NCBI GenBank assembly: GCA_029717555.1
Contig: JAMDHS010000015.1
Location: 124,001-188,000 of the forward strand
Origin: Peribolospora baueri
Taxonomy: Eukaryota > Basidiomycota > Peribolosporomycetes > Peribolosporales > Peribolosporaceae
DNA length: 64,000 bases
Direction of reading: 5' to 3'
Below the pieces are notes generated by a model. That model had not been told where the DNA came from. It did no database searches and worked only from the letters and a program-made list of their open reading frames with translations. Each line of letters begins with the position of its first letter. Position 1 is the stretch's first letter. The position numbers and the translations under genes were made by a program. Positions 1 to 64,000 of this stretch are shown here, in pieces.

Positions 1-2673
1 TCGCTCTACCCGACTCCCTTTCCCGTTGCAGCAGACGTACTTCTTTTATCATCTTCTCAGCGCCGACGACAATACCATCCTGATGGGAGCGCTGCCTTCT
101 CCCCACCCTCGTCTCGGGCACAACGCCGAACCTACTCCAAGAAGAAAGGCATGGCGGCGGCGGAGATGGAGGATGGGCAAGCCAAGCCGGCAAAGACGAG
201 CAAGAAGAAAGGCGGCGCCACAGAGGACGAGAGGAACTCTCCGAACGGCGCGATTTGTTCCGAGCTCAGACGATGTGCGTCGCCCTCTCTTTCCTCGTCT
301 CTATTCGCTTCACCTGGTCGCTGGTGGTCGCCTGCTTCTTTAGAGTGGGAATCCACATCGGTACTTCGCGGCACACCCCCTCTCCATCTCATCTCCGTTT
401 ATTTTGCCGTCTGGCGGAACTGCTCATCACTCGCCATTGCCCGCCGTCTTCTCCACCCTCCCGTTCCCCACAATCGACCCACCGAACAGGCCTCGAAGCA
501 GAGCTCAAAGCCGAGTCGAACAAGTTTAAGCTCAAGGCCTTCCGCTCGGCCATCAAGACGCTCTCCCACCTTCCCTACCCCATCCGCACTCCCGAGGAGG
601 CGCTTGACATTGAGGGCATTGGGAACGGCATCGCGGGGAGGATAGGGATGATTCTGAGGCAGGAGGATCCTGTGAGAGTTGCATTTTGCCTTGGGGTTGA
701 CTGAGGGGTGATGGAAAGGATGTGATGTGCCCAAGGCAGTTCAATGAGCCGGCGGGAGGTGGTCATTTCCAGGCGCTTGCTTGCCTGGATGAAGCGGCTC
801 CCGCCTGACAGGGTCAGGTCAAAACAAGCTGCATGTCGCTGAAGCCGGTGCGCTTTCTGCTCTGATCAAACCCTCTCGGCAGCTTGTATACGAAGAAGAG
901 AAGGAGAAGAAAAAGTCCTCTTCCAGCTCATCACCTGATGCAAGTACACGGCGAAGAGGAAAGGGAAATGGTGAGAGCAAGGCGAAGAGGGTGGCGGAGA
1001 AAGCGGCAGCGGAGGAGACGATCGATCGGACCCAGGAGCTCAAGGAGGCCGTCGCGTTGTTCGAGACGGTTCCCGGTGTGGGGTAAGTGGTTGTGTCTTC
1101 GCGCTTCGGTGCAGTTGAGAGGGGACCAGGGGCCCGGTCTACGTTGCCCTTCTTTTTCCGTCCTCATATTCTTGACCGCTTTGTCCTTAACCATCCCCTT
1201 CCTTCCTGGCCATATTCTCTGCCAGACCCAGAACGTCCCGCGACCTCGCCATGGCGGGCTATCGCCTCCTCTCTGACCTCTTAAATCCGGACGCGTTCTC
1301 TATGCTCAGGCCGAGCGCAAGGGTGGCGGTGCGGTGGATGGGGCAGATCGATCAGAGGGTGTACAGGGATATGGTCGAGAGGGTCGAGGTGCGTTTCCGT
1401 CCGAGCCCTCGTTGGACTCGTCGCCCTAGCCAGTTTTGTTCGTTCGTCCATTGACCGTCGAAGCTGTCCAACCGACAACTGTCGCAACCAGACCGCGCTC
1501 AGGGCGGCAATTCGGCGTCATGATCCTCGATTCGAGATGTACCTCGTCGGCAGCTAGTGAGTCGTTGGCCCTATCTCGTTTCTGATCATGCCTTCTTTTC
1601 GTCTCGCTTGTGGCAATGCATTTTATTTTGCCGTTTGATCTTCGGAACGCCTCCAGCCTGATCAGCTGCTCACTGCTCTTTCTTCATCTCGCCGCTTCTC
1701 GACAGTCGACGGGGCAAAGCTTCCTCCTCCGACATCGACGTCGTCCTAGTGCATCCTTCCTACTACAAAGTCCCCTTCCCTCCTTCTCCCTCGTCCTCCT
1801 CCCCCGCCAGCTCTAAGCGCCATTCTGTCCAGGGCAAAGGAAAGAAACCTCTCCCACCTGGCGGGCCGGAGACATTGCTGGCGGACCTGGTGGACCATCT
1901 CGAGGAGGAGGGGCTGCTCGTCGACCGACTGGGGAGCGGTCAGACAAAGTACCTTGGCGTGTGTCTCGTACCGGACGCCGAGGAGCTTCGGGCGATCGTC
2001 GCGCGGCCGGCGTCACTGATGAAGGCGCCCCAGGGTGAAGTGCAGACGGGCGAGAGCTCGGAGAAGGAGCGGAAAGTGAGGGCCGCAGGGGGTATTTATC
2101 GGCGAATCGACCTAAAGTGAGTTTGTCGTCCGGTTCAGTCAGCGATGCTCGCGTTTCGTCCTACAAACTATCCTCCCATTCGTCCGTCCGTCCGTCCATC
2201 CTCGGTGCTGTCGGAATCTCACGCGCTGAACTCCTTTCATCTCCCCTCTTCCTCTCGCCCTCTCCAGCCTCGTCCCTTACCCTTGCCTCTCCGCCGCGCT
2301 GGTTGCCCTCACCAACGACGCGAATATGAACCGCCACTTGCGCGCGTTGGCCTACGAGCGCGGCTTACACCTCAACGAGAACGGCCTATGGAAGTGGGAG
2401 GACGAGGTTGACGTGGGTCAGAGTGGACACGAGAATGGGGACGAGTGGAAGAAGGAGAGGGGGGCGGAGGAGGGAGAGGGCGCAGGTGAGGGAGAGGTGT
2501 CAAGAGAGAAAGGACGTGGGTCAAATGGACATTGGGTCCGGCTGCCCATGGAGACCGAGAAGGAAATTCTCGACGCGTTGGGCGTCGGGTCGCTCGAGTC
2601 GCTCGAGCGTGACGCGAGCGCGGGGCCCGGGCGGCGCGGCGTTGGAGGGGCCGAGGTCGACGGGACTGGGTGA
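1..2673 (+). CDS. Family X DNA polymerase (Pol lambda/Pol4-like), 5' partial
   Basis: A template-directed repair polymerase of family X, expected in the nucleus in gap filling for base excision repair and end joining. The window opens in an intron: a pyrimidine-rich stretch ends in CAG at 29-31, and the reading frame is open from there. In order I see an N-terminal 8-kDa-type domain (NGAICSELRR, then FKLKAFRSAIKTL), a helix-hairpin-helix (IEGIGNGIAGRI), a second one (FETVPGVGPRTSRDLA), the palm motif GSYRRGKASSSDIDVVL with two catalytic Asp, the third Asp in RRIDLN, and the DANMNRHLRALAYERGLHLNE segment typical of the C-terminal thumb. Introns that keep frame: 258-490, about 671 to an unresolved acceptor, 1083-1225, 1389-1491, 1557-1705 and 2117-2267. 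No BRCT domain is visible; if present it lies upstream. A Glu/Gly-rich insert follows the thumb motif. Pol4, Pol lambda and Pol mu cannot be separated without the missing N-terminus. Confidence 0.9.
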
Positions 2674-3286
2674 CGGCCGGCCGGCGTTGCAAAGCGCGCT
2701 GCTTTGCGTTGCGGCGTCACGCACCGTCTCTTCACTTTGGCATCGTCCCCGTCTGCCCGCCTTTGTAGTCGCTCAGATCAGCGTCGCGGCGGAGATGGAA
2801 AGATGTTCAACTGGCTGACGGTCCGTGTGTGGGAGAGCGAAGAGACCTGCGAGCCGTCAAGGCATCCTGTCCCCAGCTCGTGCGGCCCCATAGAGGTGGA
2901 CATTGACATGCGGTTCAAGACATGACTTGCCCCTGCTCACACCATGGTGATGGTCAGCGCTCGGTACATAGAGCATTTTTTTTCTTTGACCACGGCGGGG
3001 ATAGCGAAAGGAGAGACAAAGGGACGAGGAGGTGAAAAAGGGAGAAGTAAAGTGAAGCGGACGTGATCGGAAGAACCGACCGTGGAGAATGAGCGGCCCG
3101 TTGGAGCTTGCACTGCAGGTCTCGAAAGCCCCATCGCCTTCGCCGCTTGCCACCGTCCTTGAAACGCATTCTTCTAACTCGACCCAGCTGCCTTGCTTTT
3201 ATCTCCGCCATCTCTCCGTCATCATTTGTTCTCCGCGCCGACCTACGTCTTTCCTTCAGGTTGCGAGCGGTACTCCGCTCCTGCCA
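2674..3286. other. Intergenic region between convergent genes
   Basis: This holds the 3' ends of two convergent genes. I found no conserved coding frame, RNA gene or repeat; it probably carries both 3' UTRs. Confidence 0.6.
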
Positions 3287-5114
3287 TCATGTCGCGCCAG
3301 GCTTGGTGATTTCCACGATCTGGCGGTCATCTTTATATTCAGGGAGTTCGAGTTTGTATTTCTCCGCGATGTTGCTGTGGGAGTGACGAGAGGACAGGAT
3401 GGGGAACGCGTGAAAGAAGAGGGCCGGGAAGAGGTGAGCGGCCAACGGACGGGAAAGAGATCGATTTCCGAACGCTGGAAGGCAGCGCTGCAGCGCCAGA
3501 GGGCGGTATAAAGATCAAAAGAGAGGCACACACTCACGGAGGCACGAAGCGCCCACCCAAAAAGTGCCTCCCCAACCTCTTCTCCTGGAACTCCCTGACA
3601 CCTTCCTTGGGAGCTGTCAAGCTGAGCAGGACCTGCGGAACGAAGCCGATGTCGTCCACGTTACCCTTCTCTACGTCCCACGCCGAGGGGACGTCGGCGG
3701 AGACAATGGGGGGCACGGAGCGCCCGGCCGACAGAGAGGGGTCCTTGAGATAGGAGATGATGGAGTCGAATGGGGCCTTCACAGGGGGCTTGAAGGAAAA
3801 GCCTGAGGGAAATTCGGAGAAGCGCAGTATGCATGGAGATAACGTGGAATCCAGAAACGAGCGGTTGGAACGTCAGCTATTGATCCCGCTCTACTTGCAT
3901 TGAATAAACGCCTCCAAAGTTTATCTCACAACACTGTTAACGAACTCACCAAAGATGGCATCAAGGACGACGTCAGACTGTTTGAGATTGTCCTCAAAAT
4001 CGTCCAGCTCGACCTCGGGGATGCCGAGGTTTTTGACTTGCTTTTTGAGTCGCTGAAAGGATGGACACAAGTGAGGCGGGGTGGAGGAAAGGAGAGGTAA
4101 GAGAAGAGAAGAAGAAGAAGAAAAATGAAGCCAAAGTGTCGATCAAAAGGCGCAAGGCGCGCCTTATGCACCCGAAACAGAGATCCTCGGTTCCTCCCTA
4201 GCCCCAGCTTCACCTCCTCGGACTGACCTTGTACAACTCCTTCTCTGTCTGCTTAGGATAGCAAAGCTTGGGCTTGTATCCAAAGTGCCAGAGGTGGCGA
4301 GCGGCGACGAGGCCGTCGCCACCTTGATTGCCCGGACCGCAACAGACTAGGACGCGAGGGTGAGTCTCGGGAGGATAGACGGTATAGATGGCTGGTGGTG
4401 GTGGTGGCGAGTGAAGAGAAGATCGAGCGACAAAAAGAAAAATAAGGGTGACGAGAATGTGTACGTTATGACGTGAGCCTGCCTGCACATGGAACGGAAA
4501 AGCGATAGACGAGAAGGACGTAGCGGTTCTTACTCACTCTGTGCGCAGGCGTATCCTGCAAGCTCCTGCATAATCGAGGAGGCGCCCAGGACAGGAAAGA
4601 GGGCGGGCAAGATAGAGACAGGAAAGAGATAGGAAGGAGAACAAAATCCAGGGGCAGGCGGCGGAGGTCTCTCAGCGATTCCATATTGCTGGTAAAAGGA
4701 AGCCCTGAGGCGTGCACGTACCATGAGCTGATCCACGCTGAATGCTCCCTCCTCCCCCATTAGGTCCTGGTCAAGCTCCTGGGCCGCCTTGGCGGTGAGG
4801 TAAGAAAGGCCCATAATCGCTGCAGGGGTCCTGGAAGCCGCCGAAGCAGTTTCCTGTGCAACTTTTGACGTGTGATAGAGTCTCCGGTGACAAAGTAAGG
4901 TCGATGAGACGGGACTCAAGGGTGCGTCGCCCTGGAAGGAGGAGAGGATGGACAGTCGATCGGCCCGCGGAATCGGGATCGGAGCGGGCCCGCGAGGCGC
5001 GACGGCGGTGGTACTAAGAACGGCGAGTTTGTTCGCCGAGGTGCTGGAAAAAGGAGATAGCGGTGAGAGAGAGAAAAGAAGGCGTCGCTGAAGAAGGGAG
5101 TTGGAGGAGACCAT
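3287..5114 (-). CDS. NAD(P)H-hydrate epimerase (YjeF N-terminal domain)
   Basis: Epimerizes the R and S forms of damaged hydrated NAD(P)H so that the S-specific dehydratase can repair them. The core begins at [19 protein letters not shown] and continues with FSVDQLMELAG, the dinucleotide loop [17 protein letters not shown], the hinge [30 protein letters not shown], and the usual fungal ending [21 protein letters not shown]. Four introns keep frame, each bounded by GT and AG. Upstream of the core, the same exon carries about 100 residues starting [15 protein letters not shown], rich in Ser, Arg and Leu with few acids, which looks like a mitochondrial presequence; I chose that ATG. An ATG 15 bases further upstream and the core ATG at 4814 are alternatives. 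The core start would give a cytosolic form, and dual targeting is known in this family. Confidence 0.92.
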
Positions 5115-5571
5115 GGAAGGATTCCACATTCCACTCTTCAGTCCCTCGTCCCGCTCTCTGACTTGGGACGATCGCGCTTTACCACCACTGACGCAATCGC
5201 GCACGGGCCACGAGCGCCGGCCGATAGAGGGCACGTGACAAGGAGCGTCGGGATCAGGGTTGGCAAGGTTTACGACTTTCTCTGCTCTTCTTATAACACT
5301 CTCCAAGCCACTCTGGTCTTCTTTGCCTGGTGCGAACGCTGATCTGGTAGCACAGCGGTCAGCCTTAAGAGGTGACAAACAACAACGATGAAGATCCCTG
5401 TGTCCACAGCACCGACCGCTGTCATCGAACCTGGTTTCCTTTGTGCGGTCCGCGACATCTCGTCATCTCCGGTTTGTTATTCTAAACTTATTTTCAAGTC
5501 CTTTCTCCTTTCATCCCTTCAAGCGTTCCATCCGCCGTCGCTTGTGCGGCAAGGGCCCGCCTCGGTATAAA
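5115..5571. other. Upstream region shared by two divergent genes
   Basis: No supported gene. A TATAAAA sequence at about 5567 abuts the first ATG of the gene to the right, which is too close for a usual transcription start and leaves that gene's start in doubt. Confidence 0.4.
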
Positions 5572-8033
5572 ATGGCTGGTTTCGCTGCCGACAGGCTGTC
5601 CAGGATCCGCGAGTTCCTCGACTCACCTTTCCCTTCCCCGTCCACATCTCACCGAGACACCTTGCTTTCTGATCTTAAGCGCTCATTCTTTACTTTCTCC
5701 ATAGTCGGGACCTTTAAGGCTGTACTTTGTCCCCCCCGCACGCTTATGCCCAACTTTAAAGCGCCGAGCTTCAACGAAGAAAGCTCGTTGATTGGCGGCC
5801 CGAACGACGCCACAGAGATGCAACTCTCTGAGCATAATTCAAGCGTAATATGTTTAACCCCTTCCAGCCTGAAAAGATTGACACATCAGCCAGCATTGGA
5901 ACCTTTTCAAAATTGGCCTGGTTGGACGCCAGCTCTGATGAGCTAAATGAATACATGCCCACGAACCGGCCCAGAGACATCGGTGAGCGCCCTCGATCGC
6001 AATCATACGTTCATCCTTGTCTATGATGATCAGCAATATCAACAAGGCTCATCTCCCGCTCCACCCACAGAAAACCACCGGTCGTTCGGTGAATCCTCCC
6101 AACACCAAGTCTATCCCCATCACAACGCGGAAGAAAGGCCGCTGAAAGGGCCCGATCTGAAGGGCACTCGCCAGCCGTCATTCCCACAGGATCCGCAGGG
6201 CGATGAGCACCACCAAGGTCAGAAGCTCGCGAACCCCCCTATTGCGCTTTATGAGGTTTCTCCAGTCAAACCGGTCCATTGGACGACGTCCACGGTTTTG
6301 TTCGTCACTCGCAAGTTATCTCCGACCGCACTTACGTGCAGCGGCCACGAGCGTTTCCTGTTCTCGCATCAGAGTGGGGCTCCCGGCATTCGATAGACGC
6401 CAAGGCTCAACGTTCGCAAGGTGTCCTCTAACATGCCTACATGCAGGAACCGCCTTCCCAGTCCACAGGCCACCAAGGTAGCGGACGGTTTTCTTCCGGA
6501 GGCGGACAAGACGTCCAGCATGAGATCCACGGGTACCGTACTCCTTTCTCAGCCGCCTATCCTTCTCAAGGCTATAAGGATCTAGAGGCCAACAATGCCA
6601 CGTCGTACGGCTCACGCAGCAGAATGGGCCAGGACCAGAAAGGTTTTGCAGCAAGCAACCACGAGCCGTGTCTGCCAATCTTATGTACGCCCAAAACGTG
6701 CTCTGTATCCTGCTTCGCCTTGCTGTCAAGGTCCCTGATTCACGGAAGAGAGGTTTCTGGTGGTGTTTGGATGAGATGGACCGGTCCTAACCAATGCGAT
6801 TTGGAACGTTATATCGATTTATCGGTTATAATCATGAACCTCACAGAAGTTTCTCGGGCGGATTCGATCCTAAATCTGGTACGTATGTCATTCTTTCTCC
6901 AGTGCAAGATGGCTTGGGAACATTTGAGGCTCCAAGGTCACGATCCTGATGCTATACTCGGGTCAATTATCAGCGTCTGGAGTGATTCCCTTCTCTGCTC
7001 AGCGGTTTCCCACAAACATCTCCAAGCCTGGCCTAGCCGCGGGGCGTATTCGCCGTACGCAGGAGTCTTCTCAGCGGACTCCCCCGGCAGCTACTAATCA
7101 TGCTCTCCCTGCTGCGGAGACGCCTTCAACTGAGACCGACGCCCCACCCGCCTCCAGAGTGTCTCTGGCTCATGCGATGCCTACGCCTGGCGGTGCTGAG
7201 GCTCCTACCATGAAGACGTCAGCAGAGCCGTTGCAAACACGACATTTTGAAGCACTGGTGCGTCAAGTGAAGGAGCTGAAGCAGGAAGTCCTGAATTTCG
7301 AACGACGTCAAGGACAGGCGACTGGGGAGCAAGTGCAGTTGGTACAACAACAACTCCTCAACGATCTGGTGCAGCTTAAAATTTCGACGTACCGCGACAT
7401 GGAAACGCTGTGTGCGCAGCTCACAGCGGCCCGCGATGAGATTAGGAACATGACGAAGGACGTTGACAGAGTCAACACGACCAAGTTCAAGGAATTAAAT
7501 GTCGCCTTGTGTAACATAAGCCGCCTTTACAAAGACCATGGATCTTTGGAGCGGGCCAAAGCAATGCGGGAGGTTCGGGAGCGGGTGGACGGGACATTGA
7601 GGTGGTCCAAGGAACAGGTGAGGGCCGTCCAAGGCATTCAAGATTCACTGCAAGGACAACCAACGGAAAACTCTCAGGTGGTGTCCGAGCAACACTTGAG
7701 ACAGGCTTCGCTTGGCAGTATTTGGCGGAGCTGGACGAAGGGGAAAAGCCGGCGTGGGAATGGCGCCAGCGATACGGAGGAGAGCATGGAGGAGACAAGG
7801 AAGAGGCCAATGCCGAAGCAGAAAAAGAAGAACGGACAGAAATGGAGGATAGGATGTTTCACGTAAGTACAGGGAGAGAATGAAATCCGAGGTCTAGCGG
7901 AGCTTTTGAAAAATATGCTAACCCGGTTGAACCTCGGTTGGGACACAGACGCGAGGACGTCCTCCTGTGGGCGGAGGACGACGGCAATCCCATTAAGTCG
8001 GAGGATGAAAAAGGGATCTCTATCTCGACGTAG
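5572..8033 (+). CDS. Hypothetical coiled-coil protein, intron-rich
   Basis: I do not recognise this protein. The start (MAGFAADRLSRIREFL) and the first introns are uncertain. A middle part is Gln/Ser/Pro/Gly-rich and looks disordered (EPPSQSTGHQGSGRFSSGGG near 6442). From about 7200 to 7620 a clear heptad-like coiled coil follows, beginning ALVRQVKELKQEVLNFE and continuing through ISTYRDMETLCAQLTAARDE and KFKELNVALCNISRLY. The C-terminus is basic and then acidic. A donor GTAAGT at 7863 joined to an acceptor CACAG ending about 7950 gives the final exon (REDVLLWAEDDGNPIKSEDE) and its stop. In the last 250 bases another frame is also protein-like (AWQYLAELDEGEKPAWEW), so an extra intron is possible. 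Base composition is less GC-rich than the neighbours. Likely a lineage-specific gene with a structural or scaffold role; function unknown. Confidence 0.5.
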
Positions 8034-9048
8034 GAATTTCTGGACAGGAACAGGACGTACCTGCTCCTGGCCAGAAATTGAATCTGAGTTCACGATCTGG
8101 GGCGAGACCGTCGAATGGTTATGCAGAGCCGGGTGAGCCTCTGGCACACAAACGGGATGGGCTATCCATCCGCCTATAGTGGGACGTCTGCTCATTCCGT
8201 TACATACGACCTGTTCGTCTTCCCAAGATCCTGTACCGAAAAGGTTCAATAGATTCAATAGTAACTAGTAGTACGGCGAATTATTCAAGGGCAAGCCGAG
8301 ATGGGCATCCAAGGCAGATGTGATCCGAATCGATTACGTCGTCCACGAGATATCACGACGGTACAATAAGTGGTGACGGAAAAGGTGTGCTGGCGACCGA
8401 GCGTCTCTTGACTTACCCTCAGCTCTAGCTCTAACATAGTCATGATCATGAATCGTCCAACCTTCGCTTCGCTTGCGACCGAGGAAGACCACTCAGCGAT
8501 AGCACGGACCACTGCACGTGCTGTTGACATCCGCCTAGCGCCGAAGCAGCGCCACTTCCATCTCGCATCTTGACCGCATCTCTCGACACATATTTCATAC
8601 AGGCATCGGCAGAGAGGCTAGCGAGACGCTCTTTTGTTCTGGTCGAGGATTGGGGCGGTCCACCTCGACCCACACTGTCTCTTCCGCACACGGCGCGTTA
8701 GGTTGGCCACCGTCTGAACCGGACTTCACGCCGTTCTCGGCCCCTCCCCCGTTTCCACTCTCCCCCCTCCCCGCCCGCGACCTACATCGGCTCCGACGTA
8801 TCTTGCCTTGATATACGGGATTAGATTTGGGTTGCTCCTTTGCTTTGCTTCTCGCTTGCCACTTGCTTGACTCGGCCTTATTATCTTTGTTCGACCTCCC
8901 CATCTTCGACTGGAAGGAAGGCAAAAGAGGGTATTAGATTCATAGACACTCGGAACGCGTACGCGACCTCCTCCACACTCTTTTCTGCGGATAACATCAA
9001 GGTCAAGGTCCTTTGCTTTAGGCAAAAACGGAACACAGAAGGACGTAG
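8034..9048. other. Gap between orphan gene and DUF3605 gene; possible small minus-strand gene
   Basis: A minus-strand frame starts near 8903 with MGRSNKDNKAESSKWQARSK and runs about 100 basic, Gly/Ser-rich residues to 8595; further minus-strand frames continue to about 8285. The composition could be that of a small disordered protein divergently transcribed from the gene on the right, but there is no conserved motif and no convincing splice pair. It is noted as possible only. Confidence 0.25.
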
Positions 9049-10431
9049 ATGACTCGCGCAATACGTCCGGACGGCAAGGCGGACGATGATGACGGTGTGA
9101 GGGAGCAAGCGATCCATACTTGGGAGGATTTGAAAAAGATCATCGCCGGAGGGTGAGTCCATTTGGCTTAACCTACCTTGATATGAGTTGCCTGTGGCTC
9201 GTACATGCCGTCAGAGCCGGAGGAGCGAATGGCTTATAGCTCCCTGCCCCGCGCACGCATTCTCCGTCAGAGACCTGGACAAGCTCACGCGCAGCCCTCG
9301 GCTGCAGAAGCGGTACGACGCTTGGCGGTGAGCACTTTTATGGCTAATATGATGCGCCATTGGCACGGTCCCATTTCGTACCCGAGCCTTTTCTTTCCGT
9401 CACTTACCGTTCTCTTCCTAAACAGCCAAAAAATTAAGGCCCAATACGGCTCCATAGAGACGTATCTTCGAATCAACCAACTGAAGTGGGAGGACCCTTC
9501 GACCTACCAGTTTGCCTCCTCCACGACGAGTGTTCTTGATGACACCAAAGTGTCGATGGAGTCGAAGGGGCGGAACACAGATGGAGAGACGGTGGCGAGT
9601 TGGCGAGAGGAGGTTGGCGTGAATGCGGTGGAGCGCGTAAGCAACGGTAACGCCAGCTACCACGGCCTTGCTAGTTTAAACGCGACTGCAGACGGGAGCG
9701 GCACGACCACCTTCAGGAAGACAATGACGACATCAACCACCCTGCCACCCTATTTCGTCTCCACTCTCCCCTCGCCATCCGTCGTGGCTCTCCTCCCAAA
9801 TGACTGGCCTTACTCCATCCCTCCGGAAGTGGAGCACTTTGTCGTATGGAGCAAGGTTCCCATCGTTTCTCCCGAGGTGTGCGCTCCAGCTTCCGCTCCT
9901 GCTACGGTCGATTCGGTACTGTTGCGCGATGCAGGTGACAGGATCGATGATGATGAGAAGACGAGAGGGCCAAGAGATGAGGAGGAGGCTCGGAGGTGGT
10001 GGAAAGTGATCCGAGCAGAAGGCGTTCGAGGCTCTGTAGGCGTGCCTGAAGCTCCTGAGGTGCCTTTTGGCTCTCTCTGCCATGCTACTTTTCACGAGCA
10101 GCGGTCCTTCTCTGGCTCTGGCACACCTGCTCCAAGTCGCTTGGCTCCATCGGAGAGACTGATCATTCACGGTCTGGCGGACGAGCAGGAGGCGCAAGCA
10201 TGGGCAGGGAGGGAGGTACAGAGGTTTGTGAGGGAGAAATGGAGGGAGGAGGAGGGGTGGCAAGCGCTTTGGTTTTTGAACCCTCCCGTGAGTCACCGAT
10301 ATCTCTGCGCTTGGTCGTGCATTTGGCTCATCTCCTCGCGTTCTGATCGATCCGTCCGTCATGTACAGCACCTTCGCACTGTGCCAGGCGTGCACCATTT
10401 TCACGTCATGGTCCGTCGACATCCTTGGTAA
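9049..10431 (+). CDS. DUF3605 protein (N-acetylglucosamine-induced protein 1-like)
   Basis: Member of the fungal DUF3605 family, which includes the product induced by N-acetylglucosamine in Candida; its biochemical activity is not established. Four exons (9049-9152, 9271-9327, 9426-10287, 10369-10431) splice into an exact frame of 361 residues. The family blocks are all present: WEDLKKIIAGGDLDKLTRSP at the N-terminus, YDAWRQKIKAQYGSIETYL, LPNDWPYSIPPEVEHFVVWS followed by KVPI, a C-terminal EEGWQALWFLNPP, and VPGVHHFHVMVR. Between the second and third blocks there is an insert of about 90 Ser/Thr-rich residues, and another acidic insert lies after KVPI; both are probably disordered. The start was chosen because it opens the exon holding the first block and no earlier in-frame ATG splices to it. 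Confidence 0.88.
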
Positions 10432-11171
10432 CTAGCTCAATTAGGCCGCGAGGCCGTGTGTATGTCGAACCTTTGACCTTCGTTGTATGTTGAATTTGCG
10501 CGCGACCGTCCGACATTCTTACTGTCCTTGGTCGGCTCGTCTTGCTCTCTGGACAATCTTTCTCTCGTCTCGTCTCGTTTCCCGTCGCAACCGGTGGGGG
10601 TGGGCACCTTGACGTGGTAAACTAAGGTGACCTTGGCATATATCGATTGTCTGTTCCGCCGATCGGCGACCAACGTCGGTGTTTGCCTTTTCCGGGGCAG
10701 TTCGAGCCTACGACGATTTGAGAATTCGGACTGCATCTGCATGACTTCTTCCTGCCTGTCTTCTTCCTCACATCGTTCTGCCTGTCGGCTCAGCGAGGCA
10801 GAAATAGTTCCGGCAGATTGTGGGGAAAGGTCGTACAAGCGAGAGGCAATCAGCGGCAAGCGGATGAAGATCAATCAGAACGGCATCTTGTATCTCGATG
10901 ACAGCCGGGCTTCGCGAGCAGTGACCGACTTGACTGACGGTGGTGCATATCTGAGTGAGCACAAGGCCAGGTATGCCAATTCGCCGGCGGGTCCAGCTGC
11001 TGGGAGAGAATCAATCAAAGCTGGGATATACATATAAGCGCCCGTCCGACGATCCTCCACTTGAACTCTTTTCCCCCTTCTTCCCCCCTCCTCGCTACCT
11101 TCTCCGGTCCTCTGCTCTTCCTTCCCGCGCACCACTGGCACCACTTCAACAAAACATAACAGCTTGCACCC
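10432..11171. other. Intergenic region; upstream region of the aldolase/adducin gene
   Basis: No conserved coding frame on either strand. An AT-rich ATATACATATAA stretch at about 11026-11037 lies 135 bases before the next ATG and is a plausible TATA-like promoter element; the segment after it is a long pyrimidine-rich leader. Confidence 0.45.
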
Positions 11172-13240
11172 ATGGCTCCTCCCACCGCGGCCACCGATTA
11201 CGTCCATCCCGCCCCCGCCCCGGCCGACCAGCGCGAGCAAGACACCAAGAAAACCGGCTTCGTACAGAAAAACTACAAGGGCTTTGTCGTCCCTAGGCCG
11301 CCCAAGTTTGAAGATAAGCTGGAGGAGAGGGAGTATCGGAAGCAGAGGCTCGCTGCTGCTTTCAGGGTCTTTGGAAGGCTCGGGTTCGACGAAGGTGAGG
11401 TCGAGCGAGCGAGCAAGCAAGCGAGCGGGCTTGGTCGTGGGATCGTCTCAAGCTCGCGGCGATGAGATGGGAGTGCTCCGTTCGTGGTGGCCCGCGCTCG
11501 CTTCCTCTATCCTTTCCTCTTCCCTCTTCGCCCCGCTCAACTCGTTGTTTGCCCATTATTTCCTTGCTTTGCAGGCGTTGCCGGCCACTTGACCTACAGG
11601 GATCCCGTTCTGCACGATCATTTCTGGTGAGCCCAGTCAGCCTCGTTAGGCTGCGCGATCGCCGCTCGTCCCCCTCGGTTGCCATGCCCCCTCGCTACGT
11701 CCCCAATCTCGTCTCACTTCGCAACGATCTCTCATCGGCATCTTATTTATCCCTCTCCTTTATTCATCTTTTTCTTTCCTCTTCGTCTACATTCCCTGTC
11801 TCCGCGTCCATGCCGCATCGGATAGGGTAAACCCCTTCGGCCTGGCCTTCTCCCTCATGACAGCTTCGGACCTGCTCCTCGTCGCTCCGGATGGAAGCGT
11901 TGTCATGGGTGGCAAGCGTGAGCAGAATGACCTGCTTCAAGGGCGGAAGGAGCTCCAAAACGGCTTTCTCCAGCGCCTCGCGTCGATGCTTCTTTGTGAC
12001 CGCTTTCGCCTTTTCATCCCTAAATCGCAGCCGGGAACCAGGTGTATAACCAGGCTGCGTACGCCATTCATCATGCCATGTGAGTCAGGTCCCAACTACG
12101 TCATCGCTGATCCATCGTCCTTCCTCTTCCATGCTGTCCCTTTACAATGCCCTCTCCCTTCCGTCCTCCTTCCACAAACAGCCACACAGCCCGCCCGGAC
12201 GTCGACGCGGCGTGCCACTCGCACAGCATCCATGGAAAGGCTTTTTCGGCCTTTGGACGCGAGCTTGACATCAGCACGCAGGACAGTTGCGCCTTTTACA
12301 AGGACCATGCGGTGCGTCTGCTCTCTCTTCCTTAATCGGCCACTTCTGTGATCAACACTCGCGCACGTTCGTTCATTCGCAAACTCTTACCGTTCCACGT
12401 CATCATCATTCGCTCGTTCACCCGGACAGGTCTACCCCAACTTTGGCGGCGTGGTGCTGGCGGAGGAAGAATCGGCGCGGATCGCCGAGTACTTGGGCGA
12501 CAAGAAGGCTCTTATAATGCAGAATCACGGTATCTTGACCGTCGGACATGTACGTGGCTTTTCCTTCCTTCAGCGTAGGGCGCGAAGGGCGGCTTGCGGA
12601 GCGGGGTGTAAGAAAGGACGGTGCGGAGGAGTATTGGGCAATTCGGATGAACGTTTCCTTTGGTTTCTCGTCGTATGTCGCCAGACTATCGAAAGTGCCA
12701 CTGCTTGGTTCATTGGGTGAGTAGGGCCCCAGTGGGAAGTTGCCTTCGCCATTCCTCCTTCACCTTTGGGCCGGGCCGCTGTACCGCGTCCTCACTCGGC
12801 GCTTATCCGTTCACTGACCACTCTTTCCCTTTACCCTTGCCCCCTCCCCTCGCCTGCTTTTTAGGCTCGAGAAAGCATGCCAAGTCCAACTCTTGATCGA
12901 CGCAGCCGCGAACGGCAAGGGCGTAGAGCCGATCAAGATCGGCGAGGAGGAAGCAGAGTTCACCTATAAGCAGGTCGGCACGGAGAGGGTCGGGTACTTC
13001 CAGTCTTCCGTGAGTCGTCCAGGCCATCGTTTATACCTCGCGTCATCAGGCACGTCATGTGCCTGCTCGCCTCGCTGCCCGGTTGGGTGTCCACCTGTTC
13101 GAGAACCGGTCGTGACCCAAGCGGGGCCTCCTTCACAGCGGACCTAGCTGACAATTCGTTTTTCCCACCATCTCATGTCCACTGGACAGCCGTATTTCCA
13201 GATGGTGGACGCGGAGACCCAGGGCGCCTACAAGGCCTGA
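11172..13240 (+). CDS. Class II aldolase/adducin N-terminal domain protein
   Basis: Contains a complete class II aldolase/adducin head, the fold of fuculose-phosphate aldolases and of the actin-associated adducin head. Fungal members are usually cytosolic with unknown substrates. Visible blocks are the N-terminal tail FVVPRPPKFEDKLEEREYRK, AAAFRVFGRLGFDEGVAGHL, VNPFGLAFSLMTASDLLLV, PGNQVYNQAAYAIHHAIHTA, the metal-site His pair in CHSHSIHGKAFSAFG, FYKDHAVYPNFGGVVL, and the later His in MQNHGILTVGHTIESA. Seven or more short introns separate these blocks, and every junction I checked keeps frame, for example CAT/ACT at VGH-TIES. Retention of the zinc-site histidines suggests it may still bind metal, unlike true adducins. 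The ATG lies just before the conserved tail. The protein ends FQMVDAETQGAYKA. Confidence 0.9.
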
Positions 13241-13931
13241 TACGTTCTTTGTGTCGCAACTTCTCATCAAATCGACAAGTGTTCCCTCCCTTTCGGCGCC
13301 AAAATCACTTCCCCCCTCGGCTCTCCATCCTCTTTTTTATAGTCTTGGCGTAGTGGGATAGGCAGGTGCATCAAGAAGCGGAATCTGTTGCTGAGATTTG
13401 ACGAGAGAGGCTGTCCTCCTCGCCATTTTGACGGCCTGGGCGATATCCAATAGTGTACTTCTGGTGGTTGATCTCTTCTGTGACCTCTCTCGTCCGTGAG
13501 ACTTGCAGGGGGGAGGAAAATCGCTTGTGGGGGTGAGATGGTCTTAGCATTGGCTCCCATTAAGAAAACCTCCAACTTGATGTTTTACACTATTCTCGCC
13601 TGTGCCTCTCAATGTGACCTCTTGGATGTTTTTGTGTTATCTATCGGCTTTCCGTTCGACCTTTCAATGCTTTGATGTGCCCGCTTCGGTGTGCCCGTGT
13701 CATGACCATTCGTAGACTGGAGTCCAACCTTTCTTCAATATGAAAATGCTGTCCTCCCGTGGGTTCGCCAAAGCTGACGCTAGCGGACGACTCATCGGCG
13801 AAAGGAAGCTGTATGAAGATGGGTCGCAAATAAGAAAACAACGCTCGGCTGGCGGCTTCATTAGAACCTTGCACACCGAGTATATGTACAAACACGAGCC
13901 GGGCGAGTCCTGCACAGACCGTTCATTCGGA
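13241..13931. other. Intergenic region between convergent genes
   Basis: Contains the 3' flanks of two convergent genes. No supported gene, RNA or repeat was found. Confidence 0.55.
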
Positions 13932-14796
13932 TCAACGACGAATGCCCTGCCCCCGATCACGTCCTCTGCGTGCTGGAAGGCGCAAAAAACAAAAGATCGA
14001 GCGAAACAGACACCAGTCAGACAAAGGTGAGCGTGCTGCGCTGGCAGCAAAGATAGATGATCACTGAAGTCCCGAGGATCGTCAACTCACCGTTCGCGCG
14101 CATGATGGTCGCCCTTCCACGCGCCGTACCGATACCTCGTCCCTTCATCGCGTTGGCACCGACTCGTTTGAACCTGGACAGAAAAGAAGGGCGGAGATGA
14201 AGTTCAAGTGTCAGTCGCTTGGCGACACGAAGAAGATGACGGGAAGTCATTTGAAAGCCCGAGCGCCCATCCCCGCATGGCCCCGTCCATATTTGCATTC
14301 GTCCTGCCGAGTGGGCATTCCTCCGAAGGACCTCCATTTGCTCCGGCCACTCATACCCCTGGCAAAACATGGCGGGCATCCCTGCCACCCAGACGACCAT
14401 TACTCACATCGGCGCGTTGGCGAGCATGTCTGGCACGATAAAGAAGCGAATCATAGATCCCCTGATGTAAACTTGATCCAGCTGGCTCACGCGACCGTCG
14501 CGTGCAGTGACGGTGATGTCCTTGAGGGAGATGTTCAAATTGTCCTCGGCTGGCGTCATGCATTCAAAAGGATTTCCAGAAAAATCAGAATCGCGCCGTC
14601 CTCGGACCTTGGGCCAGCTCAACGAACCCAACCCCATCCTATCCGAGCCAGCGAGAAGAACAGAAGCCAACAAAAAAGGCCCACAGCACGGGCGCCCGTC
14701 TTCACCCAACACACCCAAACCCGCCAGCGCCCTCCAGGAGGCGCCAAAGACAAAACGGCAAAAAAAGAGGACATCCGCGAGAGCGAGCGAGCGAAC

Positions 14797-14832
<36 letters not shown>

Positions 14833-14944
14833 ACTCACCCTCAAACAAAGTACCCCTATACACCTGCCCGCCCTTAAGCTCGACAGTGATGACGTGGCCG
14901 AGCGACTCGTGAAGGAGCTTGACGGGGATTCCGATAGTGCCCAT
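13932..14944 (-). CDS. SMD3: Small nuclear ribonucleoprotein Sm D3
   Basis: Core Sm-ring subunit of spliceosomal U1, U2, U4 and U5 snRNPs. Four exons (14944-14839, 14549-14408, 14173-14091, 13972-13932) give exactly 123 residues. The Sm1 motif is [20 protein letters not shown] through [14 protein letters not shown], and the Sm2 motif is [20 protein letters not shown]. The tail continues [14 protein letters not shown] and ends in [12 protein letters not shown], the Arg-Gly type of tail that is methylated in D3 and D1. The order LLHESLGHV and QVYIRG-S-IRF separates D3 from D1. The first intron has a long pyrimidine dinucleotide tract (a GA run on the plus strand) starting only a few bases after the donor. 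Confidence 0.95.
14804..14832. repeat. (GA)n dinucleotide repeat in the SmD3 intron
   Basis: A GA run on the plus strand. Transcribed as (UC)n directly downstream of the intron 1 donor of the Sm D3 gene. Confidence 0.9.
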
Positions 14945-15565
14945 CTTTTCTTCTTTTTTTTTAACAGTCTGGTCCGTCGATCGGTCGGTTTACTGATTGG
15001 ACTCGCTTGGTGGTCGTCGCCGCGGTGTATTGGATGGATGGGTTGGCCTTCCCTCAGACGATCAGTGCAAGGCTGCGGCACGGGGCTCGTGCTTACGCGA
15101 GCTAGGGTTATCAATTCCTCGCCCACGATAAGCCAAGCCACCCATCCATCCTCCCTCCGGCCTCGAAGAGGGGAAAAACTTCAGTGATATGATACGATTA
15201 CTAGTGGAACGGACGACGTGCGGGTATGTTGACAAGGAGCAGGAGGAAGGTATACAGGGGTGAAGGCGCAGGAGAAAGGGGAAAAAATTGGAAAGGAGGC
15301 AAGAAAAAAATGTTACAAAAGAAAGAAGGAAAAAAGATGCGCTAATGGGCGGCGGACCGGAGGTGGACGAGCTGGAACGAAGATGGAACGAGAAAGGTTT
15401 GCGCAGGAGGTGGGAAGCTACTGCATCGCGTGTGCTGGCGGCATGGGGTGCGGGATAAGAAGACATTTTGCGAGCGGTAAGATGGCAAGGAAGAACGGGG
15501 GAGGGAGGGAGGGGAGGGAAGGGTGAGGAGAGCAACAGGGCATGGAGGAGAGAATTCTCCACCCA
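14945..15565. other. Region between two minus-strand genes
   Basis: Promoter side of the Sm D3 gene and 3' flank of the RhoGEF gene. It contains purine-rich stretches but no supported gene. Confidence 0.5.
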
Positions 15566-18500
15566 TTACGACGCCGACGACGCCATCTGAACGACGGACT
15601 GCGCCTCATCACAGACGGCCGCGATGCGGCGCATGCCTTCAAAGGCGCGGTCGAGGAGGGACATGGACAAGGAGGACATGGGTATGTTGGACATGAGGTC
15701 TTAACCGGTCGACGAACGGGCAAAGGAAGACGCGCCCACGTCAGCGCTGTTGACTACGAGACACGAGGCGGCGGCCAACGTCAACCCGACGCTCACCTTT
15801 GAGAAGGAGGAGATACCTCGGAATGCGCTGCGTCGGCATGATCGACACGTCGAGCGCGCTCAGCGCCTTGCCCCCGCCGAGAGCGCCGCCGCGGCCGGGC
15901 TTGGCGGGCGTGGCGGCGCCGTGTACGACACTGGTGGAGTGCGTCTTCTTCGAGAGAGGGTCGTCGCTGAGAAAGGCAAAACTGGCGCGTTGCAACGCCA
16001 TGCTCGCTCCGATGCTCGCTCGCTTCGCCGGGCCCGTGCTCTGCGAGCGCTCCGGTCTACGACGGGGCTGGGTAACTGGAGAAGAGAGGGCGAGGGCGTC
16101 GATGGAACGCCACTCTTCCCGGTCCGACGACTCGTCGTCGTCAACGTCCTGAAGGAGACCCAGGCCCGCCGCTTGCTTGTCCTTGGGTTTGCCACCCAGG
16201 CTGGCCCGGAGACCGCTCATGACCTCTCCGACGCAGGACGACCACTCGCGGAAGATGTTCTCCATCTCGTCCTCGACCGCCAGAAAGGCGGTGGCGACGC
16301 CCCATGCCGACGGATCCTCGTCCAGCCGTTCGCTCAACGTGCGTGAGAGGGCGATGAGCAGAGGCAGGAACCGACGAAGATGGTCGAGGTGGAGAGGCGG
16401 TTTGAGCTGGAGAAGAGTGGAAGCAGGGCGCGAGTGTCTCTTCTTTCCCGGCGACACATGGGTCGCCACAGAGGCGTTCGGCAGAGGCGCCACTTTCGCC
16501 AGCGCGTCGTTAAGACGGACTAGATGTCTCGCGTAGCTTCTCTCCGTTTGCACGATCCTAAGGGAAGGACGCGGTAAGACGGAAGGAAAAGAAAGCAAAT
16601 CTTGTGGTGAGCAGGGGAAATCAAAACATGCTGACCGGGGGAAGGGGGGCCCCCCCCCCCCCCCCCCCCCCCCAAGGCTGGATGAGACAAAAGCAAAAAC
16701 TCACTCTCGAATGACGAATAGTGCCTTAACCTCCCTCTTCCAATCCGCCTCATCGACGAGCACGCCTTCCTTGACGCCCACCTCAGCAGAGCTCATCTTG
16801 GTCAGCGTGCCCTCGACCTTGGCGGCCGCGGCGACGGACGTGTTGTTGTTGGTGGCCATCGTCGTCGTCGTCGACGACTTGGTGGTGATCTTGGAGGTGG
16901 TGAACAAGGGCTCGCTCGGGGAGCGCACGAATTGGGAAGACCGCGAGGAAGAGGTAGAAGGACCCATGCCCATCTTCGACAGCTTCTCTCTAGCGTGCCT
17001 GTCCGCCTCCTGTAACCTCAGCCTATCCCGCTTGGCGGCGCGGATGCCCTCAAGGACGCGAAGGAATTCGGCGTCGTCGGCAATGGACGTGAGCGCCGTC
17101 TCGCTCATCTTTCGCAGCGGGCCGTCGCCCGTCACTTTCGAGCCGCGCACTTTGTCGAGGCCCTTGCGCGGAAGGGAGCTGCCACCACGCTGAGGTTCTG
17201 GCGTGGTAAAGACGGCCGAAACGGGGGGGCGGACAGTGGTCGTGAGCGTAGGCGTGACGGGTGTGTACGAATCGGCCGTAAGCTCGATGCCGACATCCGG
17301 GGAGAAAAAGTCAGACTGAGACGTCTTGGCACTGCCCTTGCCGCCGCCGCTGGTGGAAGAAGAGGTGCGAGAGATGGCGGGGGAAGAGGAGGACGAGCTG
17401 TCATCCTTCTTCAACGACAGGTGGAGCTTTGGTCGGACCTTGTTGCCGAAAGGGTACGACGTGGGCGGGTGAGTGGACTGCTTGGTGCATGCTCTCCCAG
17501 CGTTGGGCGAGGGCGACCTCGAGATGGAGACGGAGCCGGGGCCGGGGCCGGCGGCCCTGAGGAGTTTGGACGACCGAGACTGCTGGCGAGGTTGAATCTG
17601 CGCAGGCGGACCCAGAACGGGGTGTTGGGTGTCGAGCGGAGACGGAGAGCGCGTCAACGCCCTCTCCCCCTCCGGTGTCGCGTGAACGGCAGACATGGGC
17701 TGCAAAGGCGAAAGGACGGTCGAACCAACGAACGTTTCCTTTTCCTTTTCCTTTACACCCAATCCAAACTTGGCCGACTGTTTACGAAGCAGCCTGGAGA
17801 CCGGTCGAGAAGACGGTTCGGACTTTGACTGCTGCTCCTGCTGCTGCTTTTGCTGTTTCTTCGCCGCCTCCTTGCCCTTGGAGTCGCCGGCCTTGTCCAT
17901 CCCCTTGCCGACGTCGTCTCTAGCGGCGCCGGCGTCCTCAACGATGCTCTCATCCAAGCTAGGCACCAGCTCGGGCGGTGTCTCGGCCGGACCAGGCGAG
18001 GTAGGTCGGGAGGAAGCGCGCTTGAGAAAGACATTGGTGAGGCGCGAAAATTTCGGAACGCGGTTGCGGTTGTGCGAGTCCCATTTGGCGCCAATCAAGT
18101 CGATCGACAGTCCGTCGTCTCCGTTCAATCCTTGGAGCTGATCTCGGAGGCCCTCTACGATCTGGTTCACCCGCTCGTCGTCGGAATCCTGATCGTCAGC
18201 TCCTTCCGCGACCGGCGTATCGACCTGCTCGTCCCCGTCCCCGTCCTCGGCCCTCGCTTTGGCGCCAGACCGGATGGCACCACTGAAGAGAAAGCCAAAA
18301 GCGCTGAGTGACTGCGTGCGCCTCAGCCGCTTTCCATCACCGTCGTCGGCAGCAGCGCCCAAGCGATAGTTGCTGGACGAGATCGACTTGTTGCGCCCGC
18401 GCATCCTGTGGCGTGAGGAGGTTGCCTCGGGCGCGGCTGCGGCCGACGACAATGATGGGCCGGTCGACCTCGTGGTGGCGCTCAACTCGTCTGATGAACG

Positions 18501-21011
18501 GGGTTGGATGGACAGGAGAGGCAGGGAAAGCTTGCGGGCGCGGATCTTACTCATAGTACGCTGCCTCGAGCTCGTCGAGCTCTCACTGGTTCGTGTAGGA
18601 CCGAGGCCAATCCCACCCAAGGACAAGGACGGTCTTGGATCCGTCTCGCTCTCTCGCCGCGGTGGCGAGGTCGCAGGACGTGCGCTCGAACATTTTGCGT
18701 CGGTAGCGGTCGTCTTATTCCTGCCGCCGGAGACAGTCCAGCCAGCGTGGAGGCCGCGGACGAGAAGACTCTTGCTGCGCTCGCGGAACGCCGACGGACG
18801 AGGGGTGGGCGCGTCCTTCGAGTCGAACGTCGGCGCGTCGGCGCCCAGGCTAGGAGGGGGGAGGGGAGGGAGCGGCCTAGCGCGTGTCTTGGGCGAGACC
18901 GGCTTGAACGGCAGAGAAGTGGCCGATGCGGACGGCTTTGGGGTCGCCTCACCTGGAGCGAGGGAAGACCGGGAGGGATTGAGGCGCCTCTGCACATCGT
19001 CGAGAGTGACGCCGCTCCCCTCGTCTTTCTCCATGGACGCTTGGTAGAAGTGCTTCGAAGACGGAGCCGGGTTGACGAGGAGCATGGATTTGCGAAAGTA
19101 GGACTTGGCTCTGGACGATGAGGAGGACTGGTCGCCACCACTCCTCGGGGACCGCCCAGAACCGCCGGATGGAGAAGATGGCGCCAATGACGACGGGCGA
19201 TTGTCGGTGTGGCCGCTATCGGAGACGGAGGAGGAAGGCGGAAGCGGGGCATGTCGGCCCACCGGGCTGACAGAGGTCGACTTGACGCTCCTGGCGCGCT
19301 TGGAAAGGCTCTGGAAGAGCGCACCGACGCCGTGTGCTTCCTGCGCGGGCGGCCCAGAGACGGAAATGGCCGGCGTCGGGCTGCTCCGTCCTGGCGCGTG
19401 GCTCTTGAAAAGGTCCGCATCGCGAGATATCCAACCGAAGTTGATCCTGCCGGACTTTGTGCGCTCGGCCGCTCTCGGCGGCGGCTCGGAGGATCCAAGG
19501 TCTTTCGCCCGTCGCGGTTCTCTCGTCAGCTCGTCATCGTCGTCGCCCTCACGCTCTCGTCCCGAGTTGGGCGAGTCGGAGACCTTGGAGGAGTCGACCC
19601 TATTCGGCGTCGGTTCCAGGCGTGTCGTCGACGACGAGTCGGCCCTCTTCCTGGAAGACCTGCTTCCACCGGGAGATGAAGGGGAGGAGGGAAAGGGGCA
19701 TCCGAGGCTTTCCATAGCCAGCAGGGCACCGCTGATATCGACGAGCGCATCGGTGCTATAACGCTCGGGTTTGGGCGGTAGGGTTGGCGGAGCGAGCGAA
19801 TGGGTAGACAATCGACGCGACTGAGCAGTGGAAGCGCGTGATGGTGCCGATCGGGCCGAAACTCCAGGGTGGCTCGATGCGGACCGCTCCAGAGGCCTCC
19901 GTGATCTCGGTGACGTGCGATGGTCACCTGGAAAGAGAGGGGGAAGAGGTCTGGGCGACAAAGCGAGAGGGGGAAGTGAAAAGAGGATCAGTACGGCCGA
20001 GTTGAGATGAGCCAAAGGCGCACAGCACAAGTGGGAAGAGAACGCGAGCGCTCACTTGTTTACGCTTGCTGCCACAGACGAACCGTGGGTCCGCCGCACC
20101 GGTCCCGATCCCGTCGCCGCTCGGTGCAAGTCGACCGGCGCCGACGTCGGAGCCGCCGTTTGCGGAGCAGCGCCTGGTCGTGGTACTGAAGGCAAAGCGG
20201 ATTTGGTGGCGACCTTCTTGGCGAGCACGTCGGTGGCCTTCTGCTTGTCGGCAGAGGAGCCGGACCTGGAGAGGGAGAGAGACCTACGGTGGTCTTGGGA
20301 CGTGGCGCCGGATCGACTGGTGGGTGCGGTGCTCATGGAAGTATGAGAGCCGTAGGAGCCGGAGGCGGCGGTGGAAGCCTGGGACCCGTCGGAGGAGGCA
20401 CCGGAGCCGGAGCGGAGGAGCGAGCTGACGGCGCTGGTAGGTGGGTCCTTGAGGGGTAGGGCGGGTCGAAAAGGGCCGTCACGCAAGAGGGAGCGACGGT
20501 GGGGCGACGTAGGCGGAGGCCGGGAATGGGAAGGAGGGGCGCGAGAGGGAGTGATGGTGTGGCCGCTGGTCGTCGAAGGGGGACTGGGGGTGGGGGTGTG
20601 CCGCTTGATGGCCTCGTCCGAGGGAATGGGAGACAAAGAAGGACGGGCGGCGGCGGGAGGGAAGGAAGAAGAAGGTGGGAGGGAAGAGGGCCGGGCCAAG
20701 TCGTTGACCATCGACCTGGGAAGCGAGGGACCAGAGGTGGACCGGGTGAGCACGCTTTCCTGCGTCATTGCGTCGTAGTAGTCTAAGCCGCGAACGACGA
20801 CGACATGGCTTCGCAAGGGCCTCGATCGGGGCGGCGGCGGGAGACTCTGTCGACGATACGAGACGGTGGCGAGGGGGGAGGAATGGGAGGAGGGAGAGGA
20901 GGAGGAGGAGCGAGTACGGAGCGAGTACGGAGTGAGGGGAGGAGGGCGAGGGTTATGATGGCGGTTATGGCGGTGATGAGGGAGAGACGAAGGAGGGCCT
21001 GCGCTGGCCAT
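15566..21011 (-). CDS. Large RhoGEF (DH domain) with disordered N-terminus and no PH domain
   Basis: Predicted guanine-nucleotide exchange factor for a Rho/Cdc42-type GTPase. Four exons (21011-20056, 19950-16705, 16557-15797, 15699-15566) join to exactly 1,698 residues. The first 1,400 residues are Ser/Pro/Arg-rich and disordered, with many possible phosphosites and proline-rich patches. The DH domain starts at the exon 2/3 border (LFVIREIVQTERSYARHLVR, the CR1 helix), continues through LEDEMENIFREW-type helices and ends with the CR3 signature IMPTQRIPRYLLLLKDL and the last helix FEGMRRIAAVCDEAQSVVQM. About 110 low-complexity residues are inserted between the central helices and CR3. The protein stops a few residues after the DH domain; no PH domain or other membrane module follows. 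The second intron contains an uninterrupted run of 24 G after the donor. The exon 1/2 splice uses the upstream acceptor; the nearer one would create a stop. Confidence 0.88.
16644..16673. repeat. Homopolymer tract G6C24 within an intron
   Basis: Six G then 24 C on the plus strand. On the coding strand of the RhoGEF this reads G24 then C6, about 30 bases after the donor of the second intron. Such a run is highly mutable and its exact length may be an assembly or read artefact. Confidence 0.8.
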
Positions 21012-21387
21012 GGTCGAGGAAACAGATGGATTGGATCGCTGGCTGGCTCGCTCGCTCGGCAGCCGTCAGGGAACGACAACGACAGCGGCGGCGCGCACGT
21101 CGGGGAGGAGAATTTTGAAGTCGACCTGACCTGACCTGCTTCCGTCCGTTTGCCGTCGCCAGCCGGCGTAGCCTGCGGAGGCGAAGGTGTTTTAGAGCAG
21201 AATGGGCGTGGGCGTCGACTCCGTCAAGGCGTCGCGTGCAGACCGATTAGTGTGCCAACGGCCGTGTCGAGCGTCGGCGGGCGGGATAGAGAGGAGGAGG
21301 AGAGGAGAAGGGAAAGAAAGGGAAGGGTGGTGGCGGGAGTGTATGTACAAGTGGCAGAGGGGTGAAGGAGATGGTGGTGGCGGTGGT

Positions 21388-21425
21388 GGACGATGGACGA
21401 TGGACGATGGACGATGGACGATGGG
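21388..21425. repeat. Tandem GGACGAT heptanucleotide array
   Basis: About five copies of a seven-base unit in head-to-tail order, upstream of the RhoGEF gene. Confidence 0.85.
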
Positions 21426-21606
21426 GATGGCCATGGACGACGATGAACGAATGAATGGCTTCTCGTTCGTTCATCGTGTCGTCACCGTCGCCGTCTCCGT
21501 CTTCGTCGTGTCACATACCGTACGTCTGTCTTTCCTTCTTCCTTCCCTCCGTCGTTCGTTGGTTGGTTGGTTCGTTCGCCGATGTCGACCTTTCGCATCA
21601 CTTCGC

Positions 21607-21670
21607 TTCTTCCTCTTCCTCTTCCTCTTCCTCTTCCTCTTCCTCTTCCTCTTCCTCTTCCTCTTCCTCC
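21607..21670. repeat. Tandem TCTTCC hexanucleotide array
   Basis: About ten copies of a six-base unit. It lies some 600 bases upstream of the RhoGEF start; on that gene's coding strand it is a purine GGAAGA run. Confidence 0.9.
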
Positions 21671-22206
21671 TCCGCTTCCCCTTCTTCTTGGGTCGCCTCT
21701 TTCTTGTCTTGTCTCAAGCCGCGCGCGCTCATCCCCCACCCTCCTCCGTCGAAGCCACCGACGGCATCTCCCTGGCTGGCCGCGCCATTTCCCGATCGGC
21801 GATGACGGGCCAGCCACGTCTGCCGGGGCAATCAAGCCGCGGCGATCCGCTTCCCGGGCAGACTTCATACAACAAGATGAGACGTGACGACAGAGAATGA
21901 AGAGGCGAGCGAGACATACTCTTGGCCCATACACGACTATACCCCCAAGTCAAACCGGTTCGAACCGACGCACGCATGCGCGTATGTGCAGTGCAGCGCT
22001 CGAACGCGAACCGAACGTCTGTCTGCGAGGGACAGAACAGACGGACGGACGAACAGACGAGGACGAGGACGGGGACGGGGACCTGAGTCTGTTCCACGAA
22101 CGAACGACGGCGGCACGCAGGCGCCCCCATATTCTCCCTGGCAGACGACACGACCACAACCGACGGTTCGGAGGTGTCACCAACCGGTCGTCACGCCCAG
22201 TATAAA

Positions 22207-23018
22207 ATGACCTCATCGCCCGCCCTGCGGCACGCGCCAGGCCATTCCTCGCTCGTCGGACAGACCCGACGATTCGACGAGCCTCCACTCGCCTCGCCTT
22301 TCCACTCTCACCCCAGAAATGGTCGACGAATCAAGTGGACGGACGGACGTGTTTGTGTCCGGCTGACCAAACGCATGCGACTCACCAACCCGACGTTGCT
22401 CCCTGTATGCATGGACCATCTCGCCAGACTGAATACCGGCGAGCGAGGTAAGGCTTTTCCGATCTCTTCCAGTTCGCTGGACCGCTTCTTCCTCCGAGAG
22501 GTTCAGATCGCTGGCAAGCTGCTCTCCTCCGTGCGATCTGACTTGCAGTTGGTTTTGGCGGTCATCCGCGACGGCGAGAAGCATACGAACCGCTCCAGGT
22601 CACTGGTCGAGAACCTTAACCAAGCTGAGGGTTTCGTCTGGGACGTTCGATCCATATTCCTCCAGTTGACCTGATGAGAATGCGTTCTCTCCTCGTCTAG
22701 GCACTATTCCCTCGCACTGGCGAGTGTATGACGTGCCATCGTCGATGCGATGGAGCCAAGCTGTCTGGCCAGAAGCTGACTCTCACAGACGGGCGAAGCC
22801 AGCCAATTCCGTCCTCCTCCTCTTTCGGCTGGACGAAGAGCTCGGAAGTGATTTCTCTGCGCAACGGCAACGGCGGCGGCGAGGACAAAGACTGGACGGT
22901 GGTCGTGCCCCTCTACACCAACCAGGACCGCACCGTTACACTGGCCTCCCTTGAGCTGCGCTGCGACATTCTACCCGCCATCGTCGCTCAGCGCACAGTC
23001 GCTATTCGTATCGCCTGA
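22207..23018 (+). pseudogene. Dynein heavy chain C-terminal remnant
   Basis: A short piece of the dynein heavy chain C-terminus, far from any other dynein sequence. From about 22470 the frame reads SLDRFFLREVQIAGKLL, SVRSDLQLVLAVIRDGEKHT, then NRSRSLVENLNQAEG; an intron at 22631-22700 (GTTTCG...CTAG) joins this exactly to TIPSHWRVYDVP. In dynein heavy chains this block is D-L..V..V..GE.K.TN..R.L...L..G.IP..W..Y.VP. A few codons later the frame shifts and the sequence resumes at GAKLSGQKLTLTDGRS and runs to WTVVVPLYTNQDRTVTLASL and the dynein-like end VAQRTVAIRIA. About 130-150 residues normally lying between the two blocks are absent, so an internal deletion with frame change is the simplest reading. 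The part before 22470 is open but not convincingly dynein. An intact short protein made by unusual splicing cannot be excluded. Confidence 0.6.
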
Positions 23019-23615
23019 TATAATGACCTCTACCCTTGCGGCCATGCAATCGAGCAGTTGATTGTTTTCACAGCTGTTGGAGGTTTCTGTGAGGGGCTCT
23101 ATTCTTTCATATTCCTTCAGCACGCGATTCCCGTGGACGAGCAATCTATCGTTGTCCCATCTGGTGGTTGTCTGATGAGATAACAGAGTCCATTTTATCC
23201 GGGGTGGGGTGTATCTATGCGGTCGCAATCCGATCGAGCGTATATAGTCGTGAGAGCATCACGGTGTCGGGGATATCGAAAGCGGGAAAAAAGAAGGGGT
23301 CTATGGTAAATGAGATAACGAAACGACCCCCGAATGCGCCGAGGGCCGGAGAAGTACGAAGTGAAGACGGAGCAGAGAGTGGCTGGTGGGAGAGTTGGTT
23401 GAGTGGGGGGAGGAGGGGAGGACAGTCAGTCGTGCCGCATCAGATACAGATACACATGGTTATGTCCGGGCCGCCAACACAAAGACGAAGACGAGGGACG
23501 AAAGACGAAAGACGAAAGACGAAAAGTGAAGTCGAAAGGCTCATAATGGTTTTTTTTTGGCGGCTGTGAGTTGGGTGGACCGCCGCCCACGAAACGAAAA
23601 ATTTCTCCTCGATCC
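23019..23615. other. Intergenic region between convergent units
   Basis: No conserved frame. Contains a short ACGAAAG repeat near 23494-23525 and a T9 run near 23551. Confidence 0.5.
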
Positions 23616-26600
23616 CTACCGTGCGCACGTCCGCCCGAGCGTGCTCAGCTTCAAACGGGCACGGACGGCCTCCATTCGCGCCCTTCCCCCTGCACCTTCT
23701 CCTGCCGCTGCCGTCTGAGGCTGGCCACCGGAACCATGCTCTAGGTCAAGCTCCTTCCCGCTCACTTGATCGTCCAGCGCTTTCGCCTCCTCCTCCTCCT
23801 CCTTGTACTCCCTCTCCAACTCGGCCTTCTCCTTATCTGCGCCCGACGCCGGCACATCTCCCAACTCCCCCTTCGCTTCTCCTTCCTCCGCAGCGACCAC
23901 GTTGTCCACGGACACACGCGCGGATCGAGCGGCCGGCACGGCGGGCGTGTTGGGCGCCGAAGAGCCGGATTGGTGGACGTTACGGACGAGCGAGTAAGAG
24001 CGGATAAAGAGGGCGACCTGGACGGGATGGAGGAAGAGCGGACAGGTGGACAAGGAGGAAATAGCAAATGCGATGAGCGCTCGTGACTTCGGCTGACCGG
24101 CCGCTGAATGGAAAGCACGGAGAGGTATGGAAGGAGTCGCACGATCAAACCGGCGGCGGTGACAGGAGCCATGACGACCCAGATCATCCTAATGCTCTCC
24201 GCGTAGGCGTGGATGACCTGCACGCGTACAGACTCGGGTTGGATCTGCGAGGGACAAAACGAGATGAAGTAGGTAGGGTAGGGTAGGGGAAGGTAGGTAG
24301 GTAGGGCCATGACCGATCATGAGCGGGCCGAGGTCGAAACGAGGAATCAACTTGAAACGAAGCGATGGGCAAAAACAGCAGTAAAAAAACCGGATCTACT
24401 CACGTTCACGAGGCCTCTCAAGTTCTGGCTCTCCCCCTTGCCCGATGCGCCGAGCGAGTATCCGACGATCTGGCTGACGCGCCTGCGCACCTCCGAGTCG
24501 AAGATGGCGCCGCCGATCGAGATACCCATCGTGCCGCCCAGGGAGCGAACGAGGGTGAAGGCGGCAGTGCTGGTAGCCATGTCACGTATCGGCATCGCGG
24601 CCTGGAGGGCTAGCAGCGGCGGTTGGAAGAGGCACTGCGGCGGTGAAGGGGAGGGTGTAAGTTCCGAGGCGAGAAGACGGGGACGGGACAAGGCAAGACA
24701 GGAAGAAGACTCACGCCGACACCGAAGGCGGCGATGGCCAGGAAGCCTTCCTGCTTTCCTAGGTTGCTTTTATCGTCCAATGTGGCCATGGTGGAGAATC
24801 CGATGGTCATCACGGTGAAGCCGACGAGGATGGTGGGCCTGTACTTCTTCGTCTTCGTCACAACCTGTCCGGAGATCATGGCGAGAATGGAAGCGCCGAG
24901 GGAGAAGGGGAACATCTGGACGCCGGACATGAGGGCGCTCCTGCCGTATACGCCTTGGAAGAAGATTGGCATGTAGTCTGTGTGGTTGGAAGAAGGGACG
25001 GGGCGGGGTACGAGGGAACGGACATGAACCGCATGAACCGGCTAAGGACGGCCAGGTCTCCGTCCATACCCGGCGCGTCCGTGCTCTCCTCGCGATCCAC
25101 TCACAAGTGCCGGCGAAGAAAGCGAGAGCGTGGCAGAGAGCGGAGACGAGCACGGCGACCGTGGTCCTGTTCTTGAAAAGGCGAGGAGGGAAGATAGGGT
25201 TACGCTTGGTGTAGCTCTCCCAGATCCCGGCGGCAATGAAGGTGCAGCCGCCGACGGTGACGAGTGAGATGGTCTGAGCGTCGGACCCTGGGGGACGGGT
25301 TGGGGGAAGAAGCAAAAGGGGGGTAGGGGTAGTCAGAAGATCGCGCCCGATGCGGACACATCGAAGGCCAACTCGAACACGCACAAGTGACGCTCTCAGC
25401 GTGCGAGAAGCCCACGAGGAGCAAAACGACGGCTGCAATGATGAGGAAGAGGCCGAAAAAGTCGAAGCGCCCGATGTAGTAGCGGATGGGCTTGCGCTCG
25501 ATAGGGTTAAGGTGGAGGAAGAAGAAGAGGCACAAAAAGGCGGCGCCTCCCGTGGGGAGGTTGACGAAGAAGCTGAGATGACAAGGGAGGACGAGGACAA
25601 ACAACGAAGATGAGCTTTCCGTCATACACACGAACCGGTGATCTGTGTGCAGTCGATCACATACCACCATCGCCAGGTGACGTGCTGAGAAAGGGAGGAA
25701 GAGACGAGTTAGCCTCCAAGCCAGCAGGCGCGTCGCGCAAGGACGCTTCCCATTCGCTCGCGATGGCGGGAAGACTCACGTCGGTGAAGACGCCTCCCAG
25801 CAAAGGTCCGAGCACGCTCGAGATGCCCCACGTGGCACCTAGGAGGCCGGCGTACTGACGCGGCAGAACGGAGAAGGCAGGAGTGGAAAATTGGAAAATT
25901 AGAAGGTGAAGAGAACTGGGTGGGAGTTTAGACTGAGAGAATGCGAAAACTTACCTTCCCGCGATCTTCCAGGGACACTATGTCCGAGATAGTGATCTGC
26001 GCAAAGGAGAGGAAGACGAAGGTGAGCGATGAAAAACCGACACCTGTGTCTCGTGAGCGGAGCGAGGGTCGACGTTGGACCGTGCGAGATGACGGACCTG
26101 GATCATGCTGATGATGCCACCTCCACCAACGCCCTGTACGCCTCTACAGATGATGAGCCAGGTCATGTTCTGAGCAGCGCCGCACATGGCCGAGCCGAAG
26201 AGGAAGATGACAATGGCGGCGAACAGGCATGGCTTGCGGCCTATGATATCGGAGACGGTGCCATAGAGGGGAATGAGAGAAGTGGAACAAAGGAGGTAGG
26301 CCGAGCCGACCCAGGAGTAGCCCGAAGCGCCGTTGAACTCGCCCACGATGGTGGGAAGTGCCGTCGAACTGTTTCGTGGCGAGAGCGTAGGGGAAGAAGG
26401 GCGACATTCGGGTGTCATTCCCATCAGCGACACTTACAGTGCCTTCTCATAGCCTTCCGTCGCCCCTGGTCCCATTGCGGCGGACACTCACACGATCGTC
26501 TGATCCAAAGCGGCCAGCTGATGGGACGGGCATGAAAATATGGAGACGACGGGAGGGTGAGGGCTCGGCGGAGGAAGGAAAAGAGACGAAGGAAGCCGTA

Positions 26601-26987
26601 CCGGCAAGCCTGAGGCGGACGGAGGACGGAAGCGGAGAAGAAGCTCACGAAAACGGTCAGCATGAGGCTGGGAAAGACGATCCACATGTTGTTCTCCGGC
26701 AGGATATGCTCGTCCTCTTGGAGCCAGGCTCCCCTTTTACCCTTCTTGCCACGCTTGGAAGGGTCGGCGGGCGCCTCGGACGCCTCAGGAGCCTTGCTTG
26801 GGGGCATGTGCGCAGCAGGGGGGACAGGAATAGCGGTGTCTGCGGTGGGAGTATCGTGGGTGCCCGCCAGAGAGGAGGGGGCGGTGGTGGAGGGGCATTT
26901 CTCGTCGACCTCTTGCTCAGGGCGTGCGAGGGCGCCCGAGGGTACCGAATCTGGAGGCGACTGGAGGGCGGAGGCCGCGTCGGACAT
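23616..26987 (-). CDS. MFS transporter, DHA2-like 14-TM drug/toxin exporter
   Basis: Proton-coupled antiporter of the major facilitator superfamily, probably at the plasma membrane. A disordered N-terminus ([18 protein letters not shown]) of about 100 residues precedes the first helix [11 protein letters not shown]. The next block LAALDQTIV is a 26-base exon, followed by [20 protein letters not shown]. Motif A is [12 protein letters not shown] and the antiporter motif C is [14 protein letters not shown], followed by [14 protein letters not shown], which marks the 14-helix DHA2 group. Later helices include [29 protein letters not shown], and [20 protein letters not shown]. The C-terminal tail after the last helix is long and charged (Lys/Glu-rich). 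I used the first ATG; a GTG three codons upstream is not needed. At least eight introns, all with GT-AG ends where I checked. The substrate cannot be read from sequence. Confidence 0.9.
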
Positions 26988-27397
26988 GGCTGTCACCGGC
27001 GAGGTGTGTGGAGGAGATGGTGGTGAGGGGAATGGAGGAGGAGGAGGAAGAGGAAGAGGGGAGGGGTTAAAAGCATGAGCCTTAGATGAGCAACGAATGT
27101 CTGCCGAATTTTATGTGCCTTGCTGCGTTGCTTATCTCCGCATTCGGATTAGCCGACGCCATCTTATCCGCCTCGGCAGGCCCTGGCCAGCCCCCCCCCG
27201 CACATCTCCGCCCGCATCGCCGTTACGTCCGGGGCCAGGCCGTCCATCGCCGCCTATGCCCGCATTCTTCTCGCCTCGCCCCCGCCCATCGCCGCCTGCG
27301 ACCGTCGGGCTCCGGCCGGCGCTGCACGAGCCACCACGGCGGCCGCCTCGATCGCGGACAAGTAGGAAGAAGAAAAGTAGGACATAACGAAAGAAGG
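26988..27397. other. Upstream region shared by MFS and bL33m genes
   Basis: Divergent promoter region. Includes a C9 run near 27190 and CG-rich stretches; no supported gene. Confidence 0.5.
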
Positions 27398-27892
27398 ATG
27401 GCCGGCAAGGCAAGAGCACGGTGAGCACCGCACCTTTCCATCTCCCTCGCTCGTCCGTTTCTACAGCGTGCGATGGGAGAGGGGAGACACACACACACAC
27501 AGACAGTCGGACGGACAGGCAGAGGCGGGCAGAACGACACCGACGAGGCCGACCGAGCTGAGCGAGCTGACTCTCTTGCCCTCCCTCCGTCTCCCCGACT
27601 CAGCACAATTCTGGTCAAGCTCGTCTCGGCAGCCCGGACGGGCTTCTTTTACACTCGCTCACGACCCCGAACCGCGCCCAAGCTGTCTCTCATGAAGTAC
27701 GATCCCAGGGGTAAGTCTCTCCGTTGCCTCGGACCCTCGTGTGCTCGTCTCATCTGAACGGACGGACAGACGGACGACGGATGGGCTGGCTGACCGCTTC
27801 CTTCCCTCGCTCGACTCCCCCTTCTTCCTCCGTTCACCCTTCACACCACAGTCAAGCGCCATGTCCTCTTCACCGAGCAAAAAATGAAGTGA
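27398..27892 (+). CDS. MRPL39: Mitochondrial ribosomal protein bL33m
   Basis: Large-subunit protein of the mitochondrial ribosome. Three exons (27398-27420, 27604-27710, 27852-27892) give a 56-residue basic protein: MAGKARARTILVKLVSAART, then GFFYTRSRPRTAPKLSLMKY, DPRVKRHVLFTEQKMK. This matches bL33 over its full length, including TILVKLVS, GFFYT, KLSLMKYDP and HVLFTE. The cysteines found in some bacterial L33 proteins are absent, as is usual in mitochondrial versions. The first exon codes for only seven full codons, so the gene is easily missed by ORF-based annotation. The symbol follows the budding-yeast name for this protein. Confidence 0.95.
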
Positions 27893-28837
27893 GCCTGATT
27901 TTCGGACCGACCCACCGTCCCCGTCCGTCGCAACACAACGACCAGACCAGGCACGCGGCCGTCCAGCGTCCTCGCTCGTCCACGCCTTCTTGCACCCTCG
28001 TCACTGCGCGCTTCAGCCCCCCCTCATGTAAAGTACTGTAAACAGCAGCTGGCAATAACGCTTTGGTCGCGGCGAGACGACAGACCGCACGTGCCTTCGT
28101 CATCGAATGCGAGGAGGTCATGTCGGATTCGGGTCCGCCGCCGCCGAAATGCGATGGATAAGAGGTGTGCAAACGTGAGGATGACCATGACACCGCGACA
28201 CGCACGACGCACACGGACGGACGGACGGGCGGGTCGGGAAGGACAAGGGTTCGTGGTGTCGGATAAAAAGGGAAGAGGACTTTGTACCACTGGTCGTTCG
28301 ATTCTTGCTTCCTTCTCGAATCGAGGTGCTGGCGCCGGCGTCGAGATTGAGCACGCTCTACTCGACTCCTCTCCTCGCCCTCCTCGCCACCCTCTCTCTC
28401 TCTCTCTCTCTCTCTCTTTTTAGCAGCAGCCTGCGAGAATCCCCATGCCATTACCAAACAAAACCAAAGACGACGGGCGGAGAACTGGAGAGCAGGGAGA
28501 ATGGGGGGACACGAACCGAGGCTGGTATGGTATCCGATCCAGTCATATCCGCCCTTACAAAAACGGAACGGAACGAACGGAGCAGACGTGCGTAGGTTGT
28601 ACACGGCGCGCCGAGGGGGACTGGGAGGGGGGGGAGAAACAGGACAGGACAAAACAAAACGGGACGGGACAACGACGTTCAACGACCGAGCAGAAGACGA
28701 CGATGGGAGAGGAGAAGGGAGGAAGGGAAGGAGGGAGGGAGGGAATAGAAAGCGAGACAGGATGAAAGAGGAGGGTATCGATAGAGTTGGGATGCCCAGT
28801 TCGCTTTTCACGCTTCTCGCACGGTCAACTAGCTCGT
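27893..28837. other. Intergenic region between convergent genes
   Basis: Holds a CT dinucleotide run and GGGA-rich stretches near 28730. A long minus-strand frame crosses it but is low-complexity with no conserved motif. Confidence 0.5.
28392..28417. repeat. (CT)n dinucleotide repeat
   Basis: About 13 copies of CT in the region between the bL33m and RhoGAP genes. Confidence 0.9.
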
Positions 28838-31800
28838 CTATGCAGAGATCTCGCCAGACGGCCGCCGTGCTGGAGCGGAGACGGGCATCGAGCTCGCTTC
28901 GGGCCCAGGAACGGGCTCGGATGCAGACGCGGACGCCGGTGCTGGGGCATCGGCGGGCGCTGAGGCATCCGCTGGGGCATCCGCTGAGGTATCCGCAAGG
29001 GTATCCGCGGGGGCATCCGCTGAGGCATCCGCTGAGGTATCCGCTGAGGCATTGGCGGGGACGGGAGTGGGAGTCTCAGAGGATCCTTGTCGGACAGCTG
29101 TCGACATCATACATCAAGGGTTGGTCAGCCATCTCCTTCGCCGCTATCCCGCATCGTCTGGGTTGTGCCCGCGTTCCCGGCGCTGCACCGCCACGATCCT
29201 GGCTCTGCTATCCAACCCACTCACCTCCGCCCTCGTTGGCCGCCGTCTCGAGAGGGGCCGCAAAAGGCGTCTCGCTGGCGTGTGCGCTCGACGTGACGGA
29301 AGAAGGCGCGGCGGAAGAAAACGTAGAGCTGGCGACCGTTTTGGTCGCCTTATCCGCCGAGACGCCCGAACTGATCGACGCGGCCTTGGCAGCGGGCGAC
29401 TGGGACGACTGCGCGGAGGCGGGGGTATCAAAGATAGCGGCGGCGTTGTTGAGGAGATCCTCGAAGGTGGCGTCCTTGGCGGGACGAACGAGCGACGGAG
29501 GAAGAGAGACCAGAGAAGGAGAAGATCAGCACAAAAGGTCGTGACCGCTCTTCACTCGCAGGACGACGCCAAGGAGAAAGCATTGTCACCCACCTTGCTG
29601 GCCTTCATCTGCACCTCGAGGGGGGTTTCCGTATCTTCTCCGAAGATGACGGGCGCGAAGACGAGGCTAATGTTGGTGACAGACATCTTGTTCTCACCCT
29701 CTTGCGCGGCGACCCGGGTGAGATGCTCGACGATCGCCATGAGAGTCGTGTGGTTCACAGCAGGCAAGCGCCGGATCTTGCCTTTAAGCACGGCCAGACG
29801 CTCCGACGGCTCTACGGCGAGGCGATCCTCGATGGGGAAAGCGAAGACTGGCACGGGAAGCTGTCTCAAGTACTTCCATCGACGCATTCGGGAACGAGGA
29901 GTGGTTGGCGGTCAGCTTGGGTCCGCTCTCCCATCCGTCCTCCGAACGCTGAACGGACTCACATATTTGAGAACGCCCGCCACAGTCCAGACGTCGACGT
30001 CCTTCGGATCGAACTGGAACGTCTCTTCGTCTTTCTCGATCACCCGCACAAGCTGCGAGCCAGGACGAAGAAGGGGAGACGTACGCTCTTATTTACTCGC
30101 TCAACGGGGAGAGAAGAGAAAGAAGAGAAGCCACATACGTTCTCCAAGCTCGAATGCTTGGCCGAAATGCGGTAGATGCCCTCCGCGGTCAATCCTGCAC
30201 CACGCATCGACACACTCAGTTGAGTCCGAGCAAAGTAGTACAGAAATCGAACGAACAACTCGACTCGAGCTCACCCCTTGCATCCACATATTCGATGCAC
30301 TTGGTCACGATCAGCGGCGGTCGACTGCCGCTTCCGCGATTGAACGCGTAGTCGTTCAGCGAAACGCCCTGTCAGATAAGGGACCCGAAGTCATTAGCAG
30401 GCAAACTCCAGAGTCTGAAGCTTCGAACAACCTCGGCGGCGCACAAAGATGAGGTTCTTGCATGGGCCGACGTAGTAGTTGTTGTAGAGTACAGTCTCTT
30501 CCGCGACCGCATCTTCTCTGGGCAAGGTGGCCGCGAATCGTTGATCTGTAGCAAAGCGAGCGACAAAGATGTGATCAGTCTCCAGGAGGCTCAGCAACGC
30601 CTGTCATACCACAAGAGTGACTCACTCTCCACCTCGTGATTGACGACCTTCTGGAGGACGTCCTCGACGTGCTCGAACAACTGACCGCCCCGATCGGACC
30701 CAATTCGACAACTCATCTCAGCTCGCCAAGAATGGAACAGTTCCGCTCGTCTGCAAGCGTAGCGTATCAAAAACGCCAAACGCACCTTCTGCTGCGTCGC
30801 CGAGTTGCTCTCGGCCATCCTCGCGCACTCGGCGAAGAGCCTCTGGGCGGTGCTGGTGAGTTCACATCGGAGCTCGACCACGCTCTTGTAGGCCGCTTCG
30901 TACGTCTTCTCTCGGCGGAGGCGGAGAGTCTCGAGCTTGAAAACGCCCTCGCGGTAGGCTTTGTCTGTTTGACAGGGAACGGGAGTCAGAGATCGTCGAG
31001 TTCGGGGAATATGCGAAAACGAGGTGTTTCACACTCCCACATCGTCCAGGAGCACTTCACTAACCCGCCTCTTCAGCCTCCCGCTTAGCCTTGACGCCCT
31101 TAAGTGCCTGGGTATTTGCCTTTATGCTAGAGCTACTGCTCAAATTAGTCGCGACGCTTCCCCCACCCCCCTCCTTGCCCATCCCCGCCCCGCCACCTTT
31201 CTCACCCCCATGTTTGTCCCCACCGCCGTCCCTGAACCTGCCAATGAATGCGTTGAGCTTTTGCTGAGGCACGGAAAAATCTCGCGTCTTGAGTGCGTGA
31301 AGCATCTCCCTTCCACCCGTTCCGGAAGCCGGTCCTGCTCCAGTGGGAGTGGTAGGAGGGACTTCGGTTCGTCGAGGTGGGATGGGCGGGGGCACGCCAT
31401 GAACGGCCGCCGGTGACGGAAGCCCACTTGAGCCAGGCACACCGGTGCTCTGGGTAGCAGCGGGTGAGGGGAACACCGGCACACCGGTCCCAACAGCACC
31501 TTGTAGGTCGGTGGGTGCGGGCGCCTCACCTTGTTGTTGCAGTTGCTGAAGGTACGTGTCCGCACTGCAGCTAGGCTGGGTCGAAGAGGCCCGTGGCACC
31601 TGGTTCAAGCCCGCGCTAACAGGCCGCTCAGCCCCCGGTGTTCCTTTCCCGGGACTGGTAGCACTATCAGCAATGCCAGCGCTCTTAGACCTCGTCATGC
31701 TGGTGGTACCAGCCTGTGCGTGCTGCTGCGGGGAGACTGGCGCTGTAGACGACCAATTCGAATGAGCCGCATTGGAGGAAGAGAGAAGACGCTGTTGAGC

Positions 31801-32658
31801 CTCTACGGCCTCGGACTGCAGTCGGATCTGTTCTCGTAGCTGCTCATAGTCCTCGCATCTGCGCCAGTAGGTCCGATAGAGGCGCGGCAGAGTCGTGTTG
31901 CGCATTTCGGTGTACCCGAGAGCCGAGATCTGTATGAGAAAGAAGGTCCTGGTACAATGAGCTCGGTAATGTACGTTTCTGGGGACGTGCTGGATACCTC
32001 ACCCTCAGATCCTCTTTTACTCGCTGGCAGGAGCAGATGTGAAGGTCGACAGGAGGTCAACGGGCCGAGAGTGCGGTCTCTACACAGAGACAAACGAGCG
32101 TTTACCTTTCTCGTGCGTTCCTGTGTATCCCGGAAGGAAGCCAGAGGCGCAATAACGGTCTCTTTCAAACTGTGAATAAAGTGCCCACGCGTCTCCGCCT
32201 CTGCGAGCGAGGTTGAGCGAGACGTTGCGCGTTCGCATTGGAGCGGACGGAGGGGAGTGTGATGGACGGAGGTGAGATGCGTACAGCGCGCGCCAACCAA
32301 ACCAGCGCTTACTGACCTCTCTCCATGTTCTCCCTCATCTCTCTCCACGCCTTGCGCAGCCCAGGAAGGTCATCTCCCCGGTTGACCTTGCTGTTGAAGC
32401 ACGGAGAGCCACGACGAAATCAGTCGCGAGCGGCATCCTTCCCGGAGGAACGAGCGGCACTTACGCGTCGATCTTGAAGTCATGTTCCCTCTGCCTCAAT
32501 GCGAGCCGGCGGAGGTTATCGATGTAGTCCTCCTCGATCTTTACCCTGCTCTCGAAGAGCTGGACGTACGAGTCGGCTTCTGCGACGACGTCTTTAAACA
32601 GGTCGAGGAGATCCGCGTTGGGGTGATCGAGCGACTTGCGCGCGGGTAAGAGATCCAT
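28838..32658 (-). CDS. F-BAR and RhoGAP domain protein (Rgd1-like)
   Basis: Predicted GTPase-activating protein for Rho-type GTPases that also bends or senses membrane. N-terminal F-BAR/FCH-type helices: DLFKDVVAEADSYVQLFESR, VKIEEDYIDNLRRLALRQRE, then LRKAWREMRENMER and HSLKETVIAPLASFRDTQER. A Ser/Pro/Gln-rich linker follows, including PPIPPRRTEVPPTTPTGAGP, a likely SH3 ligand. The coiled-coil part resumes at DKAYREGVFKLETLRLRREK. The RhoGAP domain has VSLNDYAFNRGSG, IVTKCIEYVDARGLTAEGIY with the catalytic arginine in GIYRIS, YLRQLPVPVFAF and NKMSVTNISLVFAPVIFG. The C-terminus after the GAP domain is an Ala/Asp repeat built on units such as ADASADAPAD. About 12 introns. The ATG opens the exon with the first helix; FCH domains usually have some 20 more residues before it, so an extra upstream exon is possible. 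Confidence 0.9.
28895..29060 (-). repeat. Coding Ala-Asp repeat
   Basis: Direct repeat of about 12-24 bases encoding ADxSADAPAD-type units in the last exon of the F-BAR/RhoGAP gene. Copy number may vary between strains. Confidence 0.7.
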
Positions 32659-32938
32659 GGAAGCAATTCCTTCCCTGTATGTCCGTCCGTCCGTCCGTCC
32701 GTTCACCTTTGTTGTAGAGACGAGAAGAAGGGAAAGGTGTGGGAACGTCAACGAGAGCGATGTTCACGATGGTTACCTAGCTCGTTGTCGACGCCCGGGT
32801 GAGTCGATCGAACGCGTGTCAGGTCACGGCTGCGGCAGACTGCGGCGCACGCGTCCGAGCGATCGGCGACTTCATTTTGTGATTCTACCAAAGACATCTC
32901 ATCTCCTACGCACGTATCCTTTCTTCACCTTGACCGAC
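32659..32938. promoter_or_regulatory. Shared upstream region of RhoGAP and RNase P subunit genes
   Basis: Only 280 bases separate two divergent starts, so the promoters must overlap or share elements. A short GTCC repeat (32681-32702) lies on the RhoGAP side. No factor site can be named with confidence. Confidence 0.4.
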
Positions 32939-34271
32939 ATGGCCAAGAAGGGAAAGCAGCGCGCTCAGGCGCCCAATCCGAGTGCAATTCCCAACGCAGA
33001 CCAAGCGCATCGAATCAACTTTATGTACCAGGCCGCCGCTTACTTCTCCACCTTGCCACCGAGCGCCGCCGAAGCCGCCGAAGCCGAAGGAGAGAGCGCC
33101 GGCGAGCCTTCTTCATCTACTCTCGCCGTCTGCGCTCAGGGAGACGACTCCTGGCGCGCAAGGAGGCCAAGGCGTTCGAAGGAAAGGACGAAAGAGGTAT
33201 CGCCGTTTGCGCTTGGCACCAGCATGGCAAGGTCGATTCGAGAGGTGGCTCAGAAGGTGGTGATGCGGGTGTGAGTATGAGCACGAGCCTTCTTCGAGCT
33301 GCGGTTATGGCTCGAGCAGCTCATGGATGAACCGCATCTTGCTTTCCTTTGCTTGCCGGTTTCTCTTTTGTCTTTCCTCTTCGGCAGGGACCCGTCCATC
33401 AAGCGCTCCATCTGCAAGCGCTGTCAAACCGTACTCATTCCCGGCCTTACGTCGTCCGTGCGCGTTCTGCGTGAGTGCAAGCTTCTCTTCGAAAGCCGGC
33501 CTTCTACGTCCCATCGCGTAATCAACCTAACGATCCCATCTCGTCCATCCATCCATTCATCTACCTCTTCCACTCCTTCCATCCCTCCCAGCGTCCAAGG
33601 CACACGCCCACTGGATCTACCAGACCTGTCACACGTGCTCGTACCGCCGACGCCTCCCCGCCCCTCCGACCAGCCAAGATCCCTTGGCCACTTCACTGTC
33701 AGGGCAACTGGCTTCGTCGTCGGATGTGGAGTTGCTGTGTCGGGAGGCGCGAGAGAAGGAGCGGAGGAGGGGTGTGTCGGCGGGGAAGAAGGAGGCCCAT
33801 GGTCGCGCTCACGGCCATGCTGGGGAGGAGGGACGTGGGAAGCAAGGCGGGCCGGAAGAGGAGGGAAGAGGAATGGACATTGACGTCGGCATTGCCTCCG
33901 TATCTTTGCCCGGACCCCACTCATCGTCCGACCCACTACAAGCAACACAACCGCCACCTCCAGTTCCGAGAGCGTCAATAGCACCAGCACCAGCACCAAC
34001 ACCAGCACCAACACCAACATCAACACCAACGGCAACAGCAGCGACAGCAGCAACGGCAGAGCCAAGCGCCGCCCCGAAAAAGCTCTCCCAACGCGCCCGT
34101 CGACGCGCCCATCGACGCGCCGCCCGCCTCCGCGCGAAACACCTGCGCGAGGTAGCCAAGCTTCGGAGGATGGCCCGGCGTTCTGCTACGCGCGATGGGG
34201 AAGGCGAAGGCGAGGGCGAGAGCGAAGGTGAGGGCGAGGGTGGTGGTGAGGGCGGAGGGGAGAAGGCATAG
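32939..34271 (+). CDS. RPR2: RNase P subunit Rpr2/Rpp21
   Basis: Protein subunit of nuclear RNase P, which trims the 5' leader of tRNA precursors. The N-terminal helix is HRINFMYQAAAYF and the second block SMARSIREVAQKVVMRV. After an in-frame intron comes DPSIKRSICKRCQTVLIPGL with the first two zinc-ligand cysteines, and after a second intron QTCHTCSYRRRLPAP with the second pair. This CxxC...CxxC zinc ribbon with KRS-CK-C spacing is diagnostic of Rpr2/Rpp21. Beyond the usual end of the family there are about 180 extra residues: Gly/Glu- and Ala/Pro/Thr-rich sequence, an Arg/Ala-rich basic helix (SQRARRRAHRRAARLRAKHL), and a terminal Gly/Glu repeat. Snm1, the related RNase MRP subunit, is the main alternative. 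Confidence 0.9.
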
Positions 34272-34816
34272 ACTCGAATTTCAATGACAACGCTTCACGA
34301 CGTATTTCCAATCGTGCGATCAAACCGACGGAGCGAAGGCGGAGGCGAGAGACTTCCGTCCGTCCGTCCATCTATCCATCCAAACTGACGAGTCACACCC
34401 GGTCGGTCTGGTCTGGCACGGCGACCATGTGCGTGCGATGCGTGCAAATCGTGAATTCGTAATCATGAATACCATTCCGAAAGAGGCGAAGTGGAGGAAA
34501 CTAAGAAAGGAGGGGAACGAAAAGACAAAGAGGGAGGGTAGGAGTTGGTTACTGGACTGGATTTGAGTGCCTGCATGGAATGGGGGCTTGGGGAGGGGGA
34601 CGATCTGAATGTGCCGTGTTCCGGTATTTGGGGTGGGACCCTGGGTGCTAGGGGGATTGCAGTGGGAAGGAAAGGAGAGAGAGAAGGGGGGGAAGCCAAG
34701 GATAGGCGGACGGAAGCAGCGCCTTGTCGTTCTGTGGCCAAAAGTGAGAAACGGACCTGGTAGAGTAGGCTGACTAGAAGCGAAGACTGGGAACGCGGCG
34801 CAGGGCGGCGCCGGGC
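34272..34816. other. Intergenic region between convergent genes
   Basis: No supported gene or RNA was found; likely two 3' UTRs. Confidence 0.55.
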
Positions 34817-37641
34817 TTAGTACCTCCCGCCGCCACCGCCGGTGACCCTCGAGACTGCGAAGACGCCAATGATGACGACGCCGAGGAAGCCGATGCTGGC
34901 GGGGAGGAGGAGGTCTTTGGGTATGACGCCAAAGACGAGCTCCTGATCCACCACGTCCTCCTTCGCCCCGCCCTTGTCCTTGCCCCTCTTCCCACTTCCC
35001 TCGCCCTCCTCGCCCTCCTCCTCCTCCTCCTCCGCAACGCTCTTCAAAGCAGCCTCCTTGGCCGCCTTCAAGCTCTTCGCGTGCATCTCCCCCGTCCGCG
35101 CTTTCTCCGCCTCCCATCCCTTCCCGCCCTGCACATACAGAATCACCCGGTCCTTGCCCTGCGCACGCGCGACCTTGACCGCGTCCCGTACGTCGTCATC
35201 GGCGGTGATGAGCACCATGTCCCCGTCGTCGTCCGTGTACGCAAGCTGAAAGTCGTTCGGGTCCGGCCCCGTCGCCGGTACCGCGGCCGTCGAGGGGGGC
35301 GGGGCCGTGGGTGCGTCGAGGTCGGAAGCGGGAGGCGTTGGAGGCACGCCCGTTGCGCCCGGACCCGCGGTAGCGGCGGCGCTGGCCTCGGCAAAGAAGG
35401 GATCGCCGACGAGCTTGATGGCGACAATCTCGCGGATGTTCTCAAAGTTGTCGTACCGCGCCGAGAACCGGTGCGTCCTGCCGGAGGGGGTGACAAACTT
35501 GAACAGGTACGTGCCGTCGTCGATCGGCACGCCGACGCCAGCGCCCATGCCCGTGCCGCCCCCGATGCTGCCGGCGACGCCGGACGCGGCCCCGCTGGCG
35601 CCAAGGAAGCCGCCCACATTGGAGTGGTCGTCGCCGACGACGGAAGCCGAGTCGTTCGGGTGTACTTCGCTCGCTGGAGAGCTGACGCCGATGGGGAAGT
35701 CGTGCAAGTCCCTCCCCGGGCGGAGCGGGGATTCGACGGGAGCGTCGTGCGCGCCAGTGTGTCCCGAGAGGGCCGACTCGGTGTCGGCGCCGTCGACCGC
35801 AGAGCCTTGGCCGAACGAGTTCCAGAAACGGTTCCACATGGGCCCGCCCGAGCCGGCGTCGCCGCTTTCCGAGCCCATCGAGTTGATTTGCTCCAACGTG
35901 GCGTAGGTTAGCTTAAGTACGTCCACCACGCCTACGAGGCGCTCGCTATCCACGACAGGAAGGTTGAGATAGTGACCGTCTGCAGACGAAAGGAAGAGGA
36001 GAACGGACAGAACAAATGAGAACCGATGTAGTGAGTGCCGGAAGGAACGGGCGACGACCCACCGTGCATCTTCCTCAAAGCGGCCTGAATGGTGAGCGAA
36101 GGTTCGGCGACGTCGGGATGGGGCGTCATGACCCTGACCACGCTGCAAGTGCGAGGGTCGAGGCCGGCGGCAATAACGCGCAGCACGACGTCCTTGGAGG
36201 TGAAGATGCCGGCGATCTTGCCCGACGGGATCTGTCCTCCTCCAGGTGGACCACCGACGGGACCGGATTCCATGACGCAGACGGCGGTGGTGTGGTGCTC
36301 GGCCATGAGCTTGGCGGCATCTTTGACGGTGGTACGCACGCCGACGGTGGCAGGGAGGGTGCGCGAGTCGAGGATGGTGGTAAGGTCGGGGATGCTCATC
36401 TTCTCCCTCAAAGCGTCGATGTACTGCATCATGGCAGCCTGAGGTCCACCGACGGCGCCCGTACCCCATTCGGTCTGCACGCCCTCGAGGGCATTGTAGA
36501 GCTTCTGAGATGAACCATGCGCACGTTCGAGCTTTTCGAGGGCTTCGTAGAACACTTTGGCAATGTCCAAAAGGCCGACGACATCGCCTTCTTCATTGCA
36601 GACAGGCTACGAGAAGACGCAAAGGGAAGTGAGAGTGAGATGAGGAAAAGGCGGGAGAAGGCAAGCGGCGGAGCGATTGTCATGTCTTGCGGTGAATGAG
36701 AGATGACTCACCAAGTGACGGAAGCCACGGGTGACCATGGTGTTGAGCGCATCGGTGGCGCTGGTCGTGTCGCGCGTCACCATGGGGTTACGGGTCATGA
36801 TAGCCGAGACGGGAGTGGACCGGGCGTCGAGGCCCTGGGCGACGACCTAAAGAGGGAACGAAGGAACAGATGCGTCAATGCTCGCCTCGGTATTCGCTCT
36901 CCAAGCCCTCGAGCCTGGGGAACCGAAGGAACAAACAGAAAACCCAAGTGGCGCGCTGGCGATGACGCACCCTGAAAGCCAAATCTTTGGCGGTGAAGAT
37001 ACCGCAGAGATGTTCGTCCTCATCCACGACGAGCACGCAGTCCGTCCTCTTGGCCGCACAGAGCTGGGAGGCGTCTGCGACAGAGATGTGAGACGGCACG
37101 GTGAGGGCGGGCAAGGGGCGAAGGGCGGAGACGGTGCCGGCGGCGGTGCGAGAAGTCTTTCGAGTGCGCTTGCTACCGCTTCCGTGGCCGGAGGAGGCGC
37201 CGCCGGTGTTGCGCTTCCGGGCCAGCTCGTTTTCGATCTTCTTGCGAATCGCCTAAAGAGTTAAGACATGGAGGATAAGAGATGTATCTACGCTGTATGT
37301 GCCAGCGGCGCTGGTCTCCACCTCTCCCCTGTTTCTTTGCTCACCTCATCCCTTTTGCTCTGCCTCTTTCTCGTCTCGCTCAAGCCGAGATCGGAGCCAT
37401 GGTCGCTCCTGCCAGAGTGGAGCGGGGAGCCACGGTAGGCAGACATGTCGTTCGGCTGACTGGTAAGAGAGACGGCGGGAGGCCGACGAGGACGAGAAGG
37501 GTGAGGAGGGGAGGAAGGGTCGACGGAGGGGGATGATGCAGAGGAGGGGAAGGCGAGGGAGGCGACGGGCGAGTGAGGACGATCGTCGAAAGATTCGCCG
37601 AACGTGCTCGCGGTGCGCGACCTGATTGGGATTTTAGACAT
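34817..37641 (-). CDS. CBS- and PB1-domain protein with C-terminal membrane anchor (Mug70-like)
   Basis: Architecture as in the fungal CBS/PB1 proteins typified by S. pombe Mug70. After a Ser/Pro-rich N-terminus and a basic stretch, four CBS motifs follow: VADASQLCAAKRTDCVLVVD/HLCGIFTAKDLAFRV; ATDALNTMVTRGFRHLPVCN/VVGLLDIAKVFYEAL; TVKDAAKLMAEHHTTAVCVM/IAGIFTSKDVVLRV; and LTIQAALRKMHDGHYLNLPV/LVGVVDVLKLTYATL. These form two Bateman modules, which usually bind adenine nucleotides. The PB1 domain has the basic cluster around YLFKFVTPSGRTHRFSARY and the acidic OPCA patch AYTDDDGDMVLITADDDV, so it could pair head to tail. The end is a single hydrophobic helix LLLPASIGFLGVVIIGVFAV followed by a few residues, a tail-anchor arrangement. 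Ligand and pathway are not known from sequence. Confidence 0.92.
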
Positions 37642-38791
37642 GGAGGGGGGAGGAGGAAGGGAGGAGAGCGGACGAGGGTCCAGCTGGGTGTGAGTGCGAG
37701 CGGTGTGTGGTCGGCAAGGTGCAGGCAGAGAAATGGAAAGGCGGTGAGAAAGAGGAGATGAGGACGAGGTGTAAGGATAACGAGACGGCACGCGAAGAAG
37801 GAAGAAGGAAAAGGTCTACGAGAGGGAAAAGGAGGGTCGACTATGCGGACGACGAGGTGCGAGGGCCTCTCTCTGCCCTCTACACTACGTATACCGCCCC
37901 TCGGAGACAGCGACGGCGGGGGGTTGATATCGACAAGAGGAAATGAAGGGAAGGCCGGCCTTTTTTCTTCTTCCTGGCTTGCACGGGCGCTCGCTAGCTA
38001 GCTGGCTCGTACGTTTCGTTCGCCCGCTCGCTCACCTTGGAAGATGACGGCCACGTGGGACGGGGCTGCCGGTGACTTGGAGGGCAACGCCGAGGGTATG
38101 TAGAGAGGAGACGAAGTGGAGTCGAGTCCGACTCCGAGGTGGTGGTCGTGGTCGTTGTCGTGGTCGTCGTTGGCGCCCGTCGGCCGTTGTCGGTCACCCG
38201 TCCATGCGGAAAGTCACGGCGACGCGTCGGCGCACGTGGCGTGCGTGAGGGCGACGGCGGCGAGTGCTGCGGCGGCGGCGCCATAACGCCGCAGCGGGTA
38301 TTAATGAATTCCGCAAGTGCCCATTTGTAATTGGGGTGCGCTGCGGCGAGACTGCGGCTGCTGCGGCTGCCACGCCGGCTGAGGCGGCCGAGCGGTGGTG
38401 ATCGCCATCCCGACCACGCCAAGGCTCGACTCGAGCAGCCGAAGAAGCAACGCGAGGCGACGTCGGCCAAACAAGAAAGACAGAAAGAAGAGAAGAAGGA
38501 CTCGTTCGTGGTCGTCGCTCTCTCTCCACCATCTTCGCCCCACCTCGTCCATTGGCACACGCGCCAGCCTCGCGTCCCACCTTCCTTCCATTCCCTCCAC
38601 GCCCACCACTCCCCGTTCCTTCCCTTCGCAGGCCGGAGGCGACGGACCGAGCGAGCGAACACTCGTTACTTTCCCACTCCTCATCCGCACGGCGGTCCTC
38701 ATCTCGTTCGCACCTACGACCCACGTCCAGGTCGCATCCATCCCCTTCGCACCACTCTGCACGGACGTGGATCAGAAGAAGCGAGGGCAAG
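37642..38791. other. Divergent upstream region, 1.15 kb
   Basis: Lies between the CBS/PB1 gene and the UPF0658 gene. It has a GTGGTCGTC-type repeat near 38139-38171 and GCGGC-rich stretches. Open frames cross it but none shows a motif or plausible composition. Part of it is probably the 5' UTR of the gene on the right. Confidence 0.45.
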
Positions 38792-40776
38792 ATGAACAAG
38801 GTGAGCCGACGGCACGGCGTGACCATGTCCTTCCCTTGCGCTGCATCTCACCATCTCCCTCCCTCGCCCTCCACTCAAAGCTCACCTCGTTCCTGCCAGC
38901 GTCCAGGTCCTGTCGCCTCTTCCTCCTCGTCATCCTCCTGGAGGCGGTGGCAGACGTCGCCATCGAGGCCAACCTCTTCATCCGATTCCGATTCGGCGTG
39001 CAGCACCAGAACAGCACCAACCTCGTCATCGACCACTCGCAGCAGAGGACGCTGCCCGTTTACCTGGGCATCTTTTGCATGGCACAGTGCGTCTCCTCGT
39101 TTCTCGCCACGATCACTAGCCCACCTCTTGTCCGCTCACTCTCGCCTGCCCTTTGCGTTCGCATCCCCGCAGCATTTACCAAATCGTCCTTGCCTTCGAT
39201 GCCGCGCACGCGCGCAATACCATCCAGATCATCGGGCTGGCCATTTTCAATCTCATGTTGTGCGTCTCTTCACTTCTCCCGCGCGCGTCCTCATGAACGA
39301 GACCAGTCTCCCCTCGCTCTCGCTCAATCCCTTCTTCCCTTTGCAGCCTCATCTACGCGGTGATCCAAATCTCCGAGATCCGCGACGTCCTCGGCACCGG
39401 CGTCGTCCCCGGTTCGAGCAACAAGGTGCCCGTGCAGATCCTGACGGGCGCCATACCTATCATCATTGCTGCCGCCGAGATCGCGTTTTGCGTCTTGACT
39501 TGGTTTATTTACAGGGCATTCGGGTGCGTGTGCGGGCGCGAGTGCAGTCGGAGCGCGGTGTTGACCGGCAGGGCTGACCACCAGGACTTCGGACGCTTTT
39601 TTTTCCATCGTTCCACTGGATGTCTTCCGTGCCTTGTACGCAGATGGTGAGCTCCTCACTTCGACTCTCCGTCCCCATCCCTCACCCCCGGTCCCTAGTC
39701 GCTTATTACTTGTCGCCCACCTCTAATGCCTGATTCTTATTTGTCCGCTCCTTCCTCCGGCCTCACCCAACCAGGGACATCTACAAGAAGATTGGCGCAG
39801 ACAGGGGCATCAAGCGCGCCTACCTAACCTACCAGGTTTTCCTCTGTCTGCTCAAATTTGGCGTCTTCTTCTTCGTCGCATTCTCGTTGCAGGTCAGTGC
39901 GGCGCCGCGGCCAGCGGTGTAGCCTTTCCGACGCGACGAGCACCTCTTCACGTGCGCGGACGCTTACACCCGTCCTTGCACCGCCTTTTACCTCGCCTGC
40001 ACGCAGTTCGTCCTCATCGTCCTCAACTCCCAAGACGTGGAGTACGACCTGACCATCGTAGCCGTCCCTCTCTCCTTCCTCCTCGTTCTCGCCGGATGGT
40101 ACTCTGTGCGGCACGAGATCCGATGGCTCGTAGCCGTATTCTTGACTGGCTGTACGGCTGGCATGACCTATTTTGTGTTCAAGGTGCGTCACCTCGGGCT
40201 CGCTGGCTTTTTCCAGTTCGTTCACGCGTGTTTACTCGTCCATGCTCCCGTTGCCAGCTTTTCCGCATCTTCACCCAGTCCAAGTACCGCGACGTCAAGG
40301 CGTCCTTGGCCACGTTCTGTGAGTCGTCACCGCTGGCGTCTATGTTGTCCGCCCTTGCTAAACTCGTCTTTCACAACTCTGTCCGTCTGTCTTATTCGCC
40401 TTCGCCTTCGCCGACCCACAGCGATCCTGGCCATTGTCAATCTCCTAGGCGTTTTCATCTACACCGTCCTCTGCCTTCGGAATTTCGGCGAGGGGCTTAA
40501 ATACCACCGTGCGTCGCCTCGCCGGTTCCCTTGCGCCTTGCTCAGGTTCTCCGCTCCCACCTCCGCGCTGACCGCCCTTCGTCCCTCCCTTTCTCCTTCC
40601 TTCGCCCCGGCCGACAAACAGTCTCCAAGTCCGAAAGGCGCGCGCCCTTCTTGCGTGACCTAGACGACGACGGCGAACAGGGGTATCTGCCGCCGGGCAA
40701 AGTGGGCGCCGTACGGCTCGGGTCGGCCAACACCTCAAGGGAGTCGATGAAGATGTCCAGGATGAGCTTGGATTGA
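38792..40776 (+). CDS. UPF0658 Golgi apparatus membrane protein
   Basis: Multi-pass protein of the fungal UPF0658 family (S. pombe C1952.10c type), located in Golgi membranes, function unknown. Ten exons (38792-38800, 38881-39086, 39173-39259, 39347-39523, 39644-39646, 39775-39892, 40007-40183, 40258-40318, 40422-40508, 40622-40776) give exactly 359 residues. The family blocks are LFLLVILLEAVADVAIEANL, QIVLAFDAAHARNTIQIIGL, LIYAVIQISEIRDVLGTG, PIIIAAAEIAFCVLTWFIY, FGWDIYKKIGADRGIKRAYL with TYQVFLCLLKFGVFFF, LTIVAVPLSFLLVLAGWYSV, FKLFRIFTQSKYRDVKASL and ILAIVNLLGVFIYTVLCLRN. Seven or eight membrane helices are visible. The fifth exon is only three bases (ATG), giving the Trp of FGWDIYKKIG. The start exon codes only MNK; the acceptor at 38880 was chosen because it keeps frame with that ATG. 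Confidence 0.87.
39644..39646 (+). other. Predicted 3-nt microexon of the UPF0658 gene
   Basis: Between an upstream intron ending in GTACGCAG and a donor GTGAGC lies the triplet ATG. Joined to the preceding GG and the following GGAC it completes GGA-TGG-GAC (Gly-Trp-Asp), restoring FGWDIYKK as I recall it for this family. Skipping it also keeps frame and only loses the Trp. Confidence 0.65.
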
Positions 40777-40943
40777 TTTCGACTCCGCCGTGCCCGTCAA
40801 AAGCTTTACCCGTCCGTCCTTTCCGTCGCTCCCCGGTCTCGCTTCTCTCCTCTTCGTCGCGCCCATCTCCCGCGGTCTTCGTCGATCCATCTGTCCGTCC
40901 GTCCGTCTGGCTATACCACTTGGCAAGCCTCTGTACCAATGTC

Positions 40944-40968
40944 CTTCCTTCCTTCCTTCCTTCCTTCT
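40944..40968. repeat. (CTTC)n tetranucleotide repeat
   Basis: About six copies of a four-base unit in the 3' flank of the UPF0658 gene. Confidence 0.9.
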
Positions 40969-41184
40969 CCTACGCTCCCTCGTCTTGGCTTTCTTCCAGG
41001 TCCTCCGTCGTCTCTCGTCTCGTCTGCTCTCGCACTCTCTGGTCTTCCGGGTTCGCGTCCCCTCCGTTCGCCGCTATTACGATTCCGATCCCTCGGGTAC
41101 CGAGCGCCTCCTGCCGGTCTCTCCCCTTTCTTACATCCACACTCCCTCCATCCTGCAAGTCGTCCCATTATTCGACGGTCGACC

Positions 41185-41207
41185 CCATCCATCCATCCAT
41201 CCATCCA
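41185..41207. repeat. (ATCC)n tetranucleotide repeat
   Basis: About five to six copies of a four-base unit in the same intergenic region. Confidence 0.85.
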
Positions 41208-41939
41208 GAGCAACTGGCAGACGGACTGCCCCGTCATACACCGCCTCAGTGCCGTCCTCTTCACGCAGCTCCACTCAGCTCTGTTTTTCGTCTCCCTCTC
41301 TTCTTTCTTCTGATCTGATACTCCCTCATCCCGCCGTTTCCTCCTTCACTCCTTTCTTCCCCGGTCTTCGGTGTCGGCCGTCTCATCTCACACCGACGCA
41401 ATCTGTAGCACTTTCATTCTTTCCCCGCCTCTCTTTCCTTCCTTTTTTCATTTTTTTTCTTGGCGTTCCGTGTCCGCCGCTGGTCATCGGCGCGCGCGTT
41501 CGGTCGGTCCGGCGGGGTTCTTGATGGTTCTCGATGGTTTGTGATCGTAGTCGTTCCCCCTCCCAGCGTCGTTCTTGATTTCGTCTGGTTATATATGGAC
41601 TCTCTCTCTCTCTCTCACCGTCGGCCGTCTCGCGTGAATAAGCGCGAAAGAGCGCCGTGTGAGTTCAGCAAAGGGAGCTTAAATCGTCCACCTCCGTCGT
41701 CTCTGTCCCTGTTTTTCCTTGGCGACGGACTGAGGAGGTCACACGCTCTTTGAAAAAGGCACACTGCGCAATTGGCGCTGCTGCGACTCTGAACGGAGGA
41801 TTCCTCGTTTGTTAGACGAAGCGTGTCCTTTGGACGGATGCCACCCTCAGGAGGTGAAAGCAAAGGCACAAACAAAGAAGTGGTCGCTCGCTCAGTGCTT
41901 GAGCCTACGGACCAACGAGTGACACCTCTCCAGGTCAGA

Positions 41940-44856
41940 TCAAATCCCCCTGAACACGTTCTTGCTCGCCGATCGAACTTCACCCCGACTCCGCCTCTTC
42001 TGCCTCCCGAACCTCGCCTCCCCTTCCACGTTCGCCCCGTCCCCGCTCGCTCCGGCACCTCCTTTCTCCAGCCCGTGCCCAAACCGCTCCACTTTGCCCG
42101 CCGCGCCCGCACCAGTCCCAGCCGAGGCCGACGTTTTTCGCTTCTTCGACTCGCCAGAGGGGATGAAGGAGATGGAGCGATCGCCTCCTCCTCCTTTCCT
42201 GCCGCCCGAGGAGTCCCTACGGCCCCCTTTGGTCGCCGCATCTCCCTTTCGCATCCGCTCTCCAAACGTCGCCTTGCGCTTGACGTACCCTCCCGAGGAT
42301 GCCGTCCCTTCACCATCCGCATCGACCAGACGAGGTCGCGAGCCGGCCGACGCCGCCGCCGCCGATGACGACGACGACGACGGAGCGGGTGGACCGTTCT
42401 GTGCGACGGGTTGACGGTCTCGCTCACGGGGCTGTCCCTTCGATGGTCGAAATTGGCCGAGATCTGAGAGAAGGAAGACCGGCGGCAGTGGGGGACACAA
42501 AGTGTGCATGCGCGTATGGACGTTGAATAACGATCCGCTCGTCGATCGATCGGTTGTCGGTCCGAGAATGAACGAGGACACAGAGACTTACCTCCCTCGT
42601 CGCTGCTGTCTCCTGATTCGCCTTCGTCCTCGTTCTCACTGCTCCCCTCATCATCGTCGCTCGAGCCTCTCTCGCTCTCTTCTTCCTCCTCTTCCACCGC
42701 CGTCTTCTTCCGGCCCTGTCGCACCATAAGCAAGAAACCAAGCGAGATGGCATGAGCAAAGACAATCTCGCCGAGTGGACAACCTGTCGGAGCAACCGAC
42801 AGAAGCGACTGGGGACAAGAAACGCTCACCCCGCTAGCAGCAGTAGAAGGATTGAGGAGAGCGAATTCCCTGCTGGTGTCGTCGACCTCAAACTCGGGGT
42901 TCTCGAACATTGCGGCGAAACGCTCGTCTTTGAGCAACGACGGTGCAGACTTGGCCTTGTCATTTGTCTTCTTCCTCTTGTCTCCCTCTCCCCCGTCGTC
43001 TTCCTCCTCATCTCCTTCCTGTTCAGCAGCCTTACTGGCCCTCTTCTCAGTCCTCCTCCTCTCCTTTTCCTCCTTCTTCATCAGCGTCTCCGCCAGCTGC
43101 TTGTTGACCTTGGGCAGGTCCCGCTTAGCCTTGATCCTGCTCTCCGCCTGCTTCTCCATCTGCTCCTTCAGGACCTTCTCCTTGTGCTCCGCGTACAGCG
43201 TCGGATTGGCGATCAGTCGTGCCTTGTTATAAATCGGCAGGGACACGAAGAAGCCGTGCATGTACGGTTTCAGAAGGGCAGTGCCGACAAGGTGTTCCAT
43301 CCCGAGACTGTGGAAAGATGAGCACGTGCGCAGCATTTAGGATAAGTGATGATTGACGAGTGCGACGCGAGAGAGATATGACGATCTCAACGAACCTCGC
43401 GAGCTCCTTTCGATCAACAAACTTGTAGTCATCATACACCGTCGCCACCGCGTTCTCCTCCAGTTCCTCGGTGACATTGTCCAAGAAGGAGCACCAGCGC
43501 GGGGCGGGACCAAGTTGAGGAATGTAGTAGGTAGTCATCTGTACTCCCTCGTTGGCCATCATGATAAGGCCGGAAGAGGAGACATGATGGACGCAGTTGA
43601 TATCTGTCGTGGGTGTTATGGAAGTGAGGTTGGCGGCCTTGACGGACAATAAGACGAAGACCAATGAGCTTGGGACAAGTAGGGCGGGCTGAACAGTTGA
43701 GCGATCCCTTACCGTGTTCTTATCCCAGATCTTGATGACTTTGGCATCTGCGCTCAGAATCTTGCCCTCCGCCTCGTGTCTGCTCGAGCCCTCGGTCCAC
43801 TGCACCGTCTTGATCGGAAGACCATATCCTTGGTCCTTTACAGTGAAAGGTCTCGGGCTGCGTAAGTCGTAGAGCAATACGTGGCCGGTGGAAGTGCCAG
43901 CTGCGAGAGTGAGACCATCGGAGCGGCTGGCAAGAGCGGTGACTCCCAGAGGACGAGTGGAACTTTTTCCCTGGTCGTCCATCACGGCCGGCAGAGCAGA
44001 TGCGGAGGACAGCGACTGGACGACCTGCGGAACCGCCACCGAGAGAAGGCCCGCTCGTCGTCGGGAGCGCGGATCCCATAATTCCACCGTTCCCGGACCA
44101 TCCGTGCCGAAGGAGAGAAGCTGATGAGCGGGATTGATATCGATGACATTCACGCCCTGGACCTCGGCATCGCTTCCTTCCACGAAGCCAATTCCTTCGC
44201 CCATGACGTAAGGAGAAAGGAAACGTCCGTGATCAAGGTTGAGTCGGTAAACCTCATTCCCCGAGGCGGAGATAAGTGCGTCGCAAGAGGGAAAGTGGTA
44301 GGCAATGGAGCGGCCGAAGCGGGGGATGCGAGTACGATAGTGGAAACCGGCTTGGGTGTGCAGCTCGATAGAGCGGTCCGCCTGGAGGTGGACCGTCTTC
44401 GTCCAGTCGTCGGAGAGGATCTGAATAGGATGAGGATAATAATTCTTGAGCAACGAGATTCATCAGGGGAAGCTTTCCTCCTTTCCGCCCACTTACTTTA
44501 AAATCGACGTTCTCCGCGTCCGTGTGCCGCTCAAACTTCATCGCGAGCTGATACAAATCGTAGACCCTCATCTGAGGCTTGTAAGTGCCCGTGGCAATAG
44601 CATGCTTCCCATCGGGAGTGACCTCGATCTTGTTGCTCGCCTCCGGGAACTCAAAGTCCTGAATGAGCTCGATCCTGTCCGTCTCATCCTCGCGCCTCCG
44701 TCGTCGCTTCTTCTTCCAAGCAAGCGACTTTTGGAGGAAGGCCGGGGTGGCGGAGGAAGCGTTTGCGCCTGGAGTGTCGTTAGTGCGCGAGCCGCCTCCG
44801 GAGACGGTGTACACCTTGACGTTGCCCGTGCCTGCCGTTCCCAACGAGGTCACCAT
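41940..44856 (-). CDS. ENP2: Nucleolar protein Enp2/Nol10, ribosome biogenesis
   Basis: WD-repeat nucleolar protein of the small-subunit processome, required for 18S rRNA maturation. The N-terminus is GTAGTGNVKVYTVSGGG, then RIELIQDFEFPEASNKIEVT with GTYKPQMRVYDLYQLAMKFE, a typical Enp2 opening. The propeller continues through IPRFGRSIAYHFPSCDALIS, SGNEVYRLNLDHGRFL, LSFGTDGPGTVELWDPRSR, TSTGHVLLYDLRSPRPF and AKVIKIWDKNT. Past the propeller come APRWCSFLDNVTEELEE, YMHGFFVSLPIYNKARLI, and the NUC153 block LLKDERFAAMFENPEFEVDD. The last exons are acidic, then Ser- and Lys/Arg-rich, as expected for the nucleolar tail. About seven introns. It is divergent from the gene to its right with only 163 bases between the starts. 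Confidence 0.93.
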
Positions 44857-45019
44857 GGTGGGCTGGGCGTTGCGTGTTGGAGGTGGGAGATTGGAGAGGA
44901 GAAGAGCCCAGTCGAAACAGGTGCCTCTTCCAAAATGCTGCGGCAACACATCATCGTCCTGATCTTCTCATCCGGGACACGATCGTCCACGACCAAACGG
45001 GGCTCGAGCAGGCGCAAGC
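44857..45019. promoter_or_regulatory. Bidirectional promoter between ENP2 and COX15
   Basis: The two divergent start codons are 163 bases apart, so transcription of both genes must start in or near this interval. No TATA element is evident. No specific factor site is claimed. Confidence 0.5.
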
Positions 45020-46917
45020 ATGTTGTCCCTCGTCGCCTCGCCGTATCGCGTGGCTCGCCTTCAGCGAGCTTGCGCACGTTGTTGCCAAGCCGCTTGCGCC
45101 CCGGGCACGACGCGAAGCTGGAGCTCGGTGCGCTCATTTGACCTTCCGATGGTTAGGTCACGGCCGTTCGGGCGCAACGATTCTCCTAATCACTTCAAAT
45201 CAGAGCCAGGAACGGCAGCTTCTCTATCCTCGTGGTTTCAACCAGTTTCTCCTCGACTTTTGCGAGGCGCTCGCGCTGAGAGCAGCTCTCGGTCGTCCAT
45301 CTTCGCCGGCGGCCTTGGCTCCTTCGCCTCCCAAGCCTTTGCTTCCACCGCCGTTCCGGTCCGCCTGTATTCTTTGTCTCGGTTTGCAGCACGAAGACAC
45401 CTCTCTACCGCCGCTTCTACCACGAGGGGTGGTACGCCGCCTCTACCGCGCCTCACCCCCCCAATCGTCGGCTACTGGCTGCTTTTCTCCGCCTCTCTCG
45501 TTTTCGGCATCGTCATCGTGGGTGGCCTCACCCGCCTTACCGAGAGCGGTCTCAGCATCACCGAGTGGAAGCCCGTGACGGGAGCGTTGCTACCCAGCGG
45601 GGAGGACGGTTGGGAGGAGGAGTTTCGCAAGTACAAAGAGACGCCCGAGTACTTGACGTGAGTGCGCTCTCGCTTGTCCACTCCTTGGACCGCAGCGCTG
45701 AATAGCTCCCCCCCTTACCTGCCGTCATTCCAGCATGAACTCGCACCTGACCCTCTCCGAGTTCAAGCGTATCTACATGTGGGAGTGGGCGCACCGGGTC
45801 TGGGGTCGGGCCATCGGTATCGCTTTTGTCCTTCCGGCCGCTTACTTTGCCGTGCGGGGCCAACTCAGCAAAGGCACCGGCGTGAAACTGCTCGCCATAG
45901 CCGGCGGCATCGGCTTCCAGGGCTTCCTAGGCTGGTACATGGTTCAGTCCGGTCTTGTGCCGGAGCACCTCTCCACGAATTCCGACCCGACCATACCGCG
46001 AGTTTCGCACTATCGTCTCGCCGCGCACCTCGGCACCGCCTTCCTCGTCTACGTTGCCATGCTCCTGACCGGAGTGGGCGTGTTGCGGGACTACAAGGCG
46101 GCGGTGGGCAAGGGGAAAGTGAGCGGAATGGATGTCTCCATCAAGGGAGGGCCCGAGTCGCTTCTCCGTGTCCTCGGCAGCGCTCAGCTGAGCCGCTACC
46201 GTAACGTGGCCAAGGGCGTCGCAGGTCTGGTCTTTTTGACGGCCATGTCCGGCGCTCTCGTCGCTGGTCTCGACGCTGGGCTGCTGTATAACGAGTTTCC
46301 GCTCATGGGAGGACGTCTCGTTCCGCCCAAGGACGAGCTCTTCGAGGACAAGTTTGCCAAGAAGGAGGACCGCAGCGACAAGTGGTGGCGGAACATGCTT
46401 GAGAACCCGACCACTGTGCAGTTTAACCACCGCGTCCTGGTGAGTGTCATTCCGTCTCGGCGCCCAGGCGTTCATATGCTCACAAGTTTCCTCTCGACAG
46501 GCCGTCACCACCGTCGCCGTCGTCCTAGCATTCCACTTGTACACGCGACGCCTCATGAAGCGACGCCTCGTCCTCCCGTCCTCCTCACCGTCTGCACGTC
46601 CGGCTCATCCCATTTCGGTCGCCTCTACCGTCCCTCTTCCCTCTTCACTCCCCGTCCTCCCGCCTCTGATCCCCAGGCTCACCGCCCTAGCCTCGCTCAT
46701 GGCGCTGACCCAAGCCTCGCTGGGGATCACCACGCTCCTCTACCTCGTTCCCATTCCCCTCGCAGCGGCTCACCAAGCGGGAAGTCTCCTTTTGCTCACG
46801 TCCATGCTCGCCGTCGTCGCCGCGGCCAGGATGCCTTCCAAGGTGGTGGAGGAGTGGAGGAGCGCGGTCCGGAAGAGGGCCTTAAACGGGGTCGCGCGCA
46901 AGGGCGAGCAGGCTTGA
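45020..46917 (+). CDS. COX15: Heme A synthase Cox15
   Basis: Inner mitochondrial membrane enzyme that oxidizes the C8 methyl of heme O to make heme A for cytochrome c oxidase. Three exons (45020-45657, 45734-46439, 46501-46917) give exactly 586 residues. A long Arg/Ser/Ala-rich presequence of about 140 residues precedes the first helix PIVGYWLLFSASLVFGIVIV. Conserved blocks follow: GGLTRLTESGLSITEWKPVT, FKRIYMWEWAHRVWGRAIGI with an invariant heme-ligand His, FQGFLGWYMVQSGL, HYRLAAHLGTAFLVY with further His, AGLDAGLLYNEFPLMGGRLV, and TVQFNHRVLAVTTVAVV. The C-terminal part has TALASLMALTQASLGITTLL and HQAGSLLLLTSMLAV. Length compares with about 490 in budding yeast; the excess is presequence and a Ser/Pro loop near residue 470. 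Confidence 0.97.
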
Positions 46918-47458
46918 CGTCGTCTTTGCTGCATGAGGCGAATGCCTTACAATGTATTTTTTCTTATTTTTGTCCGGTCGCAAGCCCACCATCCTCCACT
47001 CCCACCTGTTGATGCCGAGCAGCGCACCGCTCGAAAGGACTGAGAGCAGCCATCCCGGCCGTCCCGGCCGGGTTCTGGCCAAAGTCGCGAGCGAAAGATA
47101 AACGAAATGAGAGGTGTGATTTGAAAGTGTATATGACCTTGTGTTCCTCAGTCGGGATGTGGGTGTAGGACGCGGAAATTTACGTTGTTGTTTATTCGGT
47201 TCATGGTCCGTACTCCGATCCGACCAGATGGACAGTGACCAGCTCAAGCCGACGACACTCGGTCCGGGCGCCGTATGATATGATTGCCGACGAGGGTTGA
47301 CCGAGAAAAATCCTGAGGTCGTATGATGTATGCTTCCAGATGTTCAGATTGCTCGGGAGGAAGGTGCGACACGACCCTCTATTATGGACTTGCACGGTGA
47401 CACGGTAGGACCTTAGGACCCATGAAATGTAAATGAAGAGCATTTAAAATATCAACAA
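46918..47458. other. Intergenic region between COX15 and the tRNA gene
   Basis: 3' flank of the COX15 gene. It is more AT-rich than the genes; no other feature is supported. Confidence 0.55.
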
Positions 47459-47560
47459 GGGGCGGTGGCCTAGCGGCAAGGCATCGGATTGCAGTTTCCA
47501 CGTGAAAGCGTGGAATTCGCAATTCTCCGCAGATCGGGGGTTCGAGTCCCTCTCGCCCCT
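47459..47560 (+). tRNA. tRNA-Cys (GCA) with intron
   Basis: The sequence folds as a full cloverleaf: acceptor stem GGGGCGG with TCGCCCC, D arm GCC/GGC around TAGCGGCAA, anticodon stem TCGGA with TCCGC (outer pair mismatched), T arm GGGGG/CCCTC around TTCGAGT. Anticodon GCA lies at 47491-47493. The unpaired base after the acceptor stem is T, the discriminator that is near-universal for tRNA-Cys. A 30-base intron (about 47495-47524) sits after position 37 and contains a perfect hairpin TTCCACG/CGTGGAA; its 3' part GCAAT can pair with the anticodon ATTGC. Mature length is 72. Internal A box (47466-47476) and B box GGTTCGAGTCC (47539-47549) are intact. Confidence 0.93.
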
Positions 47561-47561
47561 C

Positions 47562-47569
47562 TCTTTTTT
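47562..47569 (+). terminator. RNA polymerase III terminator
   Basis: A run of six T begins a few bases after the tRNA-Cys gene, as expected for Pol III termination. Confidence 0.8.
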
Positions 47570-48571
47570 GCGGTTTATGCTTTTGGTTCTTTAATTTTAT
47601 TCCCATTGTTATGCAGTTTTATTGGCAGCTATACGGAATAGGGCGGAATGCGCGCGTGCGCTTGTATACAGAATATGGAAGTTAAAGAAATCGTAGTTAA
47701 GGAAGTGGTAACTATAGGTATTCCATCAGAAACTTCTGGTGCCGAGAATGGTACTCTCGTTGGTCAATGATTGTCTGCCGCAGCTGGTCACTGCTTGTGT
47801 GCTCTCTATGATGGTTAGTTCCAATGTCATCGTTAAGAACGACTGCTCCCGAAAAGCGGCGCTGTACCCGTTCATGTCACGCCTAAGTGCGGAGATCTTG
47901 CACATCGGTACGTCCTGGAGGCTGCTTCTCCCCGTCAAGCTACCTTGGGTTCGGCGCGTCACTCATCCTGGATGCACTCTCTCCTCATCCAGCAGGGCCA
48001 CTCGGTCGCAAAGCAATTTCAGCCGCCAGGTAGCAGTGCTCAGCTCGTAAGACAAATAAGAGAACGGGTTGGAGTTGGCGGCAAGCGGTCAATGTGCGTA
48101 GAGGCGTGCTTCCTGGGCGCTTGGCGGAGGACGTGGAGATAGACGTTGAGATGGAGATGGACATGGAAATGGTAGCGGTCGAAGGCGGGCCCGCGCGCGT
48201 CGATGACCGATCTCTGCTGCGGCAGGTCCGGGGTTCGTGCCACCTTCGGGCCGCCGGGCTCGGGAGCGAGCCACCGATCGATGACGGCCCGGAGAAAAGA
48301 TGACGACGGCCGGCTGACAACGACGAACGACGAACGACGGACAAACGACGACCGGCTTGCTCAGCCGCGACTCGTACTCTGGATCATCACATCTCCTTCT
48401 TCTCGCCCAGCTCGACGTCGCTCGCTGCCGCTGCTGCCGCTGCTGCCACCGTCGAGTACTGCGACACCACCCGCGAGCGCAAGCTAGCCAGCTACCTACA
48501 CCGCCCCATCGCGGGAAACACGGGCAGGAGGGAAACAGAGGCGGATCGACGGCGGCGGTGGCGACGACAAG
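47570..48571. other. Intergenic region between tRNA-Cys and the Ysc84 gene
   Basis: AT-richer first half, then GC-rich stretches with short GATGGAGATGGACATGG-type repetition near 48148-48172. No supported gene; the right part is the promoter and 5' UTR of the next gene. Confidence 0.5.
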
Positions 48572-50796
48572 ATGGTCAACCCCCTGCCCGTCGTCTTGCC
48601 CGAGGAGTGCAGAAAGGCGAGCAAGATCCTTAACGCCTTTGTCGGTGCGTACTTTCGCCTCGCGCCCCCTCTCCGTTCGTCTCCTCCAAGCTGAGTCCTG
48701 TCTTCGCCCTCTCTTCCGCAGACCCGGTGAACGGATTGGTGAGCTGCGTTGGATCGGCTGTCGTCCGCGTCCGCGTCGCCTCACCGCCCGGTCCCTTGCC
48801 TGCTCTCCACAGGACCGCGTCATCCCCGTATCGGTGCTCCGCAATGCCAAAGGATTTGCCATCTACAGCGTCGTCCGAGCCAGTGTGTACCCGCGCCTTG
48901 CCGTCGTCCCTCCCTCCTCCCGGCCGTCGTTCTCCTCTTCTCCCGCTCACTTCGTCCTTTCGCCTTGCACCCTCGCACGCCGCCGCGTAGGCTTCGTCAT
49001 CTCCGCCAGGGCAGGCTCGGGCATCGTCATCGCCCGATTACCCGACGGATGTGAGTGCCGTCGCTACGCCGACCCCGCCGCTGACCCGCCGCTGACACGT
49101 GTTGCCACACGCACAGCCTGGTCCGCACCCGCCGCCATCGGTATAGCCGGCTTGGGAGGAGGCTTCATCGCGGGCATCGAGCAGACGGACTTTGTGAGCA
49201 CCGCATGTACCTTTGACGTGTCGTGTCCTCCTTTTCTGCGCCCTCATTCCCTCGCTATCGTTCCCCGGACAGCTCGTCGTCCTCAACTCGCGATCGGCGG
49301 TCAAGTCCTTCATGGCCACCGGCTCGATCCAGCTCGGCGGCAACCTCAGCGTCGCCGCCGGTCCGCTCGGCCGTACCGCCGAAGGTTCCGCCTCGCTCAA
49401 TACCAAGTTCAAGCCGGCGGCCCTATTCTCTTATTCGAAGAGCAGGGGAATCTACGGGGTTCGTCCATCTCGCTCTTCTGTGCTCATGGACGACGTGCAG
49501 TAGTGACTCAAATTTGCGTCGTGTCCGCCGCGCACAGGGCGTCTCCGTCGAAGGCACCATCCTCGTGGACCGCTCGGACGCGAACGCGAAAGCCTACGGC
49601 GACCCGAGTATCACGGTCAAATACCTCCTCTCCGGCGTGACCCCGCCACCGGCGTGGGCGGATACGTTGATTGGCACGATCGAAAAGTTCACTAGCACGG
49701 GCCGCGCGGCCGAGGCCCGGGAGGCGGATTACGCGGCGGGCCTCGAGTACGACGCGGCGCCTCCCGGTTGGGGCGGAGGGAGGGCGAACACGCCTGAGGG
49801 TGTCGGTCTGGGCACGGGATATGCGTTCCGAAGCGGCAGCGTGGCGAGCCTGGAGGGGGGAGAGAGGCCGAAGCACAACCGCACGTTTAGCGCGCTCAGC
49901 TGGAAGAGTGGCAGCAGTGGCGGAGGTGGGCGGAATAGCCCGGCGGCGGGACGGAAGAGGTCGGGGTCCAACGCTCCCTCCTTGGCGTCCATCGGGCGGA
50001 CGGGCAGCGCTCTGAGCTTTACCAGCGGCCCGGGGACGACCAAATTGCCGAACGGCTACGGAGGTTATGGCTACGGCTCGTCTGGCGCCGGTGCTAACCC
50101 TTACGCAGAGCAGGACGCAGCGGCCCATTTAGAGCGCGCGACGCCGACTCGCACCCCGCCGCGGGCTAGCTCGGCCAATTCGTTGGCGCGGAGGAGGGGG
50201 GTGGAGCAGGCGTTGATCGACTTTAGCGAGGACAGAGAGGCGGAGGAGGAGGAGGAGGCGGCGGCGGCGCAGGTGCAAGGGCGAGGGGAGGAGGATGGGT
50301 ATGGGTATGGGTACGGCGACCAATACGGGTACGACAGCAGCGGTCGCGCAGACCCTTTCTCCTCCCCGCCCCTCTCCGCAGCCACCTCGTCCCACTTTGT
50401 CAGACACGGCGACGCGGCGTGGCCCACGTCGGCCGGCCTCGGTGAGGGCGGCGTTGGAGAGGACCGGTTCGGGACTGGTGGCGGCGATGGTGACGGCGGT
50501 GGAGCGGTGGGGAGGGCGGTGGCGTTGTATGATTTCGACGCGGTGGAGGTGAGCGACGACCAGGTCCACGCCATGTCGTCGTCGTCCTCCTCCTCCTCCT
50601 CTAAACTTGCCCGCGAGACTCACTCTTCCCTCCCCCGTTCACTCCCCCACAGTCTGGCGACCTCTCCTTCCGCCGCGGCGAAGTGATCACGGTCACCAAG
50701 CGTACGCCGTCCACGGACGATTGGTGGGAGGGCAAGATCGGCCCGAGAAGCGGGAGCTTCCCTGCGAATTACATAGAGATGGTGGACGAGGCCTAG
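48572..50796 (+). CDS. Ysc84/SH3YL1-type actin patch protein (SYLF and SH3 domains)
   Basis: Homologue of yeast Ysc84/Lsb3 and human SH3YL1, which bind phosphoinositides and actin and act in endocytosis at cortical patches. The N-terminus is [20 protein letters not shown]. The SYLF domain follows: [100 protein letters not shown] and [21 protein letters not shown] Gly/Ser/Tyr-rich disordered linker of about 270 residues follows, with a Glu run and [15 protein letters not shown]. The C-terminal SH3 domain starts ALYDFDAVE, is split by an intron, and continues [37 protein letters not shown]. Eight or so introns. The start ATG is directly at the conserved N-terminus. Confidence 0.95.
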
Positions 50797-51267
50797 GTGG
50801 CATCGGAAGAATGGATGGGGCTAGGTCACAGGAAGCAGGAAAAAAGCAAGCGTAGCGATGATGGCGACGAGCGAGCCGTTTCGCAAGCTTACAAGAGTCC
50901 ATCACGGTCGAAGTCCCGATCGGCTCCAACGTCCCAACGTCACGCATCCCAACGTCCCAGCAGTTGTCCCTCCGCTCTCTGGTTTTTGTACCTCTACTGT
51001 AGAACCTGTTCAAGTTGACGTGTCTGTCTGTTTAGCTGTCCCTCCGTCCGTTCGTCTGGCTGGCTGGCTGTCTGTCGTTACGCTTGCTCGTTCGGTTCGT
51101 CCTGGAAATCCAATCGATCTGTTTGTACTCTTTCACGCATTGCCGCCGACGCCAGCGATCGGGATCGGAACGGCGGCTAAACGTTCGACGTCGCACAAAA
51201 AAAAGTCTTCCTGGCCGTCGGACCTTTGATCGCGTCAATCCTCGTCACCGCTCCGTCGTCCATTCTC
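50797..51267. other. Region between the Ysc84 and guanylate kinase genes
   Basis: 3' flank of one gene and promoter of the next. No supported gene. Confidence 0.5.
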
Positions 51268-52365
51268 ATGCTTCGTCTCGCCGTCCGACCAAGACCATTG
51301 CTGTCCCGACTAGTCGCCCTCCCTGCTTCCACCGCCGCCTCCTTCTTTCCCCCCTCGCCCTCCTCTTCGTCTCTCCCGCCTTCCCACCCGCATACCATGT
51401 CCTCCTCCTCCTCCTCCTCCGACGCCACGTCCGCCGTAGCAAACACGGCCGCCCACGATCCCCACCCCGCCAGGCCCATCGTCCTCTCCGGCCCCTCGGG
51501 AACGGGAAAGAGCACGCTGCTAAAGAAGCTCTTTGCTGAGTATCCCGATCGGTTCGGTTTTTCCGTCTCTCGTGAGCCGCCGCAAAGGAGAGGAGAGCAG
51601 AGGGGCAGCAGACCGGCCCGCTGACACTTGTTCGTCCGTTCGTTCGTTCGTTCGTTCGTTCGTTCGTTCGTTCGACAATACCGCCCTCTCGTCCCCACCT
51701 CGTCCAGACACCACCCGTGCGCCCCGCCCAGGCGAGCAAGACGGCGTAGCGTACCACTTCATCCCTCGCGCCACGTTCGACTCGCTGGTCGCCTCCAACG
51801 CGTTCATCGAGCACGCCGTCTTCGGAGGCAACTGCTACGCGACCAGCTTCAAGGCCGTGGAGGCGGTCAGGAGCCAGGGTCGGATATGTGTTTTGGACAT
51901 TGAGGCTCAGGTGAGTGGACGAAGGGGGGCGAGCTGGGGGAAGATGGATGGCCGGCCGCCGTGTCTTGTCGGCGCGATGGATGCGCTCGACCCTCCCCGA
52001 GTGTCGCATGCATTCGCCCGCTCAAACCCCCTCCCTCCCCTCCGCTTCGGCATTACATGGTTTAGGGCGTCCGGCAAGTGAAAACGCACCTCTCCCACCT
52101 CCGCCCGCTCTACATCTTCATCTCCCCGCCCTCCCTCTCCGAGCTCCGCGCCCGCCTGACCAACCGAGGCACCGAATCGGCCGACTCGCTCGCCAAGCGC
52201 CTCCAGACGGCCAAAGACGAGATCGAGTATGCGCAGACGGGCGCGCACGACCTCGTCATCGTCAACGACTCCTTGGACAGGGCTTACGGCCTCCTCAAGA
52301 AGGCGGTCCTGGGAGAGCAAGTGACGTCGGACCGGTTGCCTGACTTTGACTTTAGTCAGTGGTGA
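51268..52365 (+). CDS. GUK1: Guanylate kinase
   Basis: Transfers phosphate from ATP to GMP to make GDP. Three exons (51268-51571, 51708-51910, 52066-52365) give 268 residues. The P-loop is [18 protein letters not shown]; the GMP site is [18 protein letters not shown]; later blocks are [55 protein letters not shown] and [17 protein letters not shown]. The usual enzyme is about 190-200 residues. The first ATG adds [20 protein letters not shown], Arg-rich and without acids, which looks like a mitochondrial presequence; a second in-frame ATG at 51397 gives a 225-residue cytosolic form. The first intron carries a TTCG array. Confidence 0.95.
51629..51674. repeat. (TTCG)n tetranucleotide repeat in a guanylate kinase intron
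   Basis: About eleven copies of a four-base unit, upstream of the acceptor of the first intron. Confidence 0.9.
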
Positions 52366-52656
52366 GCGCCGGTAGCGACGGACCGGGGCGACAGACGGAT
52401 CGGTTGAAAATGAGATGTGGGAGGAGCGAGACGACGCCCTCCTCTCGGGTAATTTTTGGATACCATTCTCAGGAGGAGGGCAGAGCGGGACTGAATCAGG
52501 GAGAGTGTCGGGTGGCACTTCGAAGGCAACGCAAGAGGACAGTAACCAGCACGCATGTAATTCTAAGTAGGACAAGGTGGATGAACGAAGGGAATGGGAT
52601 GAATGGGATGGGCATGGTATGGTAACACTGGACCGCGTCGACTGTGTGGCCCACTT

Positions 52657-54710
<2,054 letters not shown>

Positions 54711-55235
54711 GCAAGAGCCGGGGAGGACGGGAGGAGACGGTGATGGTGGTCTGAGGCGAACGTGTGGGGTCGGACGCAACTTACCTTTTCTGATCGCTCG
54801 CTGATCGCCGCCACCGCACGGACCAGCGGGCGGGTTGCGGTGACCGCACCGCGTCTTGACATATACGTCTGTCCAGCTCAGACTTTTTTTCGTCTCGACA
54901 CACACACTCGACCAAGACTCTGCTTCGGATGCACGCAGTCCTTCGAAACACGTCGCTGCTCGTTCGACATTTCTCAGTGTCGCCCGCGCGAGCGTAGCAC
55001 CCACGCATGATTCACACCGCTCACGAGCATGCAGAGTTCCGGTGCCGTAGATCGCTCTGCGGTATAAAAGAGAAGAGTACATGTGGTCGAATGAATGAGA
55101 AACAGGTCTTTTGATAAAGAAGTCCGTCGGCTCGTCAATAAACGAAAGTGAATTGCTTAGTTCGGAGCGGGGAACTATGACGCGCGATACCAATCTCCGT
55201 CCCGCCCCGCTTCCACAGATCAGCTGGTCCATTAT
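54711..55235. other. Region between the sirtuin and epoxide hydrolase genes
   Basis: Promoter side of the sirtuin gene and 3' flank of the hydrolase gene. No supported gene. Confidence 0.5.
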
Positions 55236-57453
55236 TCAAATCTTCGCCTCGCGGTGGTTCTTGACCTCGCGCTTCCGCTCCTCGGCCCACAACGGGCCGT
55301 TCTTTCCCAAGGCGTCGCGAACGTGCTCGATGAAATACTCCGGTACTTCCTGTGGAGCGAACGTTCGACCGGAGAGGAAAAGAAACGCGGGTCGACTCAT
55401 GGTTCGTTGGGAAAGGAGACGAGGCGCCACGCTCGGCACCGTGTTCGGGAGACGCTCACCGTAGCTGCAAAATGGCCTCCTTCGGGAGCGTCTGCGAGCC
55501 AACGTAGAACGGCGGCGCGGGGCAGAAGAAAGACGGGCGGTCAGGAAGAGGGGTCTGACCGACGGCGAGGTACGAGTCGCTCACTCTTGTACCACACCAA
55601 GTTGGCCGTCCTGGCGACCCAGGCTTTGGGCACGGTGACGAGCTCGGAAGGGAAGACGCTCATGGCGGTGGGCACGTTGATGTGGAAAGCGGGATCGGAG
55701 AGATAGGAGGTGAAGTAGGGGTTGTTTGCGTAGGGGTGGAAGGAGGTGCCGACGGAGCGGGTAAGGTGGTAAAGCGTGATCTGGATGAGGGCGTGCTCTG
55801 AGGACATGCTACGCATGGACGAGGTGTGTGACAAAAGGCGGACAGAAGAGCGAAACGCAAGGAAGCCGAGGAGAAAGGGTGACCGTGTTAGGTCGCGACG
55901 AGGGCCGTGCCGTGGGGACATCGTCTTCTCCCCGCATTCACACACCTGGTGTCACGGCCAGCCCGCGGACGGAAGCGCTGGAGGTAATACTTCTCTCCTA
56001 TGTAGGCAAGCACGCCGATGGGGGAGTCGAGCAGTCCATAGGCCAAAGTCGTGGGCTGTCCATGGGGAAGGGAGAGGGAATATGAGTACCACAAGCGAGG
56101 GACCGGCTCGAAAGCGGGAAGAAAAGCTCACACGGTCCGCCTGGATCGCATAGTAAGCCGGACGCTCGCTGCCTCGTGGGACCAACTTGAGACTCTGTAC
56201 CTCCTTCTCTGTCAACACGAGCCGCGCGAGGGCTGTGGTGACAAAGGTAGGCAGGGTCGCCACGAGCGTGGTAAGCCAAGACGGAGGGGGGGCGGGGCAA
56301 AAGTTGAGATGGACGGCTGAGGGAGACGAGGGACAGAAGCGGAAGGTGAGCGAGAGCAGAGTCGGTCGAGCGAGCGGCGCGCAGCAGATCACCTCTGCAG
56401 TGGTCGGGGTGCTGACTGGCGAGACAGCGAACGGCGATGGAGCCCCAATCTACAAAAAGCGGATGAAGAGACTCGGGCGCAGTGAGCCAAGGCCGGGCAG
56501 GGAAGGGAGCACCGGCCGCTCACCGCCACCCTGAGCGGCGTAGCGATCGTAGCCGAGTCCGAGCATGAGCTTGTTGAGCTTGGCGGCCATGGCCGGCATG
56601 GAGCTGCCTTTGCGAGTGCACGGCGGCGAAGAGAAGATGAAAGAGGGGAGGGAGGGGACGACTACGTGGAAGGCTGTGAGATGTAGGCGGGACGACAGAC
56701 GCGTGAGCGGCGAGGTAAGAAAGTGTGAATGTGAAACAAGGGGACATGGACGACGGGTGGCGATCGCACCTTGGGCATCACGAGCGCGAGGGTTAGAGAG
56801 CTGGTCCATGACGGGGAAGAACTCGTAGAAGGTGCCTTGTGATCCGATGGCAGCAAGCGCGCGTCAGTCTCGACCGCAGGCGAGCGAACCCGACACACTC
56901 TCTCACTCACCCGGCCACTATGCGGTGCGCAAAAGCAAGCGCGTTGGTCAGCGGCAGAACGCTCCACAAGCCGAGCGAGGTGACGGCGTTGCAGAAAGGA
57001 GCGAAACTCACCCCGTGTACGAGGATGAGGGGGATGGCGTCCGGCTCGGGGGAAGGAAGATGGACGTAGTGAAGGTCGACTGGGTCGACGCTGCGCTCGT
57101 CGATGAGGACCTTGTAGTGCGGGAACCTAGGCCAAGTCCGGCATGGATGGGCACGTCCATCCGTCAGCGCTCCCATCCGGTCAGAAGGAGCGGGGCGAGG
57201 CTCGAGGCACGCACTTGTTGAGCTCCCTCTCCACGTCCTTCCACCTAGCCTCCTCGAGCAAGTCAAGCCACTCCTTGGCCATATCATTCACCCACTGAAG
57301 CGGCGCGCCCGTCTTCCATTCGTCCGCTTCGGCCATCCACACATAGTCGTCGCCTAGCGGTAGGGACGCCTCGAGCTTGGCTCGTAGGGCGGATACCTCG
57401 GCGGGGGAGAAGTTGACTTGGAACGGCCTGGGAGAAAAGGTCGAGCTAGCCAT
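55236..57453 (-). CDS. Epoxide hydrolase (alpha/beta hydrolase, EHN family)
   Basis: Microsomal-type epoxide hydrolase, opening epoxides to diols by a two-step ester mechanism. The N-terminal EHN domain is FQVNFSPAEVSALRAKLEAS, then TGAPLQWVNDMAKEWLDLLE, FPHYKVLID, VDLHYVHLPS and IPLILVHG. The oxyanion motif HGWPGTFYEFFPVMDQLSN is assembled through a 7-base microexon. The nucleophile is the Asp of AAQGGDWGSIAVRCLASQHP, and the C-terminal catalytic His is in NAPEGGHFAATEVPEYFIEH, itself on a 32-base exon. HLNFCPAPPPSW and PTTLAYGLLDSPIGVLAYIG are also family blocks. About ten introns, all keeping frame where checked. No N-terminal membrane anchor is apparent. Fungal members include enzymes for limonene and styrene epoxides, but the substrate here is not known. 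Confidence 0.94.
56911..56917 (-). other. Predicted 7-nt microexon of the epoxide hydrolase gene
   Basis: On the minus strand the seven bases TGGCCGG are preceded by CGCATAG and followed by GTGAGTGA. They join CAC-GGG from the exon upstream to GC-ACC downstream, giving His-Gly-Trp-Pro-Gly-Thr. The Trp-Pro of HGWPG is invariant in this family and is part of the oxyanion hole. Skipping the microexon shifts the frame. Confidence 0.85.
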
Positions 57454-58083
57454 GGCGGCGGGACGAGAGAGACGTGGTGAGGTGTAGGTCAGCTGGAACG
57501 AACGGGGCAGATGATCTATGAAGCCTCGTCACGGAAGACGTCGGCGAGGGGATGAAGGAAGGAGAAGGAGCAAAGGGGGGGATGAGAGAGAGAGGGTGAG
57601 AAGAGAAGAAATCTTGGCCACCGGCGGGCGTCGGCGGAAGATCGATTTATGTAGGGACTAGATCGAGGCGGGGGTGGAGCAGCGCACGGGCCCCTGGTCG
57701 GACTGGGCTCTGGGGTGGCGCTGAATGGGACTACGAAGAACGGGAAAGACGGCGGTCGGTGGGCGGTGTACACGAAGGCTGTCGTGCGCAGAGAAGATGA
57801 CGGCCTACCTGCCTGTCTGCTTGCCGTCCGCGATGGCAATGGGCTTATGGGCGAAGATGTTGGTTGGGTCGATGAGCACCGAGGAAAGCGCGTCGGTGCC
57901 AAGTTGGTGAATGATATTTATCCGGGGAGGAGGGCGCCGGCGGCGGCGCGCCGACCGACCTACCGACGACGGACGGACGGACAGTCGGACGGAGAGACAG
58001 AGTGTAGTGGAAGCGAGTAGTTGAACGGCAAAACAGAGTCGATTGGTAGATAGTAGTAAAGGTCCACTACACAGACAGACAGA

Positions 58084-58113
58084 CAACAGGCAACAGGCAA
58101 CAGGCAACAGGCA
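58084..58113. repeat. Tandem GGCAACA heptanucleotide array
   Basis: Four copies of a seven-base unit in head-to-tail order. Confidence 0.85.
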
Positions 58114-59197
58114 GGCAGACAGACAGACACAGACGTTTAAGAAGAGACAGACCGACGGGGGCGTCGAGTCGAGTCGAAAAGGACGGCCGTCCGTGGGCTG
58201 GATGGGAGTCCGTACGCTTGGTTCGCCATCCCTCGCTCAAGCCAGGCTAGCTCTTTCGTAGGGGACCGGCAGGCGGCATGATGGACGGACGGACGGACGG
58301 CAGACATCGATCGATCGATCGGTGAGAAGGCATCCTTCCGCCTCTCTCGACTCTCGACTCAGACAAGCCCGCTCGCCCCTTTCGTCCCTGCCTTTGTCCT
58401 TTTTTTACCTCCAAATCCCTTTTTCGGCCATTCGCCTCATGCGCTCCGCACAAAACAAGCTCAACACCGAGGCGTCGTTGTCGTATATACATACATACAG
58501 TCTAAGTAACGTTCTTTTTCGGTCAGCCGAACTGAACTGGGTTCGGGTTCTCGTCGGGGCGCGGCCGACCCACGGACGTACGTGCGAAGCGGGGGCGCAA
58601 GGACGGTCGGGGAGAGTCGAGGCGATTACGGCTTGAGGCAGGCAGGCGCCGCGAACGCCTGCCCGCTTTGCACTCCTACCTACCTACCCTACGCACACAC
58701 GCATGCACGCACACCGCGTTGGTGCACATACGTGGCCAAGTAGGCGGCGGCGAGGAGCCGAAGGAAGGAGAGGAACGACGACCGATGAGCCTGTTTCTCG
58801 TACGCGGCTCGGCCTTCCTTCCTTCCTTCGTCCCTTGACGACCATTATGAAACGCAAACGAACGGTAGCTAGGAGTAGGTTTGGCTCGGGTCGGCACTGC
58901 CCCGCGCGCGCGCGCCTCGATGACCCAAATCACGCACATGCACATACATACAATACGAATAGGACTACGATAGCGCCGGGCGGGAGATGAAACGGAAAGG
59001 GAAAGGGAGCGCGCTCGGACTCTGTGTCTGTCTGGGTGCGGTCGGCGCGGGGTGGCGGTTAATAACGAACCCAAACGCGAACCACCCGGCCGGCCGCGAT
59101 GTCGAATGGAGGAGGGGACGGACAAGCTGGCCTCGATGGGTCGTCCAACGGGATCCGTCCTTCTTTGTCTTTAACACGTGCCAATCATGACCGCCGA

Positions 59198-59240
59198 GTG
59201 CGGGTGCGGGCGCGGGCGCGGGCGCGGGTGCGGGTTGTCC
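59198..59240. repeat. GC-rich GGGCGC tandem array
   Basis: About six to seven imperfect copies of a GGGCGC or GGGTGC unit. The regular GGG runs could form a G-quadruplex. Confidence 0.75.
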
Positions 59241-59773
59241 GACGGAGGGGCGTGCGCCGCAGCAGGACCACCGCGCGCCGCGCCGCATTGAGCGATGGCG
59301 CTCATCGTCCTCATTTGGGCAAACAGTGTGTGCTGGGGTGGGATGGGCGGGATGGATGGGATTGGGTTGGGCTGGGTCGCGTCTCGAGACGGGCGCCGTC
59401 GCTTCGACGAACGGCGTGGCATGGCCACCGCTCGGGGCGCCGAAGCAGGCGGGGTCTGGTGTTGATGGATGACTAGCAGTGTATTTGTTATCTGTTATTT
59501 GTTACTTCTTGTTATTTGTTTTCCCGGCTCCTTCCTGGGGCGGCCGTATCCCTCGGCTCTCGGCCTCGGCCCTCGGCGGTCCCTGGCCGTGCTCAGTCGG
59601 CCTCCGTCGGCCTCCGTCGGCTGGCGGGCGTTAGCGCGTTCTGCTCTCGGCTGCCCACGTGACAAAGAGGAGCGCTCGGACAGGCCGACGGCAAGACCGA
59701 CCGACGGATCGATGCGTGTCCCGTCCGTTCCGTTTGTGCCATGCTATCCATGTCCGTGTGTGTGCCCGTCGCC

Positions 59774-59802
59774 GTCGGTCGTCGGTCGTCGGTCGTCGGT
59801 CG
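59774..59802. repeat. Tandem GTCGTCG heptanucleotide array
   Basis: About four copies of a seven-base unit, followed by a short GCTC run. Confidence 0.8.
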
Positions 59803-60472
59803 TCGCTCGGTCGCTCGCTCGCTCGTGCCGGTGGCGGTGGAACGTGTTTAAAGTGGCGTCGCCCTCCATGCTCGGCTCGGCCTTGTGCTGTGCTGTGTGC
59901 GTTCGTTGGGTGCCTCGCTGGCAGCGATAGCGTATGTAGGTACATGTCGACGACGTGACCATGACGTCGGACATCGGACGCCCCTTCCTGAATCTCTTTG
60001 CGTGGCCGTTCAGGCAGGGCGAGCGCCGGACGTGCAGACGGGGACATGGGGATCGGAGTCAGATGCATTGGAGACGGGACACGGCAGGGGACTGACTGCC
60101 TGACGACGATTGGCCGCCATTGATTCGCGGTCAAGTGTCGCGTCGCTCGAGTCGTTCATCTCCTTCATTCCGTCTTTCATCGTCTTCTTCTTCTTCTTCG
60201 TCTCTTCCTCCTCGCCACCATCCCATCCCATCCCAGACCCAAATACGCGCTCCCCGCTCCTTCCTGCCGCTTCCACCTGCCCCTCGGTCTCCCCGATTCC
60301 TTCTCGCCCCAAACTCAGCACCACTCCCCCTTCTCCGCCTTCTTCCTCGCGCCTATATCATCCCCCACCCCCTCGACTTTGCCCTCTCGGCCGGCGCCCC
60401 TTGTCCCCGTCGCCCCTCCTCTCGCCACCAACGTCGAGCCCCTCTAGAGTCCCCCTAGTAGGCCCCCTAGTC

Positions 60473-61786
60473 ATGGTACTCGTCCTTCCCTCCCTCTCGC
60501 CCTTCTCGAGCCCGTTCGGTGACGTCGACCACCGCTCCTCCTACCCGACGTCCTCTTTTTCACCTCTTCCTCCTCCCTTCCTCTCCCCACCCCCCTTCTC
60601 CCTCTCCTCCCTCTTGGGCTCGCTCTACCAGACATCCTCCCAGTACCCCCCGCCGCCCGCCTCGTCCTCCTGCAAGACGTGCGCTGTCCGCGTTCAGGCC
60701 GACAGACGCTCGCACTCGCACTCGCATTCGCACTCGCATACCCACGCCCACCCTCCCACCGGCCACCGCCGCGATGCCATCGCCATCCCCTCCTCCTACC
60801 ACGGCCACCACAGGTACGCCGTCGCCGATCACCCTCATCCCTCTGCCGATCACGCTCGCTACGATCGAGCCGCCGCCGCCGCCGATCACGGCCGATACGA
60901 TTTCCCCTCTGATTACGCTTCTTGGTACGACCAGACCGCCAACGGCGCCGCCGCTTATCCGATCGACTACGCTGCCGCTCGACAGAGGCTCCACTCCTGG
61001 TCCGCCTACTCCCAGTCCCTGCCCTCCCACCCTCTCCTTGGCCACCGCTCCCTTCAGGCCCCCCCACCCGCACCCGCGCCCGCCGCCCAGGCCCAGCAAG
61101 TCGCCGCGTATCACCCAGCCGCTGCGGCCCGCTCTCGCACCTCGCGCCACTACCCGCCTCAGCCGCCCCTGATCCCCACGCCGCCCGACTCGCCTCGTCC
61201 GGCGCCCAAGTCGGCCGCCGTTTATACCGTGCGCGTCGACCACTGCCAGCACTGCGGCCGCTGGCTCAAACAGTTTTATAACGACGGCATTCCCTGGGAC
61301 ATGTGGGTCTCCCCGCCGACCGCCACCGTCACCTGGTTCGCCTTCCATTCCGCTGACAGGACGGCTGGCGGAGGCAAGGAGCGCGATCGAGACAAAGCGG
61401 CGGTCGCGGAGAGGGACAAGGAGAAGGAGAAGGAGAAGGAGAAGGAGAAGGAACGCAGGAAGAGCGATGGCGATTGGACTCGCGCTAGCTGGGCCACCTT
61501 TACCAGGACGAGTCGCGGCGAGAAGGAGCCGCGCGGGCACGAGCGCGATCGCGATCATCGCAGCAGCCAGCAGCCGAATCAGCAGCAGCAACAACAACAA
61601 CAGCAACAGGGGAAGAACGGCAGCGACGTGAGCATATCCTCGATGGACGAAAACATGACCGACTGGTCCTTGTCCACGCGCTCCATCATCCTCCTCCTCA
61701 AGAAAGGCAACTTTCATGTCGACCCGGCGGCCAACAAGAAGTCGGGACCCGATGTCTGGCGCTGTCTGCACTTTAACAGGTCTTGA
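60473..61786 (+). CDS. Orphan His/Gln/Lys-Glu-rich protein
   Basis: Single-exon frame of 437 residues from the only good ATG; no database family is recognised. The N-terminus is Ser/Pro-rich. A run of His-Ser and His-Thr pairs (HSHSHSHSHTHAH) follows a CKTCAVRV motif. The middle is Ala/Tyr/His-rich (ADHARYDRAAAAADHGRYD). A more ordered block near residue 245 reads YTVRVDHCQHCGRWLKQFY with DGIPWDMWVSPPTATVTWFA, including a CQHC pair that could bind metal. Charged repeats (Lys-Glu run, Arg/Asp-rich) and a run of ten Gln come next, then SDVSISSMDENMTDWSLSTR and an ending with RSIILLLKKGNFHVDP. CxxC plus His-rich sequence hints at metal binding but is not proof. Open length, codon structure and the ordered block make it more likely real than not. 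Confidence 0.6.
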   Translation: MVLVLPSLSPFSSPFGDVDHRSSYPTSSFSPLPPPFLSPPPFSLSSLLGSLYQTSSQYPPPPASSSCKTCAVRVQADRRSHSHSHSHSHTHAHPPTGHRRDAIAIPSSYHGHHRYAVADHPHPSADHARYDRAAAAADHGRYDFPSDYASWYDQTANGAAAYPIDYAAARQRLHSWSAYSQSLPSHPLLGHRSLQAPPPAPAPAAQAQQVAAYHPAAAARSRTSRHYPPQPPLIPTPPDSPRPAPKSAAVYTVRVDHCQHCGRWLKQFYNDGIPWDMWVSPPTATVTWFAFHSADRTAGGGKERDRDKAAVAERDKEKEKEKEKEKERRKSDGDWTRASWATFTRTSRGEKEPRGHERDRDHRSSQQPNQQQQQQQQQQGKNGSDVSISSMDENMTDWSLSTRSIILLLKKGNFHVDPAANKKSGPDVWRCLHFNRS

Positions 61787-63624
61787 ATGGTCGTCCTCTC
61801 CACACCGCCGTTTCCGACTTCTTTTTTTCTTTTTTCTTCCCGCGACCGTGTTGATCGCCAGTTCGCCCCGCGTTCTCATGCGCAAGCCCATCTCTTTTCT
61901 CCAGCGGACGACGCCTGTCCGTCACCGCGGCCCCTTGTCCGCTCGGCGTCGTCCACACGGTACCCCTTTCCGATTCATCCGCGCCCTCCCATCGGCAAGC
62001 CCGCACCTCGGCGCTCCCACTGGCGAGCCCAGCCCCCATCGCTTCGACGCTTGTCCTCCCGCCATCCCTCGCGGGAAGGCTACCCATATACCCCCGTCGT
62101 CCATTCACCTTGTGGACTCACTCTACCCGGTCACGACGCTTCGATCAGCGATCGATACCCTCTCCCCGATTCGCCTTTCTTTCTTTCTTGTTCGCCGACG
62201 GCGACGCGCGCTCCGCTCTCGGTAAAGTCTTTCTTGTATCCCTCAAATCGTTCCAAGCGTCCCACAACCCGTTCGTTCGTCCTTATACCATTCGTCGCTC
62301 GCTCTCCACCCCTCGCAACACAACACGCCCGTTTTGCCCGGTCCCCCCCCGTTTCTCCCCCGTCATGCCATCATCATCGTCTGTCTGTCCATCTGTCTGT
62401 TTGTACTGCTATCCTGCCCGTTCGTCACCCGCTCCCGCTCTCCCGTCTGTGCTGTGGCCGTCCCGTCCCGTCCCGTCCCGTCGCGTCTCGTCTTCTGTCA
62501 CGCTCGTCTTGTCTTGTTCTCGTTACGGTCTTTTTGCGTCGTTTCCCGTCCTTCCCCTGAATGTATCTTTTTACCATGGATGGACGTTCTCGTCACACAG
62601 CCCACGGCGACGAAGGCGAAGGCGAGGGCGGGACGATCAGATCGATGTTCGGCTCTGGACCGAGACTCGGAAGCACTATCTATATATACCCTGGCGGCGA
62701 GGGATCTTGGAGCCGAGGAGCTTTGTTTGTTTGTCTTGTTGGTCGAGTGGGGGGTCGTGTTCTGTTGTGAAGCCCGTACTTCCTCACATCTTTTCATCCT
62801 TTCCCGCAGCGCTCCCCAATTCCCTCTCCCTCCACCGCCGCTCGCTCGCTCATGCCGTCCTCCTTCTGCCGCACCTGCTCACACCTCGTCTCGCCTCCAT
62901 CGCTCCTTCGCCCGTGCCGAGTCCCGGATGTTAGGATGGACGTCGTTTGAGTGGCCGAGCGAAGGTAAGTAAAATAAAAAGAGGAGGACGCTAGGTCGTC
63001 GTCGTCGCTCGCTGGCACCGACCGACCGACTTCAACGTCACACGGCCCTGGTACTTGCGTCGTCGTCGCCGTCGTCACCGTCCTCCTCGTCGCCCTCCAG
63101 TCCGACTTTGGGGGACAAGCGCCGAGCACAGGGCCGTGTTCGGTGCCCCTCCACGCAGCTAGCTCGGCGCGGGCCACGCAGGGGCAGTTTAGGTCAAGTC
63201 AGGTCAGGTCAGGTCAGGCGCTCATCGTCACCGACGATAAGTTAAACAAGCGGAGTGAGAGTCTTCTTGTGGCCGCCCTTCGCGCCCACGACTTGCTGGA
63301 TTGTGCGCGTTCGGCTCAGCAGTAGCGCATGTCACGTCCGTCTGGAGCCCTTCTTCGTCATGTAAGCCGGCACGGAGCTAACGCCGGTGCCAGAGGGCGG
63401 GCGTTGAAGAAAGGTAGGAAAAAGGCGTGTTTGCCCTCGCCTCGCCTCGTCCCACTTGGCAAGTCTCCCCATCCCATCCGTCCTGTCCCGCCCATAGCGC
63501 CCGAGCTGCCAGCGTGCGTGCGTGCGCGAGCGCTTGTGAAAATGCGACGCGATACGACGCGACTCGCGTATCCTCGTCCTCGTCCTCGTCCGGAAGGGAC
63601 TTGGCGCCCTCGAGAAAGCTGGCA
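61787..63624. other. Pyrimidine-rich interval at the right end
   Basis: 3' flank of the orphan gene and upstream side of the last exon. Long open frames exist on the plus strand but are Ser/Pro/Arg low-complexity without motifs. An AGGTC short repeat lies at 63194-63220. Confidence 0.4.
63194..63220. repeat. Tandem AGGTC pentanucleotide repeat
   Basis: Four to five copies of a five-base AGGTC unit, slightly imperfect at the left end. Confidence 0.8.
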
Positions 63625-63937
63625 ATGTATCGTCACTGGCGACACCACAAGCTCGGGATACCGTCCGTACTCAGCGCCATCAACTTGCTTGGCAAGGCCG
63701 ATATCACAGGCCCTCCTTCTTCGCCTCTCTTTCCTCTTCCATCTCCACGCTTTCTTGCCGGTGGTGGAATCGCCGTCGGCGACTTTGCCAAGTCCACCGC
63801 GGCCTCGCCCGCCGTGCTCACCGGGCCTGACCGCGGCACCGTGTTTCACGAAGTGAAGAGGCTGCGAGAGGCAAAAGACCAAGGAGAGGAAAGCGAAGTG
63901 GAGAGTAGGGGCCGGGTGCATGTGCCTGCTCGTCAGG
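63625..63937 (+). CDS. Unidentified exon, probable 3'-partial gene
   Basis: From an ATG the frame reads MYRHWRHHKLGIPSVLSAIN, LLGKADITGP, FLAGGGIAVGDFAKSTAASP, VLTGPDRGTVFHEVKRLREA and RGRVHVPARQ up to a good donor GTGAGT at 63938. The composition is protein-like and less biased than nearby low-complexity frames, and the donor matches those used in this window. The gene would continue past the right edge. No family is recognised, and an upstream exon is possible. Confidence 0.35.
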
Positions 63938-64000
63938 GTGAGTCTACTAGCGCCCTCTTTGCTGTTCGGCCGAGTCGAGTCGCTTAGGGTCTGTTCTCCT

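Follow-up and report, generated by a model that had tools for sequence, protein, structure and literature searches.

A seven-nucleotide exon within the HGWPG motif of a predicted Peribolospora baueri epoxide hydrolase gene, and an intron-free copy in the same genome

We analyzed a 64,000-nucleotide stretch of the Peribolospora baueri genome (the window; C66:124001-188000 in a genome of 22.1 Mb and 178 contigs) and found that a predicted epoxide hydrolase gene, EH1, carries an internal exon of 7 nt. This exon (TGGCCGG) encodes the Trp-Pro of the HGWPG motif and the first base of its last Gly codon. In the reading that we hold with high confidence, the exon would be included constitutively between two intron-defined introns, and an intron-free gene on contig C123 would be a retrocopy of the spliced mRNA. 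What the sequence itself shows are the exon boundaries, the reading frame, the motif, the intron-free copy, intron positions shared with a paralog, and the signature of constraint on the copy.

EH1 extends from 57453 to 55236 on the minus strand of the window and was modeled by hand as 11 exons encoding 432 aa, with ten introns of 74-137 nt that are all of the GT-AG type. The hand model and a blind protein-to-genome spliced alignment agree on EH1. Its exons and first three introns are given below in window coordinates, with the support for exon boundaries in parentheses.

57215..57453, minus strand: exon 1, 239 nt, start codon at 57453 (hand model, blind spliced alignment)
57127..57214, minus strand: intron 1, 88 nt, GTGCGT...TAG, position and phase equal in the C120 paralog
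57012..57126, minus strand: exon 2, terminal CAC GGG encoding His-Gly of HGWPG (hand model, spliced alignment)
56918..57011, minus strand: intron 2, 94 nt, GTGAGT donor, CTGAC 34 nt from the 3' end
56911..56917, minus strand: exon 3, the 7-nt microexon TGGCCGG, encoding Trp-Pro and the first base of Gly
56836..56910, minus strand: intron 3, 75 nt, GTGAGT donor, CTGAC 32 nt from the 3' end, AAG end
56770..56835, minus strand: exon 4, beginning GC-ACC-TTC, which completes Gly and continues as TFYEFF (hand model, spliced alignment)
56524..56673, minus strand: exon 5 (hand model, intron-free copy, spliced alignment)
56393..56449, minus strand: exon 6, 5' junction within the Asp codon of GGDWG (hand model, intron-free copy, spliced alignment)
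56132..56316, minus strand: exon 7 (hand model, intron-free copy, spliced alignment)
55946..56055, minus strand: exon 8 (hand model, intron-free copy, spliced alignment with 4 of 5 homologs)
55585..55808, minus strand: exon 9 (hand model, intron-free copy, spliced alignment with 4 of 5 homologs)
55460..55491, minus strand: exon 10, 32 nt, encoding GGHFAAT with a catalytic-type His (hand model, intron-free copy, spliced alignment)
55236..55349, minus strand: exon 11, including the TGA stop codon at 55238-55236 (hand model, intron-free copy, stop check)

The predicted protein matches the profiles of the EHN domain (PF06441, residues 8-126, E-value 1.6e-26) and the alpha/beta-hydrolase domain (PF00561, E-value 6.5e-17), both above the curated cut-offs, and its residues 4-404 align with epoxide hydrolases of solved structure (e.g., PDB 6ix4, E-value 1.6e-56). 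Its best protein matches come from basidiomycetes (Sporobolomyces, Mixia, Rhodotorula and relatives) at approximately 39-43% identity. HGWPG, GGDWG and GGHF, which we take to be the oxyanion hole, the nucleophile elbow and the histidine motif, respectively, are all present in the spliced protein and align to PDB epoxide hydrolases; the elbow of 6ix4 reads GGDIG, versus GGDWG in EH1. EH1 is thus an intron-dense gene for a fungal epoxide hydrolase of the microsomal type (EHN plus alpha/beta-hydrolase) with predicted activity. It is adjoined on the same strand by a SIR2-family gene (window 54434-53798, minus strand; best PDB match sirtuin-2), the modeled part of which has ordinary exons. NOL10/ENP2-like (41949-44826, minus strand) and COX15-like (45734-46854, plus strand) genes neighbor each other on opposite strands.

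Exon 3 lies exactly where the original prediction had placed it, to the base, between an upstream ...CGCATAG and a downstream GTGAGT; GT-AG introns flank it on both sides (GTGAGT...ATAG and GTGAGT...CAAG), and it is a microexon in the sense of an internal spliceosomal exon of ≤30 nt. The boundaries proposed for its neighbors (end of exon 2 at 57012, start of exon 4 at 56835) are also right. When CAC GGG of exon 2, TGG CCG G of exon 3 and GC ACC TTC of exon 4 are joined, they encode HGWPGTF, and the spliced coding sequence contains HGWPGTFYEFF in frame, as had been claimed. The frameshift expected from direct joining of exons 2 and 4 does occur and leads to a stop after 143 aa. The conserved reading frame of EH1 therefore requires exon 3, as judged by joins, stop positions and spliced alignment. 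The further proposal that a catalytic motif is divided over three exons is borne out by the model and by spliced alignment with 30 of 30 homologs.

In that alignment, an exon at 56917-56911 was placed with every one of the 30 homologs (P0001-P0030, the best 30 of 120 listed), and it was kept in 5 of 5 homologs across intron penalties from -5 to -40. The HGWPG motif itself is found in 117 of 120 homologs among the matches listed. With the seven letters of the exon masked, it was still chosen in 30/30 cases, because its splice sites and phases fit. The aligner can use neither exons of 1-2 nt within one codon nor GC-AG introns, and its errors in EH1 were a false 15-nt exon at 57169-57155, which arose with 2 of the 30 homologs, and misplaced junctions near 55971-55780 with P0010.

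Joins between exons 2 and 4 were enumerated over GT-AG sites downstream of approximately 57066, with introns of at least 45 nt and a middle exon of ≤60 nt. Among 107 one-intron joins, 14 were open and in frame and 0 contained HG..G; among 805 two-intron joins, 203 were open and in frame and a single one, which is exon 3, contained HG.PG. The other 911 of the 912 candidate joins lack the motif and were rejected. When 57011-56836 was shuffled 20,000 times with dinucleotides preserved, the pattern AG-TGGCCNG-GT arose once, and never when consensus ends were required. Splice signals alone are no proof of this exon, since scanning the window loosely for AG-N(1-15)-GT flanked on each side by a branch-like site returned 14 rows, 2 of them at the place of exon 3.

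A search of the genome with PF06441 and the EH1 protein returned two further genes of this kind, one without and one with introns:

L006:3399-4699 (G000:C123:403898-405198), plus strand: intron-free copy, placed by alignment to the spliced EH1 coding sequence
L007:4190-1882 (G000:C120), minus strand: C120 paralog, the third epoxide hydrolase gene, intron-bearing, 11 exons

The intron-free copy, together with the spliced alignment with 30/30 homologs, provides evidence beyond that of the original prediction. It is identical to the spliced EH1 coding sequence in 1023 of 1333 columns (77%, gap columns included), contains TGGCCGG, and crosses 9 of the 10 EH1 joins without a gap, including both joins of the microexon; the introns of the parent are thus precisely absent at 9/10 joins, and the exon 1/2 join falls in a diverged stretch with several indels. 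The copy agrees with the presence of exon 3 in mature EH1 mRNA, as would be expected if an mRNA spliced with exon 3 had once been reverse-transcribed. Across three gap-free blocks (382 codons, two stops skipped), dN was 0.124 and dS 0.615, a ratio of 0.20, and differences by codon position numbered 59/34/123. A copy free of selection since its origin would push the ratio for the pair to approximately 0.5 or more; the observed value therefore points to past purifying selection on the C123 copy for much of its life. At present its reading frame is broken in the vicinity of the exon 1/2 region, and a stop codon stands ahead of the usual one, with nine codons between the two. The surrounding sequence (L006 3001-5400) contains no A or T run of at least 7, so retroposition is read from the loss of introns; given a dS of 0.6, a poly(A) tract may have been erased, and a target-site duplication would hardly be expected to persist. 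The C123 copy is probably an old retrogene.

Intron history was compared among EH1 and its C120 and C123 paralogs in this one genome, with C120 serving as outgroup by its lower identity to EH1 (157 of 446 aligned residues) rather than by a tree. Homologs disagreed at the first introns of C120, and exons 1 and 2 were settled by hand; its model includes a 19-nt exon (L007 2852-2834). EH1 and C120 have ten introns each, of which 3 coincide in codon and phase and another 2 lie within 2 nt of each other. These shared introns indicate that introns predate the split, so that the C123 gene would have lost them, most simply through reverse transcription of a spliced mRNA. EH1 intron 2 is offset by 2 nt from a C120 intron and is likely homologous to it. 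Intron 3 has no counterpart in C120, in which the motif and the next codons lie in one exon. The microexon thus exists because intron 3 sits 7 nt from an apparently older intron 2. With a single paralog, gain of intron 3 in EH1 and its loss in C120 both fit; our reading supposes a gain.

Among the ten EH1 introns, GTGAGT donors are found in introns 2 and 3 only, and a CTGAC branch-point-like site within 45 nt of the 3' end occurs in both of these and, among the other eight, in intron 1 only. The AAG acceptor of intron 3 is the only one in the gene and is a point against our reading. The ordinary length of introns 2 and 3, their GTGAGT donors and their CTGAC sites suggest that exon 3 splicing is intron-defined and constitutive. 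In the mechanism that we infer, the downstream intron sits in the last Gly codon of HGWPG, 7 nt past the apparently older one, and TGGCCGG would be left between introns 2 and 3 as a constitutive microexon. Each intron would probably be recognized as a unit across its own length, and the two removed one after the other, in which case the size of exon 3 would be irrelevant and it would need no recognition of its own. According to the part of PMC11121469 drawn on here, fungal microexons have been experimentally tested only in fission yeast; that article cites Romfo et al. 2000, the title of which refers to splice-site pairing by intron definition. Of the 432 aa of EH1, skipping of exon 3 would leave 143 before a premature stop, retention of intron 3 would leave 122 and retention of intron 2 would leave 165, and since all three mis-spliced forms stop at 122-165 aa, inclusion of exon 3 is needed for the enzyme.

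We considered it extremely unlikely that there is no microexon, whether because a single intron with different boundaries separates exons 2 and 4 or because EH1 is a pseudogene disrupted here. The 14 rows of the loose window scan are what such an explanation can draw on, as signals of this kind are no proof by themselves, but 0 of the 107 one-intron joins, all of the GT-AG type, give HGWPG or HG..G, the remaining ten exons are open and show homology along almost their full length, and the intron-free C123 copy itself carries TGGCCGG. It is likewise very improbable that the intron-free form is ancestral and that all ten introns of EH1 are later gains, two of which happen to enclose the microexon. 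Homology between EH1 and the C123 copy is seen only within the coding region (flanks compared by eye), and the copy bears no poly(A) or other mark of retroposition, both of which would suit this order of events. Against it stand the 3 of 10 introns shared with C120 in codon and phase and the 2 more within 2 nt, together with the 77% DNA identity of C123 to EH1 versus 157/446 residues for C120, which makes C120 the natural outgroup.

A regulated switch, in which skipping of exon 3 introduces a premature stop and so shuts down the enzyme by decay of its mRNA, would resemble the case of Trichoderma virens Xlr2, and we regard it as improbable here. The stop after 143 aa upon skipping and the gene's only AAG acceptor, in intron 3, would fit such a switch, and a regulated microexon has been published for a filamentous fungus, the alternatively spliced and glucose-regulated microexon of Xlr2 (PMC11121469, in the part drawn on here). 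However, among the ten donors of the gene only the two that flank exon 3 read GTGAGT, both introns have CTGAC near the 3' end, and exon 3 encodes part of the catalytic core rather than a modular insert. Both are fungal microexons; unlike that of Xlr2, the EH1 exon shows nothing of regulation, and the sequence gives no clear sign of it. We give little credence to the idea that splicing of exon 3 acts as a checkpoint on the catalytic core, with the strongest donors kept for this purpose and the C123 copy selected as free of the step. Constitutive inclusion of a 7-nt exon between two intron-defined introns remains our preferred reading.

To assess how frequent such exons are, we tallied 41 internal exons from nine genes (EH1, 9; C120, 9; NOL10, 4; COX15, 2; CCT eta, 4; CCT delta, 5; CCT epsilon, 3; CCT alpha, 4; SIR2, 1). 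First and last exons were excluded, as were a Ysc84-like gene read by eye, the two 5'-most CCT-eta rows (one of them a spurious exon of 10 nt where the end has diverged) and the disagreeing 5' part of COX15 (spurious 16- and 28-nt exons); NOL10 was counted by P0121, and the models from P0122 and P0229 show differences in the 3' half and one frameshift each. Two of the 41 exons are shorter than 30 nt, namely the 7-nt exon of EH1 and the 19-nt exon of C120. The original prediction stands as regards the microexon and its ends, the reasoning from the frame, and the motif. It had also supposed microexon splicing to be habitual in the species, and this is not supported by our small sample, in which 1 of 41 internal exons is shorter than 15 nt: tiny exons occur but are not frequent in these nine genes. 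Nor could its 3-nt exon elsewhere in the window be confirmed; none is used in the modeled window genes. The 3-nt exon pattern had 21 matches, of which 4 had a branch-point-like site no more than 60 nt away, and no such exon was needed in SIR2, NOL10, COX15 (modeled), Ysc84 or parts of a polymerase gene (by eye), a check that left out the RhoGEF, MFS and CBS/PB1 regions. The Ysc84-like gene has, by eye, a 17-nt exon (ACCCGGTGAACGGATTG; window 48722-48738, plus strand). A three-residue alignment gap in CCT-alpha was considered as a second microexon and rejected, being a GC-AG intron that the aligner cannot use (L058:1898-1969, plus strand; AACG|GCAAGT...CACAG|AC). GC-AG introns are reported for bglA genes of basidiomycetous yeasts in the part of PMC9142197 drawn on here.

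Exon 3 of EH1 is a well-supported further case of the already known fungal microexons, which we describe from the portions of the cited articles drawn on here. CYP621A P450 genes of Fusarium contain, within the PKG motif, an exon of a single nucleotide (Nelson and Syed 2026; PMC12940212). The case for it was made in part by comparison with an intronless relative, and RNA reads from two species, as well as 20 orthologs, support it. EH1 resembles it as a fungal gene with a tiny exon inside a conserved motif, a direct join that breaks the frame, and evidence from an intronless relative and phase incompatibility; it differs in that the CYP621A exon is 1 nt long, RNA-backed and in an ascomycete P450, whereas that of EH1 is 7 nt long and predicted from genomic sequence, and in that the intronless relative of EH1 is in the same genome. 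Exons down to 6 nt are described for the Phanerochaete P450ome (PMC1184071), and Phanerochaete chrysosporium CYP5141A1 has an 8-nt exon (gg/cac/gag) in its I-helix motif (PMC12940212). The latter is likewise a basidiomycete exon of nearly equal size inside a catalytic-core motif. We take CYP5141A1 to belong to a different protein family and lineage from EH1. The bglA genes of basidiomycetous yeasts encode enzymes, are intron-dense and, as established by comparison with cDNA, include exons as short as 5-6 nt. The authors of that study regard microexons as putatively common in genes of this sort; Rhodotorula minuta bglA alone has 10 exons shorter than 30 nt (PMC9142197). EH1 is similarly an intron-dense enzyme gene with a tiny exon, whereas bglA encodes a GH1 beta-glycosidase and the short-exon count in R. 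minuta is far above that of any gene modeled here. What is distinctive for EH1 is an epoxide hydrolase motif spread over three exons and an intron-free copy in the same genome. A literature survey of limited coverage (titles and abstract openings) on epoxide hydrolase genes and short exons in basidiomycete yeasts yielded no structure of EH1, and PMC3990503, in the part drawn on here, gives only a setting for read mapping; we do not claim exon 3 as unpublished, as Rhodotorula epoxide hydrolase cloning papers, for example, lie outside the survey.

EH1 provides a clear test case for gene finders, in that the enzyme appears defective in any gene model that does not admit a 7-nt exon, and an automated pipeline overlooking an exon of this size would mistake the gene for an inactive one. 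The intron-free C123 copy would serve, within the same genome, as a natural record of EH1 splicing. The gene also suggests a route by which a microexon may arise, through the arrival of an intron within a few bases of one that is older, here inside a catalytic motif.
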